The notes below the pieces were generated by a model. It had not been told where the DNA came from and made no database searches. It was given only the letters and a program-made list of their open reading frames with translations. The translations under genes were made by a program, and so were the position numbers. A DNA stretch of 64,000 nt. Origin: Marinoscillum sp. 108. GTDB taxonomy: Bacteria > Bacteroidota > Bacteroidia > Cytophagales > Cyclobacteriaceae. The stretch is taken from the NCBI RefSeq assembly GCF_902506655.1, contig NZ_LR734808.1:2664501-2728500 (forward strand). The letters are read 5' to 3'. Numbering within the stretch: the first letter of the stretch is position 1; the number at the start of each line of letters is the position of its first letter. This document shows positions 1 through 64,000 of the stretch, in pieces.

Positions 1-677
1 AACTCATGGATGATGGATTTGAATTCATTCCAATGGGGTAATGAAGTGAAAGTAACAGGCTCTTTTTTTACAGGGTGCACAAAACTAATCTGAAAGGCGT
101 GTAAGTGAATGCTTTTGTCGGTATTTGGGTCAGCGTAGCCATATTTTAAATCTCCCTTGATGGGGCAGCCCATTTTGGAGAGCTGCACACGGATCTGGTG
201 TGGGCGTCCGGTTTTGGGGAGAACTTTCAGCAGCGAATGTGCTTTTTCGTTGGCCAGGAGCTGATAGTCCAGCTCCGCTTCTTTGGCCCCCCCTTTGGCT
301 TTGGTATAAGCCTTCACCATGTTTTTAGCTCCGTCTTTCTCTAGCCAGTGGATGAGCTTGCCGGATTCGTGTTCAGGCTTGCCTTGTACCACAGCGAGGT
401 AGGTTTTTTGGATGTTATCCTCACGGAAAAGCTTATTCATGCGCTCCAGTGCTTTGGATGTACGCGCAAAAACGGTGATGCCGCTCACGGGCCTATCCAG
501 CCGGTGACACGGGTGTAGAAAAACGTCCCCGGGTTTCTGATATTTCTCCTTGATGTATTCACGCCCCCAATCCGTGAGCGTTTTATCCCCGGTTTTATCT
601 CCCTGTACCAGCCAGCTGGTGGGTTTGCTGAGGATCAGCAGGTGATTGTCTTCAAATAATACGAATGGTTTACTCAA
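1..677 (-). CDS. RluA-family pseudouridine synthase (3' end outside window)
   Basis: Isomerises uridine to pseudouridine in rRNA or tRNA; the target cannot be read from sequence. The minus-strand frame stays open for 225 codons to the window edge. It contains the catalytic motif HRLDRPVSG (family form HRLDxxTSG, with the catalytic Asp) and further on a GRPHQIRVQ segment typical of RluA/RsuA enzymes. No S4 domain is visible at the N-terminus. There is no ATG in the first part of the frame and an in-frame TAA lies seven codons upstream, so translation most likely starts at the TTG at 677. It lies 84 bp downstream of prfC on the same strand and may be co-transcribed. The family is certain; the subfamily is not. 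Confidence 0.9.
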   Translation of the reverse strand, partial: MSKPFVLFEDNHLLILSKPTSWLVQGDKTGDKTLTDWGREYIKEKYQKPGDVFLHPCHRLDRPVSGITVFARTSKALERMNKLFREDNIQKTYLAVVQGKPEHESGKLIHWLEKDGAKNMVKAYTKAKGGAKEAELDYQLLANEKAHSLLKVLPKTGRPHQIRVQLSKMGCPIKGDLKYGYADPNTDKSIHLHAFQISFVHPVKKEPVTFTSLPHWNEFKSIIHE

Positions 678-761
678 GTTCGTTAAGGTTTTTTACCAAA
701 GGCATCCATCCAAAAGGTGGACAAAATACAAACAATAGAGCCCCAGTAGGAAGAACCTCCC

Positions 762-2342
762 TTAAAACTCACTGATAAAGTGAAACTCTACCTCCGGGAA
801 GTTATCCTGCACCATCTGCAACCAGGCTTTTGACTCGGCCATAAACACCAGTTTGCCTTCTTTGTCTTTGGCAATGTGTCGGTACTTGTCCTTGATAAAG
901 GCATCCAGCTTAGCTTCGTTTTTACTGCTGATCCAGCAGGCTTTGTAGATGTTGACATGGTCAAACCGGGCCTTGGCGTTGTACTCATTGAGGAGACGGT
1001 ACTGCAATACCTCAAACTGCAGTGCACCCACGGTGCCCACCACTTTTCGGGCACCCATCTCGAAGGTAAAGAGCTGAGCCACGCCCTCATCCATGAGCTG
1101 ATTGAGTCCTTTTTCTAACTGCTTGGACTTCATAGCATCCAGGTTGATCACCTCTCTGAAAAGCTCAGGCGAGAAGGAAGGAATTCCTTTGTACAGTCCT
1201 TTTTCCCCCTCGGTGAGGGTGTCCCCGATCTTCAGGTTGCCGGTATCGTAGAGTCCTACGATATCTCCCGGGAAGGCCTCATCCACGGTTTCCTTCTGCT
1301 GGGCCATGAAGGCCGTGGCATTGGAAAACCTAAATTGTTTGTCGTGGCGCACATTGTAGTAGCTGGTGCCGCGATGAAAGGTGCCTGAGCAGATTCGTGC
1401 AAAGGCGATACGGTTTCGGTGCTTAGGGTCCATGTTGGCATGGATCTTAAAGATAAACCCTGAAAACTTGCGTTCGTTGGGTTCGATCTTCCGCTCCTCT
1501 GTTTCTCGTGCCACAGGCGGAGGAGCTATCTGTATGAAGCAATCAAGCAACTCACGCACCCCGAAGTTATTGACCGCACTACCAAAGAAGACAGGAGCTA
1601 CTTCACCATTGAGGTATTTTTGGACATCCAGCGGATCATACACGCCATTCACCAGCTCTATTTCCTCACGCAGGGTTTTCACAGCAGAGGCTGGGAGTCG
1701 CTTGTCCAGTTCAGGATCATCGATGCCTTTGATCTCGACCACATCCGTGACTTTCTTCGTTTTGCTGGGTTCGTACAGGTTCAGGTTGTTTTCAAAAATA
1801 TTGAATACGCCACGTAGGGATTTACCCATACCTATGGGCCAGCTCATTGGCCGCACATTAATCCCCAGCTTTTCTTCTATTTCGTCCAGGAGTTCGAAGG
1901 CATCCCGGCCTTCACGGTCCAGCTTATTGATGAAGCAGAGTACCGGGGTGTTTCGCATCCGGCATACTTCCATCAGCTTTTCTGTCTGGCGCTCCACACC
2001 CTTCACACAGTCTATCACCATGATCACACTGTCCACGGCAGTGAGCGTGCGGTAGGTGTCTTCTGCAAAATCCTCGTGACCAGGGGTGTCCAGGATGTTG
2101 ATTTTTAAATCTTTGTAATCAAAACCCATGACGGAAGTGGCTACCGAAATACCCCGTTGTTTTTCTATCTCCATCCAGTCGGAGCGGGTGCCCACATCAA
2201 TCTTGTTGGATTTTACCGCCCCGGCTGTTTGTATGGCACCCCCAAAAAGGAGTAATTTCTCCGTAAGGGTGGTTTTTCCGGCATCCGGGTGAGCGATGAT
2301 TCCAAAGGTGCGGCGTTTCTGTATTTCTTGTTCTAAGGTCAT
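762..2342 (-). CDS. prfC: Peptide chain release factor 3
   Basis: A translational GTPase that recycles RF1/RF2 from the ribosome after termination. At 526 aa it has the usual RF3 length. GTPase motifs: P-loop AHPDAGKTT (about residues 17-25), G3 DTPGH (85-89), G4 NKLD (139-142). The C-terminal part carries the RF3 segments for domains II and III, including [21 protein letters not shown]. The ATG at 2342 directly precedes the conserved start of the G domain. Several long frames on the opposite strand here are only shadows. The gene is expected to be housekeeping; nothing in the 74 bp before it suggests special regulation. Confidence 0.97.
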
Positions 2343-2416
2343 TCCCTGCGAGTATTTCAGGGCGCAAAGTTAGTGATCTTTAGCGGATGAACACATGCCC
2401 TGCTTTTGGCTTTTGC

Positions 2417-3130
2417 CTAACCCTTCAATATTCTGTTTTTCACTTCAGACTGGTAGTTGCGCCCGATGGGCAGGTGCTTGCCTCCGATCTCCACCTGATT
2501 GCCATTGATGGCTTTGATTTTCTCCAGTGAAACCGTATAGCTGCGATGTATGCGCATAAAGTCTTCCTGGGGTAAGAGATCGGTGAAGGAGTGGAGGTTG
2601 TGATGAACGATGAGGTCTTCAGCAGTGGTGCGCACCATCACATAGTCCTTGAGGCTCTCCACGTAGAGGAGGTCTTTCAGGAATACCTTCACCATTTTTT
2701 TATCTACTTTGAGAAAGAGGTGGTCTATTTTCTCTGCCTCACCGGCAGCACTGCCCGGGCCCGCGGGCTTGATGCTCAGGCGGTTCATTACTTTTTGCAC
2801 CATCCGGAAAAAACGAGGAAACTCAATGGGCTTGACCAGATAATCTACCACGTCATAGTTGTAGCTCTCCACGGCATAGTCGCGGTAGGCTGTGGTGATC
2901 ACCACCTGTGGGGGATTTTTCAAAGTCTCCAAAAACTCCATGCCGCTGAGTTTAGGCATATTGATGTCCAGAAAAATGAGGTCTACAGCTTGCTCATTCA
3001 GGAAGCGAATGGCCTCCAGGCCGTTGGAGCAGCTCCCTACGCATTCAAAGTCATCCACCTCTTCGATGTATTTCTCTACCACTTTTACGGCCAGAGGTTC
3101 GTCATCTATGATCAGGCATTTTACTTGCAT
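2417..3130 (-). CDS. LytTR-family response regulator
   Basis: A two-component DNA-binding regulator of 237 aa. The N-terminal receiver domain (about 1-120) has the acidic pair DD at 9-10, phospho-acceptor Asp55 in FLDINMP and the lysine in YLVKPIEF. The C-terminal LytTR domain (about 135-235) contains VESLKDYVMVRT and FMRIHRSYTVSLEKI, which are hallmark LytTR segments. It begins 2 bp after the stop of the sensor kinase at 3133-4191, so the two form an operon and a cognate pair. The pair is divergent from the SusC/SusD/GH20 locus, so it may control it, but the distance alone does not prove this. Confidence 0.95.
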   Translation of the reverse strand: MQVKCLIIDDEPLAVKVVEKYIEEVDDFECVGSCSNGLEAIRFLNEQAVDLIFLDINMPKLSGMEFLETLKNPPQVVITTAYRDYAVESYNYDVVDYLVKPIEFPRFFRMVQKVMNRLSIKPAGPGSAAGEAEKIDHLFLKVDKKMVKVFLKDLLYVESLKDYVMVRTTAEDLIVHHNLHSFTDLLPQEDFMRIHRSYTVSLEKIKAINGNQVEIGGKHLPIGRNYQSEVKNRILKG

Positions 3131-3132
3131 AA

Positions 3133-4191
3133 CTATTGATTTAAAGGGAGCACCAAATTAACCATATGTTTTTGACCGTCCTGGCTTATGTCCAGCTGGT
3201 ACTTATTCTGATAGAGCAACTTAAGCCGTCGAATGGTATTTTGAAGGCCTATGCCCTCACTTTTATTGAGCCGCTGTACTTCTTTGGAGTCCTGATAATC
3301 CTTCAGCCAGTTATGTACCTGAAAATGTAATTTATCTTCTTCCACGTTCAGTTTGATCCAGATGTCAAAGGTGCCTTCAGGAGACTCTCCGCCATGTTTC
3401 ATGCTGTTTTCCACAAAAGGGGAGAGGATAAGTGGCGGTATTTTCTTGTCGTCCAGTTTGCCGGTGATCTCAAAGTCCACCTGAAGGCGGATGCCAAAGC
3501 GAATTTTTTCCAACTCAATGTAATTCTTCATGTGGGTTACGGTTTCCATGAGGGTCACCTCATCCGCTTTGGCCCGGTAAATAACAAAACTCATAAGGTT
3601 AGACAGCTTGAGGATCGTGTTAGGGGCCAGGTCGGATTTTTCCAGCGTAAGTGCATAGAGGCTGTTGAGCGTATTGAAAAAGAAGTGTGGCTGGATCTGA
3701 CTCTTGAGGTAGGCAAGCTCAGTTTCGAGGCTGTTTTTTTCCAGTTCCCGCTGGGCATCTCGTTCACGAATGTGGTCAATGGTGAGTTTGATGGCTGCAG
3801 TAAGCCCAATAATGTACAATTCACCAATGAATACTGTGATGATATAGCTCAGCCCAAACAGGTCAGTTTCCGGTTTGGCGGATTCCGGCCAGATGTTGGT
3901 GGTTACCAGGCCATAGGTCAGCAGGATTTTGACGAGTGAAAACGCAAGTGTGGCACCAAAGAGCGACAGCACATAGAAGAGGTATTTCTTTTTGGAAAGC
4001 AGACGCGGTACCAGCCAGTATAGGTTGAAGTATACCAGAATGATGTGTATTGGGAATTCCACCAGGTTGGACTTGATCGAATATATATAGTCACCAAAGT
4101 AGTGACCCCACCTTACACTGTTGAAAGAGAAATAGCCTACCCAGAAGAGGATATGGAAGAGTACTGTACGGTGTTTTCTGATCTGTTTCAA
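3133..4191 (-). CDS. LytS/YehU-type membrane sensor histidine kinase
   Basis: Membrane sensor kinase of the His_kinase (PF06580) type, 352 aa. Four hydrophobic segments fill about residues 8-150 (for example VLFHILFWVGYFSFNSV and LFGLSYIITVFIGELYIIGL). A short coiled coil (RERDAQRELEKNSLE) leads to the phosphorylated His in LKSQIQPHFFFNTLNSL near residue 170. The ATPase lobe follows, with an N-box in SPFVENSMKHGG and a glycine box GIGLQNTIRRL. There is no extracytoplasmic ligand domain, so sensing is probably within the membrane or by its short loops. It is first in the operon with the LytTR regulator. The signal is unknown. Confidence 0.94.
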   Translation of the reverse strand: MKQIRKHRTVLFHILFWVGYFSFNSVRWGHYFGDYIYSIKSNLVEFPIHIILVYFNLYWLVPRLLSKKKYLFYVLSLFGATLAFSLVKILLTYGLVTTNIWPESAKPETDLFGLSYIITVFIGELYIIGLTAAIKLTIDHIRERDAQRELEKNSLETELAYLKSQIQPHFFFNTLNSLYALTLEKSDLAPNTILKLSNLMSFVIYRAKADEVTLMETVTHMKNYIELEKIRFGIRLQVDFEITGKLDDKKIPPLILSPFVENSMKHGGESPEGTFDIWIKLNVEEDKLHFQVHNWLKDYQDSKEVQRLNKSEGIGLQNTIRRLKLLYQNKYQLDISQDGQKHMVNLVLPLNQ

Positions 4192-4471
4192 TGCCGGTTA
4201 TTTATTCTTAATGGCTTTTTATAGGCGATACTGCATATACTAGATAGCCAAATTTCCTAAATAAGTGAACGGACAGGCCCTAAATTATACCAACAGCGCT
4301 GTTTTGCCAATAAACAGCATTGGTGCTATTCGTAGCACCGGCAATGTCATCTAGCGATAAAAGCTCGTCGTACTGCGAATAAATTTCCCCGGATCATACC
4401 TAGTTGCTTAATTGGGTACCGTGACTGAAAAAAGGCGGTCACAAAAGTCCTAAACCAAAAAGTTTAATTCT
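4192..4471. promoter_or_regulatory. Divergent intergenic region with structured susC leader
   Basis: 280 bp between the kinase gene (leftward) and susC (rightward), so it must hold both promoters; I could not pick a convincing -33/-7 pair. It contains a perfect 12-bp palindrome AACAGCGCTGTT (4292-4303). It also contains a perfect hairpin GGTGCTA-TTCG-TAGCACC (4322-4339) whose stem can be extended by CATTG/CAATG (4318-4322 with 4342-4346) across a 3-nt bulge. No T-run follows, so it is not an ordinary terminator. Confidence 0.6.
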
Positions 4472-7400
4472 ATGAAGAGAATACTACCATTTTGCATGTT
4501 AATGCTGATGGGCATCGTCGTACTCGGACAGCAAACTGTCTCGGGAACTGTGAGTGATGCTCAATCGGGGGAGCCTATACCTGGTGCCACCATCCTGATC
4601 AAAGGGACGGACACAGGGACTACTACGGATCTGGATGGAAAATTCAGGATCCAGATTGAAAACGAAACGGACGTTCTCGTCTTTTCATCCATTGGTTTTT
4701 CAGCCGTGGAGGAAGTTGTTGGCTCACGAGCCATTATTACTGTGTCCATGGATGCTGACATCACTCAGCTGGGTGAAGTGGTGGTGACGGCTTTGGGTAT
4801 CGAACGAGATTCGAAAACACTCGGATACTCGGTGTCCAGAGTGAAAGGAGAGCAGTTTACCAAAGCACGTGAGATTAGCGTGGCGGACAACCTGGTAGGG
4901 CGAGTAGCAGGCCTCAACAGCAGTGCGCCTTCCACCGGCCCTGGGGGATCTTCGCGTGTGACCATTCGTGGTAACTCCTCCCTCTCTTTCAACAACCAGC
5001 CACTTTATGTAATTAATGGTATCCAGATGAACAATGACAACCTGGGTAGTGTAGGCAAATGGGATGGTGCCGATTTCGGAGATGGTATCTCCAGCATCAA
5101 CCCGGATGATATCGAAGACATCACAGTACTGAAAGGTGGTGCTGCAGCAGCACTGTATGGACAGAGAGGTCGCAATGGGGTCATCCTCATCACCACCAAA
5201 TCAGGTAAGTCCAGTCAGGGATTGGGCGTTGAGTTCAATAGCAACGTGGCCATCTCCAAGATCAATGACTTCAGGGATTTTCAGGAAAAGTATGGACAAG
5301 GCACGCTCGGCGCAGCACCTACGGATCAGACCTCTGCCCTCAATACCGGGCTTACCTCCTGGGGAGCTCCGCTAGATGGTTCTATGGTTACGCTTTTTGA
5401 TGGAAAGCAGCACCCATACTCTGCAGTGAGCGGGGACAACCTGACTGATTTTTATGAGACCGGAGCCACTTATACCAATTCTTTGGCGATCTCCGGAGGC
5501 GGCGAGTCTGGCTCTGTCAGATTGTCTTTAGGTGATTTGCGAAATAGCTCGGTATATCCGGGTGCTGATTATAAAAGGCAAACAATCAACCTGGATGCTT
5601 CCTACAAATTGTCACCGCAGCTGACAGGTAGTGCCAATGTGAACTACACCAAAGACGGTGCGAGCCGAACCAAAGTAAATGATGCACCGGGTAACGGTAA
5701 CTATGCCATCATGTTCTTGCCACCCAACGTGGATGCCGAATACCTGGCTCCGGGCTATGATGAGTTGAAAAATGAAATCCGATTTGGCAGTGATGCCTTT
5801 ACTACCAACCCATATTTTGCAGCCAACAGGTTCATCACGGAGACTTCCAAAGACCGGGTGTTGAGTGTGGCTAGTTTGCGCTATGCTCCACTGGAGTGGT
5901 TATATGTGCAGGCACGTATTGCCAATGACTTCTATGCGTTCAATGCCACCCAAATCACTCCAACAGGTACCGCGTACCGGCCTACTGGAGGACTGGACTT
6001 GCAGCGCACGGTAAACTACAATGAAACCAACGCTGATTTCCTTGTGGGGATCAATAAAGATGTGAGCAGAGACTTCTCCATTGGGGTCACGCTGGGAGGT
6101 AACCTGCTGAAAATGCAGCAGAAGACTGTGGAAGTGAACGCCAGTGGTTTTGCGTTCCCATTCCTCTATAACCCGGGTACAGCTACCACCAAAAATGCCA
6201 ACGTGACAGAGCCACAAAAAGAGGTGCACTCGCTTTATGGTTCGGTTGAGCTTGGATTCAGAGACATGCTGTTTTTGAACATCACGGACAGAAATGACTG
6301 GTCGAGTACCTTGCCAAGTGGTAATAACTCGTACAATTACCCATCGGTCAATCTTTCTTATGTATTCTCTGAGTCATTGAATGTGCCTTGGATGAACATG
6401 GGTAAGATCAGAGCGGGGTATGCGCGTGTGGGTGGTGACGCTCCTGTGTTCGCCACCAGCTTATACTATGGCACCCTGGGCAACGCCATCAATGGTGTGC
6501 CGCTCGGGAACGTAGATAACAACGTGCCAAATCCTCAAATTGAACCACTACAGGTGACCGAACTGGAAGTTGGAGGTGAAATGGAATTCTTACAAAAGAG
6601 ACTGTTTGTAGATCTGGCCTGGTATAAAAAGCAAACCCTCAATGACATTGTGAATGTGGGAATTTCGAGAGGGTCTGGTTATCAGACGGCTGTGGTGAAC
6701 ATCGCAGAGATTGAAAACACGGGTGTAGAATTCCTTTTGGGAGGGGTACCCGTGAAAACTCCGGCACTTACCTGGACCACTACTTTTAATATTTCTAATA
6801 ACAAGAATACTGTGATTGGCCTGGCAGAAGGTCAGGATAAACTTACCGTGGGCGAGTCCAGAAACGGGCGGGCGTTCATTGAGCATGTGGTAGGAAAACC
6901 ATTCGCTCAGGTGATGGCCTATGACTATATGCGGGATGATGCCGGCAACCTGATATTAGGTGCCACAGGTCTTCCTCAGGCAGCTTCAGAGCTCACCTCA
7001 CAGGGAACAGGTGTACATCCGGTCACGGGAGGATGGAGCAACGATGTGAAGTTCAAGAACCTTACATTGTCCTTCCTGATTGACTTCAAATATGGAGGGG
7101 TGATCTACTCCGGAACCAATGCGATTGCCTATGGCAATGGTCTTCACAAAGCAACACTGGAAGGCCGTGGGGATGGAATCACCGTCAGTGGAGTGGATGC
7201 TGAAGGAAATGCCATGACTTCTACTGTCACAGACCAGAACTACTACGGAGCTCTGGCGGGCATTTCCAAGCTGCAGGTATATGATGCGGATTTCATCAAA
7301 TTCCGTTCGTTGAGTCTTACTTACAACTTCCCCAACCTCGGGAACATCAAGGGACTGAGCATTTCGTTGGTGGGCAGAAACCTTTTTTACATCAAAAAGA

Positions 7401-7516
7401 GCACGCCAAACATCGATCCGGAGTCCAACTATACCAATGGCAATGCTCAGGGAATCGAATACCTGGGACTCCCAACATCCAGGACTTATGGTATCAACCT
7501 TGGTATTAAGTTTTAA
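4472..7516 (+). CDS. SusC/RagA-family TonB-linked outer membrane protein
   Basis: TonB-dependent outer-membrane transporter of the SusC class, 1014 aa, which imports oligosaccharides or peptides captured with its SusD partner. A signal peptide (about 1-20, ending VVLGQ) is followed by a carboxypeptidase-D-like domain (about 21-105, VSGTVSDAQSGEPIPGATI), then the plug (about 115-245) with VTIRGNSSLSFNNQPLYVI and the SusC-typical YGQRGRNGVILITTKSG. The remainder is the 22-strand barrel, ending GINLGIKF with a terminal aromatic residue. The SusD gene follows after 18 bp and a GH20 enzyme further on, which suggests an amino-sugar glycan as substrate. The family is certain; the substrate is inferred. 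Confidence 0.97.
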   Translation: MKRILPFCMLMLMGIVVLGQQTVSGTVSDAQSGEPIPGATILIKGTDTGTTTDLDGKFRIQIENETDVLVFSSIGFSAVEEVVGSRAIITVSMDADITQLGEVVVTALGIERDSKTLGYSVSRVKGEQFTKAREISVADNLVGRVAGLNSSAPSTGPGGSSRVTIRGNSSLSFNNQPLYVINGIQMNNDNLGSVGKWDGADFGDGISSINPDDIEDITVLKGGAAAALYGQRGRNGVILITTKSGKSSQGLGVEFNSNVAISKINDFRDFQEKYGQGTLGAAPTDQTSALNTGLTSWGAPLDGSMVTLFDGKQHPYSAVSGDNLTDFYETGATYTNSLAISGGGESGSVRLSLGDLRNSSVYPGADYKRQTINLDASYKLSPQLTGSANVNYTKDGASRTKVNDAPGNGNYAIMFLPPNVDAEYLAPGYDELKNEIRFGSDAFTTNPYFAANRFITETSKDRVLSVASLRYAPLEWLYVQARIANDFYAFNATQITPTGTAYRPTGGLDLQRTVNYNETNADFLVGINKDVSRDFSIGVTLGGNLLKMQQKTVEVNASGFAFPFLYNPGTATTKNANVTEPQKEVHSLYGSVELGFRDMLFLNITDRNDWSSTLPSGNNSYNYPSVNLSYVFSESLNVPWMNMGKIRAGYARVGGDAPVFATSLYYGTLGNAINGVPLGNVDNNVPNPQIEPLQVTELEVGGEMEFLQKRLFVDLAWYKKQTLNDIVNVGISRGSGYQTAVVNIAEIENTGVEFLLGGVPVKTPALTWTTTFNISNNKNTVIGLAEGQDKLTVGESRNGRAFIEHVVGKPFAQVMAYDYMRDDAGNLILGATGLPQAASELTSQGTGVHPVTGGWSNDVKFKNLTLSFLIDFKYGGVIYSGTNAIAYGNGLHKATLEGRGDGITVSGVDAEGNAMTSTVTDQNYYGALAGISKLQVYDADFIKFRSLSLTYNFPNLGNIKGLSISLVGRNLFYIKKSTPNIDPESNYTNGNAQGIEYLGLPTSRTYGINLGIKF

Positions 7517-7534
7517 TCATCTAAAGAAACAGAC

Positions 7535-9088
7535 ATGAAGAATCTATTATATATCGTTCTTACGACTGTTGCGGTGGCTTTTACCGGATGTACATCCGAC
7601 TTTGAGGACATCAACACAGACAAAAACAAGGTGGCTAAGGAGAGTTATGTGCCTGGTTATCACCTTTCGAGGGCTCAGCTGGAGTATACAGGAAATAGTG
7701 ATTTCAGCTATGATACCTGGAGGATCAATATCATCTATTCGAGTATGATGACCCAGCAACTTGCCAATGCGAGTTGGTATGCAGGAGATAAGTACATGCA
7801 AAACGATGGTTGGGCCAATGCGTCATTCGACGTGGCTTACAATGATCAGGTAAAATACATCGTGGACTTATTGAAAATCACAGAAACAGATCCGCTCTAT
7901 GCTAACCTGCATCAGATTGCCCGGATTATGAAAGTGATCATTTTCCACAGACTTACAGATTTGTATGGAGAGATTCCATACTCTGAAGCTGGTTTGGCTT
8001 ATCACGAAGGGATTTATGCCCCTAAGTATGACACGCAGGAATTTATCTACATGGACATGCTGAAGGAGTTAAAAGAGGCAGCTGAAGCCCTCAATGCCAA
8101 TGGTGACTTGCCTGGTTCCGGGGATTTGATCTACGGATCGGCGGCAGACCCTATTGGTCAGTGGAAAAAACTGGCGTATTCCATGATGCTCAGACTTTCT
8201 ATGCGACTCACAGAAGTGGCGCCTACAGTAGCCAAGCAATGGGCAGAAACGGCAGTAAATGGGGGAGTATTTACCTCCAATGCTGACAATGCTTTCATTA
8301 TGCATGATGCAGCCGGTGGCCGAACCACGGTCAACAGAAACAGCAACATCCTGGCAGGAGAATGGAATGCGACCAACACCGGAGAGGTGTTCCTGAGCAA
8401 AACCTTCGTGGATTTTCTTTCTGACACCAACGATCCGAGACTGGGTCTTTTTGCCAGGATACAATCTACAGGCGATACAGACCCGGCCAATCAGATCGGA
8501 CTTCCTAACGGGCTCGATCAGAATGGAGGAGCGTTTGACGTGAGTACAGATCCTGATTTTCCCGGGGACATTACCAATTATTCAACCATTCGTGATGATG
8601 TATTTCTTAGCCTCTCAGGCCCCACGTTCGTGATCAACTATGCGCAGGTGGAGTTGCTACTGGCAGAAGCAGCCTTGAGGAATTACAGTGTGGGCGGTAC
8701 CGCTGAGTCGCACTATACGGCAGGGGTGACTGCTGCCATGCAGTTTCTCACTCAGTACAACTCCACCGCAGAAGTGCCTGCGGATGAAATCACTACCTAT
8801 CTGGCTGCTAACCCCTTTGTGGTGGCAGATGGAATGGAAATGATCGGAGCGCAGTATTGGGTAGCATCATTCCTTGACTGGTACGAGGTATGGTCCAACT
8901 GGAGAAGAACAGGGTACCCTGAGCTGGTACCGGTCGACTATCCTGGAAATGCAACAGGCGGGGTGATCCCAAGGCGAATGATTTACCCTTCTCATGAAGC
9001 GTCTAACAATTCAGTGAATTATGCAGAAGCCATCAGCAGACAGGGCACCAACACGTTCCTGACCAAAGTGTGGTGGGACGCGAGATGA
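7535..9088 (+). CDS. SusD/RagB-family outer membrane lipoprotein
   Basis: Surface-exposed substrate-binding lipoprotein of 517 aa that caps the SusC pore. A lipoprotein signal peptide ends in the lipobox AFTGC, with Cys19 as the lipidation site, followed by FEDINTDKNK, a typical start of the SusD-like_2 subgroup. The helical TPR-like region contains YGEIPYSEA and later YAQVELLLAEAAL and SNWRRTGYPEL, all common in SusD proteins. It is co-transcribed with susC (18-bp gap), and an intrinsic terminator lies about 25 bp after the stop. The ligand cannot be told from sequence; the neighbouring hexosaminidase hints at GlcNAc- or GalNAc-containing glycans. Confidence 0.95.
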   Translation: MKNLLYIVLTTVAVAFTGCTSDFEDINTDKNKVAKESYVPGYHLSRAQLEYTGNSDFSYDTWRINIIYSSMMTQQLANASWYAGDKYMQNDGWANASFDVAYNDQVKYIVDLLKITETDPLYANLHQIARIMKVIIFHRLTDLYGEIPYSEAGLAYHEGIYAPKYDTQEFIYMDMLKELKEAAEALNANGDLPGSGDLIYGSAADPIGQWKKLAYSMMLRLSMRLTEVAPTVAKQWAETAVNGGVFTSNADNAFIMHDAAGGRTTVNRNSNILAGEWNATNTGEVFLSKTFVDFLSDTNDPRLGLFARIQSTGDTDPANQIGLPNGLDQNGGAFDVSTDPDFPGDITNYSTIRDDVFLSLSGPTFVINYAQVELLLAEAALRNYSVGGTAESHYTAGVTAAMQFLTQYNSTAEVPADEITTYLAANPFVVADGMEMIGAQYWVASFLDWYEVWSNWRRTGYPELVPVDYPGNATGGVIPRRMIYPSHEASNNSVNYAEAISRQGTNTFLTKVWWDAR

Positions 9089-9111
9089 TAAATTGTGTTT
9101 ATAAGTAGATG

Positions 9112-9136
9112 AAAGGCCTCCTCCGGGAGGCTTTTT
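9112..9136 (+). terminator. Intrinsic terminator after susD
   Basis: Stem GCCTCC (9116-9121), loop TCCG, stem GGAGGC (9126-9131), then TTTTT; flanking A and T residues extend the stem. It ends the susC-susD transcript and implies a separate promoter for the GH20 gene. Confidence 0.85.
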
Positions 9137-9431
9137 ATTCCTTCTTTGAGCACACAAAGAGTGCGGGTTGTTGTGAATTCGACGATGAAGAGCGTCTGGG
9201 CCGTTTGAAGGCAGGCCTGGGTTGTTGGTCGATGAAATTGATCCAAACCGCTAATAAATTTTTTTCAGGTGCCTTGGGCACTTTATTTAGAGTACGGGCG
9301 ATGGTCGAATGGTGAGTCCATTCTGGGTATTCGCTCTAGAAGTTTTAAAATAATCGTAACTTATAGTCATAATGACATTAAAGGTATCCGGCATATTTTC
9401 AGGCCATATTCTTCTACCCCAACTCAGTGTG
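9137..9431. other. Intergenic region upstream of the GH20 gene
   Basis: About 295 bp without a supported gene. Short open frames exist but have no recognisable protein features, and one runs through the terminator hairpin. It should contain the promoter of the hexosaminidase gene; I see no clear promoter motif. Confidence 0.5.
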
Positions 9432-11483
9432 ATGATGAAAAAATCCTTTCAATACCAGCTAACGCTCATTTTCTTATTATTTGGGCTTAGCCTGAGTGCT
9501 CAGGAAACCGCACTAAATCTCATGCCCGTGCCTGAGCAAATAGAAATGGGAGAAGGACATTTTGTTATCACGAAGCGTTTTTCTATTTCTCTCACCGGCA
9601 CCTATCACGAGCGACTTGCTCATGAAGCTACCAGATTTTTGCGCAGACTGGATCAGAAAACCGCGTTGTTTTTTGACCAGCACAAGGTAAGTGGTGAGCG
9701 GACAAACGCCAGCCTCACCATCACCGTGGAGCGCCCGGGAGAGGTCAGGCTGCACGAAGACGAGAGCTATCAACTGCGAGTAGGTACTGAGTCCATTGAG
9801 TTAAATGCGCAGACGGATATAGGTGCCATCAGAGGATTGGAAACCCTCCTTCAGTTGGCAGGTGCCACCAATGGCCAAAGTACTTTCCCTGTACTCACCA
9901 TCAATGATTCACCGCGTTTTCATTGGCGAGGATTGATGATGGATGTGGCTCGTCACTTCATGCCGATGGATGTGCTGTATAGAAATTTGGATGCCATGGC
10001 TGCTGTGAAGCTGAACGTGCTTCACCTCCACCTGGTGGATGATCAGGGTTTCAGGTTTCCCACCAAAGCCTTCCCTGAGTTGTTGGAGCTTTCATCGGAC
10101 GGTCAGTATTATACCCGGGAGGATTTGGATGACATTATTGCGTATGCACATCAGCGGGGGATCCGGGTAATTCCCGAAATAGACGTACCAGGACACGCCA
10201 CGGCCATTCTGGTGGCCTTCCCCGAGCTCGGCAGCAAGGATACTACCTATACATTGGAACGCTATTCAGGCATATTTGACCCTACGCTGGATCCTACCAA
10301 CGATGCAGTATATGATTTTTTAGATCAGTTGTTTGCTGAAGTGGCTGAGGTTTTCCCCGATCCATATTTCCACATCGGGGGTGATGAAAACCTGGGGCGC
10401 CATTGGAATGAAAACAAGGATATTCAGGCTTTCATGAAAGCCAATAACCTGGCTACCAATCACGATTTGCAGACCTATTTCAACATCAGGGTGCAAAAAA
10501 TACTCAACAAGTATGGTAAACACACCATGGGCTGGGATGAGATCATGACACCTGAAATGCCCAAAAGTGCCATCATTCATTCATGGCGGGGCAACTGGGA
10601 AGGCCTGGTGGCCAAGCAGACTTTGTACGATGCAGCCAGAGCGGGTTATGAAACAGTGCTGTCCAACGGATATTATCTCGATTTGATGATGCCTGCCAGC
10701 CAGCACTACCTGGTGGATCCGGCGCCCGCTGATATGGACCTTACCCCAGCGGAGAGAAGCCGTATATTGGGTGGTGAGATGTGCATGTGGAGTGAGCTCG
10801 TCGTCCCTGAAACCATCGATAGCAGGCTATGGCCAAGAGCCGCGGCTGTGGCAGAGCGATTGTGGTCACCCGAGGACGTACAGGACGTACAGGACATGTA
10901 CAGGCGCCTGGCCATCATCAGTCTCCAACTGGAGCAGCTCGGTCTGAAGCATATTTCGTCTCGAAACGTCATTCTCAGGAAGTTGGCTAAAAGCAAAGAC
11001 ATAGAGCCACTAAAAGTACTGGTGGAGGTGGTAGAACCCATGAAAGGCTATACCAGAAATACGAATGGCACATTGTACACCACATTTTCCCCTTTCATGC
11101 TTTGGGCAGATGCTGCTACTGCCGATGCCACCGTGGCGAGGGTATTCAATGAAGACGTAGAGCGATACCTGTCGGGCAGTCTGGAAGCCAACCAGCTGCG
11201 AACACAATTGGACCTGTGGAGTAAGAATCATAAGAAAGTACTGCCCATCATCAATCGATCTCCGGCACTTTTGGAGATCGAATCACTTTCAGAAAACTTT
11301 TCCAGACTCGCTGTGATTGGTCTTGAGGCCATTGGGCTCATTGAGTCAGGCGGGAAGCCATCATCCGGATGGGTGACTCAGTGTCAGCAGGTGCTGGAGG
11401 AGGCCAGGGAGAATGGAGGGCGCACAGAGTTGCAGGTGATTAGTGGAATAGCCATGCTGGTGGATGAGTTGAAAGGTCTTTGA
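9432..11483 (+). CDS. Beta-N-acetylhexosaminidase, glycoside hydrolase family 20
   Basis: Removes terminal beta-linked GlcNAc or GalNAc from glycans by substrate-assisted catalysis. With the start at 9432 (ATGATGAAAAAA) the protein has 683 aa and a good signal peptide ending LSLSAQ. An ATG at 9372 would add 20 unlikely residues in front of it. A GH20b-like domain (about 25-150) precedes the TIM barrel, which has RGLMMDVARHFMP, HLHLVDDQGFRFP, RVIPEIDVPGHA and the catalytic Asp318-Glu319 pair in FHIGGDEN. The C-terminal Trp motif LWPRAAAVAERLWSP is present. It acts in the periplasm or at the outer membrane, presumably on material imported by the adjacent SusCD. Confidence 0.96.
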   Translation: MMKKSFQYQLTLIFLLFGLSLSAQETALNLMPVPEQIEMGEGHFVITKRFSISLTGTYHERLAHEATRFLRRLDQKTALFFDQHKVSGERTNASLTITVERPGEVRLHEDESYQLRVGTESIELNAQTDIGAIRGLETLLQLAGATNGQSTFPVLTINDSPRFHWRGLMMDVARHFMPMDVLYRNLDAMAAVKLNVLHLHLVDDQGFRFPTKAFPELLELSSDGQYYTREDLDDIIAYAHQRGIRVIPEIDVPGHATAILVAFPELGSKDTTYTLERYSGIFDPTLDPTNDAVYDFLDQLFAEVAEVFPDPYFHIGGDENLGRHWNENKDIQAFMKANNLATNHDLQTYFNIRVQKILNKYGKHTMGWDEIMTPEMPKSAIIHSWRGNWEGLVAKQTLYDAARAGYETVLSNGYYLDLMMPASQHYLVDPAPADMDLTPAERSRILGGEMCMWSELVVPETIDSRLWPRAAAVAERLWSPEDVQDVQDMYRRLAIISLQLEQLGLKHISSRNVILRKLAKSKDIEPLKVLVEVVEPMKGYTRNTNGTLYTTFSPFMLWADAATADATVARVFNEDVERYLSGSLEANQLRTQLDLWSKNHKKVLPIINRSPALLEIESLSENFSRLAVIGLEAIGLIESGGKPSSGWVTQCQQVLEEARENGGRTELQVISGIAMLVDELKGL

Positions 11484-11528
11484 GCCTGGGATCCATCCTT
11501 TTTAAGGAATTGATCTTATTTTAGCGCC

Positions 11529-11714
11529 ATGAAAAAGCCCTACAGGTATGCGCTGTACTTTGGTATTGGCGTGCTCATCTATTTTGCCATGGATGGAGAG
11601 AACAATCCCGAATCTCTGGAGGAGGTACACAAAATGGCCCCGGCGCTGATCATTGGTGTAGTGGTACTGCTGTTTCTGGTGCGCTATATCATTAGTAAGA
11701 AGGAAAAAGATTAA
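11529..11714 (+). CDS. Small two-segment membrane protein
   Basis: A 61-aa protein of unknown function. It has two hydrophobic stretches (YALYFGIGVLIYFAM and ALIIGVVVLLFLVRYII) joined by an acidic loop (DGENNPESLEE), and a charged tail KKEKD. The ATG at 11529 is 45 bp after the GH20 stop and a strong terminator follows, so it is a plausible real gene at the end of that unit. I do not recognise a family. Confidence 0.65.
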   Translation: MKKPYRYALYFGIGVLIYFAMDGENNPESLEEVHKMAPALIIGVVVLLFLVRYIISKKEKD

Positions 11715-11723
11715 TGCAGACAT

Positions 11724-11761
11724 AAAAAAACCTGCCGAGTACATACTCAGCAGGTTTTTTT
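11724..11761. terminator. Bidirectional terminator between convergent genes
   Basis: A-run, then CCTGC-C-GAGT (11731-11740), loop ACAT, ACTC-A-GCAGG (11745-11755 region), then T-run. Both strands end in T-rich tails, serving the small membrane protein gene on the plus strand and the zinc-ribbon membrane protein gene on the minus strand. Confidence 0.9.
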
Positions 11762-11779
11762 AATGTCTTTTAGCAGGTG

Positions 11780-12496
11780 TTAGCCTAGTGCAGCCACTTT
11801 AAGGTCCTGAGTCTTGGAGTGTCCGCAGTAGGTACATTTGTAATGCTTCACAATCAGTCCCTCCTCACTGGCACTGGCTTCTTTCACCACTTCTTCCCTC
11901 AGGTCTCTCATGGTTCGGTAATTACACTTCTCACATACCAGTGCATGAAAGAGCATGTCGTATTTCTCCACGACCTTTTCCCCGGTTTTTTCATCTACCC
12001 AGATGTCGTAATCCGCAATGTGATTGTCTTCCTCTTCAATCATCGCAGGAGTCATATACTCATCTTCTTCTTCTTCGTTTAGCAATCTCATGGGATTGCC
12101 GGCCTTGGACTTCATTGGCTTAAATCGAATCTTATCGAGGCGCTTTTCCAGTACGAATGGGTAGTAATATTTTACAATGGCCCAAAAAGCATAGCCAAAT
12201 GCCACACCGATGATAATGGAGAAAAATCCGGCCCCGAAAATGTGATAAATCGCTGCTTTTCCGATCCAGTTGATGATGGCATAAAAGGCAAAAAAGACTA
12301 AACCAAAGGCCACAAAGCGAGTGGCAATATCAAAATAGACGGTTTCTTTAGCCGAAGCGAAAATAAATTTTTTGGTTCTTTTGCCAGCAGTTGCCAGCAT
12401 GAAGAAATAGGTAATGGTGATCAATACGGCGATGGCAAAAAAAGCAAAACCAATCGTAGGGAAATTGGACAGCCATTCAGGAATTTTATTTTTCAT
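11780..12496 (-). CDS. Membrane protein with C-terminal zinc-ribbon-like domain
   Basis: An unrecognised 238-aa protein. Three hydrophobic segments (about residues 12-34, 50-72 and 80-112: GFAFFAIAVLITITYFFML, FVAFGLVFFAFYAII, GFFSIIIGVAFGYAFWAI) anchor it in the inner membrane. An acidic linker (LLNEEEEDEYMTPAMIEEEDN) leads to a cytoplasmic tail with CEKCNYRT and CTYCGHSKTQ. These two CxxC pairs about 35 residues apart should bind one zinc. It is a single gene, convergent with the upstream small gene and divergent from dnaK. The acidic linker and zinc ribbon suggest protein binding; no function is proposed. Confidence 0.85.
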   Translation of the reverse strand: MKNKIPEWLSNFPTIGFAFFAIAVLITITYFFMLATAGKRTKKFIFASAKETVYFDIATRFVAFGLVFFAFYAIINWIGKAAIYHIFGAGFFSIIIGVAFGYAFWAIVKYYYPFVLEKRLDKIRFKPMKSKAGNPMRLLNEEEEDEYMTPAMIEEEDNHIADYDIWVDEKTGEKVVEKYDMLFHALVCEKCNYRTMRDLREEVVKEASASEEGLIVKHYKCTYCGHSKTQDLKVAALG

Positions 12497-12761
12497 GATC
12501 GTTTAGTTAAGACGCTAGGAAGTGTTTTTATGATTTAGTGCATTAAGTTAAAAAAAAGCGCTCTGGAATCATGCGAATTTTATGATAAATAAGTTTAAAA
12601 GCCAGTTACCTGCACAAATGTGTCCGGTTGGAGCGTCAGTTTACCGGGGTAGTTCTGACAATCTGTCATAAATAGGCTGTCATTTTCTTGTTGGCACAAC
12701 CATTGATAAAAGGATAGATAACGAAAAAAGAATTTTCAAGACTTTAAATAAATAGTTAACA
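12497..12761. promoter_or_regulatory. dnaK upstream region
   Basis: 265-bp divergent region. It holds an inverted repeat TGACA-atc-TGTCA with a further TGTCA copy (about 12655-12684). It also holds TTGGCAC (12691-12697) followed by TTGAT (12703-12707), which resembles a sigma-54 -24/-12 element but lacks the C of the consensus TTGC. There is no CIRCE element (TTAGCACTC-N9-GAGTGCTAA), so HrcA control from here is unlikely. Confidence 0.4.
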
Positions 12762-14690
12762 ATGGGAAAAATTATCGGCATAGACTTAGGTACTACCAAC
12801 TCATGCGTGGCGGTAATGGAGGGTAACGAGCCTGTAGTGATTCAGAACAGTGAAGGGCGCAGGACCACACCATCTATCGTGGCATTTTTGGATAATGGTA
12901 ACGGAGAAAGAAAAGTTGGAGATCCTGCAAAACGTCAGGCCATCACCAATCCTCAGAACACCATTAGCTCAGTGAAGAGATTCATGGGTAAGAAGTATTC
13001 TGAGGTGACAGAAGAAAGAAAGAATGTTTCATATGGCCTGGAGGCTGGCACTAATGATACCGTGCGGGTAAAAATCGGCGATAGAAATTACACTCCTCAG
13101 GAGCTTTCGGCTATGATCCTTCAGAAAATGAAGTCAACGGCAGAAGACTTTCTGGGACAGGAAGTGACAGAGGCGGTCATTACCGTGCCTGCTTACTTCA
13201 ACGACGCTGAGCGTCAGGCCACGAAAGAAGCCGGACAGATTGCAGGCCTGGAAGTGAAGAGGATCATTAATGAGCCTACAGCGGCGGCATTGGCTTATGG
13301 TCTGGATAAGAAAAATGCGGACATGAAAATCGCGGTGTATGACCTTGGTGGTGGTACATTCGATATTTCTATCCTTGAGCTGGGTGATGGTGTGTTTGAA
13401 GTAAAATCTACCAATGGTGATGTTCACCTGGGTGGCGATGACTTTGACGGGGTAATTATCAACTGGCTGGCTGAAGAATTCAAAAAAGACGAAGGATTGG
13501 ATCTTAGAAAAGACCCGATGGCCCTTCAGCGATTGAAAGAAGCAGCTGAAAAAGCGAAAATAGAATTGTCGAGTTCGTCTTCTACGGAGATCAACCTGCC
13601 ATACATCATGCCGGTAGACGGTGTGCCAAAGCACCTGGTAAGAACACTTTCCAGAAGCAAGTTTGAGCAGTTGAGCGAGGATTTGGTAAGAAGATCTATG
13701 GAGCCTTGCAAGAAAGCCCTGGCAGATTCCGGTCTTGCAGCTTCGGAGATCGATGAGGTGATTTTGGTTGGAGGTTCTACACGTATCCCCAGAATTCAGG
13801 AAGAAGTAGAGAAGTTTTTCGGAAGAAAGCCTTCTAAAGGAGTGAACCCTGACGAAGTAGTGGCCATAGGTGCTGCGATTCAGGGTGGTGTATTGACCGG
13901 AGAGGTGAAGGACGTTCTGCTTTTGGATGTGACGCCACTTTCTTTGGGAATTGAAACCATGGGCGGTGTGATGACCAAACTGATCGAGTCTAACACCACC
14001 ATTCCTTCAAAGAAATCGGAGACATTCTCTACAGCAGCTGACAATCAGCCTTCTGTGGAAATCCACGTGCTTCAGGGAGAGCGACCAATGGCGAAGGACA
14101 ACAGAACCATCGGTAGATTCCACCTGGATGGTATACCACCAGCACCAAGAGGAGTGCCTCAGATCGAAGTGACTTTTGATATAGATGCCAACGGTATCCT
14201 GCAAGTGTCTGCTAAGGACAAAGGCACTAACAAAGAGCAGAAAATCAGGATTGAGGCTTCTTCCGGCTTGACCGACGAGGAAATCGAGAAAATGAAGCAG
14301 GAAGCTCAGGCCAACGCAGAGTCTGATAAGGCTGAGAAGGAGAAAGTGGAGAAAGTGAACCAGGCCGATTCGTTGATTTTCCAAACAGAAAGTCAGCTGA
14401 AAGAGTACGGCGAGAAGCTTTCTGAGGGCAACAAAACTGCCATTGAAGGAGCCCTGGCCAAGTTGAAAGAAGCGCATGCTTCCAGAGACATAGCTGCCAT
14501 AGACGCTGGCATGGAAGCATTGAATGCCGCATGGCAGGCAGCTTCTCAGGAGATCTATGCGGCACAGCAGGCCGCAGGTGGAGCAGAAGCAGCGCAAGGT
14601 GCTGATCCTACTGGTGGAGCAGATGCCGGCAATGCCGACTCTGATGTGTCAGATGTAGAGTTTGAAGAGGTAGACGAAGAGAAGAAGTAG
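12762..14690 (+). CDS. dnaK: Chaperone protein DnaK (Hsp70)
   Basis: ATP-dependent chaperone that refolds client proteins with DnaJ and GrpE in the cytoplasm. At 642 aa it has the usual length. The nucleotide-binding domain starts [15 protein letters not shown] and contains the Hsp70 signatures [13 protein letters not shown] and [14 protein letters not shown]; the linker [12 protein letters not shown] precedes the substrate-binding domain. A lid helix region is followed by a Gly/Ala-rich tail ending [11 protein letters not shown]. The GrpE and DnaJ genes are not in this window, so dnaK is a stand-alone gene closed by its own terminator. Identity is certain. Confidence 0.99.
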
Positions 14691-14791
14691 TCCTTACGGA
14701 CGCACTTCAGGCCTTCCATTTAGGGGAAACCCGGGCCCGTGCTGGCCGAGCGTCAGTAGTGTTCTTGTAGTCACCCTACAGAGATAGATTG

Positions 14792-14828
14792 AAAACCCTG
14801 GTCTTGTTAAAAGGCCAGGGTTTTTTTT
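14792..14828 (+). terminator. Intrinsic terminator of dnaK
   Basis: AAAACCCTGG (14792-14801) pairs with CCAGGGTTTT (14815-14824) and runs into a stretch of T. It lies about 100 bp after the dnaK stop. The remaining bases up to 14999 hold nothing I can name beyond the presumed promoter of the next gene. Confidence 0.9.
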
Positions 14829-14999
14829 GTGGATGGTTATAGATGTAGGGTACAGTTATGCTTAATCTAGCCTCAAACTACCACTTCAAACACTTTCATA
14901 ACCTTTGCCAAATAGGTCATGTTCCCTTTAAATGACTGAGATGCCTAAAAGGAAAAGTCTTCGATATTTGTTATTTTACTCATACTCTAAACATTAAGT

Positions 15000-17657
15000 A
15001 TGAAGATTATGAGAAAAATTCTACTATTAACCCTTGCAGTAATTTCCTACACCTCGTGGGCTCAGGTCAACATATCGGGCAAAGTAACCGATGACTCTGG
15101 GCAGGAGGTAGTGGGAGCGACCGTTCTGGAGAAGGGCACCTCAAATGGTGTCATTACCGACTATGAAGGCAAATTCTCCCTTCAGGTGAGCAGCTCAAAT
15201 GCCGTGCTTACTTTTTCCTTTGTGGGATTTAAGTCCCAGGAAGTGGCAGTAGCCGGGCAAACTAACCTGTCCGTGACCATGCGCGAAGGCCTGGAGCTGG
15301 GTGCCGTGACGGTGGTAGGTTCCAGAAATGAAAACCGGACGGAGCTCAGCACCCCGGTGCCAGTAGATGTGATTGATCTGGCAGAAATCCCCTCACGAAA
15401 CGGACAGATCGAGATCAACCAGATTTTGCAGTATGCGGCACCTTCCTTCAACTCCTCCAAGCAGTCGGGGTCTGATGGTGCTGACCACATAGATCCGGCC
15501 ACACTCAGAGGCCTCGGTCCTGACCAGACACTCGTACTGATCAATGGAAAAAGAAGACATCAGTCTTCATTGATCAATGTGTTTGGAACCAGAGGGCGTG
15601 GGAACACCGGGACTGACCTGAACGCCATCCCTGTGGCCTCTATCAAAAGAATAGAAATCCTGAGAGACGGAGCATCTGCCCAGTACGGGTCTGATGCCAT
15701 CGCGGGTGTGATCAACATCGTACTGAAAGATAACACAGGAGATATTAGTGGCAACGTGACTTATGGTGCTTATAGCACAGCGGCGAAGGGAACCTTTGAT
15801 CCGGGGACGGCCAATGCCGACGGCAAAAACAGACTGTATGATGACGATAGAAGCTTCGATGGCAATACGGTACGGGCTTCTCTTAATTACGGTCTGGACA
15901 TTGGTGATGATGGTGGGTTTGTGAACTTCACTACCGAATTTGTCAATAAAGAAAAAGTACTCCGACCCGGGGCTTCTTTTCGTCAGGGTTATGGTGAAGC
16001 AGGCATTCAGGGGTTCAACTTCATGGTGAATGCTTCGGTGCCAGTAGGTGATAAGACAGAGTTTTACGCCTTTGGTGGTCGCAATTTTAGAAACACAGAT
16101 GCCTACGCCTTTTCACGAGATGCCGAATCTGGTCGTAATGTGTCTTCTATCTATCCTAATGGGTTCACCCCCAGGATCACCTCCATCATTTCTGATGCAT
16201 CGGTATCCACTGGCTTCAAGCAGATTTTGCCGAATGGCTGGAAAATGGATGTGAACAACAGTTTCGGTAAAAACGATTTTCATTATTACATCAAAAACAC
16301 TGTGAACGCTTCGCTGGAAGAGGCTTCTCCCACAGACTTTGATGCCGGTGGACACAGCCTGGCAATGAATGTGACCTCTGCCACCCTGACCAAATACTAC
16401 GATGGGTTTTTGTCAGGTACCAACCTGGCCTTCGGGATGGAATACAGAACGGAGACTTTTGGTATTTTCAGTGGTGAAGAGGGCTCTTATGCTACTTACG
16501 ATACGTTGGGACTGGCCATTACCGGCCCTGATCAGCAAGCTCCTGAGTATAACGACGAGCCACGTCCGGGTGGATCACAGGGTTTTCCCGGGTATAGCCC
16601 GGCAAACGAAGTGCTGAGAAGCAGATCCAATCTGGCCTTGTATGTGGATACCGAATTTAATATAACAGAGCAGTTTCTCTTGGGAGCAGCAGTTCGCTAT
16701 GAGAACTACTCAGATTTTGGTGAGACGTTTAACTACAAGCTGGCTTCCAGACTTGAACTGACCGATAATCTGGCGCTGAGAGGTTCCCTTTCATCAGGAT
16801 TCAGAGCACCATCATTGGCGCAGATTTATTATAACCTTCGATTTACCAACTTTATTGGTGGTGAGGCTCTGGAGGTTCTTTTGGCGCCCAATAACAGCCC
16901 CGTGACTCGTGGGTTTGGCATAGAGCAACTGAAGCAGGAAACAGCCAAGAATGCGAGCCTAGGAGTGACACTGGGAGCTGGTAATTTCACCGCTACTGTG
17001 GATGGGTATTACATCACCGTGAAGGACAGGATAGTACTGACCGACTACTTTGATGCCTCTTCTTTGAACATCAACGTGGTGGATGCTCAGTTCTTCGCCA
17101 ATGGGCTGGATACTAAAACCACTGGTGTGGATATGGTATTGAACTATCGGGCGCAATTGGGTGCCAACCGACTCAATGTGGCACTGACCGGAAACATCAA
17201 TGATATCTCTATTGAAAAAATCAATAATGGCAACCTGGATGCGGATGTGTTTTTTGGGCCAAGGGAACAGTACTTCTTGAAGGCTTCTGCCCCACCGTCC
17301 AAGTTTGGTCTGAACATCGGCTACTTCACCGACCGGTTTGACGTATCTCTGGCGTTCACCCGCTTCAGCGAAATCACAGTGCTCGACTGGCAGATTTATG
17401 AGGATGATGCCGACTATGGTGGGTATCAAAACAAGCTCAATGCCTCCAAAGATGTGTATGAGGCAGGAGTGGTTACTGACCTGAGTGTTAGTTTCCAGGT
17501 GACAGATGGGCTGACCTTATCTCTCGGAGGAAATAACATTTTCAATGTCTATCCATCACAGCAGGATGACTGGACCGATTCGGGAGGGTACTGGGATTCT
17601 GTGCAAATGGGTGTAGGCGGTGCTTACTTCTTCGGTCGCATAGGGTTTACTTTTTAA
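15000..17657 (+). CDS. TonB-dependent receptor with carboxypeptidase-like N-domain
   Basis: Outer-membrane active transporter of 885 aa. The signal peptide (about 1-22, ending TSWAQ) is followed by a carboxypeptidase-D-like domain (VNISGKVTDDSGQEVVGATV), then a plug with TLRGLGPDQTLVLINGKRR and IEILRDGASAQYGSDAIAGVINIVL. The barrel includes a TonB-box-distal FRAPSLAQIYYN segment and ends GRIGFTF. Unlike the protein at 4472 there is no SusD partner, and the plug motif is of the receptor type rather than the SusC type. The ligand may be a siderophore, a vitamin or another small compound; I cannot tell. It is monocistronic, with a strong terminator downstream. Confidence 0.94.
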   Translation: MKIMRKILLLTLAVISYTSWAQVNISGKVTDDSGQEVVGATVLEKGTSNGVITDYEGKFSLQVSSSNAVLTFSFVGFKSQEVAVAGQTNLSVTMREGLELGAVTVVGSRNENRTELSTPVPVDVIDLAEIPSRNGQIEINQILQYAAPSFNSSKQSGSDGADHIDPATLRGLGPDQTLVLINGKRRHQSSLINVFGTRGRGNTGTDLNAIPVASIKRIEILRDGASAQYGSDAIAGVINIVLKDNTGDISGNVTYGAYSTAAKGTFDPGTANADGKNRLYDDDRSFDGNTVRASLNYGLDIGDDGGFVNFTTEFVNKEKVLRPGASFRQGYGEAGIQGFNFMVNASVPVGDKTEFYAFGGRNFRNTDAYAFSRDAESGRNVSSIYPNGFTPRITSIISDASVSTGFKQILPNGWKMDVNNSFGKNDFHYYIKNTVNASLEEASPTDFDAGGHSLAMNVTSATLTKYYDGFLSGTNLAFGMEYRTETFGIFSGEEGSYATYDTLGLAITGPDQQAPEYNDEPRPGGSQGFPGYSPANEVLRSRSNLALYVDTEFNITEQFLLGAAVRYENYSDFGETFNYKLASRLELTDNLALRGSLSSGFRAPSLAQIYYNLRFTNFIGGEALEVLLAPNNSPVTRGFGIEQLKQETAKNASLGVTLGAGNFTATVDGYYITVKDRIVLTDYFDASSLNINVVDAQFFANGLDTKTTGVDMVLNYRAQLGANRLNVALTGNINDISIEKINNGNLDADVFFGPREQYFLKASAPPSKFGLNIGYFTDRFDVSLAFTRFSEITVLDWQIYEDDADYGGYQNKLNASKDVYEAGVVTDLSVSFQVTDGLTLSLGGNNIFNVYPSQQDDWTDSGGYWDSVQMGVGGAYFFGRIGFTF

Positions 17658-17674
17658 GACTTAATCAAAATGAG

Positions 17675-17710
17675 AAAAAGCCCGGTGAAGATTCTTCACC
17701 GGGCTTTTTT
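17675..17710. terminator. Bidirectional terminator, perfect 11-bp stem
   Basis: AAAAA, then GCCCGGTGAAG (17680-17690), loop ATT, CTTCACCGGGC (17694-17704), then TTTTTT. It separates the convergent TonB receptor and esterase genes. Confidence 0.95.
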
Positions 17711-17734
17711 AGTGCTTCTACCCCTTGATTTGGG

Positions 17735-18610
17735 TCAATCCAAATGCTGTAACCACTCGATCAGCCGGTCTGTCCAGCTCGCCAGGTGTCCCCGACCAAT
17801 AGCCAGGCCAAACCCATGTCCGCCGGCAGGGTACAAGTGCATCTCTGTGGGTACGTCTGCTTTTCTCAGGGCTTCGTAAAATCGCAAGCTGTTTTCCACA
17901 GGTACTACCTGATCATCCATCATATGAAGAATGAAAGTTGGTGGGGTATTGACTTGTACCTGCAGTTCGTTGGAGTATAATCTCACCAGCTCTTCTGTTG
18001 GGGTTTCACCGATCAGATTTTTTCTGGATCCCATATGAGTGATCTCAGTATCCATGGAAATAACAGGATAGATCAGTGCCATAAAATCGGGGCGAGATTC
18101 GTCATCAAAGTGGGTGCCGAGGGTGGAGGCCAGGTGGCCCCCTGCCGAGAATCCGATCACCCCAACTTTGTCGGGATCGATGTTCCATTTGTCGGCATTG
18201 GCTCTTACCAACTTCATGGCTTGCTGTGCATCCATGAGTGCAGACTGATGAGGTACAATGTTACTTTGAGATTTGGGCAGGCGGTATTTCAGTACAATCC
18301 CTGCAATGCCCTGACCATTCAGGAGCTTGGCTATATCCGTTCCTTCCTTATCATAAGCCAATATGGAATACCCCCCTCCCGGGCAGATCACTACGGCCTG
18401 GCCTGTGGCTTGACTTTTACCAGGGAGGTATACCTCGATGGTGGGATTTTGCACATAGGCTATTCGCACTGCGTCAGTGGTGTCGCGGGATTCCACTTCT
18501 TTGGTTTTCTGCTGGTTGGGCACCTGATCTTTCCAAAGGGGGAGCAGGTAGTTTTGCCCGTGGGCGAGGTGGATGGAAGAAAGCACAATGAAAGTAAAAA
18601 GTAGTCTCAT
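17735..18610 (-). CDS. Secreted alpha/beta-hydrolase (carbohydrate-esterase-like)
   Basis: Exported hydrolase of 291 aa resembling BD-FAE/xylan-acetylesterase-like alpha/beta hydrolases, which remove acyl groups from plant or algal polysaccharides. A signal peptide (about 1-18, ending HLAHGQ) is followed by the oxyanion segment VICPGGGYSILAYDKEG, the nucleophile elbow GFSAGGHLAS (Ser is the nucleophile), the acid in MMDDQVVPVENS and the catalytic His in PAGGHGFG. The DxVVP and HGFG motifs are typical of this group. It is a single gene on the minus strand. The precise substrate is unknown. Confidence 0.88.
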   Translation of the reverse strand: MRLLFTFIVLSSIHLAHGQNYLLPLWKDQVPNQQKTKEVESRDTTDAVRIAYVQNPTIEVYLPGKSQATGQAVVICPGGGYSILAYDKEGTDIAKLLNGQGIAGIVLKYRLPKSQSNIVPHQSALMDAQQAMKLVRANADKWNIDPDKVGVIGFSAGGHLASTLGTHFDDESRPDFMALIYPVISMDTEITHMGSRKNLIGETPTEELVRLYSNELQVQVNTPPTFILHMMDDQVVPVENSLRFYEALRKADVPTEMHLYPAGGHGFGLAIGRGHLASWTDRLIEWLQHLD

Positions 18611-18675
18611 GGGATTTTGTATAAATCAACTCAAATATTGATTAGTTAGCCGGAATGGCCAACAATGCAACCAAT

Positions 18676-18695
18676 AAAAAAGGGGCAAGCGCCCC
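18676..18695 (-). terminator. Intrinsic terminator of the nfeD-like/flotillin operon
   Basis: On the minus strand GGGGC-GCTT-GCCCC (plus-strand 18682-18695) is followed by TTTTTT (18676-18681), immediately downstream of the flotillin stop codon. Confidence 0.8.
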
Positions 18696-18702
18696 CTTTA
18701 TT

Positions 18703-20160
18703 TTATTTTGCTGTATCGTCTTTTGGAGGATCATTGGCCTCCTTTGGCTTTTTGGGTTCGTTTTTCTTTTTCACCTCGCTGGCCAGCTTTTGAATCTCTT
18801 CGGTAGACTTGCCTTTCAGATAATCCGGGAGCTCCATACCGGCCATGCCAAACATCTCCTGAAGTGGTGGTACAGACTTATACAAACCGGAAATAAAGTT
18901 GGCCGTAGAGGATTTTTCGTTCTCCCCATTGCCACTGTCCCAGACGGTGATCTTATCAATTTTGATGTTTTTGATGGCTTCAGTTTGCAGTTTTACCAAT
19001 TCATTCAGTTTATCGGCAATAATCAGCAGCACCGCATCACGCGAGTTATTGCCGGCGGCGCTTACTATTTGTTTGAACCCTTCGGCCTGCTTGGTCAATA
19101 CTTCATAAATACCTTTGGCTTCAGCCTCTTTCATAAACAGGATGGCGTCTGCTTCCCCTCTGGCTTTTCTTCTGATCATTTCGGCCTCCGCTTCAGCAGC
19201 TATTTCCACTTTTTCTTTGTCAATCTGTGCGGGTATTACCACATCAGCTGTTTGGGTGGCTTTATCTCTTCTCGCTCTGGCATTTTCAGCCTCCTGCTCT
19301 GCGGCATAGGCTTCTTCCAGGGCTTTGGCAGATTGTACCTTCTCTGCGGCGATGGCAATTTTCTGTGCTTCGGCCTCTTTTTCTCGTCTGGCAGCGTCCG
19401 ATTGTGCGATGGTGATCTTGGCGGTATTTTCCCCTTCCACGGCCATAGCATCGGCTGAAGCTACTTTTACCCGCTGCTCCTGATGAGCATTGGCCTCACC
19501 AATAGATCCGTCTCTCACCTTCTCAGCCACACTTTTTCGGGCATCGTTGATGGCTTTGGCTGCAGCCTCTTTTCCCAGTGCTTCTATGTATCCAGACTCA
19601 TCTTTGATGTCTGTCACGTTCACGTTGATCAGTTTCAGACCGATCTTTTTAAGCTCAGCTTCCACATTGGAGGCCACATTGGCCAGGAACTTATCTCTGT
19701 TGCTATTGATCTCTTCAATGTCCATGGTCGCAACCACCAAACGCAGTTGTCCGAAAATAATGTCTTTGGCCAGGTCATGAATACTTTGCTGTGACTGACC
19801 CAGCAGGCGCTCTGCGGCATTGTTCATGACACCTTCCTCAGTAGAGATACCCACGGTAAACCGTGATGGCACATCCACGCGGATGTTTTGGCGAGAGAGG
19901 GCATTCGTCAGCATCACTTCAATAGAAATGGGTGTCAGGTCCAGAAATTCATAATCTTGAATGATGGGCCAGATAAAGGCGGCACCCCCATGGATACACT
20001 TGGCCGACCGGCCCTGGTCATCGGCGCCTTTGCCGACTTTTCCATAGACTACCAATATTCTGTCTGAGGGACAGCGCTTATAGCGTTGAAAGAGACCAAT
20101 GAGTAGTACAAATACGAATACGACTACTGCGGCGATGATAAATAAGAAGGTACTCGACAT
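18703..20160 (-). CDS. Flotillin-like SPFH-domain protein
   Basis: Membrane-associated scaffold protein of 485 aa, organising functional membrane microdomains. An N-terminal hydrophobic hairpin (about 5-25, FLFIIAAVVVFVFVLLIGLF) is followed by the SPFH/PHB domain (about 30-210; VDVPSRFTVGISTEEG, EINSNRDKFLANV, GLKLINVNVTDI). A long Ala/Glu-rich coiled coil (about 215-370) contains the repeated EA pattern of flotillins. The C-terminal end is charged and proline-rich. The upstream NfeD-like membrane protein is 4 bp away, the classical floT-yuaF-type pairing. Assignment to flotillin rather than stomatin rests on the coiled coil and the partner gene. Confidence 0.93.
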   Translation of the reverse strand: MSSTFLFIIAAVVVFVFVLLIGLFQRYKRCPSDRILVVYGKVGKGADDQGRSAKCIHGGAAFIWPIIQDYEFLDLTPISIEVMLTNALSRQNIRVDVPSRFTVGISTEEGVMNNAAERLLGQSQQSIHDLAKDIIFGQLRLVVATMDIEEINSNRDKFLANVASNVEAELKKIGLKLINVNVTDIKDESGYIEALGKEAAAKAINDARKSVAEKVRDGSIGEANAHQEQRVKVASADAMAVEGENTAKITIAQSDAARREKEAEAQKIAIAAEKVQSAKALEEAYAAEQEAENARARRDKATQTADVVIPAQIDKEKVEIAAEAEAEMIRRKARGEADAILFMKEAEAKGIYEVLTKQAEGFKQIVSAAGNNSRDAVLLIIADKLNELVKLQTEAIKNIKIDKITVWDSGNGENEKSSTANFISGLYKSVPPLQEMFGMAGMELPDYLKGKSTEEIQKLASEVKKKNEPKKPKEANDPPKDDTAK

Positions 20161-20164
20161 TGAA

Positions 20165-20749
20165 TTATTTAGATTTAGTAACGATTAATGTGTCATTGCT
20201 GGTGATGTCTGTGACGGTCACCACGGCGCCTGTTGGCAAATCCTGATCATCATCGGTGATGGCGTCAAGCTCCCGCAGAGATCCCTGCACTTTGATGCTC
20301 ACCTTCCCGATATTGCTTCGGCCTGATAGGATGGGCAGATAAACTTCTCCGATTCCCCCGATCGCATTCTTAGCGGACATATTGCCAGAGTCTGTCAGCT
20401 TGCTGAAATAATAAAAAATTGCTGCCATAATCACCATCATCAGGATACCGGCCCCAATGGAAATGACTACTGAGAGTCCTCCTGACAGCCCTGAATCCAG
20501 ACAAGCGATGCCTGTCCATGAGAAAAGCGTAAAAAAACCTACAAAATTTTTGATGGTAAAAAACTGGAAGCCAGCACCATCATCGGTTTCTACGTCAAAG
20601 TCTGCCGACCCGTCTGTATCCATATCGCCACCCACAAAAGTCATGATCATCTGGAGTAGGAAAATCAGGGAGAAAGGGATGGCAAAGCCCCAGTAAATTT
20701 GTTGGAGGGTGGTGAGGGAGTTCCACCAATCTGAAAAATTGAAATCCAT
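20165..20749 (-). CDS. NfeD/YuaF-like membrane protein, flotillin partner
   Basis: 194-aa inner-membrane protein. Hydrophobic segments lie at about 18-38 (IYWGFAIPFSLIFLLQMIM), 68-85 and 88-118 (GLSVVISIGAGILMMVIMAAIFYYF), after an acidic loop (GGDMDTDGSADFDVETDD). The C-terminal part (about 125-190; GGIGEVYLPI, GSLRELDAI, GAVVTVTDI) looks like the OB-fold of NfeD proteins. It precedes the flotillin gene by 4 bp, so the two are one operon. By family precedent it works with flotillin in membrane organisation or stress adaptation. Its sequence is more YuaF-like than protease-fused NfeD, as no ClpP-like domain is present. Confidence 0.85.
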   Translation of the reverse strand: MDFNFSDWWNSLTTLQQIYWGFAIPFSLIFLLQMIMTFVGGDMDTDGSADFDVETDDGAGFQFFTIKNFVGFFTLFSWTGIACLDSGLSGGLSVVISIGAGILMMVIMAAIFYYFSKLTDSGNMSAKNAIGGIGEVYLPILSGRSNIGKVSIKVQGSLRELDAITDDDQDLPTGAVVTVTDITSNDTLIVTKSK

Positions 20750-20874
20750 GGGTGAGTTATTTTGACCTTAAAATATCACTTTTTTCTTTTCCATGTACGT
20801 GCTTTGCCTTTTTCTCTTAGAAAATTAACCGTTATTTTGACTACTTGTGTGATATTCTCTCAGAGTGATCCTGT

Positions 20875-21516
20875 ATGAGTAAAAAAATATTGCTTACCGG
20901 CTTTTTCGCACTGGTATTCTTAAGTGCACTTTATGGGCAAACTCATTGGCTGGGTTTGGGGCCATCGGTGCCATTGGCAGACTTTGGAGATGCAGACGCA
21001 GAACACCCGACCAGCGGGATGGCGGCCACGGGAATGGCCCTTGGTTATGAATTTATTGGCCCGACTGATAGTTTGGGACTGGCGATTTTTTTCAATGCCT
21101 CCTTTATTTGGAATCCCTTCGACGAATCTTCCGAAGCCCAAATAGAATCCTCGATGAGGAGCCCACCGGAGAACTTAAAGTATTCACATTACTTTGGCCT
21201 GCCCATGGCCGCAGGGGTTAATTTTTCTCCCCGAAATACCTGGCAGGTGTCAGCGGGGGGAGTAATCAGCTTTTTTAAACCTACTGCCATGGTGATAGGG
21301 CGGGATGTGTACAAAATAAAAGGAACCACAGGTTTTGGGTTGACCCTGGGCGCTTCCCTGCGCATCGGTTCGCGCGTGGCACTCAAAGCCCGGTATTATT
21401 GGGTGACCAATCATCGGTTGAAAAATGGATATTATCGGTACTATAATTCACCAGAAAACAAGGTGCAGAACGTCAACGAGCTTACTGCCATGCTGGCCTT
21501 TAGGCTAGGAGATTAA
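20875..21516 (+). CDS. Putative outer membrane beta-barrel protein
   Basis: 213-aa exported protein of unknown function. A clear signal peptide (about 1-21, KILLTGFFALVFLSALYGQ) is followed by alternating hydrophobic and polar stretches rich in Gly and aromatic residues (GMALGYEFIG, GFGLTLGASLRIGSRVALKARYYW). It ends NELTAMLAFRLGD, the pattern of a small outer-membrane porin-like barrel. It is divergent from the NfeD/flotillin operon across 125 bp and 91 bp ahead of the aminotransferase gene. No specific family is recognised. Confidence 0.75.
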   Translation: MSKKILLTGFFALVFLSALYGQTHWLGLGPSVPLADFGDADAEHPTSGMAATGMALGYEFIGPTDSLGLAIFFNASFIWNPFDESSEAQIESSMRSPPENLKYSHYFGLPMAAGVNFSPRNTWQVSAGGVISFFKPTAMVIGRDVYKIKGTTGFGLTLGASLRIGSRVALKARYYWVTNHRLKNGYYRYYNSPENKVQNVNELTAMLAFRLGD

Positions 21517-21607
21517 TTCCGTTCCTTAACAAAACGAAACAATATTCTTTTGTCGATTTTCAAAAGACCTACACTTTCTCCTACCTTCGTAGCTTCATTT
21601 TCAGCGT

Positions 21608-22915
21608 ATGCGACAGAAACTACTTAGGGAAGGGGCCAACGAGCTTTCTTACGAAATTCGTGGGATTGTGAAGAAGGCAGAGCAGCTTGAGCAGCTTGGA
21701 TATTCTATACTGTGGGAGAACATTGGAGATCCTATTCAGAAAAATCACAAGCTGCCGGCATGGATGAAGGAGATCATAGCAGGATTGCTCTATGAGGACA
21801 ATACCTATGGGTATAGCCACTCCAAAGGCGTGCTATCTACGCGCGAGTTTCTGGCAGATTTGAATAATAAGCGCGGAGGTGCTCAGATCTTGCCACAGGA
21901 CATTACCTTTTTCAACGGACTGGGGGATGCCATTCAGAAAATCTATCAGTACCTCTTGCCCACCTCACGGGTGATTGGTCCCTCACCGGCGTATTCTACC
22001 CACAGTTCTGCGGAGGCGGGGCATGCCAACCATCATCCGATCACCTACAAGCTGGATCCGGATAATAGCTGGTACCCCGACATGGATGACCTGTACAATA
22101 AGGTGAAGTACAACCCGAGCATCGTGGGGATACTCATCATCAACCCGGATAATCCAACCGGCATGGTTTACCCCAAGGAAATATTGGAAAAGATGGTGGC
22201 CATCGCCAGGGAGTTTGATCTCTTCCTGATCTGTGATGAGATCTATATGAATATTGTCTACAATGGCGCAAAAACCTGCACGCTTGCGGAGGTGATAGGG
22301 GATGTACCTGCCATTTCGTTGAAAGGAATTTCTAAGGAGTTCCCCTGGCCAGGCGCCAGATGTGGCTGGGCCGAATATTACAACCGTACCAACGATCCGG
22401 AGTTTACCAGACTATGTGAGACCATAGACAATGCCAAGATGATCGAGGTGAGCTCGACCAAGTTGCCGCAGCTTTCTATTCCCAGGATCATGAAGGATCC
22501 TCGTTATCCGGAGTTTATCAAAGAAACAAGGGATAAGATTGGCAGGAGAAGCGCCTATTTGAATGAGGTATTTAGTGATGTGCCGTATGTGAAATTCAAT
22601 CAGACCAACGGGGCTTTTTACAACACCATGATTTTTGAGCCGGGTGTGCTGAATGACAAACAGACCCTGAAGATCACTGATCCAAAGGTAGAAGCTTTGC
22701 TGGAATCCTGGATGAAGGCCAATCACATGACGCTGGACAAGCGGTTTGTGTATTATCTGCTGGCTGCCAAAAATGTGTGTATCGTCCCGATCTCCTCGTT
22801 TTCATCAGACCTGTTGGGCTTCCGGCTTACGCTGCTTGAGGAGGATGAAAGCATCATCGAGAAGACCTTCAAGCTGATCAAAGAAGGCGTGATGGAGTAC
22901 TGTCAGTCGGTTTAA
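21608..22915 (+). CDS. PLP-dependent class I/II aminotransferase
   Basis: Fold-type I aminotransferase of 435 aa. The N-terminus contains YSILWENIGDPIQKNHKLPAW, which corresponds to the substrate-binding NIGDP segment of AspAT-like enzymes. NPDNPTGMVY and the PLP-binding Asp/Tyr region LICDEIYMNIVY follow. The Schiff-base lysine is in LKGISKEFPWPGARCGW, followed by the phosphate-binding Arg. The likely reaction is amino transfer between an amino acid (aspartate, alanine or aromatic) and 2-oxoglutarate; the preferred substrate cannot be read. It converges with purU with only 11 bp between stop codons and no visible terminator. Confidence 0.93.
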   Translation: MRQKLLREGANELSYEIRGIVKKAEQLEQLGYSILWENIGDPIQKNHKLPAWMKEIIAGLLYEDNTYGYSHSKGVLSTREFLADLNNKRGGAQILPQDITFFNGLGDAIQKIYQYLLPTSRVIGPSPAYSTHSSAEAGHANHHPITYKLDPDNSWYPDMDDLYNKVKYNPSIVGILIINPDNPTGMVYPKEILEKMVAIAREFDLFLICDEIYMNIVYNGAKTCTLAEVIGDVPAISLKGISKEFPWPGARCGWAEYYNRTNDPEFTRLCETIDNAKMIEVSSTKLPQLSIPRIMKDPRYPEFIKETRDKIGRRSAYLNEVFSDVPYVKFNQTNGAFYNTMIFEPGVLNDKQTLKITDPKVEALLESWMKANHMTLDKRFVYYLLAAKNVCIVPISSFSSDLLGFRLTLLEEDESIIEKTFKLIKEGVMEYCQSV

Positions 22916-22926
22916 TTATTTATTCG

Positions 22927-23790
22927 TTAATCAAAAATCACTGTCCGATTATTGTGCACCAGGGCCTTACGTTGCAGGTGTGTCCAGATGGCCCTTGAGA
23001 GTACGATCTTTTCCAGGTCTTTTCCTTTTCTGATGAGGTCCTCCACGGAGTTTTTGTGGGAGATTTTCACTACATCCTGCTCCAATATGGGGCCGGCATC
23101 CAGGTCAGCAGTAACATAGTGACTGGTGGCACCTATCAGTTTCACCCCCCGCTCATGCGCTCGGTGGTAAGGCTTGGCGCCAGCAAATGCCGGAAGAAAG
23201 GAATGGTGAATGTTGATGATTTTATTGGGATAGGCATTGATGAACTCATCGCTGAGTATCTGCATGTACCGCGCCAAGATTAAAAAGTCAATGTTGAGTT
23301 CCGAGAGCAGTGATCGCTGGGCCTGCTCCATTTCCTGCTTGTTGTCTTTGTTGATTTCAAAGTGATAAAATGGAATGTCATATCGCTCAGCGATGGTCTG
23401 ATGCACGGTATGGTTGGAAATGATGGCCGGAATCTCAATCTCCCACTCACCTGAGTAGTGTCGCGACAGGATATCGTAGAGGCAGTGGGAAGATTTGGAG
23501 ACAAACACCGCCATTCTGGGCTTTTTGTCTGTAAAATGTAGCTGCCAGTCCATGTCGTATTGGCTGGCTATTTTATCCTGAAAGGTGCCATGAATATCCT
23601 CTTTGGGGATGGTAAATCCGTCGAGTTCCCATTCTGCCCGCATGAAGAATACCCCTTCTGTTTTTTCCACATGCTCATCCAGGTCGATGATGTTGCCATT
23701 GTGCTCAAACAGGAAATTGGTAATGGTACTGATCAGGCCTTTGCGGTCCGTACAGTGGATCAGTAGTATGGCATGGTTCTTTAAGCCCAT
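22927..23790 (-). CDS. purU: Formyltetrahydrofolate deformylase
   Basis: Hydrolyses 10-formyl-THF to THF and formate, balancing one-carbon pools and supplying formate for PurT. It has the usual 287-aa length. An N-terminal ACT domain (about 6-85) starts ILLIHCTDRKGLISTITNFL. The formyltransferase-like domain contains MAVFVSKSSHCLYDIL and INIHHSFLPAFAGAKPYHRA, which includes the catalytic His. ATSHYVTADLDAGPILEQD carries the catalytic Asp. The ACT domain distinguishes it from PurN. It is the last gene of the minus-strand run starting near 35.1 kb, 64 bp after the TRIC-like gene. Confidence 0.97.
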   Translation of the reverse strand: MGLKNHAILLIHCTDRKGLISTITNFLFEHNGNIIDLDEHVEKTEGVFFMRAEWELDGFTIPKEDIHGTFQDKIASQYDMDWQLHFTDKKPRMAVFVSKSSHCLYDILSRHYSGEWEIEIPAIISNHTVHQTIAERYDIPFYHFEINKDNKQEMEQAQRSLLSELNIDFLILARYMQILSDEFINAYPNKIINIHHSFLPAFAGAKPYHRAHERGVKLIGATSHYVTADLDAGPILEQDVVKISHKNSVEDLIRKGKDLEKIVLSRAIWTHLQRKALVHNNRTVIFD

Positions 23791-23854
23791 AGTTATTCGG
23801 TTTGTATCAAAAGTGGGGCTGACTTTTTGGGTGGGTAAAAGTAATAAGAATCGG

Positions 23855-24457
23855 TTATGATAAAAGGGGCAATTCCCAATGATACCTGACAGCCAGCACT
23901 CTGAAGGAAACGATAAACCCGGCAGTGATCAGAATGTTGAGAAATTGTTCTACCGCCCAAAAATCCAGAAGCATGAACACGATGCCTCCGGCGATACACG
24001 TGAGTGCATAGATTTCTTTGCGGAAGATGAGCGGGATTTCATTGCAGACAATATCCCGGATTACCCCACCAAAAACCGCGGAGATCATGCCCATCATAAT
24101 GCCAATGATAGGAGAGACACCAAAGTCCAGGGCCTTTTGTAGACCCAGAATGGTGAATACGGCGATGCCTATCGTATCAAACAGGAAAAAGGTTTTTCTG
24201 AGCTTCTGGACTGCCTGCCGAAACAAAATGGCAATGGAAATGCCTATGAGGATCATGAACAGGTAATTGAGGTTTTGCATCCATGAAACAGGAGTGCTCC
24301 CCAGCAGCACATCGCGAAGTGTACCACCGCCCAGCGCCGTGATAAAAGCCACTGCTGAGATACCGAAAATATCCAGCTTTTTGTCAAACGCGGTGAGTGC
24401 TCCACTGATGGCAAATACCATGGTGCCCAAGAGGTCTATGAAGTAGAGGATATTCAA
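23855..24457 (-). CDS. TRIC-type cation channel family protein (UPF0126)
   Basis: Small inner-membrane protein of 200 aa with two repeated glycine-rich three-helix units. The first contains GTMVFAISGALTAFDKKLDIFGISAVAFITALGGGTLRDVLLG; the second contains FTILGLQKAL and GMISAVFGGVIRDIVCNEIPLIF. This duplicated GGGxxRD pattern is the hallmark of UPF0126, the bacterial relatives of trimeric intracellular cation channels. The physiological role in bacteria is poorly defined. It lies between pbpC (25-bp gap) and purU on the same strand. Confidence 0.92.
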   Translation of the reverse strand: MNILYFIDLLGTMVFAISGALTAFDKKLDIFGISAVAFITALGGGTLRDVLLGSTPVSWMQNLNYLFMILIGISIAILFRQAVQKLRKTFFLFDTIGIAVFTILGLQKALDFGVSPIIGIMMGMISAVFGGVIRDIVCNEIPLIFRKEIYALTCIAGGIVFMLLDFWAVEQFLNILITAGFIVSFRVLAVRYHWELPLLS

Positions 24458-24482
24458 AAGTTCTTATTTTTCTGGCAAGGTA

Positions 24483-26801
24483 CTAAGATGAGGGATCAGA
24501 TACCACTTCAAAACTTCGTGAGGTGGAGTTGCCCTGTTCGTCTAAGATGGTGATCAGATATGCTCCTCTTGGCAGCAGGAGTGACTGCTTATGCTCCCCA
24601 TGGGTGCTCCCAATATAGCGGTCGTTGAGGTGCCAGAAGAGCTCTGCATTGGGATTTTGATGGGAGCCTTCCAAAATCACCTCACTTGACTGGCCCTGCA
24701 ATTCTTTAGGGATAAATATTTTGGCGTTCACCGATGGATAATTGATCGCCAGTAGATTTTCCACTTGCTGCTCACATCCCGGGTATATGGGCGGTCTGCC
24801 GGAGTAATCGGAGTGATTCTTTTGATAGTAATAGCCTTGCTTCGGGGGGAGTACAAACACTGACTGCAGGGAAGCCTTGTGCATGTCATAGCAGGAATGA
24901 TTGACAATGTAGGTGTTACTCTCGTCCATCCAGAGTCGCTGATGATAGGTACATAAGCCGGATTGTTCCGCTTGAGGCCCCAGTTCCATGGTTTCGGTGT
25001 GTTCGCATGCCGGCCCGGCCAGCATCCCGGAGGCGGTGCAGGTTTGATGGGGAAATGAAAAAGGCCTGAGCTTTTCGAGCCATTGGCCATCGTATTCTCC
25101 AAGCCGGATGAGCTCGGTGAGGATGGGGCCTGCAGATGAAGCGCCCGAGAGACCAGCACGGCCCTCGCCATCGGCATTTCCTACCCATACACCCACGAGA
25201 ATGTTGCCGTTCAGTCCAATGGCCCAGGCGTCTCTAAAACCGAAGCTGGTGCCTGTTTTCCATGCGATCAGCTGGCTGGAGCTAAAGTTTTGCCAGGAGT
25301 GATCGGCTCCAGGCCTTGTGAGTTCGGTCATGGCCTGGAAGGTATGCCAGACATTGATTTCGCTGAGCTCCACATCCGCGATTTTCTGAGAATCAGGAAG
25401 GTAGCTGATGCTGAGATTATCCTCGTTGGCCAGCTTTCTGTACAGACCAAAATACGCCTGGGCCAAGTCCCAAAGTTTGACCTCTCCCCCACCCAGAATG
25501 ATGGAGAGACCGTAATGCCCCGGTGGCTGAGTGAGGGTGGTGATCCCAAATTTTTGAAGGTCCTGATGAAAAACCTCATAGGTATATTCCTGCAGGAGAT
25601 GGGTAAAAGGGATGTTTAGAGACATGGACAGTGCCTCATTGGCTTTGACCATCCCTGCATATCCCAGGTTGAAGTTTTTGGGAGTATACCCACCAAAGGA
25701 GCTGGGCACATCGGGAAGGAGGGTTTTTGGCAGCATAATGCCTTTTTCCAGTGATCTGGCATAAAGCAGGGGCTTGAGGATGCTACCCGAACTTCTTGGT
25801 TTTTGGATAACATCCACCTGATATCCATCCGCGGTGGGATCGGTGGTGTTACCTACGTAGGAGAGCACCTGGCCATTCCGAAGGTCTACCACCATTACAG
25901 CCAGGTTGTCGATGCCACTGGATTTTAACCACCGATGCTTACGCTCTGCCACTTCCGTGGTTTTCTGTTGCCAAAAGGGATGGAGAGTTGTAGTCTGGGG
26001 TCGTCCCTCGGCATTTTCACGTAGGGTTGTAAGGAGGTGGGGGGCGCGCTGTGGAATATCAAAGGGCTTGTCAGGAAGTGGTTCCTCCAGGCTTAGTGCA
26101 TAAGTGAGGCTGTCAATGTCAGCGCTCAGATAGAGCTTTTTCAAAAGGAAATCGCGCTTGTACCTCAATGCCTCCATGGAAGTCCCAGGGTAGATTGCTC
26201 CGGGTTGATTGGGCAGTACGGCCAGGGTGGCACTTTCTGACCAGCTGAGGAGGTGGGCCGGCCTCCCGTAGTATCGCCATGAGGCAGCATCGATGCCTAC
26301 CACATTGCCCCCAAATGGAGCCAGGGAGGCGTAATGTCGCAGTAGATCCTCTTTTGAATACCAGAGCTCCATTCTTAGGGCAATGCCCACTTCCCGAAGC
26401 TTTTGGAAGAAGGTGCGCTTCTCGTTTTGGAGCATTCGCGCCAGCTGCATGGTCAGGGTACTCGCACCACTGACAATGCGCTGTTGTCTGATGTTTTGCC
26501 GAATGGCCCTTAAAACAGAGAGGGGATTGACACCAGGATGGTAGTAGAAGTATTCGTCTTCAAAAAGCAATATGGATCGCTCCAGTTTGACAGGCACGGA
26601 ATCGCATAAGGGAAATCGCCATTGTCCGTCCGCAGCAATAGAAGCACTGAGCAAATGACCATTGCGGTCATTCAATACGGTAGAGGTGGGTCTGTTGCCC
26701 AGGCTGGGTGGTATGGCCAGATAAATACCCAAAGCCAGCAGTGGTGATAGCCAGGCGGCCCACTTGATTTTTGAACGACGATCACCACTGCCTGAAAGCA
26801 T
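24483..26801 (-). CDS. pbpC: Penicillin-binding protein 1C
   Basis: Bifunctional class A peptidoglycan synthase of 772 aa acting in the periplasm. One N-terminal membrane helix (about 12-30) is followed by a GT51 transglycosylase domain with FEDEYFYYHPGVNP (catalytic Glu) and ASTLTMQLARML. The transpeptidase domain has PRSSGSILKPLLY (active Ser and Lys), SMSLN (SxN) and AWKTGTSFGFRDAW (KTG). The C-terminal BiPBP_C-like domain is present. It follows the alpha-2-macroglobulin gene by 13 bp; pbpC-A2M pairing is also seen in Escherichia coli (pbpC-yfhM), where the macroglobulin is thought to guard the periplasm when the wall is breached. Confidence 0.96.
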   Translation of the reverse strand: MLSGSGDRRSKIKWAAWLSPLLALGIYLAIPPSLGNRPTSTVLNDRNGHLLSASIAADGQWRFPLCDSVPVKLERSILLFEDEYFYYHPGVNPLSVLRAIRQNIRQQRIVSGASTLTMQLARMLQNEKRTFFQKLREVGIALRMELWYSKEDLLRHYASLAPFGGNVVGIDAASWRYYGRPAHLLSWSESATLAVLPNQPGAIYPGTSMEALRYKRDFLLKKLYLSADIDSLTYALSLEEPLPDKPFDIPQRAPHLLTTLRENAEGRPQTTTLHPFWQQKTTEVAERKHRWLKSSGIDNLAVMVVDLRNGQVLSYVGNTTDPTADGYQVDVIQKPRSSGSILKPLLYARSLEKGIMLPKTLLPDVPSSFGGYTPKNFNLGYAGMVKANEALSMSLNIPFTHLLQEYTYEVFHQDLQKFGITTLTQPPGHYGLSIILGGGEVKLWDLAQAYFGLYRKLANEDNLSISYLPDSQKIADVELSEINVWHTFQAMTELTRPGADHSWQNFSSSQLIAWKTGTSFGFRDAWAIGLNGNILVGVWVGNADGEGRAGLSGASSAGPILTELIRLGEYDGQWLEKLRPFSFPHQTCTASGMLAGPACEHTETMELGPQAEQSGLCTYHQRLWMDESNTYIVNHSCYDMHKASLQSVFVLPPKQGYYYQKNHSDYSGRPPIYPGCEQQVENLLAINYPSVNAKIFIPKELQGQSSEVILEGSHQNPNAELFWHLNDRYIGSTHGEHKQSLLLPRGAYLITILDEQGNSTSRSFEVVSDPSS

Positions 26802-26814
26802 TTGAGTAGATAAA

Positions 26815-29800
26815 TTATTTGGTTATGTAAACCCATTTCCCGGCGGTTTTCGCCGAGATAGAGGCCTTGTACATGGCTTCTGCCTGTATACCCGGCATAT
26901 AATATTTGCCCGGGTAGGCAGCCGTCACACTTACTTTGAATACTTTCTGACTGTCTCGACTCAAGTCAAAATACGTATAGACCCTGTCGTCACGAATGTC
27001 CTGATAGTCGAAAGCGCTGTATTCACTGGTTTCCTGATCCGTGAGTCGGTCATTTTGGATTTCCCAGCCAGAGGGCAATATGTGCGTAAGGGCTATGTCT
27101 TTCACGCTACCGGCAGCATATTCGTTTTTCACAGTGATCAGTACATCAAAGCTCTGGCCCAATTTCAGGCTATCCGGAGAGAGCGATCTGCCGGATGGAT
27201 CCAGGTAACGGACACTCACGGCCAGGTCAGACTGTGCGACTGGTTCATCGCCGGGCTTTGGAGTGCCAGTGATAGAAAGTGTCACGAAGAAATTGGACTC
27301 GCCTTTGTTGTCAATCTTGAGTGACTGTATGGCGTCAATGGGTAACTCGGATTTGTAAATGGCTTTATCCGAAGACCAGGTGGTGTTTTTTCCGCCATAG
27401 GAAATACCCGCTTTCATGCCTTTTTCTGTTTGGTTGGCAGTGATGTATTTGCTGATTGCCAACAGCGAATAGGCCGTGGTTTGAGTGCTCATCCAGCCGT
27501 CTGCGGACAACCTCTCGGAGATTTCCTGCAAGATTTTATAAGCTTCTGCTTTGCTATCCATGTACACGTAGGTCTCCAGCAGCAGTGCCAGATCCCGCTC
27601 AAAGGAGCCGTAGCTGTAGTAATAGTAGCTATATCCATAGTCTTTTACTTTTGAGCGACCGTAATCCTTCATGAGTGTCTGTGCTGCTTCTTTCTGACCG
27701 ATGATGGCATAGGCAGCAGCAAGTTTATGTACAGACTGAACAGACTTGTCGGAGGTATTTCTGAGCCTGTTCATTGCCCCAATTTCCGGATATCCGGCCA
27801 GTGCCAGAGTGAAAAGCCGATAAGCTTGTATCAGATCAGAGTCCCGATGATCTACAGACTTGCTCCAGTTTCGGGCCTTATTCCTTTGGTAGCTCAAAAT
27901 CTTTTCAATCAGTTCTCCTGGAACGGAGTACCCCTGTTTTTGGGATTCTATCAGAAAATGATAAGCATAGCTCGTTCCCCAGCTGTTGGGATTGTCATAG
28001 CCAGGCCAGTAGCCAAGCCCTCCGGTAGGCACCTGAAATTTAGAAAGTCGTTTGATGGCCGTCTTGATGTTGTTCTCAATTTTCACCTGCTCCTCCACCG
28101 TCAGTTCGGTGATGTTTTTGAGGAAAAGCTGAGGGAATACCGAGGAGACCGTCTGCTCGATGCATCCATGTGGATAGCGGATCAGATAGCTGAGCCTGTG
28201 CTCCAGGTTGATCGGTGGGATGGATGCCACCTCCAGGGTTACTTTGTTGGTGCCCTCCATGCCGAAAAGTTTTCCACCGGGAGTGACTGCCTGGCCTGCT
28301 TCCACGGGAAGTACCTTCACGATGGTTTGTGCGGAGTTGGGTGACCTGGACTCAATGTTGATGTCGTGCCTGGCCGACTCACTGCCCGAGGAGGCGGTGA
28401 TGGTCACTTTACCCGGCCCCAGCTTTTCGGCTACAGCCAGATCAAAATACAGGGTACCATTGGATTCTCTGAGCTCGATGGTCTGTTTATTGGAGCCCCT
28501 GAGGCTGAGTACTCCGGAAGTTTCTACCGTGATGGTGGCGTTTTTGATGTCCTCTTTGTATTTGAATACGTTCACAGGCAGACTCACCAGTTCACCGGGG
28601 CCTACCACGCGTGGCAGTGTGCCCAGTACCATCAGGGGTTTGATGACCGGAGTGCTTTTTTCGGCACTTCCATAAGCACCACCCAGCCCTGCTACCACCA
28701 TGGTTCGCACGGATCCAATGTATTGGGGCATGGTGAAAGTATGTTTTTTAGATTGACCACCCTCCAGATAAAAGGGGCCCATAAACTGAACCACGGGCTT
28801 AAATCGATTTTCCTCCTTCTTTTTGGAGTCGTCCAGACCTCCCTCGCCACCACCAATGGCGAGCAGTCTTTCGAGGCGACCACCATACGCTCCAATCACG
28901 TCATTGTAAAGATCCCAGGTCTTCACGCCTATGGCTTCTTTGCTATAGAAGTGATCCCACGGAGCAGGTGTTTTGAAATTGGTGAGGTCCAGCAGTCCGT
29001 CATCTACTACCGCCAGTGTATAGGCCATAGGCTTTCCATTTTTCTCAGTCACCGTGATCTCCACTGGCTCGTTGGGAGCCAGTTCATTGGCCATTCGGAT
29101 GGTGGGTTCCAGTCGGGTTTCTTTGTCATAGACCTGAATGGAGGCTATCCCATAGAGTCTGATAGGAAGGTCATTGCTGGTCTGACCGTGCGGTTGCAAT
29201 AAGGAGGCATGCAGGTAGACATTGGGTGCCATTTCGGGGGTTGCGTCCACCGTGAAGGAGGTCCATTCCTTTTCGGTTTTGACCCAGAAATTTTGGACTA
29301 CTGAGCTGCCATTTTCTATACTGATGAGTGCCTGCCCTTCATAACTTCCACGCATGGTCACATTGATCTTTTCGCCTACTGCGTACTCAGCTTTGTCGGT
29401 GCTCACTTCCAGCGAAGTAGCGCCGATGGCATTGCCACCCGATGAGCCATACCAGCTGGTATAAAATACCTGACTGGATGAATGTCCGGACACCGGATCC
29501 CTGGCCACGACGATAAACCGCCCCCAGTTGGGGCTTTTGATGGTAAAGTTGATTTTGCCCTTACCTGCGGTGGTGTTGATTTTTTTGGATTCCATCAGTT
29601 CGGCATAGCTGGAGGAAACATAGTTGGTGCTGTAGTCATCCGACTGATCCCACCACCAGCGCCAGTTGAGTTTGTAGATTTTCACCTCCACGCCGGTTCG
29701 GTCTACGGGTTGCCCATTGGCACCAAGTGTGATCAAGTCTACCTGCTGAGGTTTATCGCGCTCGATGCGGCTACCCTGATCTGCTGTGGAGAGGTTCACC

Positions 29801-32313
29801 CCCACAAACGAACTGTAGGGGAGGTAGGTCACAGCTTTGGAGTTGACACTGAAAGCGGCGCCCGGCTCAAATACTTTGGTGTTGAAAATGGCTTTGAGCG
29901 CTCCCGGGGAGTTAGGTTTTGATGGGAGTTGCAAGTTAATGGTGGCATCCCCATTTTGGTCTACTTCACCACTAAATATCTGCTTTGGGTCGTCATGGAA
30001 GTTTTTTCCCGCATCATCAAATTCGTATTGGGCGTAGCCATTAAACGTGGTATTGGTTTCTACCAGTCGCAGCTCGGTCTCGGCCTTCAGGTTGCTCCCG
30101 GTGAGTCCGGTGAGCCATTTGACATTGAGTTTCCCTTTCACGGCCCTGTTTTCATAGGTAATCTGATCGCCCCCCAGATCCAGGTTGATTTTCAGGCGGT
30201 TGGGTTTTACGGTTTCTACTTTTACGGTTTTGGCGAAACTATTATTTCCTACCGACACGGTTGTCCACCAGTTTCCGGTCACATCATCCGGACTTGTTTT
30301 GGTCTGAAAAGTGTAAAGTCCTTTTACGCCCTGTGTGACTACCTGCTTGTCCTTAATGTTGCCACGGGGGTCGCGCAATTCCATGACTACCGGATGATTA
30401 TCGGGGATTTGTTTTTCGGGATCCTCCAGCATGAAACTGAGGAAAATATCGTCTCCGGGACGCCAGACGCCTCTTTCGCCGTAGACCATGCCTTTGATAT
30501 TGCCAATCACCCGGGTGCCGGATACATCAAAATTGCTCAGTGAGAGTGATTCATTGTCTTCCAACCTCAGGTAAGATTTTTGACCCTGAGCTTCTGCAAT
30601 AATAAGAAATGGCCTTCTTTCCGGTTTGATAGTGGCAAAGCCCTGGGCGTCGGTCATGCTGGAGCTCATTTCCTGAAGCTGATAGTCCAGCACTTTGATA
30701 GTGGCCTGGATGGGTTGTGCGTTTGTCATGTTGGTGGCGATCACCTTCATGGTGTTGTCACCTCCTATTTTGGCAATCAGCCCAATATCGGTGGCCAGCA
30801 GGCTGGTGGAAACAAAGCGATTGGAGTTGTAGTAGGAAACGTGGCATGGGTTATCGCGCTCCTTCCAGGTATACCCCTCGGGGTAGCGATAGTCCCAGAG
30901 ATTACCCCATTCGTAAAAGTTGTCATCCTGGTGGATGCTCCATGATTCTTTGTCTGTGGGATTGTCTTGCACTTCAAAGACCTGATCACAGGGATAGTTG
31001 GTGTATTCCGGAAGAAAACCAATTCTGACCTGATACAGGGCCCCTCTTTCGGCTTCAAAAAGGGTAGAAAGATCTAATGTAAACCGGTTCCAACTGCTGA
31101 GGTCTTCGGCCTTGGCGGAAAGGTCGATCTTGCGGCGCATGATTTTTCGACCTACCCGGTTGATCTGATCCTCACCGGAGAGATTATTCACCTGAAAAAA
31201 AGCAGGCATATTGGCTTCAAAAATTTTCACTACTTCCACCTGCACGGCTTTGAGATTGACGGATTCGAAGGGTAGTACCAGCCCGGAAGTAGAGGGTAAA
31301 ATGGTGCCATTTCCTACTAGTCGGAGCTGTGGTTTTTCTGGCTCAAAGGGGATGTAGCTGGTGGTGGTTTTACCCAGGGCCTGCCCTTTGGAGTTTTTGA
31401 TCCCTTCGAAAATCTCCAGCTTTTTGCTGCCGGTCATGTTTTGAGGTACGTACACCTTCACCTGATTACCTTCGATGACCATGCCCGGATTTCGAACACC
31501 TTCGAGATTGATGAGGCCGGCAAGACTCTGGGAAGGATCAAGAGGATCAGAAAAATAGATGGCTACAAAGGGGTCTCCCGAGTTGTCCACCTTGGTAGAA
31601 ATCATGGAAAACACCGCCTGAGAAGGAACTTCTATTCGCAGATCTTCGGATCGTTTCACCCCTATTGGGGCACCGCTGGCTTTGATCTGGATGGTTTTAG
31701 GATCCTTGGTGCGGGTGATCCCTGTCACGGCAAATCGATGGGAGGTCCCGCTGCGATGCTGCCAGGCGATGGGGAGGCTACCTTCCATCTGAATCATTTT
31801 TTCTACCGCTTCGTTTTCGGCAAAGTCTGCGGTGTTCACGGTACCTTCAAACTGGAGCTGATCAGGGGTGGAGGGGTCGGGAGCCAGCATTTCACCGAGG
31901 ATCACTTCAAAGTTTTGCTCGATGATGGAAATTTCGAACTTAAACTGCCCGAGTTCTTTCGGCACTTCTATGAGTGATTGGAGGTTGAGGGTGAATACGA
32001 ATTTTTGCCCTGATTTTAAAGGCGTCTCCGGGGAAATGGTGATGGCGTGCGGGCCGGTTTTCACCAGGGTTCCTTTGATGGACGGGGAAATGGAAAAAAG
32101 GGTGCTGAGCTGCGGGGCATCAGGGATCGGCACGAGATTCGTAAACTGTACGTTGATGTTGTCCTTTTGCGAGATGGTGCCGCTGGTGTAGCCACTGATG
32201 TACTCGCCGAAACGAGCGTCATTGATGATGGTGCCAGATGATCCACTGTTGTCGCCACCGCAGGCAAAGAGGAGGCACAGGAGTGTGAGGAGGGGGATGT
32301 GTTTTATTTTCAT
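26815..32313 (-). CDS. Alpha-2-macroglobulin family lipoprotein
   Basis: Bacterial alpha-2-macroglobulin of 1832 aa, a protease-trapping lipoprotein of the periplasm. The start at 32313 gives a lipoprotein signal peptide with lipobox LLFAC (KIKHIPLLTLLCLLFACGG); an upstream ATG would add 13 residues before it. MG-type beta domains fill most of the N-terminal part (including GERGVWRPGDDIFLSFML). The thioester motif CIEQ lies in YPHGCIEQTVSS, with Cys1384 predicted to form the thioester with the Gln. A helical TED-like domain and a receptor-binding-like domain follow. It is 13 bp upstream of pbpC in one operon. The intact CxEQ points to a type able to link attacking proteases covalently. Confidence 0.96.
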   Translation of the reverse strand: MKIKHIPLLTLLCLLFACGGDNSGSSGTIINDARFGEYISGYTSGTISQKDNINVQFTNLVPIPDAPQLSTLFSISPSIKGTLVKTGPHAITISPETPLKSGQKFVFTLNLQSLIEVPKELGQFKFEISIIEQNFEVILGEMLAPDPSTPDQLQFEGTVNTADFAENEAVEKMIQMEGSLPIAWQHRSGTSHRFAVTGITRTKDPKTIQIKASGAPIGVKRSEDLRIEVPSQAVFSMISTKVDNSGDPFVAIYFSDPLDPSQSLAGLINLEGVRNPGMVIEGNQVKVYVPQNMTGSKKLEIFEGIKNSKGQALGKTTTSYIPFEPEKPQLRLVGNGTILPSTSGLVLPFESVNLKAVQVEVVKIFEANMPAFFQVNNLSGEDQINRVGRKIMRRKIDLSAKAEDLSSWNRFTLDLSTLFEAERGALYQVRIGFLPEYTNYPCDQVFEVQDNPTDKESWSIHQDDNFYEWGNLWDYRYPEGYTWKERDNPCHVSYYNSNRFVSTSLLATDIGLIAKIGGDNTMKVIATNMTNAQPIQATIKVLDYQLQEMSSSMTDAQGFATIKPERRPFLIIAEAQGQKSYLRLEDNESLSLSNFDVSGTRVIGNIKGMVYGERGVWRPGDDIFLSFMLEDPEKQIPDNHPVVMELRDPRGNIKDKQVVTQGVKGLYTFQTKTSPDDVTGNWWTTVSVGNNSFAKTVKVETVKPNRLKINLDLGGDQITYENRAVKGKLNVKWLTGLTGSNLKAETELRLVETNTTFNGYAQYEFDDAGKNFHDDPKQIFSGEVDQNGDATINLQLPSKPNSPGALKAIFNTKVFEPGAAFSVNSKAVTYLPYSSFVGVNLSTADQGSRIERDKPQQVDLITLGANGQPVDRTGVEVKIYKLNWRWWWDQSDDYSTNYVSSSYAELMESKKINTTAGKGKINFTIKSPNWGRFIVVARDPVSGHSSSQVFYTSWYGSSGGNAIGATSLEVSTDKAEYAVGEKINVTMRGSYEGQALISIENGSSVVQNFWVKTEKEWTSFTVDATPEMAPNVYLHASLLQPHGQTSNDLPIRLYGIASIQVYDKETRLEPTIRMANELAPNEPVEITVTEKNGKPMAYTLAVVDDGLLDLTNFKTPAPWDHFYSKEAIGVKTWDLYNDVIGAYGGRLERLLAIGGGEGGLDDSKKKEENRFKPVVQFMGPFYLEGGQSKKHTFTMPQYIGSVRTMVVAGLGGAYGSAEKSTPVIKPLMVLGTLPRVVGPGELVSLPVNVFKYKEDIKNATITVETSGVLSLRGSNKQTIELRESNGTLYFDLAVAEKLGPGKVTITASSGSESARHDINIESRSPNSAQTIVKVLPVEAGQAVTPGGKLFGMEGTNKVTLEVASIPPINLEHRLSYLIRYPHGCIEQTVSSVFPQLFLKNITELTVEEQVKIENNIKTAIKRLSKFQVPTGGLGYWPGYDNPNSWGTSYAYHFLIESQKQGYSVPGELIEKILSYQRNKARNWSKSVDHRDSDLIQAYRLFTLALAGYPEIGAMNRLRNTSDKSVQSVHKLAAAYAIIGQKEAAQTLMKDYGRSKVKDYGYSYYYYSYGSFERDLALLLETYVYMDSKAEAYKILQEISERLSADGWMSTQTTAYSLLAISKYITANQTEKGMKAGISYGGKNTTWSSDKAIYKSELPIDAIQSLKIDNKGESNFFVTLSITGTPKPGDEPVAQSDLAVSVRYLDPSGRSLSPDSLKLGQSFDVLITVKNEYAAGSVKDIALTHILPSGWEIQNDRLTDQETSEYSAFDYQDIRDDRVYTYFDLSRDSQKVFKVSVTAAYPGKYYMPGIQAEAMYKASISAKTAGKWVYITK

Positions 32314-32373
32314 GATTTGGGACTTAAAAAATAACGATGCCATATTAAGCAACCCAACGGAGAAAAGCTGGGG

Positions 32374-33300
32374 TTAAGTGTTATTTTTTAGGAAAGAAAT
32401 ATTCCGTTTGAGGCCTTCGTATTTGGTCCGCTTTACGGCCGATTTCTTAAATACTTTGCTGAAGACTTCCTGGGTCATTTCTTCCCAATCCTGAGCGGAA
32501 AAATCTTCCCAGCCCTGTGGCTGGAAGGCGGGTTCATTGTGAGGTGTGGAGAACCGATTCCAGGGACACACGTCCTGGCAAATATCACACCCGAAAGCCC
32601 AGTTTTCCATTTTACCTTTAAACTCCGGAGGAATGCTCTCTTTGAGTTCGATCGTAAGGTAGGAAATGCATTTGCTCCCGTCTACCACATAAGCCTCTGA
32701 GATGGCATCGGTGGGGCAGGCATCCTGACAGGCGGTACAGGTGCCACAGTAGTCTTTCATAGGACCATCAGGTTCCAACTCTAGATCGATGATGAGCTCC
32801 GCCAGGAAGAAAAAGCTTCCCATCTGCCTGTTGAGTAGGAGGGAGTTTTTGCCAATCCACCCCAGTCCACTTTTAGCGGCCCAGGCCCGCTCGTGTACGG
32901 GCGCCGAGTCTACAAATACTCTTCCCTCCACAGCTCCAATTTTTGCCTGAATCTGATCCATGAAAACCTTCAACTTGTCCTTGATCACATGGTGATAGTC
33001 CTGACCATAGGCGTACTTAGCCAGTTTGTATTTTCCGTCGGTGGCCTGGTCTTTTTCGGGATAGTAGTTGTAGAGGAGAGAGACCACAGACTTAGCACCA
33101 GGCACCAGTTTGGTGGGGTCCAGTCGCTTGTCAAAATGATTTTCCAGATAACCCATTTTTCCCTGATATCCGCGCCTGAGCCACTCTTCCACTTTAGGTG
33201 CTTCACCTTCCAGAAATCCCGCTTTGGAGATTCCACAGAAACTGAAGCCCAGCTCTGTGGCCAGCGATTTGATCAGTGCTGTATGCTGCTGTAGGTTCAT
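32374..33300 (-). CDS. queG: Epoxyqueuosine reductase
   Basis: Reduces epoxyqueuosine to queuosine in tRNA, the last step of the Q34 pathway; an iron-sulfur and cobalamin enzyme. The ATG at 33300 ([13 protein letters not shown]) gives 308 aa, the family length, and overlaps the transporter stop codon as ATGA. The frame continues upstream inside the transporter gene, but that part is a shadow. The two [4Fe-4S] clusters are seen in [16 protein letters not shown] and [33 protein letters not shown] is the conserved DUF1730/catalytic Asp region. Coupling to a BCCT transporter has no obvious functional logic. Confidence 0.96.
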
Positions 33301-34799
33301 GATTTGGTAGTGATCATTAGTTGGAGGGCGCCAAGGGAAATGGCGATGACCAGAAACAACGCTGGGAAGCCGCCAAGTACGGAGATCATTTTGATCCCTT
33401 CTATGCCCGAGTAGGAGATCATCATCCAGGCCAGTGTCCCCACGATGGTCCCCCAGATGACCTGAATGAAAACCGGTGATTCCTGATGCTCGGTGGTGAT
33501 TCCTTTGGAGCAAAGATTGCTCATGGCAGAGGTGTTGGAGTCAGCCGCGGTGACATAGGAGATAAAGGTAATCAGTAGAAAAATGATGCTGATCAGGCGG
33601 GTAAAAGGTAAGGATTCAAAGATAGCGTAGATCACATTTTCGGGTCCTTTATCGGTCAGGATTTGAAATAGCGCACCATTACTCAGGGTGTCGAAGTGAA
33701 TGGCCGAACCACTAAAGATCATCATCCAGAGTCCTCCGAAAATAGATGGAAAGACCAGATTGACCAGGATAAACTGACGAACGGTATATCCTTTGCCGAG
33801 CCGACCAAGGAAGAGAGCCGTGATGGGTGCCCAGGCCAGCCAGTTGGCCCAGTTGAAGACGGTCCAGCTCTGAAACCAGCTTTGATCAAGGGCATGGTTC
33901 CAGTTGACGCTGCGGGGAAGAAAATTTTGGACGTAAGCGACCACCGCCGAGCTTCCTGTTTCTAAAATAGGCATGGTGGGGCCGAAGCAGAAAAAGAAAA
34001 TGGCCAGGAGAATAAATGCTTTGATGTTATAGTCGGAAAGCACCCGAATACCTTTCATCAGCCCACTGCTGGCAGAGGCCACGAAAGTGCCTACAATGGT
34101 TATGGTAATGATCAGCGGAAGAAAACTGGAAGGAGGAATACCCAGAAAAAGGCGCAGTCCGCCAGAGATGGTAAGAATGCCTGCTCCCAGGGAAGCTGCC
34201 ATGCCTGCCACCAGTCCGTATAAGCAAATGATATCGGTGAGGTGTCCAATGATTTCGGAGGAGCTTTTGCCGATGAGGGGAAAGAGGGTAGCGCTCACCT
34301 CAAAAGGGCGCTGGAGGTTATAAAAACAATAGGCAAAGACCAGCGCTGCCATGGTATAGATGGCATAGGGGCTTAGGGTCCAGTGAAGGAGCATTGTAGC
34401 CATAGAAAAATTCCGGGCTTCTACGCTGGCTGGGTTGATGTCCAGGCTGGCGGGTGGTTGGTGGAAATGAAAGAGTGGCTCAGCGGTTCCCCAAAACAAA
34501 ATGCCAGTGGCAATGGTGGTACAGAGGGTAATCGAAAACCATTTCCATTTGGAAAGTAGCGGGGTAGCTCCCTTTCCCCCTATTGTGATCCGACCAAATG
34601 GGGAAATGTAAATGACGGCAAGGAGCAAAACGAACAACAAGACACTCCAGCTAAACAGCCAACTGAAGTGTTCCAGAATCCAGGTGTTGATAGACTGAGC
34701 TGCAGCCAGAAACCCCTCTTTATCCAGCAGACTGTAGATCACTGTGCCCGTGAGGAGAATGAGTGGCGGCCAGAATTTAATAGGATTGAGTTGCTGCAT
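33297..34799 (-). CDS. BCCT-family transporter
   Basis: Betaine/carnitine/choline-type sodium- or proton-coupled importer of 500 aa with 12 predicted membrane segments. Characteristic segments are [26 protein letters not shown] (typical GxAEPxxHF of BCCT proteins) and [30 protein letters not shown]; the last contains the Trp-rich substrate-site helix. [13 protein letters not shown] matches the family's FVTSADSG-like region. It probably imports compatible solutes such as glycine betaine, fitting a marine or osmotically variable habitat. It follows the SelW-like gene by 18 bp and overlaps queG by 4 bp. Confidence 0.94.
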
Positions 34800-34817
34800 C
34801 AGGCTGCAAACTAAAGA

Positions 34818-35102
34818 TTAATCTGATTTCTTGTCGGAATGGCCAAGGCTTTTGTCTGGTGCGATGTGATCTCTCACAAGTTGCTTCAGTTCGGTGATTT
34901 CCGGGAATCGTCCCATTTCTTTTCTGGAGAAGATCATTGTCTCGTTGGCGTAGATATCAAAAATGCCACCGGTGCCCTGCCTTAGGGTTACTTCGTCTAG
35001 TTCTTCGCTGAAGGTGGTGAGCAGCTCCTGACTCATCCAGTGGGCGCGCATCATCCAGCGACACATTTTACAATAGATGATGGTGACATTTTGCTCGCTC
35101 AT
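34818..35102 (-). CDS. SelW/SelT/SelH-like (Rdx family) protein
   Basis: A 94-aa thioredoxin-like Rdx protein. The N-terminal VTIIYCKMCRWMMRA has the CxxC motif expected after the first strand, with cysteine where selenoprotein W has selenocysteine. VTLRQGTGGIFDIYAN matches the GGxFEV/ID part of the family, and FSRKEMGRFPEITELKQLVRD its C-terminal helix. It is proposed to act in thiol redox chemistry; the precise role is unknown. It is the first gene of the long minus-strand unit continuing with the BCCT transporter and queG. Confidence 0.87.
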   Translation of the reverse strand: MSEQNVTIIYCKMCRWMMRAHWMSQELLTTFSEELDEVTLRQGTGGIFDIYANETMIFSRKEMGRFPEITELKQLVRDHIAPDKSLGHSDKKSD

Positions 35103-35181
35103 GCCTTAAAGGTAAATAGTGAGGCCATATCTGATGGGGTTAGTTGAGGAGAATTCATATCTTTTTGGAAAATTTGAGCGG

Positions 35182-36555
35182 ATGAAATGGACAGAAGATT
35201 TGGTGGCTATTGCCACGGGCGTATTAATTCTTGGGTTTGCCCTGGTGGTATTTGTGATGGCTCCATATGGAAATGCCAGCGAACAGACCATCACCGGGTC
35301 TGTGGAGATAGAGCAGACTACATTGACAAGTCATCTTCATCTCATGACCGCCAAGCTGCAGAAGTGGGAGTATAACCCACTCGATACCTTTGCCGGAAAA
35401 AACTACTGTTGGGGGTTGTTGAGCCTGCTGCTGGTCTTCGCGTCTGTTCTGGGAGGCGGAGCGGTCATGATGGGCACGCCCCTCAAAAAGTTTTTGGGTG
35501 GTTTTGCGCTGGTCTTTTTGGTGGGACTGGTGGCATATGTACTGCAGTCTCAGGTCAGTTTCAAGTCAATCGGTCTGGGTTATGCCCTTTGGGCGATCGT
35601 TCTGGGGATCTTTATCAGCAATACCTTTGGAATACCTGACTGGCTGAGACCCGCTCTAAAGCATGAGCTGTTTATCAAAACCGGTCTGGTCCTGCTGGGA
35701 GCAGAGGTGCTTTTTGGTAAGATCATGGCCATTGGGCTTCCTGGTATTTTCGTGGCCTGGGTGGTCACCCCCATTGTGCTGGTCACCACTTTTTGGTTTG
35801 GCCAGCGGATTCTGAAGATGTCTTCCAAAACCCTGAACATCACCATCAGTGCTGATATGTCTGTTTGTGGCGTGTCTGCGGCCATTGCCACTGCTGCCGC
35901 TTGCAATGCCAAAAAAGAGGAGCTTACAACGGCCATCGGGCTGTCCATGGTTTTCACCTCTGTGATGATGGTGGCTTTGCCCGCCTTTATCAAAGCAGTG
36001 GGGATGCCAGAGGTCCTGGGCGGTGCCTGGCTGGGTGGCACCATAGATGCTACTGGCGCAGTGGTAGCTGCGGGGGCTTTCTTGGGGGATAGAGCGATGA
36101 ATGTAGCTGCTACCATCAAGATGATTCAAAACATCCTCATCGGGGTGATTGCCTTTGCGGTGGCCGTTTACTGGACCACCAAAGTGGATCGTGTGCAGGG
36201 TAAAAAAGTACCCGCATCTGAGATATGGGTCCGCTTTCCTAAGTTTATTCTGGGATTTATCGGAGCCTCCATTTTTTTCTCCCTTCTGCAGGCGACCCTG
36301 AGCCCCGAGTTATCAGAGGCCCTGATCGAAAAGCAGTTGTTTGGGTTTACCAAAGAGATCCGTGGGTGGCTGTTTTGCCTGGCTTTTGTAAGCATTGGGC
36401 TCTCTACCAACTTCAAAGAGCTCCGAAGCCAGTTTTCTGGCGGTAAGCCTCTGATCCTCTACGTCTGTGGTCAATTACTCAATTTGGGGCTCACCTTGCT
36501 CATGGCATGGCTGATGTTCTACAAAGTATTCCCTGAAATTACCTCGGCGATATGA
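35182..36555 (+). CDS. YeiH/UPF0324-family putative transporter, N-terminally extended
   Basis: Polytopic inner-membrane protein of the UPF0324 (YeiH, putative sulfate exporter) family. The ATG at 35182 gives 457 aa; an in-frame ATG at 35119 would add 21 residues. Core family motifs are GLVLLGAEVLFGKI, ISADMSVCGVSAAIATAAACNAKKEEL and GGTIDATGAVVAAGAFLG. Typical members have about 340-350 aa. This one has an additional N-terminal segment with one membrane helix (about 7-27), a hydrophilic stretch of about 40 residues (GSVEIEQTTLTSHLHLMTAKL) and extra helices. A small membrane protein gene overlaps its stop codon. Sulfate export is a suggestion in the family name only. Confidence 0.88.
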   Translation: MKWTEDLVAIATGVLILGFALVVFVMAPYGNASEQTITGSVEIEQTTLTSHLHLMTAKLQKWEYNPLDTFAGKNYCWGLLSLLLVFASVLGGGAVMMGTPLKKFLGGFALVFLVGLVAYVLQSQVSFKSIGLGYALWAIVLGIFISNTFGIPDWLRPALKHELFIKTGLVLLGAEVLFGKIMAIGLPGIFVAWVVTPIVLVTTFWFGQRILKMSSKTLNITISADMSVCGVSAAIATAAACNAKKEELTTAIGLSMVFTSVMMVALPAFIKAVGMPEVLGGAWLGGTIDATGAVVAAGAFLGDRAMNVAATIKMIQNILIGVIAFAVAVYWTTKVDRVQGKKVPASEIWVRFPKFILGFIGASIFFSLLQATLSPELSEALIEKQLFGFTKEIRGWLFCLAFVSIGLSTNFKELRSQFSGGKPLILYVCGQLLNLGLTLLMAWLMFYKVFPEITSAI

Positions 36556-36761
36556 AGCGCGTGATTAGAAACATCGTTTTGTTGGTACTCATACTGGTGG
36601 GGTTGGAGCAGGGAATCGTTTTTTTGAGCCAATACTCAGAAACGTTCAAGGCCCAGCAGCACATCATCAGTGAGGAGCATATGGATCCGGCGGCTTTCTT
36701 CTATACGGAAAGCGAACATGCACTTCGGGCAGAGAAGAAACTGAGGCAGACTTTGAAATAG
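36552..36761 (+). CDS. Small single-helix membrane protein coupled to the YeiH-like gene
   Basis: A 69-aa protein with one hydrophobic N-terminal segment (IRNIVLLVLILVGLEQGIVF) and a polar, charged tail (EEHMDPAAFFYTESEHALRAEKK). Its ATG overlaps the transporter's TGA stop (ATGA), which strongly suggests translational coupling and a real gene. No family is recognised; a small accessory subunit of the transporter is a reasonable guess. Confidence 0.7.
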   Translation: MKRVIRNIVLLVLILVGLEQGIVFLSQYSETFKAQQHIISEEHMDPAAFFYTESEHALRAEKKLRQTLK

Positions 36762-36770
36762 AAAAATAAT

Positions 36771-36797
36771 TGTCACGGATTTCAAACAAGCAGCGTC
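36771..36797 (+). promoter_or_regulatory. ECF41-type promoter of the sigma factor gene
   Basis: TGTCACG (36771-36777), a 16-bp spacer, then CGTC (36794-36797), 30 bp before the ATG at 36828. It fits the published ECF41 consensus TGTCACA-N16-CGTC with one change, and so predicts autoregulation. Confidence 0.82.
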
Positions 36798-36827
36798 ATT
36801 AAACTGGATCAAGGACTTCAGGCAAAG

Positions 36828-37742
36828 ATGCATGCTAACGAAAACCCACAGGGTACACTTGAGATGAGCGAACTTCAATATCCGGAAAATGAGATTGAGC
36901 GATTCAGATCTACGCTGCTGCCCTATGCTTATAACATCATAGGGACAATGGAACCCGCACGGGACGTAGTGGAGGAGGTGCTGGTGCCTTTTGTCCTCAA
37001 AAAACACCCGGAGGTTCAAAATCCCACCGGGTATTTGGTAAAATCTGTGATCAACCGGTCGATCAGCCATAAAAATCTTCTGAGAAGCAGGCTGGAGCAC
37101 TATCCTGATCATTGGCTGCCAGAGCCTGTGATTACCGAGGAGGGTATCTATCAGGGTGTGGACAAGGAGCGGATTCTGAGTTATTCCCTGCTGGTGCTTA
37201 TGGAGAAACTGAGCCCGCAAGAGCGGGCGGTTTTTATCCTGAAAAATGCCTTTGAATTCTCACACAAAGACATAGGCGAGGTACTCGGGGTTGAAGAAGA
37301 GCATTCGCGACAGCTTTACAAAAGGTCAAAAGATAAGATTCACCTGAAAAGAGGAAAGAAAAAGGCTCTTTCGAGCCAAGACAGTGACTTGCTGAATGAG
37401 TTGATAGGAGCGATGCGATCTGCTGATTTGCCCAGGATCAAGCACTTGCTCAAAAATAAAGTGGAAAGCCGCTCAGATGGCGGACCAAATAACTCAGCGG
37501 TGCGTAAGGTACTCCGAGGGAAGGACCATGTGTCCAAATTGCTACGGGCCATAGGTACCAAATACTATTTGGAAAACACCCAAGTGGAAGTGATCTCTGT
37601 TAATCATCAGCCGGCTATTGCCTACTTGCAAAATGATGAAGTGTATCGGGTGATGATCCTGGAGGTGGAAGCGGACAAAGTCACCGGAGTTTTTGTGGTG
37701 ATCAATCCGGAAAAGCTGATGGACTTTCGAATCAATCTATAA
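36828..37742 (+). CDS. ECF41-group sigma factor with fused SnoaL-like domain
   Basis: Extracytoplasmic-function sigma factor, 304 aa, of the group regulated by its own C-terminal extension instead of an anti-sigma factor. The sigma-2 region (about 20-88) includes NIIGTMEPARDVVEEVL. The linker has the ECF41 signature WLPEP (96-100). Sigma-4 (about 115-170) has LSPQERAVFILKNAFEFSHKDIGEVLG. The SnoaL/NTF2-like extension (about 185-300) carries SDGGPN at 216-221, a variant of DGGGR/K, and NPEKL (293-297). The AhpD-like gene next door is the classical ECF41 partner, and both genes have matching promoters. The ATG at 36828 sits 30 bp after the -10; an internal ATG at 36864 is possible. Confidence 0.93.
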   Translation: MHANENPQGTLEMSELQYPENEIERFRSTLLPYAYNIIGTMEPARDVVEEVLVPFVLKKHPEVQNPTGYLVKSVINRSISHKNLLRSRLEHYPDHWLPEPVITEEGIYQGVDKERILSYSLLVLMEKLSPQERAVFILKNAFEFSHKDIGEVLGVEEEHSRQLYKRSKDKIHLKRGKKKALSSQDSDLLNELIGAMRSADLPRIKHLLKNKVESRSDGGPNNSAVRKVLRGKDHVSKLLRAIGTKYYLENTQVEVISVNHQPAIAYLQNDEVYRVMILEVEADKVTGVFVVINPEKLMDFRINL

Positions 37743-37753
37743 CTCAAAAAAAC

Positions 37754-37780
37754 TGTCACGTATTGGGCTGCTGGCCAGTC
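37754..37780 (+). promoter_or_regulatory. ECF41-type promoter of the AhpD-like gene
   Basis: TGTCACG (37754-37760), a 16-bp spacer, then AGTC (37777-37780), a one-base variant of CGTC, 25 bp before the ATG at 37806. The -35 half is identical to the one before the sigma gene, pointing to shared control. Confidence 0.78.
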
Positions 37781-37805
37781 ATACTACCATAAACCAAATA
37801 AATGT

Positions 37806-38255
37806 ATGACAATGGAAAGAATAACGGCAAAAGAACTCCCAAAAGGCTGGTTTGATACCATGCTGAATACTGAGGGCTATTTGAAGAAAGCAGGCATTGA
37901 TCAAATGATCTACCACCTGGTGAAGTTTCGGGCTTCGGCCATCAATGGGTGTGGGTATTGTATGGACATGCACGCCAAAGAGGCGGCCAAAGATGGTGAG
38001 ACCGCTCAACGGCTATATCTCTCGCAGGTGTGGCGCGAAGCTACCTGCTTTACTCCTGCCGAAGCTGCTGCGCTGCATCTCACAGAGGCATTGACCGCAA
38101 TAGGTCATTCGGATTTGGAAAGTGCATATACCCATGCATCGGAGCATTTTAGCAAAGTGGAAATCGCTAATCTTGTCTTGCTGATTTGCCAGATCAATTC
38201 ATGGAATCGCATCGCCATTACCTTTGGATATGAGCCGGGTTCTTACAAGGGCTAA
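37806..38255 (+). CDS. AhpD-like carboxymuconolactone decarboxylase family protein
   Basis: A 149-aa all-helical AhpD/CMD-fold protein. The redox motif is AINGCGYCMDMHAKEA, with Cys49, Cys52 and His56 (CxxCxxxH), typical of alkylhydroperoxidase-type members rather than true decarboxylases. It also contains LTEALTAIGH and LLICQINSWNRIAITFGYEPG, common in this subfamily. It lies 63 bp after the ECF41 sigma gene, from which it is probably transcribed, and is closed by a strong terminator. The likely role is disulfide or peroxide chemistry in a stress response; the substrate is unknown. Confidence 0.93.
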   Translation: MTMERITAKELPKGWFDTMLNTEGYLKKAGIDQMIYHLVKFRASAINGCGYCMDMHAKEAAKDGETAQRLYLSQVWREATCFTPAEAAALHLTEALTAIGHSDLESAYTHASEHFSKVEIANLVLLICQINSWNRIAITFGYEPGSYKG

Positions 38256-38265
38256 GGGATGATTC

Positions 38266-38301
38266 TCAAGCTGGCAAATCCATTTGCCAGCTTGATTTTT
38301 T
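38266..38301 (+). terminator. Intrinsic terminator after the AhpD-like gene
   Basis: TCAAGCTGGCAAAT (38266-38279) and ATTTGCCAGCTTGA (38282-38295) form a perfect 14-bp inverted repeat with a T-run to 38301. Only the plus strand has a T tail. Confidence 0.93.
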
Positions 38302-38312
38302 CATTCAATGGG

Positions 38313-40307
38313 TTATCTGATCAGAATCTGACGGCTGATGGTCTGCTGTCGGGTTTTACATCTGACTACATACACTCCCTGTGTCAATGCCGAAACATCA
38401 ATCCTCGATTGGGTAGTGGAGATGACCTCTTTTCCGTTGATGGAAAAAATGCGAATGTCCATTTCCCCAAAGGTGTGTTCATCGGTTTGTACAATAAGAA
38501 AATCATCTGCCGGGTTGGGGTATATTTCAACTTTGAATGAAGGAGAAAGCGACAAAGGCTCCTCTACCGGATCGGTATTGGGTGTTTTGAAATCCCGATC
38601 ATAGACTGCATGAATGGCTCCTGCGGTGTACACCAGCGGCGCATTCCAGTTGATCGTGATTTCATTGGTGGAGTAGCTGCAAAAATCATCTACGTAGCAT
38701 TGGGCGGCAACGAGGCTGGGGTACTTGCTGGCACCACAGTCGTCATTTACATTCTGTGGGTTTGGGCCACCCGCCAGAAATCCTGGCACCGGTGAGGCCA
38801 CATTGTCAGCGCCAGACTGCCTGTGGTGAATGTCTATTGGAGAGACAGTCCCAAAACCTGTCACGAAGCAATATTTGGTGGCATTTCGCCCCAGGAGATA
38901 ATCCACGGCTCCTATGGCAGCATTCAGGTAGTCCACGTCATTCGTCAGCTCATAGGCATACATCAGCAGCATCCCCTGATTGCCGGGGATACTATTACTT
39001 CCCCAGTAGAAGTCATTGTTTGGAATGAGGTAAGGGGAAGTGTTTTTCTGGTAATCCTTGATGTCATCCGTCATATTGATCAGGATGTTTTTAATGGCCG
39101 TGGTATCTGCAGCTGCCGTTAGGGATTTTCTATGGGTGATGAGCGACAGGATACCCAGGGTTTGCACATTGGGCCAGCCTGGTATTCCAAAGTATTGAGA
39201 AAAGTTGAGGGTGGAAAAGTAGCTGTCATCTTTGGTGCTGATGTAGAGTTCGGCGGCAGCCCAGAAAAACTCATCGCTGAAGTTGCCATCTCCGTAACCA
39301 CCGGTATGAACCGCTGGATAGCCATCTTGTGCTCCAGGGTTGTTATACGATACATTAGGGTTGGTCTTGGCCCAAGTCCAGGCTAATTCAGCCTTGGCCA
39401 GACATTCGTCAGCAAAGTCGGGCAGGTAGGGTTTGTAAATTCTGTAAGCCATGGCCATTACAGCGGCAAAGTCGAGTGCAGCTGCTGTGCCCTTGGCCAC
39501 CACATACCGCGTGGCGGTAGCCTTGTGCGGCATGACCACTCCCTGAAAGTTGGCAGTAGTGGTCTTGTTATACACTCCACCGTCATTTGGGTCTTGCATG
39601 GTACTCATCCACTCAATGTTCCAAAGGGCCTCATCGAGGAGGTCGGGCAGTGCATTGCCGCTTTCGGGGATGTTCAGGTCAAGGGTGTCGTAGAATTCAG
39701 GATAGTTTTCATAAGCGGCGAGTAGGGTAAAGGTGCTGATGCCTGAGTTTACAATGTATTTGTTGTAGTCACCGGCATCATACCAGCCTTTCGGTGTGGA
39801 AATGACGGTGCCTGCGGGACGCTCATCGGAAGCTGCCGAAGGCAGAACTACTACCGCATTGTCCGGGTGGCCCAATGGGCGATTGTAGACACCGGCAAAC
39901 TCCTCGGTGAGCTCCATGGAAGCGCGGTTATAGTAATAGGCCTTGATGGTGGCGCTCGTTACATCCAGGAGTACATCATCGGCTATTTTAAAAGGATGGG
40001 AGAGGTCCCCATTTCCAAGCTTTAGTCTATAAGTTCCTCTGGTTTTGAAGTCTGAAAAGTTAGCGATTTTCACATCTTCTTCGGATTTACTCCAATATTT
40101 GGATGCGGACAGCGTACCGGAAAAAACCACTGCCGAGTTACTGTTTTTGATGACTTCAAAGGCCGATTGGCTGGAGCCAACAACCACCGCGATTTTCTGA
40201 GCTTCCGGCAGGAACCCTACCTGATTGAGGCGTATGTTACCGGGAGCAGTTTGGGCAAGGCTTTCCAGGAAATAAAGTAGTAGGAGTGGGACTAAGATCT
40301 TTTTCAT
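38313..40307 (-). CDS. Secreted GH9 glycoside hydrolase (endoglucanase-like) with T9SS sorting domain
   Basis: Secreted beta-glucan hydrolase of 664 aa. The signal peptide (about 1-19, ending LESLAQ) is followed by an Ig-like CelD_N domain (about 20-105; NIRLNQVGFLPEAQKIAVVV) and the GH9 (alpha/alpha)6 barrel. Catalytic regions: GWYDAGDYNKYIVN (catalytic base Asp), DIHHRQSG, and FCSYSTNEITINWNAPLVY (proton-donor Glu in NE). The last 80 residues (FKVEIYPNPADDFLIV, NGKEVISTT, GVYVVRC, ISRQILIR) are a type A sorting domain. The enzyme should therefore leave the cell through the type IX system. Cellulose or mixed beta-glucan is the likely substrate. Confidence 0.94.
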   Translation of the reverse strand: MKKILVPLLLLYFLESLAQTAPGNIRLNQVGFLPEAQKIAVVVGSSQSAFEVIKNSNSAVVFSGTLSASKYWSKSEEDVKIANFSDFKTRGTYRLKLGNGDLSHPFKIADDVLLDVTSATIKAYYYNRASMELTEEFAGVYNRPLGHPDNAVVVLPSAASDERPAGTVISTPKGWYDAGDYNKYIVNSGISTFTLLAAYENYPEFYDTLDLNIPESGNALPDLLDEALWNIEWMSTMQDPNDGGVYNKTTTANFQGVVMPHKATATRYVVAKGTAAALDFAAVMAMAYRIYKPYLPDFADECLAKAELAWTWAKTNPNVSYNNPGAQDGYPAVHTGGYGDGNFSDEFFWAAAELYISTKDDSYFSTLNFSQYFGIPGWPNVQTLGILSLITHRKSLTAAADTTAIKNILINMTDDIKDYQKNTSPYLIPNNDFYWGSNSIPGNQGMLLMYAYELTNDVDYLNAAIGAVDYLLGRNATKYCFVTGFGTVSPIDIHHRQSGADNVASPVPGFLAGGPNPQNVNDDCGASKYPSLVAAQCYVDDFCSYSTNEITINWNAPLVYTAGAIHAVYDRDFKTPNTDPVEEPLSLSPSFKVEIYPNPADDFLIVQTDEHTFGEMDIRIFSINGKEVISTTQSRIDVSALTQGVYVVRCKTRQQTISRQILIR

Positions 40308-40443
40308 TTGCGTTTTGCTATAGTCCTAAAAATAGGATGAAAAGATCACCTCCCGCTATTTTTACCTTTTGATATCCGGGGAAAGAACATTCACAGCACT
40401 AATGTGATACATATGATCCTGTGAAGTCGATTTTTGGGTCTTC

Positions 40444-41469
40444 TTAGAAGAGTCTTCCCATCTCTTGCGGAGGGATGTGACCAAGGTGCTGATAGGCGCG
40501 TTCTGTGGCTTGTCTACCTCTTGAAGTTCGCTTGATGTAGCCTTCCATGATCAGGAAAGGTTCATAGACTTCTTCTATGGTTTCAGCCTCTTCACCACAA
40601 GCTGTGGCAATGGTAGAAAGTCCCACAGGCCCACCTTTGAACTTTTCGATGATGGTAGCCAAAATCCTGTTGTCCATTTCATCAAGTCCATGGTCATCCA
40701 CATCCAGTGCTTTCAGGGCCATTTTAGCAATGTCCAGAGTAATGGCACCATCTCCTTTGATTTGGGCAAAGTCCCGGGTTCGGCGGAGGAGGTTGTTACT
40801 GATACGAGGGGTTCCTCTGCTTCTACGGGCTATTTCGTAGGCGGCTTCCTGATCGATGGGCGTCTCCAGAATATCTGCTGATCGACCCACTATGGAAGTG
40901 AGCAATTTGGCATCATAATATTCCAGTCGGGAGTTTATGCCAAAGCGTGCACGCAGTGGCGAAGTGAGCAAGCCCGAACGGGTAGTAGCCCCGATGAGTG
41001 TAAACGGCTCCAGACTGATTTGTACCGATCGGGCATTGGGTCCACTGTCCAGCAGGATATCGATGCGGTAATCCTCCATAGCCGAGTAGAGGTATTCTTC
41101 CACTACCGGATTGAGTCTGTGGATTTCATCTATGAAGAGTACATCGTGAGCTTCCAGGTTGGTAAGCAAACCAGCCAGCTCGCTGGCCTTGTCCAGTACC
41201 GGGCCGGAAGTCACTTTGATGCCAGCGCCCAGTTCATTGGCAATGATGTGAGAGAGGGTGGTCTTCCCCAGTCCGGGAGGGCCATGTAGCAGTACATGGT
41301 CGAGCGGCTCAGAGCGGAGCTTTGCAGCCTTCACGAAAATCTTCAGGTTTTCAACCACTTTATCCTGTCCGGCAAAATCATCAAACGAAAGAGGGCGCAG
41401 GGCTTTTTCAAACTCTTTTTCTCCAGAATCCATCTGCTCATCATCACCTCTCAGGTAGTCTTCTCTCAT
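40444..41469 (-). CDS. ruvB: Holliday junction branch migration helicase RuvB
   Basis: Hexameric AAA+ motor that drives branch migration of Holliday junctions together with RuvA. It has the family length of 341 aa. Walker A is [12 protein letters not shown], Walker B/sensor [22 protein letters not shown], then the RuvB-specific [19 protein letters not shown] and the C-terminal winged helix ending [13 protein letters not shown]. It is a single gene; ruvA and ruvC are not in this window. It is divergent from apbE over 84 bp. Confidence 0.98.
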
Positions 41470-41553
41470 GCTTTGTTTTCGATCTTGGACAAAGATAATG
41501 TTAATGAAGGTTAGTAATAGTGTATGCCTTAATATTGCGTAAAATATCCAATT

Positions 41554-42582
41554 ATGAGTCGAAAACTAGTGTTTAGAGTCATCCTGGCGGTGGTTGTGGT
41601 AGTGGCGATTTATCGGGTTTTTATGGGTCAGCCCGGATTTCAGCTGACACATATTACGGGTCAGACCATGGGCACAATCATCTACAATGTGAAGTATCTG
41701 GGTGACGATGTACCCGGTTACAAGACCGAAATTGACTCCATTCTTCAGGCTTTCAATCAGTCACTGTCCACCTACATTCCGGATTCGGAAATATCTCTGC
41801 TCAATAGAACGGACAGTATACTTTATCCCACGAAAATGTTTACTGAGGTGCTGGAGTCCAGCCGGCTGGTTTTTGAGCGTACCAATGGGGCGTTTGATCC
41901 TACCGTGGGTCCTTTGGTCAATGCCTGGGGTTTCGGTCCGGATAAGTCAGTCACAGTGCCCGATAGCAGTGTGATTGATTCTTTGAGATCTATGGTAGGG
42001 TTTGAGCGAATCATCACCCAGGGGAGTCAGGTAAGAATGGACCCTGGCATGTATCTGGACTTTAGTGCCATTGCCAAGGGCTATGCCGTAGACCTGGTGG
42101 CAGAGTTTCTGGAGGGAAGGGGATTGGAACATTACATGGTGGAGATAGGTGGAGAGGTGCGCGCCAGAGGGCAGAATCTAGATAACGAGACCTGGAAAAT
42201 CGGGATAGAAGATCCGATGGTAGCCAGGGACCAGCAACGTCTGTTGGCGATTGTGCAGCTGGATGACCTATCTATGGCCACCTCTGGGAATTACCGTAAT
42301 TATTATCAGGTGGGAGACCGCATCATAGCACATACCATAGATCCCCGAACGGGCTATAACACCAGTCATAATTTACTAAGCGCCTCTGTATTTGCTGAGG
42401 ACTGCATGACGGCAGATGCCTACGCCACGGCGTTTATGGTATTGGGTGTAGAGGGTGCAAAAGAGATTTTATCCACCACAGAGTTGGAGGCATTTTTGAT
42501 TTATCAGGATGATGAGGGTAAATTGAAAAGTTTTGTGTCTTCGGGGCTGCAATCCCTGATAGAACGCAACAACATTCAATGA
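41554..42582 (+). CDS. apbE: FAD:protein FMN transferase (ApbE family)
   Basis: Covalently attaches FMN from FAD to threonine residues of flavoproteins such as NqrB/NqrC. It has 342 aa. An N-terminal signal anchor (about 4-22, [18 protein letters not shown]) places it on the periplasmic side. Motifs: [59 protein letters not shown], and [10 protein letters not shown], with the Mg-binding Asp and Thr near [11 protein letters not shown]. No Nqr or Rnf genes are in the window, so its target is elsewhere. Confidence 0.95.
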
Positions 42583-42707
42583 TTGTAATAAAAATTAATA
42601 AAAGTTCAGCTCCAGGTGAATTTTCTTGAAAGGAATTGCATTATCCGTTCTATGAAGTTGCAGCGCCCGCGCAGGGAGATGCTTCACCGCTATAATATCG
42701 CCGATCG

Positions 42708-43430
42708 ATGGTTTTAATGATTCTTATTTTGTTCTTATCCGCCGTACTGGGGGGTGTTTCTTCTAAATTTTTTGGTCATCACACCCAAAGTATCCGGTAC
42801 CCGCTCATCTTCGCAGGGTCTTTTCTCTTCTCCGTCACCATTATACACATTCTTCCTGAAGTCTTCTCTTTGTCAGAAGACCCACTGGAGGTTGGTTTAT
42901 ACATCCTCTTTGGTTTTTTCTTTCAGCAGCTACTGGAATATTTTACTTCTGGTATTGAACACGGACATACGCATGCTCATGATGAGATCACCGGAACGTC
43001 CAAGTTTGGTCTGTTGATCGCTTTGGTGATTCACTCATTTCTGGAGGGTGCGCTGCTTACCCATGATTCTCCATTTCATGAGCGGCATGAGTCATACTCT
43101 CTACTCGTGGGAATTGTCCTCCACAAGATGCCAGCGGCATTTGCTCTGGTGACCACACTTCGAACCAGTAAGGGATTCGATGGACGACTGTGGGGTATAC
43201 TCCTCATCTTTAGCATCTCCTCACCGGTAGGCTTTCTCATGAGCGACCAGGTGCTCAATCTTTCTCCTGAGGTACTTCTCCTGCTTTTTGCCTTTGTGTC
43301 TGGTAGCTTCCTGCATATTTCCACTACCATTTTTGTGGAAAGCAGTCCCAATCATCACTTTGGGCTCAAAAAGTTTCTAATAAGTTTGTTTGGGGCATTT
43401 ACAGCCATTGCGACAGAATATTTTCTATGA
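42708..43430 (+). CDS. ZIP-family divalent metal transporter
   Basis: Inner-membrane transporter of 240 aa with about eight hydrophobic segments. A His-rich loop (IEHGHTHAHDEITG) follows the third helix. Metal-site residues are in the conserved amphipathic helices: LVIHSFLEGALL (H-x3-E) and GIVLHKMPAAFAL (H-x-x-P). These correspond to the HN/HxxxE and HKxPE-type sites of ZIP proteins, and the second glutamate is replaced by Ala in KMPAA. It probably moves zinc or iron. Starts at 42708 and 42717 are both possible. It has no obvious operon partner. Confidence 0.88.
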   Translation: MVLMILILFLSAVLGGVSSKFFGHHTQSIRYPLIFAGSFLFSVTIIHILPEVFSLSEDPLEVGLYILFGFFFQQLLEYFTSGIEHGHTHAHDEITGTSKFGLLIALVIHSFLEGALLTHDSPFHERHESYSLLVGIVLHKMPAAFALVTTLRTSKGFDGRLWGILLIFSISSPVGFLMSDQVLNLSPEVLLLLFAFVSGSFLHISTTIFVESSPNHHFGLKKFLISLFGAFTAIATEYFL

Positions 43431-43511
43431 AAAAATCATTTTGAGTTAGGATTAATTCTTTTCAGGAAGGTAAAATCACATATCTTTCAAAGTTAAGTAA
43501 CTAATCCAACC

Positions 43512-43769
43512 ATGAGTGAAAATACAATGAAGCAGTACTGGCGCAGAAACGTCAGGTATTTACTAATCCTCCTGACCATTTGGTTTGCAGTCTCGTTTGG
43601 CGCCGGCATCCTGCTGGTGGACCAACTCAATGAAATTCAGTTTGCCGGCTTCAAGTTAGGCTTTTGGTTTGCCCAGCAAGGATCCATCTATGCGTTTGTG
43701 ATTCTGATCTTTGTGTATGTCCGCTTGATGAACAAGCTGGACAAGGAATTTGATGTAGACGAAAAGTAG
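43512..43769 (+). CDS. DUF4212 small subunit of sodium:solute symporter
   Basis: An 85-aa membrane protein with two helices (YLLILLTIWFAVSFGAGILL and LGFWFAQQGSIYAFVILIFVYV) and the DUF4212 signature YWRRNVRYL...WF. DUF4212 genes are nearly always followed by an SSS symporter, here only 8 bp downstream. It is taken to be a stabilising or accessory subunit. Confidence 0.93.
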   Translation: MSENTMKQYWRRNVRYLLILLTIWFAVSFGAGILLVDQLNEIQFAGFKLGFWFAQQGSIYAFVILIFVYVRLMNKLDKEFDVDEK

Positions 43770-43777
43770 GAATAATC

Positions 43778-45463
43778 ATGGATGTACAAAGCTGGACTTT
43801 CCTCATCGTAGGAATCACTTTCGCACTTTATATAGGGATTGCCATATGGGCCCGGGCAGCCTCTACTAATGATTTTTATGTGGCTGGAGGTGGTGTTTCT
43901 CCCTTGGCCAATGGTATGGCTACTGCAGCAGACTGGATGTCTGCGGCTTCATTTATCAGCATGGCCGGACTCATTTCTTTTATGGGCTATGATGGCTCGG
44001 TATACCTTATGGGCTGGACAGGTGGGTATGTCTTATTGGCACTGCTTCTGGCTCCGTACCTTAGGAAATTCGGAAAGTTTACAGTACCTGATTTCATAGG
44101 AGATCGGTATTATTCTAATGTGGCCCGTACGGTAGCAGTGATATGCGCCATCATCGTGTCGTTTACCTATGTGGCAGGTCAGATGCGCGGTGTGGGCGTG
44201 GTGTTTTCACGATTTCTGGAGGTGCCGGTGAATGTGGGTGTATATATAGGCATGGGCATTGTCTTCTTTTATGCAGTCCTTGGCGGAATGAAAGGGGTGA
44301 CTTATACGCAGGTGGCTCAGTTTTGTGTTCTGATTTTTGCGTTTATGGTGCCGGCTATTTTCATTAGTTTTCAGCTCACAGGAAATTATATTCCTCAGCT
44401 CGGCTTTGGGAGCCAGGTAGCGGATGGTACTTATCTGCTGGATAAGCTGGACAACCTTCACAAAGAGTTGGGTTTTGCAGAGTACACTGGCGGTACCAAG
44501 TCCATGATAGATGTTTTTGCCATCACCTTTGCCCTGATGGTAGGTACGGCAGGTCTGCCCCATGTGATCGTCAGGTTCTTTACGGTTCCGAAGGTGAGGG
44601 ATGCCCGTCTTTCAGCCGGATGGGCGCTGATTTTCATTGCCATTCTATATACCACTGCTCCTGCCATAGCGGCTTTCGCCAGGACGAACCTCATTGAGAC
44701 GGTTTCCAATCAGGAATATGAGCAGGTACCTCAGTGGTTTTCTAATTGGGAGTCTACTGGTCTTATCGCTTTTGAGGATAAAAATGGAGACGGGAAAATT
44801 CAATACGTGGCTGGAGAGAAAAATGAGCTTACGATAGATCGTGACATCATGGTGCTGGCCAATCCTGAAATAGCCAATTTGCCCAACTGGGTGATCGCTC
44901 TGGTGGCAGCGGGAGGACTGGCTGCAGCCCTGTCTACGGCCGCAGGTTTACTGCTGGTGATTTCAGCCAGTATTTCTCATGACCTGATCAAAAAGCAATT
45001 AAAGCCCAATCTTTCTGATAAGGAGGAATTGATTTGGGCACGGGTAGGGGCGCTGGGTGCCGTATTGGTGGCTGGATATTTCGGCATCAACCCGCCCGGG
45101 TTTGTAGCGGCGGTGGTGGCACTGGCTTTCGGGCTGGCAGCAGCGTCGTTCTTCCCTGCGATTATTTTGGGCATTTTCGATAAGCGAATGAATAAGGAGG
45201 GTGCTATCGCTGGTATGGTCGTCGGCATCTTACTGATGCTGTTTTACATGATCAAGTTCAAGTTTGATGGATTTGGAGGAGGCACTCAGGCAGACTGGTG
45301 GTTTGGAATCTCTCCGGAAGGTTTTGGCACCATTGCCATGCTGGTCAACTTTGCCGTTTCATTCGGGATTTCCAGGTTTTACCCTGCGCCCCCAGCCGAT
45401 GTGCAGGAGATGGTGGAGCAAATCAGGTACCCAAGAGGGGCCGGAGGAGCCACTCATCATTAG
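43778..45463 (+). CDS. Sodium:solute symporter (VC_2705/ActP-like)
   Basis: SSS-family cation-coupled importer of 561 aa with about 13 membrane segments. TNDFYVAGGGVSPLANGMATAADWMSAASFI is the family's first substrate-binding helix. TVPDFIGDRYYSNVARTVAVIC, GTAGLPHVIVRFFTV and GGLAAALSTAAGLLLVISASISHDL are SSS signatures. The DUF4212 partner and the acetyl-CoA synthetase gene 3 kb downstream point to acetate or another short-chain carboxylate as substrate. It converges with the hybrid kinase gene with 6 bp between stops. Confidence 0.93.
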   Translation: MDVQSWTFLIVGITFALYIGIAIWARAASTNDFYVAGGGVSPLANGMATAADWMSAASFISMAGLISFMGYDGSVYLMGWTGGYVLLALLLAPYLRKFGKFTVPDFIGDRYYSNVARTVAVICAIIVSFTYVAGQMRGVGVVFSRFLEVPVNVGVYIGMGIVFFYAVLGGMKGVTYTQVAQFCVLIFAFMVPAIFISFQLTGNYIPQLGFGSQVADGTYLLDKLDNLHKELGFAEYTGGTKSMIDVFAITFALMVGTAGLPHVIVRFFTVPKVRDARLSAGWALIFIAILYTTAPAIAAFARTNLIETVSNQEYEQVPQWFSNWESTGLIAFEDKNGDGKIQYVAGEKNELTIDRDIMVLANPEIANLPNWVIALVAAGGLAAALSTAAGLLLVISASISHDLIKKQLKPNLSDKEELIWARVGALGAVLVAGYFGINPPGFVAAVVALAFGLAAASFFPAIILGIFDKRMNKEGAIAGMVVGILLMLFYMIKFKFDGFGGGTQADWWFGISPEGFGTIAMLVNFAVSFGISRFYPAPPADVQEMVEQIRYPRGAGGATHH

Positions 45464-45469
45464 TATGGG

Positions 45470-47803
45470 TTATAGGTTCGAGGCGATGGTGAAGTAGAGC
45501 TTTTCAGAGTCGAAAGGCTTGGACATAAAGTCATTCATACCCGATTGCAAGGCTTTTTCTTTCACCTCGGGAAATACGTCCGCTGTTAGCGCTATGATGG
45601 GGATTCGTTTCATGTGAGAATCCTTGTGGTTTCGGATGGCCCTGGAAGCTTCAAATCCATCCATTTCCGGCATTTGCAAATCCATCAGAATCACATCATA
45701 TTGGTTAACTGCCAGTAAGTCCAGGGCGATCAATCCATTATCGGCAATGTCTACTTCACAGTTCCACTTCACCAGGAATCTTTTGGCGACGATCTGGTTG
45801 ATCTGGTTGTCTTCAGCCAGAAGAACCCTGACACCAGAGAGGTCTCTTTTTTGGTCATCCGGTGTGGGATGCTGCGCAATTCTCTGGGTCGATTTGGGAA
45901 ACGAGAGCTGGAAAAAGAAGCTGGATCCCTTTCCGGGGGAGCTGTCTACTTGAAGATCACTTCCCTGAAGCTGTAGGAGTTTTTGACAAATGGACAATCC
46001 AAGTCCTGTTCCCGTCCGCAGATGAGTCTTTCCATAGTTGTCAATCTGCGTAAAGCGGTGGAAAATGCGTTCCTGATCGGCCTGCGCAATACCTGTTCCC
46101 GTGTCAATAACCTTGAACCGCACATTGACTGAGTCATTGGACGTCCCCAGGCACTCTACACTTAGTTCTACTGAGCCCTCATCTGTAAATTTAATGGCAT
46201 TGCTAATGAGGTTATTCAGGATCTGGCCAATGCGCACGGGGTCTCCTATGAGCCCGGGTATGGGTTGATGGAGGTTCAGAGTCAGGTTGATTCCTTTCTC
46301 ATCTGCCATTTGCATAAACGTGGAGATGGTCCGGTTGCATAGCTCCTGGATGGAGAAGTCACGCTGATCAAATTCCACATGGCCTTCTTCCAGTTTGGAA
46401 AGATCAAGGATGTCATTCAATATCACCAACAAGCCCTTGGCAGAGTGTTTCATCATTTTCAGAGATTCCCGCTGATCTTCCCTTGGATTCTCTGACAGCA
46501 GGTACTCAATGGTGCCGTACAGGCCGTTCATAGGGGTGCGTATCTCATGACTCATGGTTGAGAGAAATTCTGCCTTGGTTTGAGAAGCCTTTTGCGCTTT
46601 GTCCCGGGCATCCATGAGTTGCTTTTCGTAGCGCTTTCGGTCTGAGATGTCTCTGATAAAAGACGTGAAAATAACCTCATCACCAATCTGATTGGCACCA
46701 ATGGATAGCTCCAGGTCAATGAGCTTCCCCTCTTTTGAAAGCCCCACCAACTCAAATCTTCGGTTGATGGTGGGCATTTTTTGTCCTTTAAGAAAGAAAT
46801 CCAACCCTCTGTCCAGGATCTCTTTTCGGTCTGGCGGTACAATGTGCTCCGAGAATTTCTTGCCAATGATCTCCTCACTTGACCATCCAAAAATGGTCTC
46901 AGCCTGATTGTTCCAAAAGGTAATCCTCCCGGAAGCATCCAGCAGAACCACTGCGTCCATGGCATTTTCCACTACAGTGTAGAGCCTTTCAGCACTCTGA
47001 GCCAGCTCCCGCTGAATCTTCTCCCGCTCGGCGATTTGTATCTGAAGTTTCTGGTTGGTTTCTTCCAGCTTTTCGGTTTTTTCCAGCAGTACACCGTGAA
47101 TTTGCTCCCGGCTCAGCTGGCTCAGCTGCTGCTCATTCAGGAGGGGCTCGGGAAGAATGCCAATTAGGAGTGAAAAGCCATCAAGAAACTGATAATTGTC
47201 TGCCAATAGCTGATAAGCCTCCTGGAGCCACTCTGATATTTTGGCCTGGCCCATGGAGAGGCAGAGGTACTCATAAAGCCTGGACACTTCGTACTTTACC
47301 GTACTCCTGAATTCACTTCTGTTGAGCTGGTTAAATTTCAACTGCTCCGCAGCTTTATCCACCTGATACTTGTAGTTTTTGAGGAGCTCGTTTTTGGAGT
47401 TGCCCACCATATCGGTGTATTTGGACCATACCAGATCCACAATCAGATAAGCCAGGTCACGCTCCTGATTATTGACTGAACTAAAGATGATTCTGAAAAA
47501 CAACGTGTCCACCAAATTGGGAAACCGGCCCCGCATCTCTCTTCTCAGCTGAGTTTGATATTTGGATGGATTTTTTTGTTTGTAAATAAAGGAATGTTCG
47601 AAAAGGAGATAGAGTCCTGCGGATCTGTTAAGCTGACTGTCAAAGCTTTCCTTGGCCAGGCTTTTGATCCTATTGTCCAGGTTTTCGTTCCAAATCCCTT
47701 GCGCTTCAAAGGATTTAATGTATTCGATAAAACGGTTGTGCTCTTCACGCAAGAGGTTCCCATGGGGTCGGGAACTCAATCTTTTGTAAAGGGACTTAAA
47801 CAT
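45470..47803 (-). CDS. Soluble PAS hybrid histidine kinase with receiver domain
   Basis: A 777-aa hybrid kinase without membrane segments. Residues 1-235 form an unrecognised helical domain; a coiled coil follows (about 240-275, EKTEKLEETNQKLQIQIAERE). Then a PAS domain (about 275-395; VVLLDASGRITFWNNQAETIFGW), HisKA with STMSHEIRTPMNG, and HATPase with NLISNAIKF, DTGTGIA and GTGLGLSI. The receiver (about 655-775) has LLAEDN, LMDLQMPEMDG (phospho-Asp) and MSKPF. No output domain is seen, so phosphate passes to another protein. Its ATG overlaps the stop of the upstream membrane protein (TGATG), suggesting a functional pair. Proximity to the symporter and acs suggests carboxylate sensing. Confidence 0.93.
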   Translation of the reverse strand: MFKSLYKRLSSRPHGNLLREEHNRFIEYIKSFEAQGIWNENLDNRIKSLAKESFDSQLNRSAGLYLLFEHSFIYKQKNPSKYQTQLRREMRGRFPNLVDTLFFRIIFSSVNNQERDLAYLIVDLVWSKYTDMVGNSKNELLKNYKYQVDKAAEQLKFNQLNRSEFRSTVKYEVSRLYEYLCLSMGQAKISEWLQEAYQLLADNYQFLDGFSLLIGILPEPLLNEQQLSQLSREQIHGVLLEKTEKLEETNQKLQIQIAEREKIQRELAQSAERLYTVVENAMDAVVLLDASGRITFWNNQAETIFGWSSEEIIGKKFSEHIVPPDRKEILDRGLDFFLKGQKMPTINRRFELVGLSKEGKLIDLELSIGANQIGDEVIFTSFIRDISDRKRYEKQLMDARDKAQKASQTKAEFLSTMSHEIRTPMNGLYGTIEYLLSENPREDQRESLKMMKHSAKGLLVILNDILDLSKLEEGHVEFDQRDFSIQELCNRTISTFMQMADEKGINLTLNLHQPIPGLIGDPVRIGQILNNLISNAIKFTDEGSVELSVECLGTSNDSVNVRFKVIDTGTGIAQADQERIFHRFTQIDNYGKTHLRTGTGLGLSICQKLLQLQGSDLQVDSSPGKGSSFFFQLSFPKSTQRIAQHPTPDDQKRDLSGVRVLLAEDNQINQIVAKRFLVKWNCEVDIADNGLIALDLLAVNQYDVILMDLQMPEMDGFEASRAIRNHKDSHMKRIPIIALTADVFPEVKEKALQSGMNDFMSKPFDSEKLYFTIASNL

Positions 47804-48198
47804 CAGGATTTACTTACCTTCCAAATCTGATAAAACCCCCACCCGGAAAGTCCCCATGTGAGAATAAGTGCAATAAACCAGGCGATAAGACCACCACTTT
47901 CACCCAGCAGGGTGTTAAATAAGTTAAACCCAAAGTGATAGTCGATCTGCATGTGAAGGTGACCCACGGCCATCACCAGAAATCCCCAGGCCAGGTAGGT
48001 CATTCCTGTCCCAAATTTTCCTCCCTTGAGGTTTTTTGCATTGAGGAAACTAAAAACAACAGCCATGATCAGGAATGGGAGTTCCAGAAGTCCAAGTGTG
48101 ATATTGAAACTACTAGAGGACATTCCATCCATACTGTAAGCGGGTACATTTACGGCGAATAACGCCAGAGTGGCAATTAGGAGCTTGTTGGTCTTCAT
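47803..48198 (-). CDS. Small membrane protein translationally coupled to the hybrid kinase
   Basis: 131-aa protein with a cleavable-looking signal sequence (about 1-22, ending VPAYS) and three hydrophobic segments (NITLGLLELPFLIMAVVFSF, MTYLAWGFLVMAVGHLHMQI, GLIAWFIALILTWGLSGWGFY). It has a His cluster GHLHMQIDYHFG at the second helix that could bind heme or metal. The one-base stop/start overlap with the kinase gene implies coupled synthesis. I recognise no family. A sensory or input subunit for the soluble kinase is an inference. Confidence 0.8.
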   Translation of the reverse strand: MKTNKLLIATLALFAVNVPAYSMDGMSSSSFNITLGLLELPFLIMAVVFSFLNAKNLKGGKFGTGMTYLAWGFLVMAVGHLHMQIDYHFGFNLFNTLLGESGGLIAWFIALILTWGLSGWGFYQIWKVSKS

Positions 48199-48511
48199 GT
48201 CTGGATTTGGTCAGTTTCATAAATATAGTCATTGGATGGATAATACGCATGACCATATTGCACGATTGTTTTCGGCCTGTCCTTGATACGACTATGAATG
48301 AAGTAACCTCTCACCAAGGATGAATAGCGACGAATGGAATATTCTTTTGGCCGTTAAGTAAATGCCGGTAAAATATTTGGCCTTTGCTTTGGGGCGGACC
48401 TGATGGAGCATTGTCAAATTGGGAATTTCACATAGGAATTGTAAGTGATATCCATGATATTTGAAGGCCTATCTAACGTTAAATTATCAAAAACATAAAA
48501 ATTCAAAACAC
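48199..48511. promoter_or_regulatory. Divergent region before acs
   Basis: 313 bp between the kinase operon (leftward) and acs (rightward). It must carry both promoters. GATATTTG at 48456-48463 is one base from the Bacteroidota -7 consensus TAnnTTTG, but no -33 element is suitably placed. I find no copy of the AGCGAAAT half-site that occurs before aceB. Confidence 0.4.
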
Positions 48512-50410
48512 ATGAGTCACAAGATTCAAACCCTGAGCGGTTATATCCATGAATATCAGAAAAGCGTTCTCCAGCCCGAAGAGTTTTGGGGGAGAGTGGC
48601 AGAGTCTTTTCATTGGAAGAAGCCATGGTCAAAGGTACTGAAGTGGGATTTTGATGGTCCAGATGTCAACTGGTTTGTAGATGGGAAAATGAACATCACA
48701 GAGAATATCCTCGATCGTCATTTGTTCATCATGGGGGATAGACCAGCCATTATCTGGGAGCCCAATGAGCCGGGAGATGAGGTCGTTACCCTTACCTATA
48801 GGGAGCTTTACCATCAGGTTTGCCAGTTTGCCAATGCACTCAAGGCGCAGGGAGTGCAGAAGGGTGATCGGGTGATTATCTATATGCCCATGGTGCCTGA
48901 GGCCGCTGTGGCGATGCTCGCCTGTGCCCGGATCGGGGCGGTGCACTCGGTAGTGTTTGCCGGATTTTCCTCCACGGCTGTAGCAGATCGAATCAACGAC
49001 TGTGAAGCTAAAATGGTGCTGACCTCAGATGGGAACTACAGAGGAGCCAAGAGCATAGGAGTAAAAAGTGTGGTGGATGAGGCCCTGGAAAAGTCTACCT
49101 CAGTAGAGAAAGTGATTGTATTCAAAAGAACAGATACCGAGGTGACCATGAAGGAGGGACGGGATATTTGGTGGAGTGATGCCATCAAGGGCCAGCCCCT
49201 GGATTGCCCGGCAGAAGAAATGGACGCAGAGGATATGCTCTTTATCCTTTATACCTCAGGATCCACGGGTAAGCCTAAAGGGGTGGTGCACACCTGTGGT
49301 GGCTACATGGTCTATACCTATTACTCCTTTGTGAATGTGTTTCAGTATAATGTGGGTGATGTATACTGGTGTACGGCTGATGTTGGGTGGATCACCGGGC
49401 ATTCTTACATCGTATATGGCCCGTTGTTGGCTGGTGCCACCACGCTCATGTTCGAGGGAGTACCCACTTACCCGCATGTTGGTCGTTTTTGGGAGATCAT
49501 CGATAAGCACAAGGTCAATCAGTTTTATACAGCGCCTACGGCCATTCGTGCCCTTCAGGCCTATGGGTTGGAGCCGCTGGAGCCGTACAAGATGGACACT
49601 CTGAAGGTGATAGGATCTGTAGGGGAGCCTATCAATGAGGAGGCCTGGCACTGGTACCACGATCATGTGGGTAAAGGAAACTGCCCCTTGGTAGATACCT
49701 GGTGGCAAACGGAAACCGGAGGTATCATGATAGCGCCAATTGCTGGGGTGACCCCCAACAAACCCGCGCATGCCTCGTTGCCCCTGCCCGGGGTGCAGCC
49801 AATCATTGTTGATACCGAGGGAAAGGAGCTTCATGGAAACAATGTGGAGGGAAACCTATGTATCAAGTTCCCATGGCCCGGTATGATCAGAACCACCTAT
49901 GGGGATCATGATCGATGCAAACAGACCTATTTTTCCACTTACAAGGGACTCTACTTTACAGGAGATGGAGCCAAGAGGGACCATGATGGCTATTTGAGAA
50001 TCCTGGGTCGTGTAGATGATGTGATCAATGTGTCAGGTCACAGAATGGGCACTGCCGAAGTAGAAAATGCTATCAATGAGCATCCTAAGGTGATCGAGTC
50101 CGCTGTGGTGGGCTACCCTCATGATGTGAAAGGTCAGGGGATTTATGCCTACGTGATCTGTGACATGGAGGGCCGCTCAGAAGAGAGTTTGAAAAATGAA
50201 ATCAGGGAAACCGTGAGCAAGATTATCGGGCCAATTGCCAAACCTGATAAGGTGCAGATTGTTCCCGGACTGCCTAAAACCCGCTCCGGAAAAATCATGC
50301 GCAGGATTCTCCGAAAGGTAGCTTCTGGGGAAGCAGATCAGTTGGGTGATACTTCCACCCTGCTCAATCCTGAGGTGGTAGAAGCTATTGTGAACGGAGC
50401 AAGTAAATAA
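48512..50410 (+). CDS. acs: Acetyl-CoA synthetase
   Basis: Converts acetate, ATP and CoA to acetyl-CoA through acetyl-AMP. The ATG at 48512 (MSHKIQTLSGYIHE) gives 632 aa, close to the family's 650; an in-frame ATG at 48461 adds 17 unlikely residues. Motifs: ILYTSGSTGKPKGVVHT (P-loop), DVGWITGHSYIVYGPL, DTWWQTETGG, GRVDDVINVSGHRMGT and KTRSGKIMRR, where the Lys before IMRR is the site acetylated by Pat-type enzymes. The CoA-ligase Trp in DTWWQTE favours acetate. It works with the symporter at 43.8 kb and the glyoxylate shunt genes at 54-57 kb. Confidence 0.97.
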   Translation: MSHKIQTLSGYIHEYQKSVLQPEEFWGRVAESFHWKKPWSKVLKWDFDGPDVNWFVDGKMNITENILDRHLFIMGDRPAIIWEPNEPGDEVVTLTYRELYHQVCQFANALKAQGVQKGDRVIIYMPMVPEAAVAMLACARIGAVHSVVFAGFSSTAVADRINDCEAKMVLTSDGNYRGAKSIGVKSVVDEALEKSTSVEKVIVFKRTDTEVTMKEGRDIWWSDAIKGQPLDCPAEEMDAEDMLFILYTSGSTGKPKGVVHTCGGYMVYTYYSFVNVFQYNVGDVYWCTADVGWITGHSYIVYGPLLAGATTLMFEGVPTYPHVGRFWEIIDKHKVNQFYTAPTAIRALQAYGLEPLEPYKMDTLKVIGSVGEPINEEAWHWYHDHVGKGNCPLVDTWWQTETGGIMIAPIAGVTPNKPAHASLPLPGVQPIIVDTEGKELHGNNVEGNLCIKFPWPGMIRTTYGDHDRCKQTYFSTYKGLYFTGDGAKRDHDGYLRILGRVDDVINVSGHRMGTAEVENAINEHPKVIESAVVGYPHDVKGQGIYAYVICDMEGRSEESLKNEIRETVSKIIGPIAKPDKVQIVPGLPKTRSGKIMRRILRKVASGEADQLGDTSTLLNPEVVEAIVNGASK

Positions 50411-50418
50411 ATTGATGG

Positions 50419-50439
50419 AAAGGAGCCGGATTCCTTTTT
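50419..50439 (+). terminator. Weak intrinsic terminator after acs
   Basis: AAAGGA (50419-50424), loop GCCGGAT, TCCTTT (50432-50437) followed by TT. A short stem, but it separates acs from the riboswitch operon. Confidence 0.55.
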
Positions 50440-50469
50440 GGTTCTGGTTTTAGCGTATAGATTTGAAGT

Positions 50470-50548
50470 AACCACGGGGTGCCGTTATTCGGCTGAGATG
50501 ATACCCGTTGAACCTGATCTGGGTAATGCCAGCGTAGGAATATCGGTT
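50470..50548 (+). promoter_or_regulatory. TPP riboswitch (THI element)
   Basis: Near-perfect match to the thi-box: GGGGTGCC (50476-50483), GGCTGAGATGATACCC (50491-50506), GAACCTGATCTGGGTAATGC (50510-50529) and CAGCGTAGGAA (50530-50540). AACC (50470-50473) can pair with GGTT (50545-50548) as helix P1. It binds thiamine pyrophosphate in the nascent RNA. An intrinsic terminator 32 nt downstream is the likely expression platform, so the five genes that follow should be shut off when TPP is abundant. Confidence 0.94.
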
Positions 50549-50580
50549 GACTCGTAGTAAGATTATAAAGTCATTAGTAT

Positions 50581-50624
50581 AAACCGTATTGTCCGCGCAT
50601 GCCTGGACGGTACGGTTTTTTTTA
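50581..50624 (+). terminator. Riboswitch-controlled intrinsic terminator
   Basis: AAACCGTATTGTCC (50581-50594) pairs with GGACGGTACGGTTT (50605-50618), counting two U-G pairs, followed by a T-run to 50623. It stands between the TPP aptamer and the first gene of the operon, 24 bp before the ATG. Confidence 0.9.
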
Positions 50625-50647
50625 TTCCATTTTTTAAAAATGATGAG

Positions 50648-51355
50648 ATGGCTTTTGATGAGTTAGTAAAACAGAACCTGACCAATTGGCAGGGCAGAAA
50701 AGAGTGGTTTTTCAACCGCGAACACACCGATACCTATGAGCTCTGGTACGAGGGGCGGTATAAGCGTGCTGAGATTTTTCAGAAAAAAATTATTGCGGAT
50801 CGGCTTCAAAAGGACCCCAGGGTGAAGACACTTCTCGAGTTTGGATGTGGGACCACACGATTCACCAGGTGGTGGCACGAGATTGGGATAGAGGCTACCG
50901 GTGGTGATTTGAGTCCCTTCATGCTGGCTCAGGGCAGACAGCTCTTCGGAGGTGACCTGGTGCTGGCAGACTCTCATCACATGCCCTTTCGTGACAACAC
51001 CTTCGATGCGGTGGCCTTCATTACCACTTTTGAATACTATAAAGACCCGGTGAAGGTGATTAGGGAGGCGGCCCGTGTGGGCAAACACGGGATAGTCTTC
51101 GGGATGATGAACAGAAACACGCCCAAATATGTGCGCCGCAGGATGCAGCAGATGGTTGGTAAGAATCCTTTTTATGTAACGGCCAATTTTTACACCCCAA
51201 AATCATTACTCAAAGTGATTGATATCGCTCTCCAGGGGGAAGATTATACGGTAGAATGGCAGTGTACAGGATTGCCCAAGTGGTTTCCCGTACAGGAATG
51301 GCATGTGCCAGTAGGTGATTTTTTCGGTGTTTATGTCAAAAGGAATCAACCATGA
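50648..51355 (+). CDS. SAM-dependent methyltransferase, first gene of the TPP-riboswitch operon
   Basis: Class I methyltransferase of 235 aa. Motif I is TLLEFGCGTTRFTRWW, the acidic residue after strand 2 is in GGDLSPFMLAQGR, and motif II/III region is LVLADSHHMPFRDNTFDAVAF, typical of the UbiE/Methyltransf_11 type. The N-terminal 50 residues (NWQGRKEWFFNREHTDTYELWYEG) are tyrosine/tryptophan-rich and may form the substrate cap. The substrate is unknown. Its stop overlaps the next start (ATGA, 51352). A Trm112-like protein is encoded three genes on; such proteins commonly activate methyltransferases, so it may be this enzyme's partner. Confidence 0.88.
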   Translation: MAFDELVKQNLTNWQGRKEWFFNREHTDTYELWYEGRYKRAEIFQKKIIADRLQKDPRVKTLLEFGCGTTRFTRWWHEIGIEATGGDLSPFMLAQGRQLFGGDLVLADSHHMPFRDNTFDAVAFITTFEYYKDPVKVIREAARVGKHGIVFGMMNRNTPKYVRRRMQQMVGKNPFYVTANFYTPKSLLKVIDIALQGEDYTVEWQCTGLPKWFPVQEWHVPVGDFFGVYVKRNQP

Positions 51356-52413
51356 TTTCAGGATTTCCGGATACAGGCAAAATCCAGGAGGATTTTCTCA
51401 AAAGCCACGTTTTCCCATCCACCGGGGCTGTGAGACAGGAGGTGGTAAGCGGCCCTCAATATGGCGTGGATGTAAGTGTCATAGCGCTTCATGGAGGTCA
51501 GTCGCTTGTCACGGCTACTGACCCTGCCACTTTAATTCCAACACTCGGGTTGCAGGAATCGGCATGGTTGACGGTTCATTTGGTAGCATCGGATGTGGCC
51601 ACAGCAGGGTGTTTGCCCCAGTATGCTCAGTTTTGCCTCAACTTACCGGAAACCTTCACAGCGGCTGAGTTTCACTCCTATTGGAATCACATCAGTACTT
51701 ATTGTGATCAGCTGGGAGTGGCCATTACTGGTGGGCATACCGGAAGGATTGCTGGTCAGAATAGTACCATTTCAGGAGGAGTGACCATGATGAGCACTAT
51801 GCCCTCGGAAGAGGTTTTGCTGAGCCGGATGGCTCGTCCTGGCGATAGTCTCATTCTGGTGAAGGAGCCAGCCATTATTAGCACCGCCATCCTGGCCCTT
51901 AGCTTTCCCGAAACAATACTTAAGAAATGTGGCAAGGAGGTACTGGAGGCTGGTCAGGCACTCTTCTATGCATCATCAGCGGTAGATGCCGCCATGTCAG
52001 CTATTTCTGTCGGGATTCACTCGGAGGGTGTGCGAGCGATTCATGACATCACCGAGGGGGGTGTGATGGGAGCCATATGGGAAATGATGACGGCTGCAGG
52101 GTGTGGAGTTCAGGTGGATGTAGCAGCCCTTCCCCGGGGGTACGCTCAGGACAGTATTTGTGGGGCTTTTGGTATTGATCCTCTTCGTAGTGTAGGTGCA
52201 GGTGCGTTGCTTCTGGCGGTAGCTCCGGGGCGGGTGTCCGGGATTATTAATCAGTTGCATCAGGACGGCCACCAGGCGGTTAAGATTGGGGAAGTCACGG
52301 AGGAAAGGGCCGGCAGATGGCTGGCTGGAGAAGTACCTAGTCCATTGACTCCCCCGGGTGTTGATCCTTATTGGGCGGCTTTTTTAGACGCTCTAAATCG
52401 CGGATGGAAATGA
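51352..52413 (+). CDS. AIR synthase-related protein (PurM/HypE/ThiL fold)
   Basis: ATP-binding-type protein of 353 aa with the PurM/HypE/ThiL/SelD two-domain fold. The N-domain includes VTATDPATLIPTLG and VHLVASDVATAGCLPQYA, equivalent to the metal/ATP-binding Asp strand of HypE and ThiL, then VAITGGHTGR. The C-domain has RPGDSLILVKEPAI, AIHDITEGGVMGAIWEM and FGIDPLRSVGAGALLLAV, the last being close to HypE. The N-terminal glycine-rich DDA segment of ThiL/HypE is replaced by GPQYGVDVSV. So it is a diverged member, not clearly thiamine-phosphate kinase. It is flanked by ATGA overlaps on both sides. Position under a TPP riboswitch suggests an ATP-dependent step on a thiamine-related compound. 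Confidence 0.88.
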   Translation: MISGFPDTGKIQEDFLKSHVFPSTGAVRQEVVSGPQYGVDVSVIALHGGQSLVTATDPATLIPTLGLQESAWLTVHLVASDVATAGCLPQYAQFCLNLPETFTAAEFHSYWNHISTYCDQLGVAITGGHTGRIAGQNSTISGGVTMMSTMPSEEVLLSRMARPGDSLILVKEPAIISTAILALSFPETILKKCGKEVLEAGQALFYASSAVDAAMSAISVGIHSEGVRAIHDITEGGVMGAIWEMMTAAGCGVQVDVAALPRGYAQDSICGAFGIDPLRSVGAGALLLAVAPGRVSGIINQLHQDGHQAVKIGEVTEERAGRWLAGEVPSPLTPPGVDPYWAAFLDALNRGWK

Positions 52414-53018
52414 AGCCGAAGCTAAAGGGAGTTTATTTAGTGCTGGATCCTGCTGAGGGGTTTGACGCCTTGGAAAACAGATTACTCCATATTCTGAGTG
52501 GAGGCATAGGTGCCATCCAGGTGTGGGATCACTGGCATCCGGATCAGGATCGTCACGAGTTTCTATACAGGTTGCAAGCGGTGTGTGGTCAGGTACCTAT
52601 TCTGATCAACAACAATCTGGAGCTGGCCTCCCTACCGGGCATTCAGGGTGTCCATTTCGACAGGGAGGAGGATTTACCGAGCCCGGAATGCACTTTCAAA
52701 AAGATAATTGGCCTTACAGTGAGTACACATGCCGACTGGGTGGCCCTCAGAAAAAAAGGTGTAGACTATATCAGTTTTTGTGCGATGTATCCCTCCTCAT
52801 CGGTGGATACCTGTGAGCTGGTATCCCCGGATGTTGTGCGGGAGGCCTGTGAGCATTTTGACGGTTCGGTATTCGCATCCGGGGGGATCAGTCTTGAAAA
52901 CGCCGGAGTAATAGCATCGCTTGGAGTGTCAGGGGTTGCCCTGATATCCGCATTGTGGAAAGCAGAGAATCCGCTGGACACGACCATAAAGTTTAATCAA
53001 ATCATATCAAAACCATGA
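52410..53018 (+). CDS. Divergent ThiE/TenI-like protein
   Basis: TIM-barrel protein of the thiamine phosphate synthase/TenI superfamily. The start at 52410 (ATGA overlap; an ATG at 52404 is also possible) gives 202 aa. Recognisable strands: GVYLVLDP, IGAIQVWDHW, VPILINNNLELA, IQGVHFDREEDLP, IIGLTVSTHADW, GVDYISFCAMYP and VFASGGISLENAGVIASLGVSGVALISALW. Compared with ThiE, the QxRxK motif is replaced by QVWDHW, Asn-Asp by Asn-Asn, and the TxTK phosphate loop by SSSVDTC. The His in STH is kept, as in TenI. Canonical thiamine phosphate synthase activity therefore looks doubtful. It may be a tautomerase or act on a modified thiazole or pyrimidine. Confidence 0.87.
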   Translation: MKPKLKGVYLVLDPAEGFDALENRLLHILSGGIGAIQVWDHWHPDQDRHEFLYRLQAVCGQVPILINNNLELASLPGIQGVHFDREEDLPSPECTFKKIIGLTVSTHADWVALRKKGVDYISFCAMYPSSSVDTCELVSPDVVREACEHFDGSVFASGGISLENAGVIASLGVSGVALISALWKAENPLDTTIKFNQIISKP

Positions 53019-53284
53019 AGAAAGCATTTTTCAAGAAATTGTGTTGCCCTTTGGATAAGAGCGATCTGGAAATAAAAGTGATCAAGGAAGCTGGTCAGGA
53101 GATACTCGAAGGGCTCATGACCTGCACCTCCTGTGGCAGGTATTATCCCATTGTACATGGTATTCCGATCATGTCGCCTGATGAATACCGTGAGCCGGCC
53201 CTGGAAACTCCCATACTGGAGCGATGGGGACTGGGAAAGGGAGAAGTCACCAATTTCCGGCTGACCGAGAAGGTAGAATCGTAG
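53015..53284 (+). CDS. Trm112-like zinc-binding protein
   Basis: 89-aa small zinc protein. Its first half has FKKLCCPLDKSDLEIKV and later CTSCGRYYPIVHGIPIM, the Trm112/UPF0434 pattern (CPxxxxxL ... CxxCGxxYPIxxGIPIM). An extra C-terminal tail of about 25 residues (ETPILERWGLGKGEVTNFR) is present. Trm112 proteins act as activators or stabilisers of methyltransferases; the operon's own methyltransferase is an obvious candidate partner. The ATG overlaps the previous stop (ATGA). Confidence 0.9.
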   Translation: MKKAFFKKLCCPLDKSDLEIKVIKEAGQEILEGLMTCTSCGRYYPIVHGIPIMSPDEYREPALETPILERWGLGKGEVTNFRLTEKVES

Positions 53285-53305
53285 TGTTTTTTTAGCTTCG
53301 AACAT

Positions 53306-54283
53306 ATGGAATACAGAATGTTCGGAGAATCAGGGTGCAGTGTATCATGTATGGGGCTCGGCCTTGCGGCACTGGGCAGGCCCGGCTATATCAACCTGGG
53401 TCACCGCGAAGACCTGGGGAGTGAGTATGATCCATCTAAAATGGAAGCTCAAACACATGCGATGCTTTCCCTGGCCAGAGCCCAGGGGATTAATTATTTT
53501 GATGCTGCTCAATCTTATGGAAAGGCGGAAACTTTCCTGAGCACATGGCTTATGGCCCACCCTCGGGAAGAGGTGGTGGTCGGGTCAAAATGGGGATACT
53601 ACTACACCGCGGACTGGTCCGTGCAGGCGGATAAGCATGAAGTGAAGGAGCATACTCTGGAGCGTTTGAATCTGCAATGGCCGGAGAGCGAGCAGCGTTT
53701 GGGCACCGCACTGAAAATTTATCAGATTCACTCAGCCACCCTGGAGAGTGGTGTATTGGAGAACAGGGCAGTACTGCAGCGTCTGGAGGAAATTCGGGAG
53801 ATGGGTTATGTGATCGGACTTTCTCTGAGCGGCGTCCAGCAAAGTGTGGTGTTGGAGAAGGCCCTTGCGGTGCAGGTGGGAGGAAAGCCACTTTTTGGCT
53901 CAGTGCAGGCCACCTATAATTGTTTGGAGCAGTCTGCTGGCGAGGCCTTGCAAAAGGCCTTTGATCGGGGATTGGGAGTAATTGTCAAAGAGGGACTGGC
54001 CAATGGCAGGTTGACAAGCAGGAGTACCGGGGCTTATTTAAAGACCCTCACAGATATGGCCCAGAGCTATCAGGTTACCGAGGATGCCATTGCACTGGCT
54101 TACGTCCTGAGCAAGCCATTTGTGTCAGTGGTGCTGAGTGGTGCGGCTGTTCCGGCACATCTCATTTCCAATGTTAAAGGTTCTGAAATCAAACTCTCTC
54201 AGCAAGACATCAGGGTATTGGATGGCCTGAAGGTGAAACCAGAGCATTATTGGGCTGAGCGAGCCAGCCTGGCCTGGAACTAG
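53306..54283 (+). CDS. Aldo/keto reductase
   Basis: NAD(P)H-dependent oxidoreductase of 325 aa with the AKR TIM barrel. Catalytic tetrad: Asp and Tyr in NYFDAAQSYGKAE, Lys in VVVGSKWGYY and His in IYQIHSATLE. The cofactor-binding end is VVLSGAAVPAHLISNVKG. An insertion near the N-terminus (YINLGHREDLGSEYDPSKM) is longer than in many AKRs and is similar to the L-galactose dehydrogenase-like group. It is the last gene of the TPP-riboswitch unit, 21 bp after the Trm112-like gene, and is followed by a terminator. It likely reduces or oxidises an intermediate of the same pathway; the substrate is unknown. Confidence 0.92.
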   Translation: MEYRMFGESGCSVSCMGLGLAALGRPGYINLGHREDLGSEYDPSKMEAQTHAMLSLARAQGINYFDAAQSYGKAETFLSTWLMAHPREEVVVGSKWGYYYTADWSVQADKHEVKEHTLERLNLQWPESEQRLGTALKIYQIHSATLESGVLENRAVLQRLEEIREMGYVIGLSLSGVQQSVVLEKALAVQVGGKPLFGSVQATYNCLEQSAGEALQKAFDRGLGVIVKEGLANGRLTSRSTGAYLKTLTDMAQSYQVTEDAIALAYVLSKPFVSVVLSGAAVPAHLISNVKGSEIKLSQQDIRVLDGLKVKPEHYWAERASLAWN

Positions 54284-54310
54284 AAAAACCGACCCAGAGG
54301 GCCGGTTTTT
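54284..54310. terminator. Bidirectional terminator between the AKR gene and aceA
   Basis: AAAAACCG-A-CCC, loop AGA, GGG-C-CGGTTTTT: an 11-bp stem with one mismatch and T tails on both strands, serving the riboswitch operon and aceBA. Confidence 0.9.
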
Positions 54311-54332
54311 ACAAACTCAGGAACACATTATT

Positions 54333-55610
54333 TTAAAATTGCTCCACTTCAGTGCTTCCCTCCATGGCTACGGTGGAAGCCCTTCCTTGCTGTACGGTAT
54401 TCTGAATGGCGTCAAAATAACCCGTACCCACAAAGGCCTGATGTTTCACAGCTTTGAAACCTGAGTCCAGCAGCGCAAACTCCCGCTCCTGAAGCTCGGA
54501 ATACCCGGCCATACCACGCTCCTTGTAAGCTTTGGAGAGCTCAAACATGGAAGTGTTGAGTGCGTGGAATCCTGCCAGCGTGATAAACTGAAACTTGTAT
54601 CCCATTTCTGCAAGGTTTTCCCTGAAGGTAAACATCTCGGATTTAGTCAGGTGTGCTGCCCAGTTGAACGATGGTGAGCAATTGTAAGCCAGCATCTGAT
54701 CAGGAAACTCCGCTTTGATGGCCTGCGCAAATTCTCTGGCCAGACCCAAATCCGGGTTGGATGTTTCCATCCATAGGAGGTCTGAGTAGGGCGCGTAAGC
54801 CAGTCCCCTGGCGATTCCGGCTTCTACTCCATTGGTCACTTCAAAGAAACCCTCATTGGTGCGACCTCCTGTCAGGAACCGGTGGTCACGCTTGTCAATA
54901 TCAGAAGTGATAAGCGTGGCGGCATCTGCATCCGTCCTGGCAATCAACAGCGTTGGTGTGTTCATCACATCTGCGGCCAGGCGAGCTGCTACCAGCTTGT
55001 CAATGGCCTCCTGCGTGGGTACCAGTACCTTTCCGCCCAGGTGACCACACTTCTTGGCTGAGCTCAGTTGGTCTTCGAAGTGGACACCCGCAGCTCCGGC
55101 TTCTATCATGGCTTTCATCAGCTCAAAGGCGTTCAGGTTTCCTCCGAATCCGGCTTCTGCATCAGCAACGATGGGCGCCAGCCAGTCAATGCTGCTGTCT
55201 CCATTCAGGTTTTCGATCTGATCTCTTCGGAGTAGGGCATTGTTGATGCGCTTAACCACACTGGGAACAGAGTCAGCCGGGTAGAGTGACTGATCGGGGT
55301 ACATGGCTCCGGCGAGGTTAGCGTCCGCAGCCACCTGCCACCCACTGAGGTAGATGGCTTCCAGGCCAGCGGCAATTTCCTGTACCGCCTGGTTGCCGGT
55401 GAGGGCACCCAGCCCCGCCACAAAGGGTTTGTCATTCAGCTTTTTCCATAGTTTTTCGGCCGTAATTCTGGCGATGGAATGCTCTATTGGGACAGATCCC
55501 TGCAAGTTGACCACTTCTTCCGCGGTATATGGGCGATGGATGTTTTTCCACCTGGGGTTCTCGTCCCAGTCTTTTTGGATTTTTTGGATTCTTTCGGTTT
55601 TCATGATCAT
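54333..55610 (-). CDS. aceA: Isocitrate lyase
   Basis: Cleaves isocitrate to glyoxylate and succinate, the first glyoxylate shunt step. It has 425 aa, typical of the bacterial short form. Motifs: [44 protein letters not shown], and the active-site [17 protein letters not shown] (KKCGH with the catalytic Cys), then [10 protein letters not shown]. It begins 1 bp after the malate synthase stop, so the two are one operon. The start is taken as the ATG at 55610; a second ATG two codons in is equally possible. Confidence 0.98.
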
Positions 55611-55611
55611 C

Positions 55612-57225
55612 TTAGTTTAAATAGGTATAGGCGTTAATAGTTAAAAATTCTTCAAGGGTGTCATTCTTCACGAGGCGATCGAAGATCTCTATGGCTTCTT
55701 CAAATCGGCCGGAGTGATAAGTTTCTTCTCCCAGCATGGCTTTTATCTTCACCAATTCTTCTCGCTTGAGTTTTTCATACAGATCCACAGTGATGGCTAC
55801 TCCACTCACGGTATAGCAGTGGCGGTGAATCCACTGCCAGAGCTGGGAGCGTGAAATCTCCGCCGTGGCGGCATCCTCCATCAGGTGGTATAGCGCTGCT
55901 GCACCGACTCCCCTGAGCCAGCTTTCCACGTAGAGAATTCCCACGTTGATGTTGGTGCGTATTCCCTCCTCGGTGATGGTACCGGTGGGGGTTTGCACCA
56001 GGTCCTTAGCAGTCACATCCACATCGCGACGCAGGTTGTGAAACTGATTGGGCCAGGGCATGTGCCGGTCAAAGACCTCTTTAGCCACTGACACCAGCCC
56101 TGGATGGGCCACCCAGGTGCCATCATGTCCGTTCATGACTTCCCTGAGTTTGTCCAGGCGTACTTTTTCCAGGGCGGCAGTATTGGCTTCCGGATCGTCT
56201 TTGATCGGAATCTGTGCGGCCATTCCGCCCATGGCATGGGCCCCGCGCTTGTGGCAGGTCTGGATCACCAGGTCAGAATAGGCTTTCATAAAAGGCACCG
56301 TCATATTGACCTGATCTCTGTTCGGCAAAATTTTATGACGATTGTTTCTGAATTTTTTGATGTAGGAAAAAATGTAATCCCAACGACCACAATTCAATCC
56401 GGCAGAATGATGCTGCAATTCGTGCAGGATTTCATGAAGTTCAAAGGCTGCAGGGAGCGTTTCTATCAATACCGTGGCTTTGATGGTGCCCTGAGGAATG
56501 CCGAGATAGTTTTGTGCGAACACAAATACTTCATTCCAAAGGCGTGCTTCCAGGTGGCTCTCCAGCTTAGGCAGATAGAAGTATGGGCCAGATCCCCTTT
56601 TGATCAGTTCACGTACATTGTGAAAAAAGTAGAGTCCAAAGTCTACCAGCGCTCCGCTAGCGGGTTGCTCATCTATCTGGAGGTGCTTTTCCTCAAGGTG
56701 CCAGCCTCTGGGGCGCACGAATAAGGTGGCCGTTTCTTTGTTGAGCTGGTAAGTTTTCCCGTTGGGGTTTACGAATTCAATCTCTCTGCGGATGGCGTCC
56801 CGGAGATTGATCTGACCTTCCATGTTGGTGGACCAATAGGGCGCATTGCTATCCTCAAAGTCTGCCATGAATACCTTGGCACCAGAGTTCAGGGCATTGA
56901 TGACCATTTTACGATCTACCGGCCCGGTGATCTCCACACGTCGGTCCCAGATGTCTTCAGGGATGGGTGCCACTGTCCAGTCTGATTCTCTGATGTCCTG
57001 TGTTTCAGGTAGGAAATTGGGCATGACCCCTGCATCAAAAGCTTCCTGACGAATGACCCTATCGCGAAGGAGCTTCTTGCGTCGCTCATTGAAACGCACG
57101 TGGAGTGCCTGTAAAAACTCGAGTGCCTCAGGAGTGAGGATCTCCATGTAAGGGGCCGGTGTGGCTCCTTTTATCTGGATTCCCAGGGGTGTTTGGGTTT
57201 CCGGGATGTGTGCTTCTGTGATCAT
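55612..57225 (-). CDS. aceB: Malate synthase A
   Basis: Condenses glyoxylate and acetyl-CoA to malate, completing the glyoxylate shunt. It has 537 aa, the size of form A enzymes. Motifs: [63 protein letters not shown] (catalytic Arg and Asp), and [17 protein letters not shown]. It is first in the aceB-aceA operon, with a divergently transcribed XRE-type regulator 105 bp upstream and a palindromic operator array in between, indicating regulated expression during growth on C2 compounds. Confidence 0.98.
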
Positions 57226-57261
57226 AATAAGGTGATTATCTGATTAAACATGATCAAATAT

Positions 57262-57309
57262 AGCGAAATATATTAAACAGCGAAATTTCGCTAATACTTT
57301 TATTTCGCT
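57262..57309. promoter_or_regulatory. Symmetric AGCGAAAT operator array between aceB and the XRE regulator
   Basis: Four half-sites of AGCGAAAT in perfect dyad order: AGCGAAAT (57262-57269), 9 bp, the palindrome AGCGAAATTTCGCT (57279-57292), 9 bp, ATTTCGCT (57302-57309). The centre is at 57285.5, with half-sites repeating every 17 bp. It lies 36 bp before the aceB start and 21 bp before the regulator's ATG, so it is a likely operator for the regulator on both genes. Confidence 0.82.
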
Positions 57310-57330
57310 TTTTTGAATTATTTTTGGCGA

Positions 57331-58821
57331 ATGCCCAAAGAGATATTTGAATTCAAGCTCATTTTCGGTCTCAAACTCAAGGAAATCCGAAATGAAAAAG
57401 GGATATCCTATCAGGAACTGCGTGAGAAGACCGGCCTGTCACTGTCTTACCTGAGTGAGATTGAAAATGGAAAGAAATACCCCAAAGGAGATAAAATCAT
57501 GATTCTGGCTAAAGCCCTCGGGGTGAGCTATGATGAGTTGGTATCACTGAAGGTGCCGAGGAAACTCGAACCCATAGTGAACCTGATCCAGTCTGATTTT
57601 TTTAAGGCCTTCCCGCTGGAGCAGTTTGGCTTGAATCCTCAGAAGCTGGTTGAGATCATTTCTTATGATCCGGAGAAAATCAATGCTTTCGTCAATACTG
57701 TGCTTCAGGTGTCACGCAATTTTGAGCTGAAGCAAGAAAGTTTCTATTATGCAGCCCTCCGATCCTATCAGGAGCTGCATCAGAATTACTTTGCCGATTT
57801 GGAAGAGGCCGTAGAGGAGCTTCATTTGGAATTTCCGGAGCTCAAGGAGATTCCTTTCAATGAAAAGCTGCTAACGGGTATTTTACTGGAAATAGGTGTT
57901 CGCACGGGGATGGATGAACTCCAGAAATACCCTTCCTTGCGTAACGTGCGCTCTCTATATGATGAAAAACAACGCCTGCTACATATCAACCGGGGGCTCA
58001 ACTCCGGTCAGATGAATTTTCTTCTGGGTCGTGAAATTGCCTTTCAGTGGACTAAGGTAAAGAACAGGCCAATGAGCACACCACCTTATGGTGACCATAC
58101 GTTTGAGGAGATTCTTAACAATTACAGGGCTTCCTATTTTTCAGCGGCACTCATGATGCCACAGGAGGAGGTCGTAAGGGACATCAGGGCGGTGGGCGAT
58201 ATGAAAGTATGGGATCCGAAGGTGCTACTGGGTTTTTTGGATAAGTACGATGTGACCCCCGAGATGATTATGCAGCGCCTCACCAATATCCTTCCTGCGG
58301 TGTTTGGCTATGAGAATTTGTTCTTCCTGCGATTTGTGGGGAAAGGACCGGATTATTTTACTTTGACCAAAGAGCTGCACCTCACGCGCCTTCATAACCC
58401 GCATGGCAATGAGCTGAACGAACATTATTGTCGACGATGGATTTCATTGGATGTTATTCGGGATCTATATAAAGCACGAGAATCTGATCCGGACATCAAA
58501 TACCTGGCGGGTATTCAGCGATCATTTTACCATGGCACCACCAATGAATACCTGTGCCTGTCCATCGCGTTCCCCAATGTGTCTAACCCTGAGGAGGCTG
58601 TAAGTGTGACCATTGGTTTTCTGGTGGATGGCGCCCTCGAGCGAAGAATTAAGTTTTTGAGGGATCCCAACATCGTGAGGCGTGAAGTCAATACAACGTG
58701 TGAGCGCTGTCCCATCATGGACTGTAAGGAGCGTGCGGTGGAGCCTTATGTACATGCTGCCAAAACGGAAGAGCACTTGATTCAGGAGGACATTTCTACG
58801 CTACTGGGGATAGAGAAATAA
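57331..58821 (+). CDS. XRE-family regulator of the RamB/ScfR type, likely glyoxylate shunt regulator
   Basis: DNA-binding regulator of 496 aa. The ATG at 57331 (MPKEIFEFKLIFGLKLKEIR) is preferred to an upstream TTG at 57313. An HTH_XRE domain spans about 10-65 (GISYQELREKTGLSLSYLSEIENGKKYP). The middle shows an ImmA/IrrE-like region (HINRGLNSGQMNFLLGREIAFQW) without the HExxH metal motif. The C-terminal DUF2083-like domain has CERCPIMDCKERAV, a cluster that may bind metal. This architecture matches RamB and short-chain fatty acyl regulators that control acetate and propionate genes. It is divergent from aceBA with a shared operator; it probably senses an acyl-CoA or related metabolite. Confidence 0.9.
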   Translation: MPKEIFEFKLIFGLKLKEIRNEKGISYQELREKTGLSLSYLSEIENGKKYPKGDKIMILAKALGVSYDELVSLKVPRKLEPIVNLIQSDFFKAFPLEQFGLNPQKLVEIISYDPEKINAFVNTVLQVSRNFELKQESFYYAALRSYQELHQNYFADLEEAVEELHLEFPELKEIPFNEKLLTGILLEIGVRTGMDELQKYPSLRNVRSLYDEKQRLLHINRGLNSGQMNFLLGREIAFQWTKVKNRPMSTPPYGDHTFEEILNNYRASYFSAALMMPQEEVVRDIRAVGDMKVWDPKVLLGFLDKYDVTPEMIMQRLTNILPAVFGYENLFFLRFVGKGPDYFTLTKELHLTRLHNPHGNELNEHYCRRWISLDVIRDLYKARESDPDIKYLAGIQRSFYHGTTNEYLCLSIAFPNVSNPEEAVSVTIGFLVDGALERRIKFLRDPNIVRREVNTTCERCPIMDCKERAVEPYVHAAKTEEHLIQEDISTLLGIEK

Positions 58822-58859
58822 CTTTGAGGCAGGCGATATAATTCAGTTGAAATAGCATT

Positions 58860-58867
58860 TATCTTTG
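58860..58867 (+). promoter_or_regulatory. Possible -7 promoter element TATCTTTG
   Basis: TATCTTTG matches the Bacteroidota -7 consensus TAnnTTTG, 26 bp before the ATG of the small lipoprotein gene. A well-spaced -33 TTTG is not evident. Confidence 0.45.
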
Positions 58868-58893
58868 TGTTAGTTACTGACATACAAAGCTTT

Positions 58894-59307
58894 ATGAGGC
58901 CTACAGTTTGGATTATTTTGATGTTTTTACTGGGTTCTTGTGATTTCAGGAAGTGTGCTTCTCGTCCTCCGGATGTTCTGGTGCAGTTGGATTTTAGCCA
59001 GGAGGATTCATCATACCTTGAGTTTTTGAGTTGGGAGCTGACCGCAAGTGACGGAGCGGAGTTTCCTTATGAGATCAGGAATTTTTCTGACAGTCTGGTC
59101 TCGCTTTTTCAGGTGACATTGATTCTGGTGACTGAGAGCAATGAATATTATCTGGATTATGGGAATGAGGATGTGGATACGCTCAGAGTATTGGTACATG
59201 AGGAAACGGCCGGGTGTGACCATATTGTCATTGATTTGGTGGAGATGAATGGAGAGCAGCTGACGATGAACACTGATTCCTCTTACTTCTATCAAAAGAA
59301 GCCTTGA
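58894..59307 (+). CDS. Small putative lipoprotein
   Basis: A 137-aa protein of unknown function, starting at the ATG at 58894; an upstream GTG at 58867 lies in the promoter element. A lipoprotein signal peptide ends FLLGSC (RPTVWIILMFLLGSCDF). The mature part is acidic and beta-rich (VLVQLDFSQEDSSYLEF, FQVTLILVTESNEYYLDYG) and ends KKP. No family is recognised. It converges with nrdA. Confidence 0.7.
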   Translation: MRPTVWIILMFLLGSCDFRKCASRPPDVLVQLDFSQEDSSYLEFLSWELTASDGAEFPYEIRNFSDSLVSLFQVTLILVTESNEYYLDYGNEDVDTLRVLVHEETAGCDHIVIDLVEMNGEQLTMNTDSSYFYQKKP

Positions 59308-59325
59308 TTGCTGGCCATGGGACAT

Positions 59326-59352
59326 AAAAAAAGCCTCACTTTTCAGTGAGGC
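59326..59352 (-). terminator. Intrinsic terminator of nrdBA
   Basis: On the minus strand GCCTCACT-GAAA-AGTGAGGC (59333-59352) followed by TTTTTTT (59326-59332), 24 bp beyond the nrdA stop. Confidence 0.92.
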
Positions 59353-59376
59353 TTCGATTATCAAAATAGCAAATTT

Positions 59377-61770
59377 TTAACTTCCGCACATCTCGCATCC
59401 TTCCGGATCATCGAGGGAGCACTGCATGGCTGCCTGATTTTGAGTTTTATCAGCGTCAGGGTCTGCCGCAGGCTTTGATTTTCCTTCGGGCTGAGCTGCG
59501 CCTTCTTTTTCCAGCGTAAACTTGATGGCATCTGTGGCAGCCTTGGTTCTCAGATAATACATACCCGTTTTCAAACCTTTCTTCCAGGCATAGAAGTGCA
59601 TAGAGGTCATCTTACCGAAGTTGGCATCCAGCAAGTGGATGTTCAGGCTCTGGCTCTGACAGATGAAAGCACCTCTATCTGCTGACATATCGATGATGGA
59701 CTTCTGAGAAATCTCCCAAACGGTTTTGTAACGCTCTCTGATGTCTTCAGGAATCTCAGGAATGCCCTGTACAGATCCATTGGCCGTCATGATGCGGTTT
59801 TTCATTCTATCATCCCACAAGCCCAGGTTGATCAGGTCAGTCATCAGGTGTTTGTTCACCACGATAAACTCACCAGACAAGGTTCTTCTGGTGTAGATGT
59901 TGGAGGTGTAAGGCTCGAAGCACTCATTGTTTCCAAGGATTTGTGAAGTAGAAGCTGTAGGCATAGGTGCCAAAAGCAGTGAGTTTCTCACGCCGTGCTT
60001 TCTTACTTTTTGCTTCAGGTCATACCAGTCCCATCTGCCTGAGTCGGGAGTAATGCCCCACATGTCAAACTGGAAGATGCCCTTGGATACTGGTGATCCT
60101 TTGAAGGTTTCGTACGGACCTTCTTTCTGAGCCAGCTCCATGGAAGTCTCCATAGCAGCATAGTAGATGGTCTCGAAGATCTCTTTGTTGAGTTTTCTGG
60201 ACTCAGGGGAGTCAAATGGAAGCTTCATCAACATGAACGCATCAGCTAATCCCTGCACACCGATCCCTATAGGTCTGTGTCTCATGTTGGAGGTTTTGGC
60301 CTCCGGTACCGGGTAGTAGTTTACATCGATCACCTTGTTCAGGTTGCGCGTAGCTACTTTGGTGATTTCATAGAGTTTTTGGTGATCAAACTCACCTTTC
60401 TCATTGACGAACTTGTTCAAAGCAATGGAAGCCAGGTTGCACACCGCTACTTCATCTTTGGAGGTGTACTCCATGATTTCAGTACAAAGGTTGCTCGACC
60501 GAATGGTGCCAAGATTCTTTTGGTTTGATTTTTTATTGGCTGCGTCTTTGTAAAGGATGTAAGGTGTGCCAGTTTCTATCTGAGATTCCAGGATTTCGAA
60601 CCAAAGCTCCTGCGCTTTGATGGTTCTTCTGGCTCTGCCTTCCTTCTCGTATTTTTCGTAAAGTTTTTCAAATTCATCTCCGTATGATTCATACAGGTTG
60701 GGTGCTTCATCCGGGCTAAAGAGTGACCATTCGCCATTTTCTTCCACACGTTTCATGAAAAGATCAGGAATCCAAAGTGCATAGAAAAGGTCTCTTGCGC
60801 GCAATTCTTCTTTTCCGTGGTTTTTCTTCAGTTCCAGGAAGTCAAAGATGTCTGCATGCCAGGGCTCCAGGTAGATGGCAAAGCTTCCTTTGCGCTTCCC
60901 GCCTCCCTGATCCACATACCTGGCAGTCATGTCGAAGTTTCTGAGCATAGGCACTATACCATTAGAGGTACCGTTGGTGCCTTTGATGTAAGCGCCTGTA
61001 GCCCTTACGTTGTGAATACTGAGACCTATACCACCAGCTGATTGTGAGATTTTAGCGCACTGCTTAAGGGTATCGTAGATACCATCGATGCTGTCATCCT
61101 GCATGGTGAGCAGGAAGCATGAGGAAAGCTGTGGCTTGGGAGTCCCCGCATTGAAGAGCGTAGGTGTGGCGTGTGTAAACCACTTTTCAGACATGAGGTT
61201 GTAGGTTTCTATCGCTGCGTCGATATCATCCATGTGAATACCCACAGAAACCCGCATCAGCATGTGCTGAGGTCTTTCTACAATTTTTCCATCCAATTTG
61301 ATCAGGTATGATCTTTCGAGGGTTTTGTACCCAAAGAAATCATAGTTGTAATCCCTGGTATAATCCACTGCTTCATCCAATCGCTTGGCATTGGCCCTGA
61401 TGATGCCATATACTTCGGTAGACACCAAAGCTGCATTTTCATCAGTTTTAGGATTAACATAAGTATACAGTCTTTTCATGGTGTTCGAAAAAGACTCTTC
61501 AGTCACCTTATGAAGGTTAGATATAGATATGCGAGCGGCAAGCTTCGCAAAATCCGGATGACGGGTGGTCATCGTGGCAGCGATCTCGGCAGCCAAGTTG
61601 TCCAACTCAATGGTGGTCACTCCATCATACAGACCATCAATCACCTTCTTGGCGATCTCCACTGGTTTTACAAAGTCCGAGTTTAAACCATCACAGAGTT
61701 TTTCAATTCTGGCGGTTATTTTGTCAAATTTTACGGATTCACGTCTTCCGTCTCTCTTGATTACTAACAT
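59377..61770 (-). CDS. nrdA: Ribonucleoside-diphosphate reductase, alpha subunit
   Basis: Catalytic subunit of class Ia ribonucleotide reductase, reducing NDPs to dNDPs. It has 797 aa. The N-terminal ATP-cone (about 3-90; [23 protein letters not shown]) provides allosteric control. The catalytic barrel has [42 protein letters not shown], with the active-site Cys, and [30 protein letters not shown], with the Asn-Cys-Glu catalytic triad. [20 protein letters not shown] is a substrate-binding segment. The tail ends CEMCGS, the redox-active CxxC. It is co-transcribed with nrdB (38-bp gap). Confidence 0.98.
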
Positions 61771-61808
61771 TTCTTATAAGGCGATTTGGGATGGAAAATT
61801 ACGGTTCA

Positions 61809-62798
61809 TTAAAAGTCTTCGTCTAAACTGAATTTGGCTTTATCGTCGTTGTTGCCAGTGCCACTGTCCATTACTCCGGCTTTCTGGTATTCACCTACTC
61901 TTTTCTCAAAGAAATTGGTTTTACCCTGAAGGGAGATCATATCCATAAAATCAAATGGATTGGTGGAGTTGTACACTTTGGAGCAACCGAGCTCCATCAA
62001 AAGTCTGTCTGCGACAAACTCTATATACTGACACATGAGGTCAGCATTCATCCCGATCAGTTTCACGGGAAGTGCGTCGGTTACAAATTCCTTTTCTATG
62101 ATCACAGCATCTTCTATAATGGCTGTGACTGTCTCCTTAGGTAACTTGTGTTTGATGTGATTATTATACAGCAGACAAGCAAAATCGCAATGAAGACCTT
62201 CGTCTCTTGAGATCAGCTCATTTGAAAAAGTGAGTCCGGGCATGAGGCCTCGCTTCTTTAACCAGAAGATGGAACAGAAACTACCGGAGAAGAAGATGCC
62301 CTCCACGGCGGCAAATGCGATCAGTCTTTCCTGAAAGTTTCCTTTATCGATCCAGCGTAGGGCCCAGTCTGCTTTTTTCTTCACACAGTCCATCGTATCT
62401 ATGGCGTGGAAAAGTGAGTCTTTTTCTTTAGGGTCTTTTACGTAGGTATCTATTAATAAGGAATAGGTTTCTGAGTGGATGTTTTCGATGGCTATCTGAA
62501 AGCCGTAGAAGAACTTGGCTTCTGTGTACTGCACGTCAGACACCATGTGCTCGGCAAGGTTTTCGTTGACGATGCCATCGCTGGCTGCAAAGAATGCCAG
62601 TACATGTTTAATGAAATGCCTTTCACCATCATTGAGAGAAGCCCAATCTTTAGGATCCTGGCTCAGGTCGATTTCCTCTGCAGTCCAGAAACTTGCTTCG
62701 GCTCGTTTATAAAATTGCCATATATCATTGTGCTGTATGGGGAATAAGACGAAGCGATTAGGGTTTTCTTTAAGTAATGGTTCTACTGCTTGGCTCAT
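61809..62798 (-). CDS. nrdB: Ribonucleoside-diphosphate reductase, beta subunit
   Basis: Radical-generating small subunit of class Ia ribonucleotide reductase, 329 aa. Diiron ligands are visible in [18 protein letters not shown]...[23 protein letters not shown], and [18 protein letters not shown]. The radical Tyr is expected in the helix around the second ligand region, and the C-terminus (FSLDEDF) is the peptide that docks on NrdA. It is the first gene of the nrdB-nrdA operon. Three DnaA-box-like sites lie 24-84 bp upstream of its start. Confidence 0.97.
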
Positions 62799-62821
62799 AG
62801 GTCACTTAAGTTATTCAATGT

Positions 62822-62882
62822 TTATCCACTAGACAAGTTGAATACGCACAATGTTATCCACAATCAAAACTAGTTATCCACA
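62822..62882. promoter_or_regulatory. Cluster of three DnaA-box-like sites upstream of nrdB
   Basis: TTATCCACT (62822-62830), TTATCCACA (62854-62862) and TTATCCACA (62874-62882), all in the same orientation; the last two match the DnaA-box consensus TTATNCACA exactly. They lie in the nrdB promoter region. DnaA control of nrdAB is known in Escherichia coli. Confidence 0.7.
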
Positions 62883-63233
62883 CCGACAAAACATTTGGGG
62901 GTCGATTTATCGAAATCGCCCTTTTTGAGTGTTTTGCTAAGGTTTGGGATACAGCCCGAAGCGAAAAGTGGTTTATTTTTTTCTAGCTGCGTTTACAAAT
63001 GTGTAAAAAGTCCGTGGAAAAATCAAGCGCCCCGGGGATGGGAAAAGAGGGGTGAAAAAAAGATAAAATATTTGATAACTGGCTGTTAAAAAGATGTTTA
63101 AGTTATCTTTGGCCAATCAAAACTTCATTAAAAAACGCTGCAAAGGGGCATTTAGAAAAGTGAAAAAAAAGTGAATTTTTTTTTAACCTATATTTATGCT
63201 AAAGGATAGTTTGATTATTAATATACAAACCCA
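62883..63233. other. AT-rich intergenic region between nrdB and rplU
   Basis: About 350 bp with no supported gene. Long A and T tracts occur near 63105-63185. It separates the DnaA-box cluster from the rplU promoter. A short open frame at 62895-63089 has no protein-like features. Confidence 0.5.
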
Positions 63234-63241
63234 TATCTTTG
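63210..63241 (+). promoter_or_regulatory. Bacteroidota-type promoter of rplU-rpmA
   Basis: TTTG (63210-63213), 20 bp, TATCTTTG (63234-63241): both the -33 and -7 elements of the Bacteroidota primary-sigma consensus with suitable spacing, 30 bp before the rplU ATG. Confidence 0.8.
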
Positions 63242-63271
63242 CATTCCTTTTTGAAAAAGCAAACAAAAAAC

Positions 63272-63583
63272 ATGTACGCAATAGTAGACATAGCCGGAAA
63301 ACAATTCAAAGTTGAGAAAGACAACTTTGTGTACGCACCGTTACTTGAAGGAGAAGAAGGAACTAAGGTTGACTTTGATCAAGTGCTGTTGGTAGACAAT
63401 GACGGTAAAGTAAAAGTAGGAGCCCCTACAGTAAAAGGTGCCAAAGTATCCGGTACTATCCTGGGACACGTGAAAGGCGATAAAGTAATCGTATTCAAGA
63501 AAAAGAGAAGAAAGGGATACCAGAAGAAAAATGGTCATCGTCAGAATTTCTCTAAAGTATTAATAGAAGATATTAAAGGTTAA
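63272..63583 (+). CDS. rplU: 50S ribosomal protein L21
   Basis: Ribosomal protein L21 of 103 aa. The start at 63272 (MYAIVDIAGKQFKVEKDNF) is the conserved N-terminus; an earlier TTG lies within the promoter. The C-terminal signature is VIVFKKKRRKGYQKKNGHRQ. It is followed 6 bp later by rpmA, the universal rplU-rpmA arrangement. Confidence 0.99.
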   Translation: MYAIVDIAGKQFKVEKDNFVYAPLLEGEEGTKVDFDQVLLVDNDGKVKVGAPTVKGAKVSGTILGHVKGDKVIVFKKKRRKGYQKKNGHRQNFSKVLIEDIKG

Positions 63584-63589
63584 AGAATC

Positions 63590-63856
63590 ATGGCACACAA
63601 GAAAGGTGTAGGTAGTTCGAAAAACGGAAGAGAGTCAGAAAGTAAACGACTTGGTGTAAAAATATACGGTGGCCAGAAAGCAATCGCAGGGAATATCCTT
63701 GTGCGCCAGAGAGGCACTAAGCATCACCCAGGTGAAAACGTGGGCATCGGTAGAGACCATACTTTGTTTGCGCTGATCGATGGTACTGTGAGATTCCGTA
63801 AAGGAAGACAGGACAGATCTTACGTTCATGTAGACCCGGCTGCAGCAGCTGAGTAA
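63590..63856 (+). CDS. rpmA: 50S ribosomal protein L27
   Basis: Ribosomal protein L27, 88 aa, located near the peptidyl transferase centre. It starts [22 protein letters not shown] and contains [21 protein letters not shown], the family signature. The N-terminus lacks the cleavable extension found in Firmicutes. It is co-transcribed with rplU and closed by a terminator. Confidence 0.99.
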
Positions 63857-63880
63857 TAACTACTTCAAAGAAATCTAAGA

Positions 63881-63913
63881 ACCCGTTTCGATACTCTCGT
63901 AACGGGTTTTTTT
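63881..63913 (+). terminator. Intrinsic terminator of rplU-rpmA
   Basis: ACCCGTT (63881-63887) pairs with AACGGGT (63901-63907), followed by a run of T. The last 87 bp of the window beyond it hold nothing I can support. Confidence 0.88.
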
Positions 63914-64000
63914 GTGCCCTGGGTGGGTTGATGGCTTTGTCAGCCTGAGCTCGGATCAAGCGGAATTCCTGTGGGGAGACTGCATTAAAGGTGGATGATG

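Follow-up and report, generated by a model that had tools for sequence, protein, structure and literature searches.

The regulons under TPP-riboswitch control have been charted well, and most of their genes serve the synthesis or uptake of thiamine or of thiamine precursors. The Bacteroidetes thiamine operons thiSEGCHF-tenI and OMthi-pnuT-tnr3 are controlled by TPP riboswitches, and the paper on them mentions no methyltransferase (PMC5613172). The characterized partners of Trm112 proteins, to which one product of the present locus is related, act on the translation machinery (PMC5372719). No description of the four-gene set reported below was found in the open-access main texts searched, among them PMC5613172, PMC3766115, and PMC6416309.

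TPP riboswitch and gene layout

The locus lies in a 64,000-nucleotide stretch of the Marinoscillum sp. 108 genome (the window) and comprises the following features:

50465..50560, + strand: TPP riboswitch aptamer (THI element, RF00059); cmscan 69.0 bits, E 1.8e-11, full-length
50581..50618, + strand: predicted intrinsic terminator separating the aptamer from the MT gene (expression platform); stem of 15 pairs, then a T run
50648..51355, + strand: class I SAM-dependent methyltransferase (MT), 235 aa; Pfam Methyltransf_11, 6.6e-19
51352..52413, + strand: ATP-dependent enzyme of the AIR-synthase superfamily (AIRS-like; HypE/ThiL/SelD-like), 353 aa; Pfam AIRS and AIRS_C
52410..53018, + strand: ThiE-fold protein with altered active site (ThiE-like), 202 aa; Pfam TMP-TENI, 1.1e-26
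53015..53284, + strand: Trm112-like protein, putative MT partner, 89 aa; Pfam Trm112p, 1.8e-7
53306..54283, + strand: aldo/keto reductase (AKR), downstream passenger, 325 aa; Pfam Aldo_ket_red, 3.4e-27

The first-pass annotation had described a near-consensus TPP aptamer and a terminator ahead of five tightly spaced genes, and this layout was confirmed. The aptamer matches the covariance model over its full length and scores above the RF00059 gathering score of 54.3 bits, and the Rfam scan of the window returned no other match. The terminator hairpin dominates the predicted leader fold (z -2.26). Terminator-like matches as a class are not more common in the sequence than in shuffled versions of it; the hairpin at 50581-50618 has by far the longest stem among them and occupies the position expected for a riboswitch terminator. 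The five genes that follow on the same strand are joined by three ATGA junctions, and the last gap, between the Trm112-like and AKR genes, is 21 bp. All five domain calls (methyltransferase, HypE/ThiL-fold, ThiE/TenI-like, Trm112-like, and aldo/keto reductase) hold at scores over the Pfam cut-offs. Likewise, the reported absence of thiC, thiD, and thiG is borne out by the Pfam assignments, which include neither these genes nor their partners in the five-gene stretch.

Conservation and distribution of the cassette

Relatives of the cassette were collected with the MT, and 80 GTDB loci were inspected (residue counts given below take in 81 members). The MT, AIRS-like, ThiE-like, and Trm112 genes occur in identical order in all 80 loci, each with a TPP riboswitch upstream as detected by the covariance model. 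In a second recovery with the AIRS-like profile in Cytophagales, the four genes were complete in 29 of 30 loci, the remaining one being cut by a contig end, and a TPP riboswitch was present at 29/30. Of the outcomes that the first-pass annotation had named as refuting its reading, two did not occur: the aptamer fits the covariance model, and homologous operons retain the riboswitch in both recoveries. MT and Trm112 never part from the ThiE-like/AIRS-like pair in complete loci. The AIRS-like search yielded full-strength matches and one contig-end fragment, with no intermediate divergent forms in Cytophagales. No further conserved neighbor (transporter or kinase) was found around the related cassettes, and no exporter or resistance gene was linked to them.

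None of the 80 related loci, the closest ones (L070 and L071) included, contains an AKR homologue. The conserved unit is four genes, and the AKR is a local passenger. The unit of five genes proposed originally is therefore ruled out, while its four-gene core stands, and, as the AKR is not conserved, no AKR step should belong to the pathway.

The cassette was detected in 34 of 390 Cytophagales genomes. The window's own genome was the sole carrier in a class-wide sample of 148 genomes, so the cassette is uncommon overall. The tree mixes orders, which suggests transfer within Bacteroidota. Carriage by phages or plasmids was rejected, as relatives of the MT were found in neither the viral contigs nor the plasmid records searched. 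A defense role was also rejected; the sole match was that of a generic methyltransferase to a PADLOC model.

Thiamine genes elsewhere in carrier genomes

The presence of ThiC, ThiD, and TMP-TENI proteins was checked genome-wide in the 34 carriers. ThiC is missing in 31 and ThiD in 30 of them, and neither is present in the window's genome. The cassette ThiE-like protein is the sole TMP-TENI protein in 28/34, which answers to the earlier question of whether carriers lack another canonical ThiE. However, non-carrier relatives are also often without ThiC, ThiD, or ThiE (Fisher p 0.05-0.08, for genomes that are not independent), and since many of them lack another ThiE as well, the link between the cassette and this absence is weak. 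Six carriers (G000, G002, G005, G013, G017, and G034) also possess TPP-controlled uptake-type genes; in these, the cassette adds to import. An AIRS-like query of carrier G000 recovered SelD only and no canonical ThiL. THI5-like proteins were considered as a source of HMP and set aside, as they occur in few genomes and are not tied to the cassette.

The cassette proteins

The ThiE-like protein (AF2 model, pLDDT 94.5) has ThiE as its nearest solved fold, with a Z score of 23.6 to 3O15 (rmsd 2.3 over 200 residues), compared with 20.6 for TenI, a comparison of fold scores alone. The GG of the phosphate loop is kept in 81/81 members, Q57 is kept, and N92 is mostly kept. In contrast, R59 is replaced by Trp in 80/81, K61 by Asn or His in 77/81, D112 by Pro in 67/81, and K159 by Ala, Val, or Ser in most of the 81. 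These four belong to the pyrophosphate/Mg site of ThiE, and their loss in most or nearly all members makes classical TMP synthesis by this protein unlikely. Two new cysteines, Cys124 and Cys135, are invariant across the 81 members. The protein also scores 90.5 bits against an NCBIfam thiE equivalog cut-off of 145.1, and canonical ThiE function is disfavored by both the active-site residues and this score.

The AIRS-like protein (AF2 model, pLDDT 92.9) is closest in fold to HypE (Z 35.4), followed by ThiL (Z 29.0 to 3C9U/3C9T, complexes with TMP or TPP). Its best NCBIfam match by E value is thiL, yet at 63.1 bits it lies far under the cut-off of 184.15, which disfavors canonical ThiL function; the hypE cut-off is not reached either (60 versus 251.6 bits). 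In HypE, a C-terminal cysteine carries the carbamoyl/cyano group. The C terminus of the AIRS-like protein is LNRGWK, without a cysteine tail, and the family consensus is ...AFFxAxKxGWK.

The MT is the best conserved cassette member (mean identity of 78% over 81 members), and its SAM motif, LEFGCGTTRF, is conserved. The Trm112-like protein passes the Trm112p Pfam cut-off (31.4 versus 22 bits) and reaches 71.2 bits against the NCBIfam archaeal Trm112 cut-off of 77; its best structural relatives are archaeal Trm112 structures. Chains of 6F5Z are matched by both the MT and the Trm112 profiles. As the two genes occur together wherever the locus is complete, the Trm112-like protein is considered a putative MT partner.

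Proposed function and alternative explanations

We lean slightly toward a hitherto undescribed branch of B1 metabolism. In it, the MT (activated by Trm112), an ATP-dependent enzyme of the AIRS superfamily, and a ThiE barrel put to new use would restore or salvage thiamine, or else produce a thiamine-like cofactor, starting from something other than HMP-PP plus thiazole phosphate. A thiamine-related pathway not yet described had been proposed earlier for five genes; the proposal fails for that unit, as related loci lack the AKR, and is strengthened for the four, because the cassette is obligate, the ThiE active site is altered, and ThiC and ThiD are usually absent. The best explanation, to which we give even odds, is a TPP-repressed, ATP- and SAM-dependent auxiliary cassette that members of the Bacteroidota share and that salvages or remodels a thiamine-type phosphate, mostly in organisms unable to make the thiamine pyrimidine. 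Judging from the RNA, low TPP would permit read-through at the riboswitch, and the invariant co-occurrence of the four proteins points to one pathway. The ThiE-like barrel may bind thiazole phosphate or a thiamine-phosphate-like substrate, having lost the residues for the HMP-pyrophosphate/Mg2+ part. ThiL, HypE, and PurM each use ATP for phosphorylation or cyclodehydration in their own pathways, and the AIRS-superfamily enzyme, which shares their fold, could perform either on the substrate. The MT, presumably kept active by Trm112 in view of their constant linkage, would methylate an intermediate, and the product would enter the TPP pool, so that TPP could shut the operon off. Counted against salvage or remodeling are the frequent lack of ThiC, ThiD, and ThiE in non-carrier relatives, three carriers that also have a full-looking canonical thiamine set, and the methylation step, for which we know of no place in thiamine salvage.

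The cassette could instead encode an ordinary late thiamine pathway, with the ThiE-like protein making TMP and the AIRS-like protein acting as a ThiL-type kinase to give TPP from salvaged pyrimidine and thiazole, and MT and Trm112 being separate. Adjoining ThiE and ThiL folds under a TPP riboswitch, ThiE as the nearest solved fold of the one protein and the Z score of 29 of the other to ThiL complexes, the lack of another ThiE in most carriers, and the missing canonical ThiL in G000 are all consistent with this. However, the pyrophosphate-site replacements in nearly all members, the scores far under the thiE and thiL cut-offs, the 30 carriers without a ThiD to make HMP-PP, and the constant presence of MT and Trm112 argue against it, and we consider it unlikely, albeit the strongest of the alternatives. 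If the cassette, at scarce TPP, produced not TPP itself but a methylated compound resembling thiamine, be it an antivitamin, a signal, or an alternative cofactor, this would suit the strong conservation of a SAM methyltransferase, an enzyme type that to our knowledge has no part in thiamine synthesis, and the patchy, order-mixing spread of a cassette rare within its class. As TPP repression better fits TPP supply and no exporter or resistance gene accompanies the cassette, this too seems rather unlikely.

PurM and HypE, which share the AIRS fold, are ATP-dependent cyclization/dehydration enzymes. The AIRS-like protein might, by a PurM-type cyclodehydration, re-close N-formyl ring-opened thiamine phosphate, with the ThiE-like barrel and the MT on the thiazole side. 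Such thiamine repair would agree with the retained thiazole-phosphate loop and with the carriers' dependence on an imported vitamin prone to degradation; however, it leaves methylation unexplained, and we hold it to be improbable. More improbable still is that the MT-Trm112 pair modifies RNA or protein and that translation is tied to TPP levels through the operon. Characterized Trm112 partners do act on the translation machinery (PMC5372719), and the closest relatives of the cassette Trm112 are of archaeal type, but constant linkage to ThiE-fold and AIRS-fold proteins and a riboswitch points to small-molecule work.

If such an undescribed B1 branch exists, the obligate cassette with its SAM methylation, seen mostly in thiamine-pyrimidine auxotrophs, would stand either for a new route to the vitamin or for a novel compound derived from thiamine. 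Annotating its genes as thiamine phosphate synthase or thiamine-phosphate kinase may mis-call such auxotrophs as producers. Cultured genera with the cassette (Runella, Mucilaginibacter, Pontibacter, Algoriphagus, and Chryseobacterium) make it a compact, testable gene set.

Comparison with known systems

The cassette shares its phylum, TPP riboswitch control, and a TMP-TENI protein with the Bacteroidetes thiSEGCHF-tenI and OMthi-pnuT-tnr3 operons but differs from them in having no thiS, thiG, thiC, thiH, thiF, or transport genes (PMC5613172). With ThiE (thiamine phosphate synthase; B. subtilis 2TPS, 3O15), the cassette protein has the barrel fold, Q57, mostly N92, and the GG phosphate loop in common; it departs from ThiE in its pyrophosphate site, its score below the thiE cut-off, and the absence of ThiD from most carriers. 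The AIRS-like protein resembles ThiL (thiamine-phosphate kinase) in superfamily, in fold match to TMP/TPP complexes, and in top NCBIfam E value, whereas its bit score falls far short of that family. HypE (hydrogenase maturation) is closest in fold and has a similar C-terminal domain sequence, but the cassette enzyme has no C-terminal cysteine tail, lies far under the hypE cut-off, and is accompanied by a riboswitch and thiamine-type neighbors. As in archaeal Trm112-methyltransferase pairs (6F5Z, 6ZXW), the gene of a Trm112 relative invariably accompanies that of a class I methyltransferase; unlike those, the putative cassette pair is fixed to TPP-controlled ThiE-fold and AIRS-fold proteins.

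Organization and conservation of the operon

The TPP aptamer and terminator that the first-pass annotation had placed before five coupled genes were both recovered, in the following arrangement.

50465-54283, forward strand: TPP aptamer, terminator-like hairpin and five same-strand genes
50581-50618, forward strand: terminator-like hairpin with a T run
53306-54283, forward strand: aldo/keto reductase (AKR) gene, the fifth of the operon

The aptamer matched RF00059 over its full length (69.0 bits against a gathering threshold of 54.3; E = 1.8e-11), and the gene junctions consist of ATGA at three positions and a 21-bp gap at the fourth. Pfam domains, all scoring above cut-offs, were Methyltransf_11 (methyltransferase, MT), AIRS/AIRS_C (AIRS-like protein), TMP-TENI (ThiE-like protein), Trm112p and Aldo_ket_red. 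The operon is surrounded by an acetate/glyoxylate region (48461-50410 and 54333-58821; genes named by eye from translations), with an acetyl-CoA synthetase-like gene upstream and, downstream on the opposite strand, isocitrate lyase-like and malate synthase-like genes followed by an Xre-type regulator-like gene.

The conserved unit is four genes, not the five originally described. A search of GTDB genomes with an MT profile confirmed 193 related stretches, and in each of the best 80 of these 193 the MT, AIRS-like, ThiE-like and Trm112 genes were found in this order on one strand, with median gaps of -1, -10 and -4 bp (longest-ORF starts). As the AKR gene was present in 0/80 of these loci, and the genes downstream of the cassette were unrelated in loci L070 and L071, whose MTs share 93% and 91% identity, respectively, with that of the window, it was ruled out as a cassette member. 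An AIRS-like profile, used as an independent query on a partly overlapping sample (shared genera and genomes, e.g., Runella), was positive in 34/390 Cytophagales genomes; all four genes occurred in 29 of the 30 loci returned, the remaining one stopping at a contig edge. No other conserved gene was found around the cassette in a neighbourhood comparison of related loci.

The same gene order behind THI elements, which the annotation had proposed to look for in other Bacteroidota, was confirmed for the four genes. A covariance model trained on the window aptamer together with 20 related leaders (21 sequences) placed a TPP element directly upstream of MT in 80/80 loci, 20 of which match by construction as training loci, and in 29/30 loci of the second set. 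Locus L202 (genome G240) carries a complete cassette with no TPP riboswitch detected by this model upstream of MT at 761; that MT sits close behind another gene.

All 80 loci belong to Bacteroidota (Cytophagales, Sphingobacteriales, Flavobacteriales, Chitinophagales and Marinilabiliales). In a rapid phylogeny of the concatenated cassette proteins, Sunxiuqinia clustered with Runella, and Sphingobacterium stood apart from other Sphingobacteriales. The order label changed 11 times against a minimum of 4, which suggests transfer of the cassette as a block, although part of such an excess can stem from binning errors, paralogy or long branches. Pairwise distances among the four proteins were correlated (r = 0.68-0.83).

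Thiamine genes in cassette carriers

Carriers are marginally poorer in canonical thiamine genes than related non-carriers. ThiC was present in 3/34 carrier genomes, compared with 7/24 related non-carriers, and ThiD-family proteins were found in 4/34 carriers, the weaker one in G195 probably being a pyridoxal-type kinase. As to whether carriers lack thiE elsewhere, which the annotation had proposed to check, 28/34 had no TMP-TENI protein besides that of the cassette (6/34 did), but the contrast with non-carriers was marginal (Fisher p = 0.08, 0.06 and 0.05 for the canonical genes, with genomes non-independent). In the Marinoscillum genome, searches for ThiC and ThiD found neither, and the operon ThiE-like protein is the sole TMP-TENI protein.

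Although most of the 58 related genomes searched seem dependent on an external thiamine supply, TPK_catalytic (PF04263), the domain of the enzyme that makes TPP from thiamine, was detected in only 5 of them. Where riboswitch leaders were listed for a carrier, another TPP riboswitch stands before genes of uptake type, in most cases for a TonB receptor next to PnuC-like proteins; the cassette therefore supplements the import of thiamine rather than replacing it.

A TonB receptor follows the second TPP riboswitch of the Marinoscillum genome (L028:5166-10303, at about 3.27 Mb), and a PnuC-family transporter and an AAA_28 (NadR-like) protein are encoded directly upstream. An ORF in this locus (9668-10303, MSSHHIV...) had no significant Pfam match, and its profile matches the Bacteroides protein 2OMK only weakly (E = 0.035). 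The product is possibly a divergent thiamine pyrophosphokinase. Relatives of this ORF occur at the thiamine loci L161 and L162. A second, different TMP-TENI protein is encoded in Mucilaginibacter/Pedobacter carriers without ThiC or ThiD (L160:4258-4881, L161:4225-4857 and L162:4205-4831), in L161 between a TonB receptor and the MSSHHIV ORF. Locus L065 (G017) encodes an NMT1/THI5-like protein (513-1445) with no obvious signal peptide; two weak TPP riboswitch matches flank the gene, with a PnuC/AAA pair on one side and a TonB receptor on the other.

Possible function of the cassette

The best-supported reading, to which we give about an even chance, is that of a module under TPP repression in which a thiamine-type phosphate is salvaged or remodelled with ATP and S-adenosylmethionine (SAM). 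The riboswitch, the terminator, the conserved cassette, the folds and the loss of residues are observations of this analysis; the TPP response, this substrate class and the order of steps are what we infer from them. MT is the best conserved cassette protein (mean identity, 78%, compared with 54% for AIRS-like, 53% for Trm112 and 43% for ThiE-like), and its function must therefore be under tight constraint. Trm112 is a known methyltransferase activator (PMC5372719), and the constant gene linkage points to a putative MT-Trm112 complex; the nearest relatives of the cassette Trm112 are archaeal Trm112 proteins. Methylation of RNA or protein by such a pair is quite improbable. A methylated thiamine-like metabolite as the product is doubtful, and repair of ring-opened or degraded thiamine somewhat more so.

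By term search, the main texts of a regulon survey (PMC3766115) and a Bacteroidetes thiamine-acquisition study (PMC5613172) do not mention methyltransferase, nor does that of the former mention Trm112. A full-text literature search, with subscription papers and supplements outside its scope, found no published account of the four-gene set, and it is in this sense that the cassette is undescribed.

Comparison with known enzymes

It is unlikely, if slightly less so than a methylated product, that the cassette is an ordinary ThiE/ThiL pair with the remaining genes as bystanders. The closest solved fold to the AIRS-like model (AlphaFold2 [AF2]; pLDDT, 92.9) is HypE (Z = 35.4); ThiL with TMP or TPP (Z = 29.0), SelD (Z = 28.9) and AIR synthetases (Z of about 20-24) follow. 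The protein falls far under the thiL, hypE and selD cut-offs and lacks the C-terminal cysteine of HypE. Its invariant Lys10 aligns with the N-terminal Lys of Escherichia coli SelD in a profile alignment. An ATP-dependent reaction is likely.

The ThiE-like AF2 model (pLDDT, 94.5) is nearest among solved folds to Bacillus subtilis ThiE (Z = 23.6; rmsd, 2.3 over 200 residues), ahead of TenI (Z = 20.6). The protein scores below the thiE cut-off (90.5 versus 145.1). In B. subtilis numbering (QFREK anchored as Q57, a choice that mutant chains at S130 and K159 bear out), R59 is replaced by Trp in 80/81 members, K61 by Asn/His in 77/81, D112 by Pro in 67/81 and K159 mostly by Ala, Val or Ser; we take these four residues to be the ThiE pyrophosphate/Mg site. 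S130 is Thr in 81/81, and W39, D84, C124 and C135 are near-invariant. The GG phosphate loop (81/81) and Q57 are retained, as mostly is N92. From these residues, the ThiE-like protein should still bind a thiazole phosphate but probably does not react with HMP-PP as ThiE is known to do.
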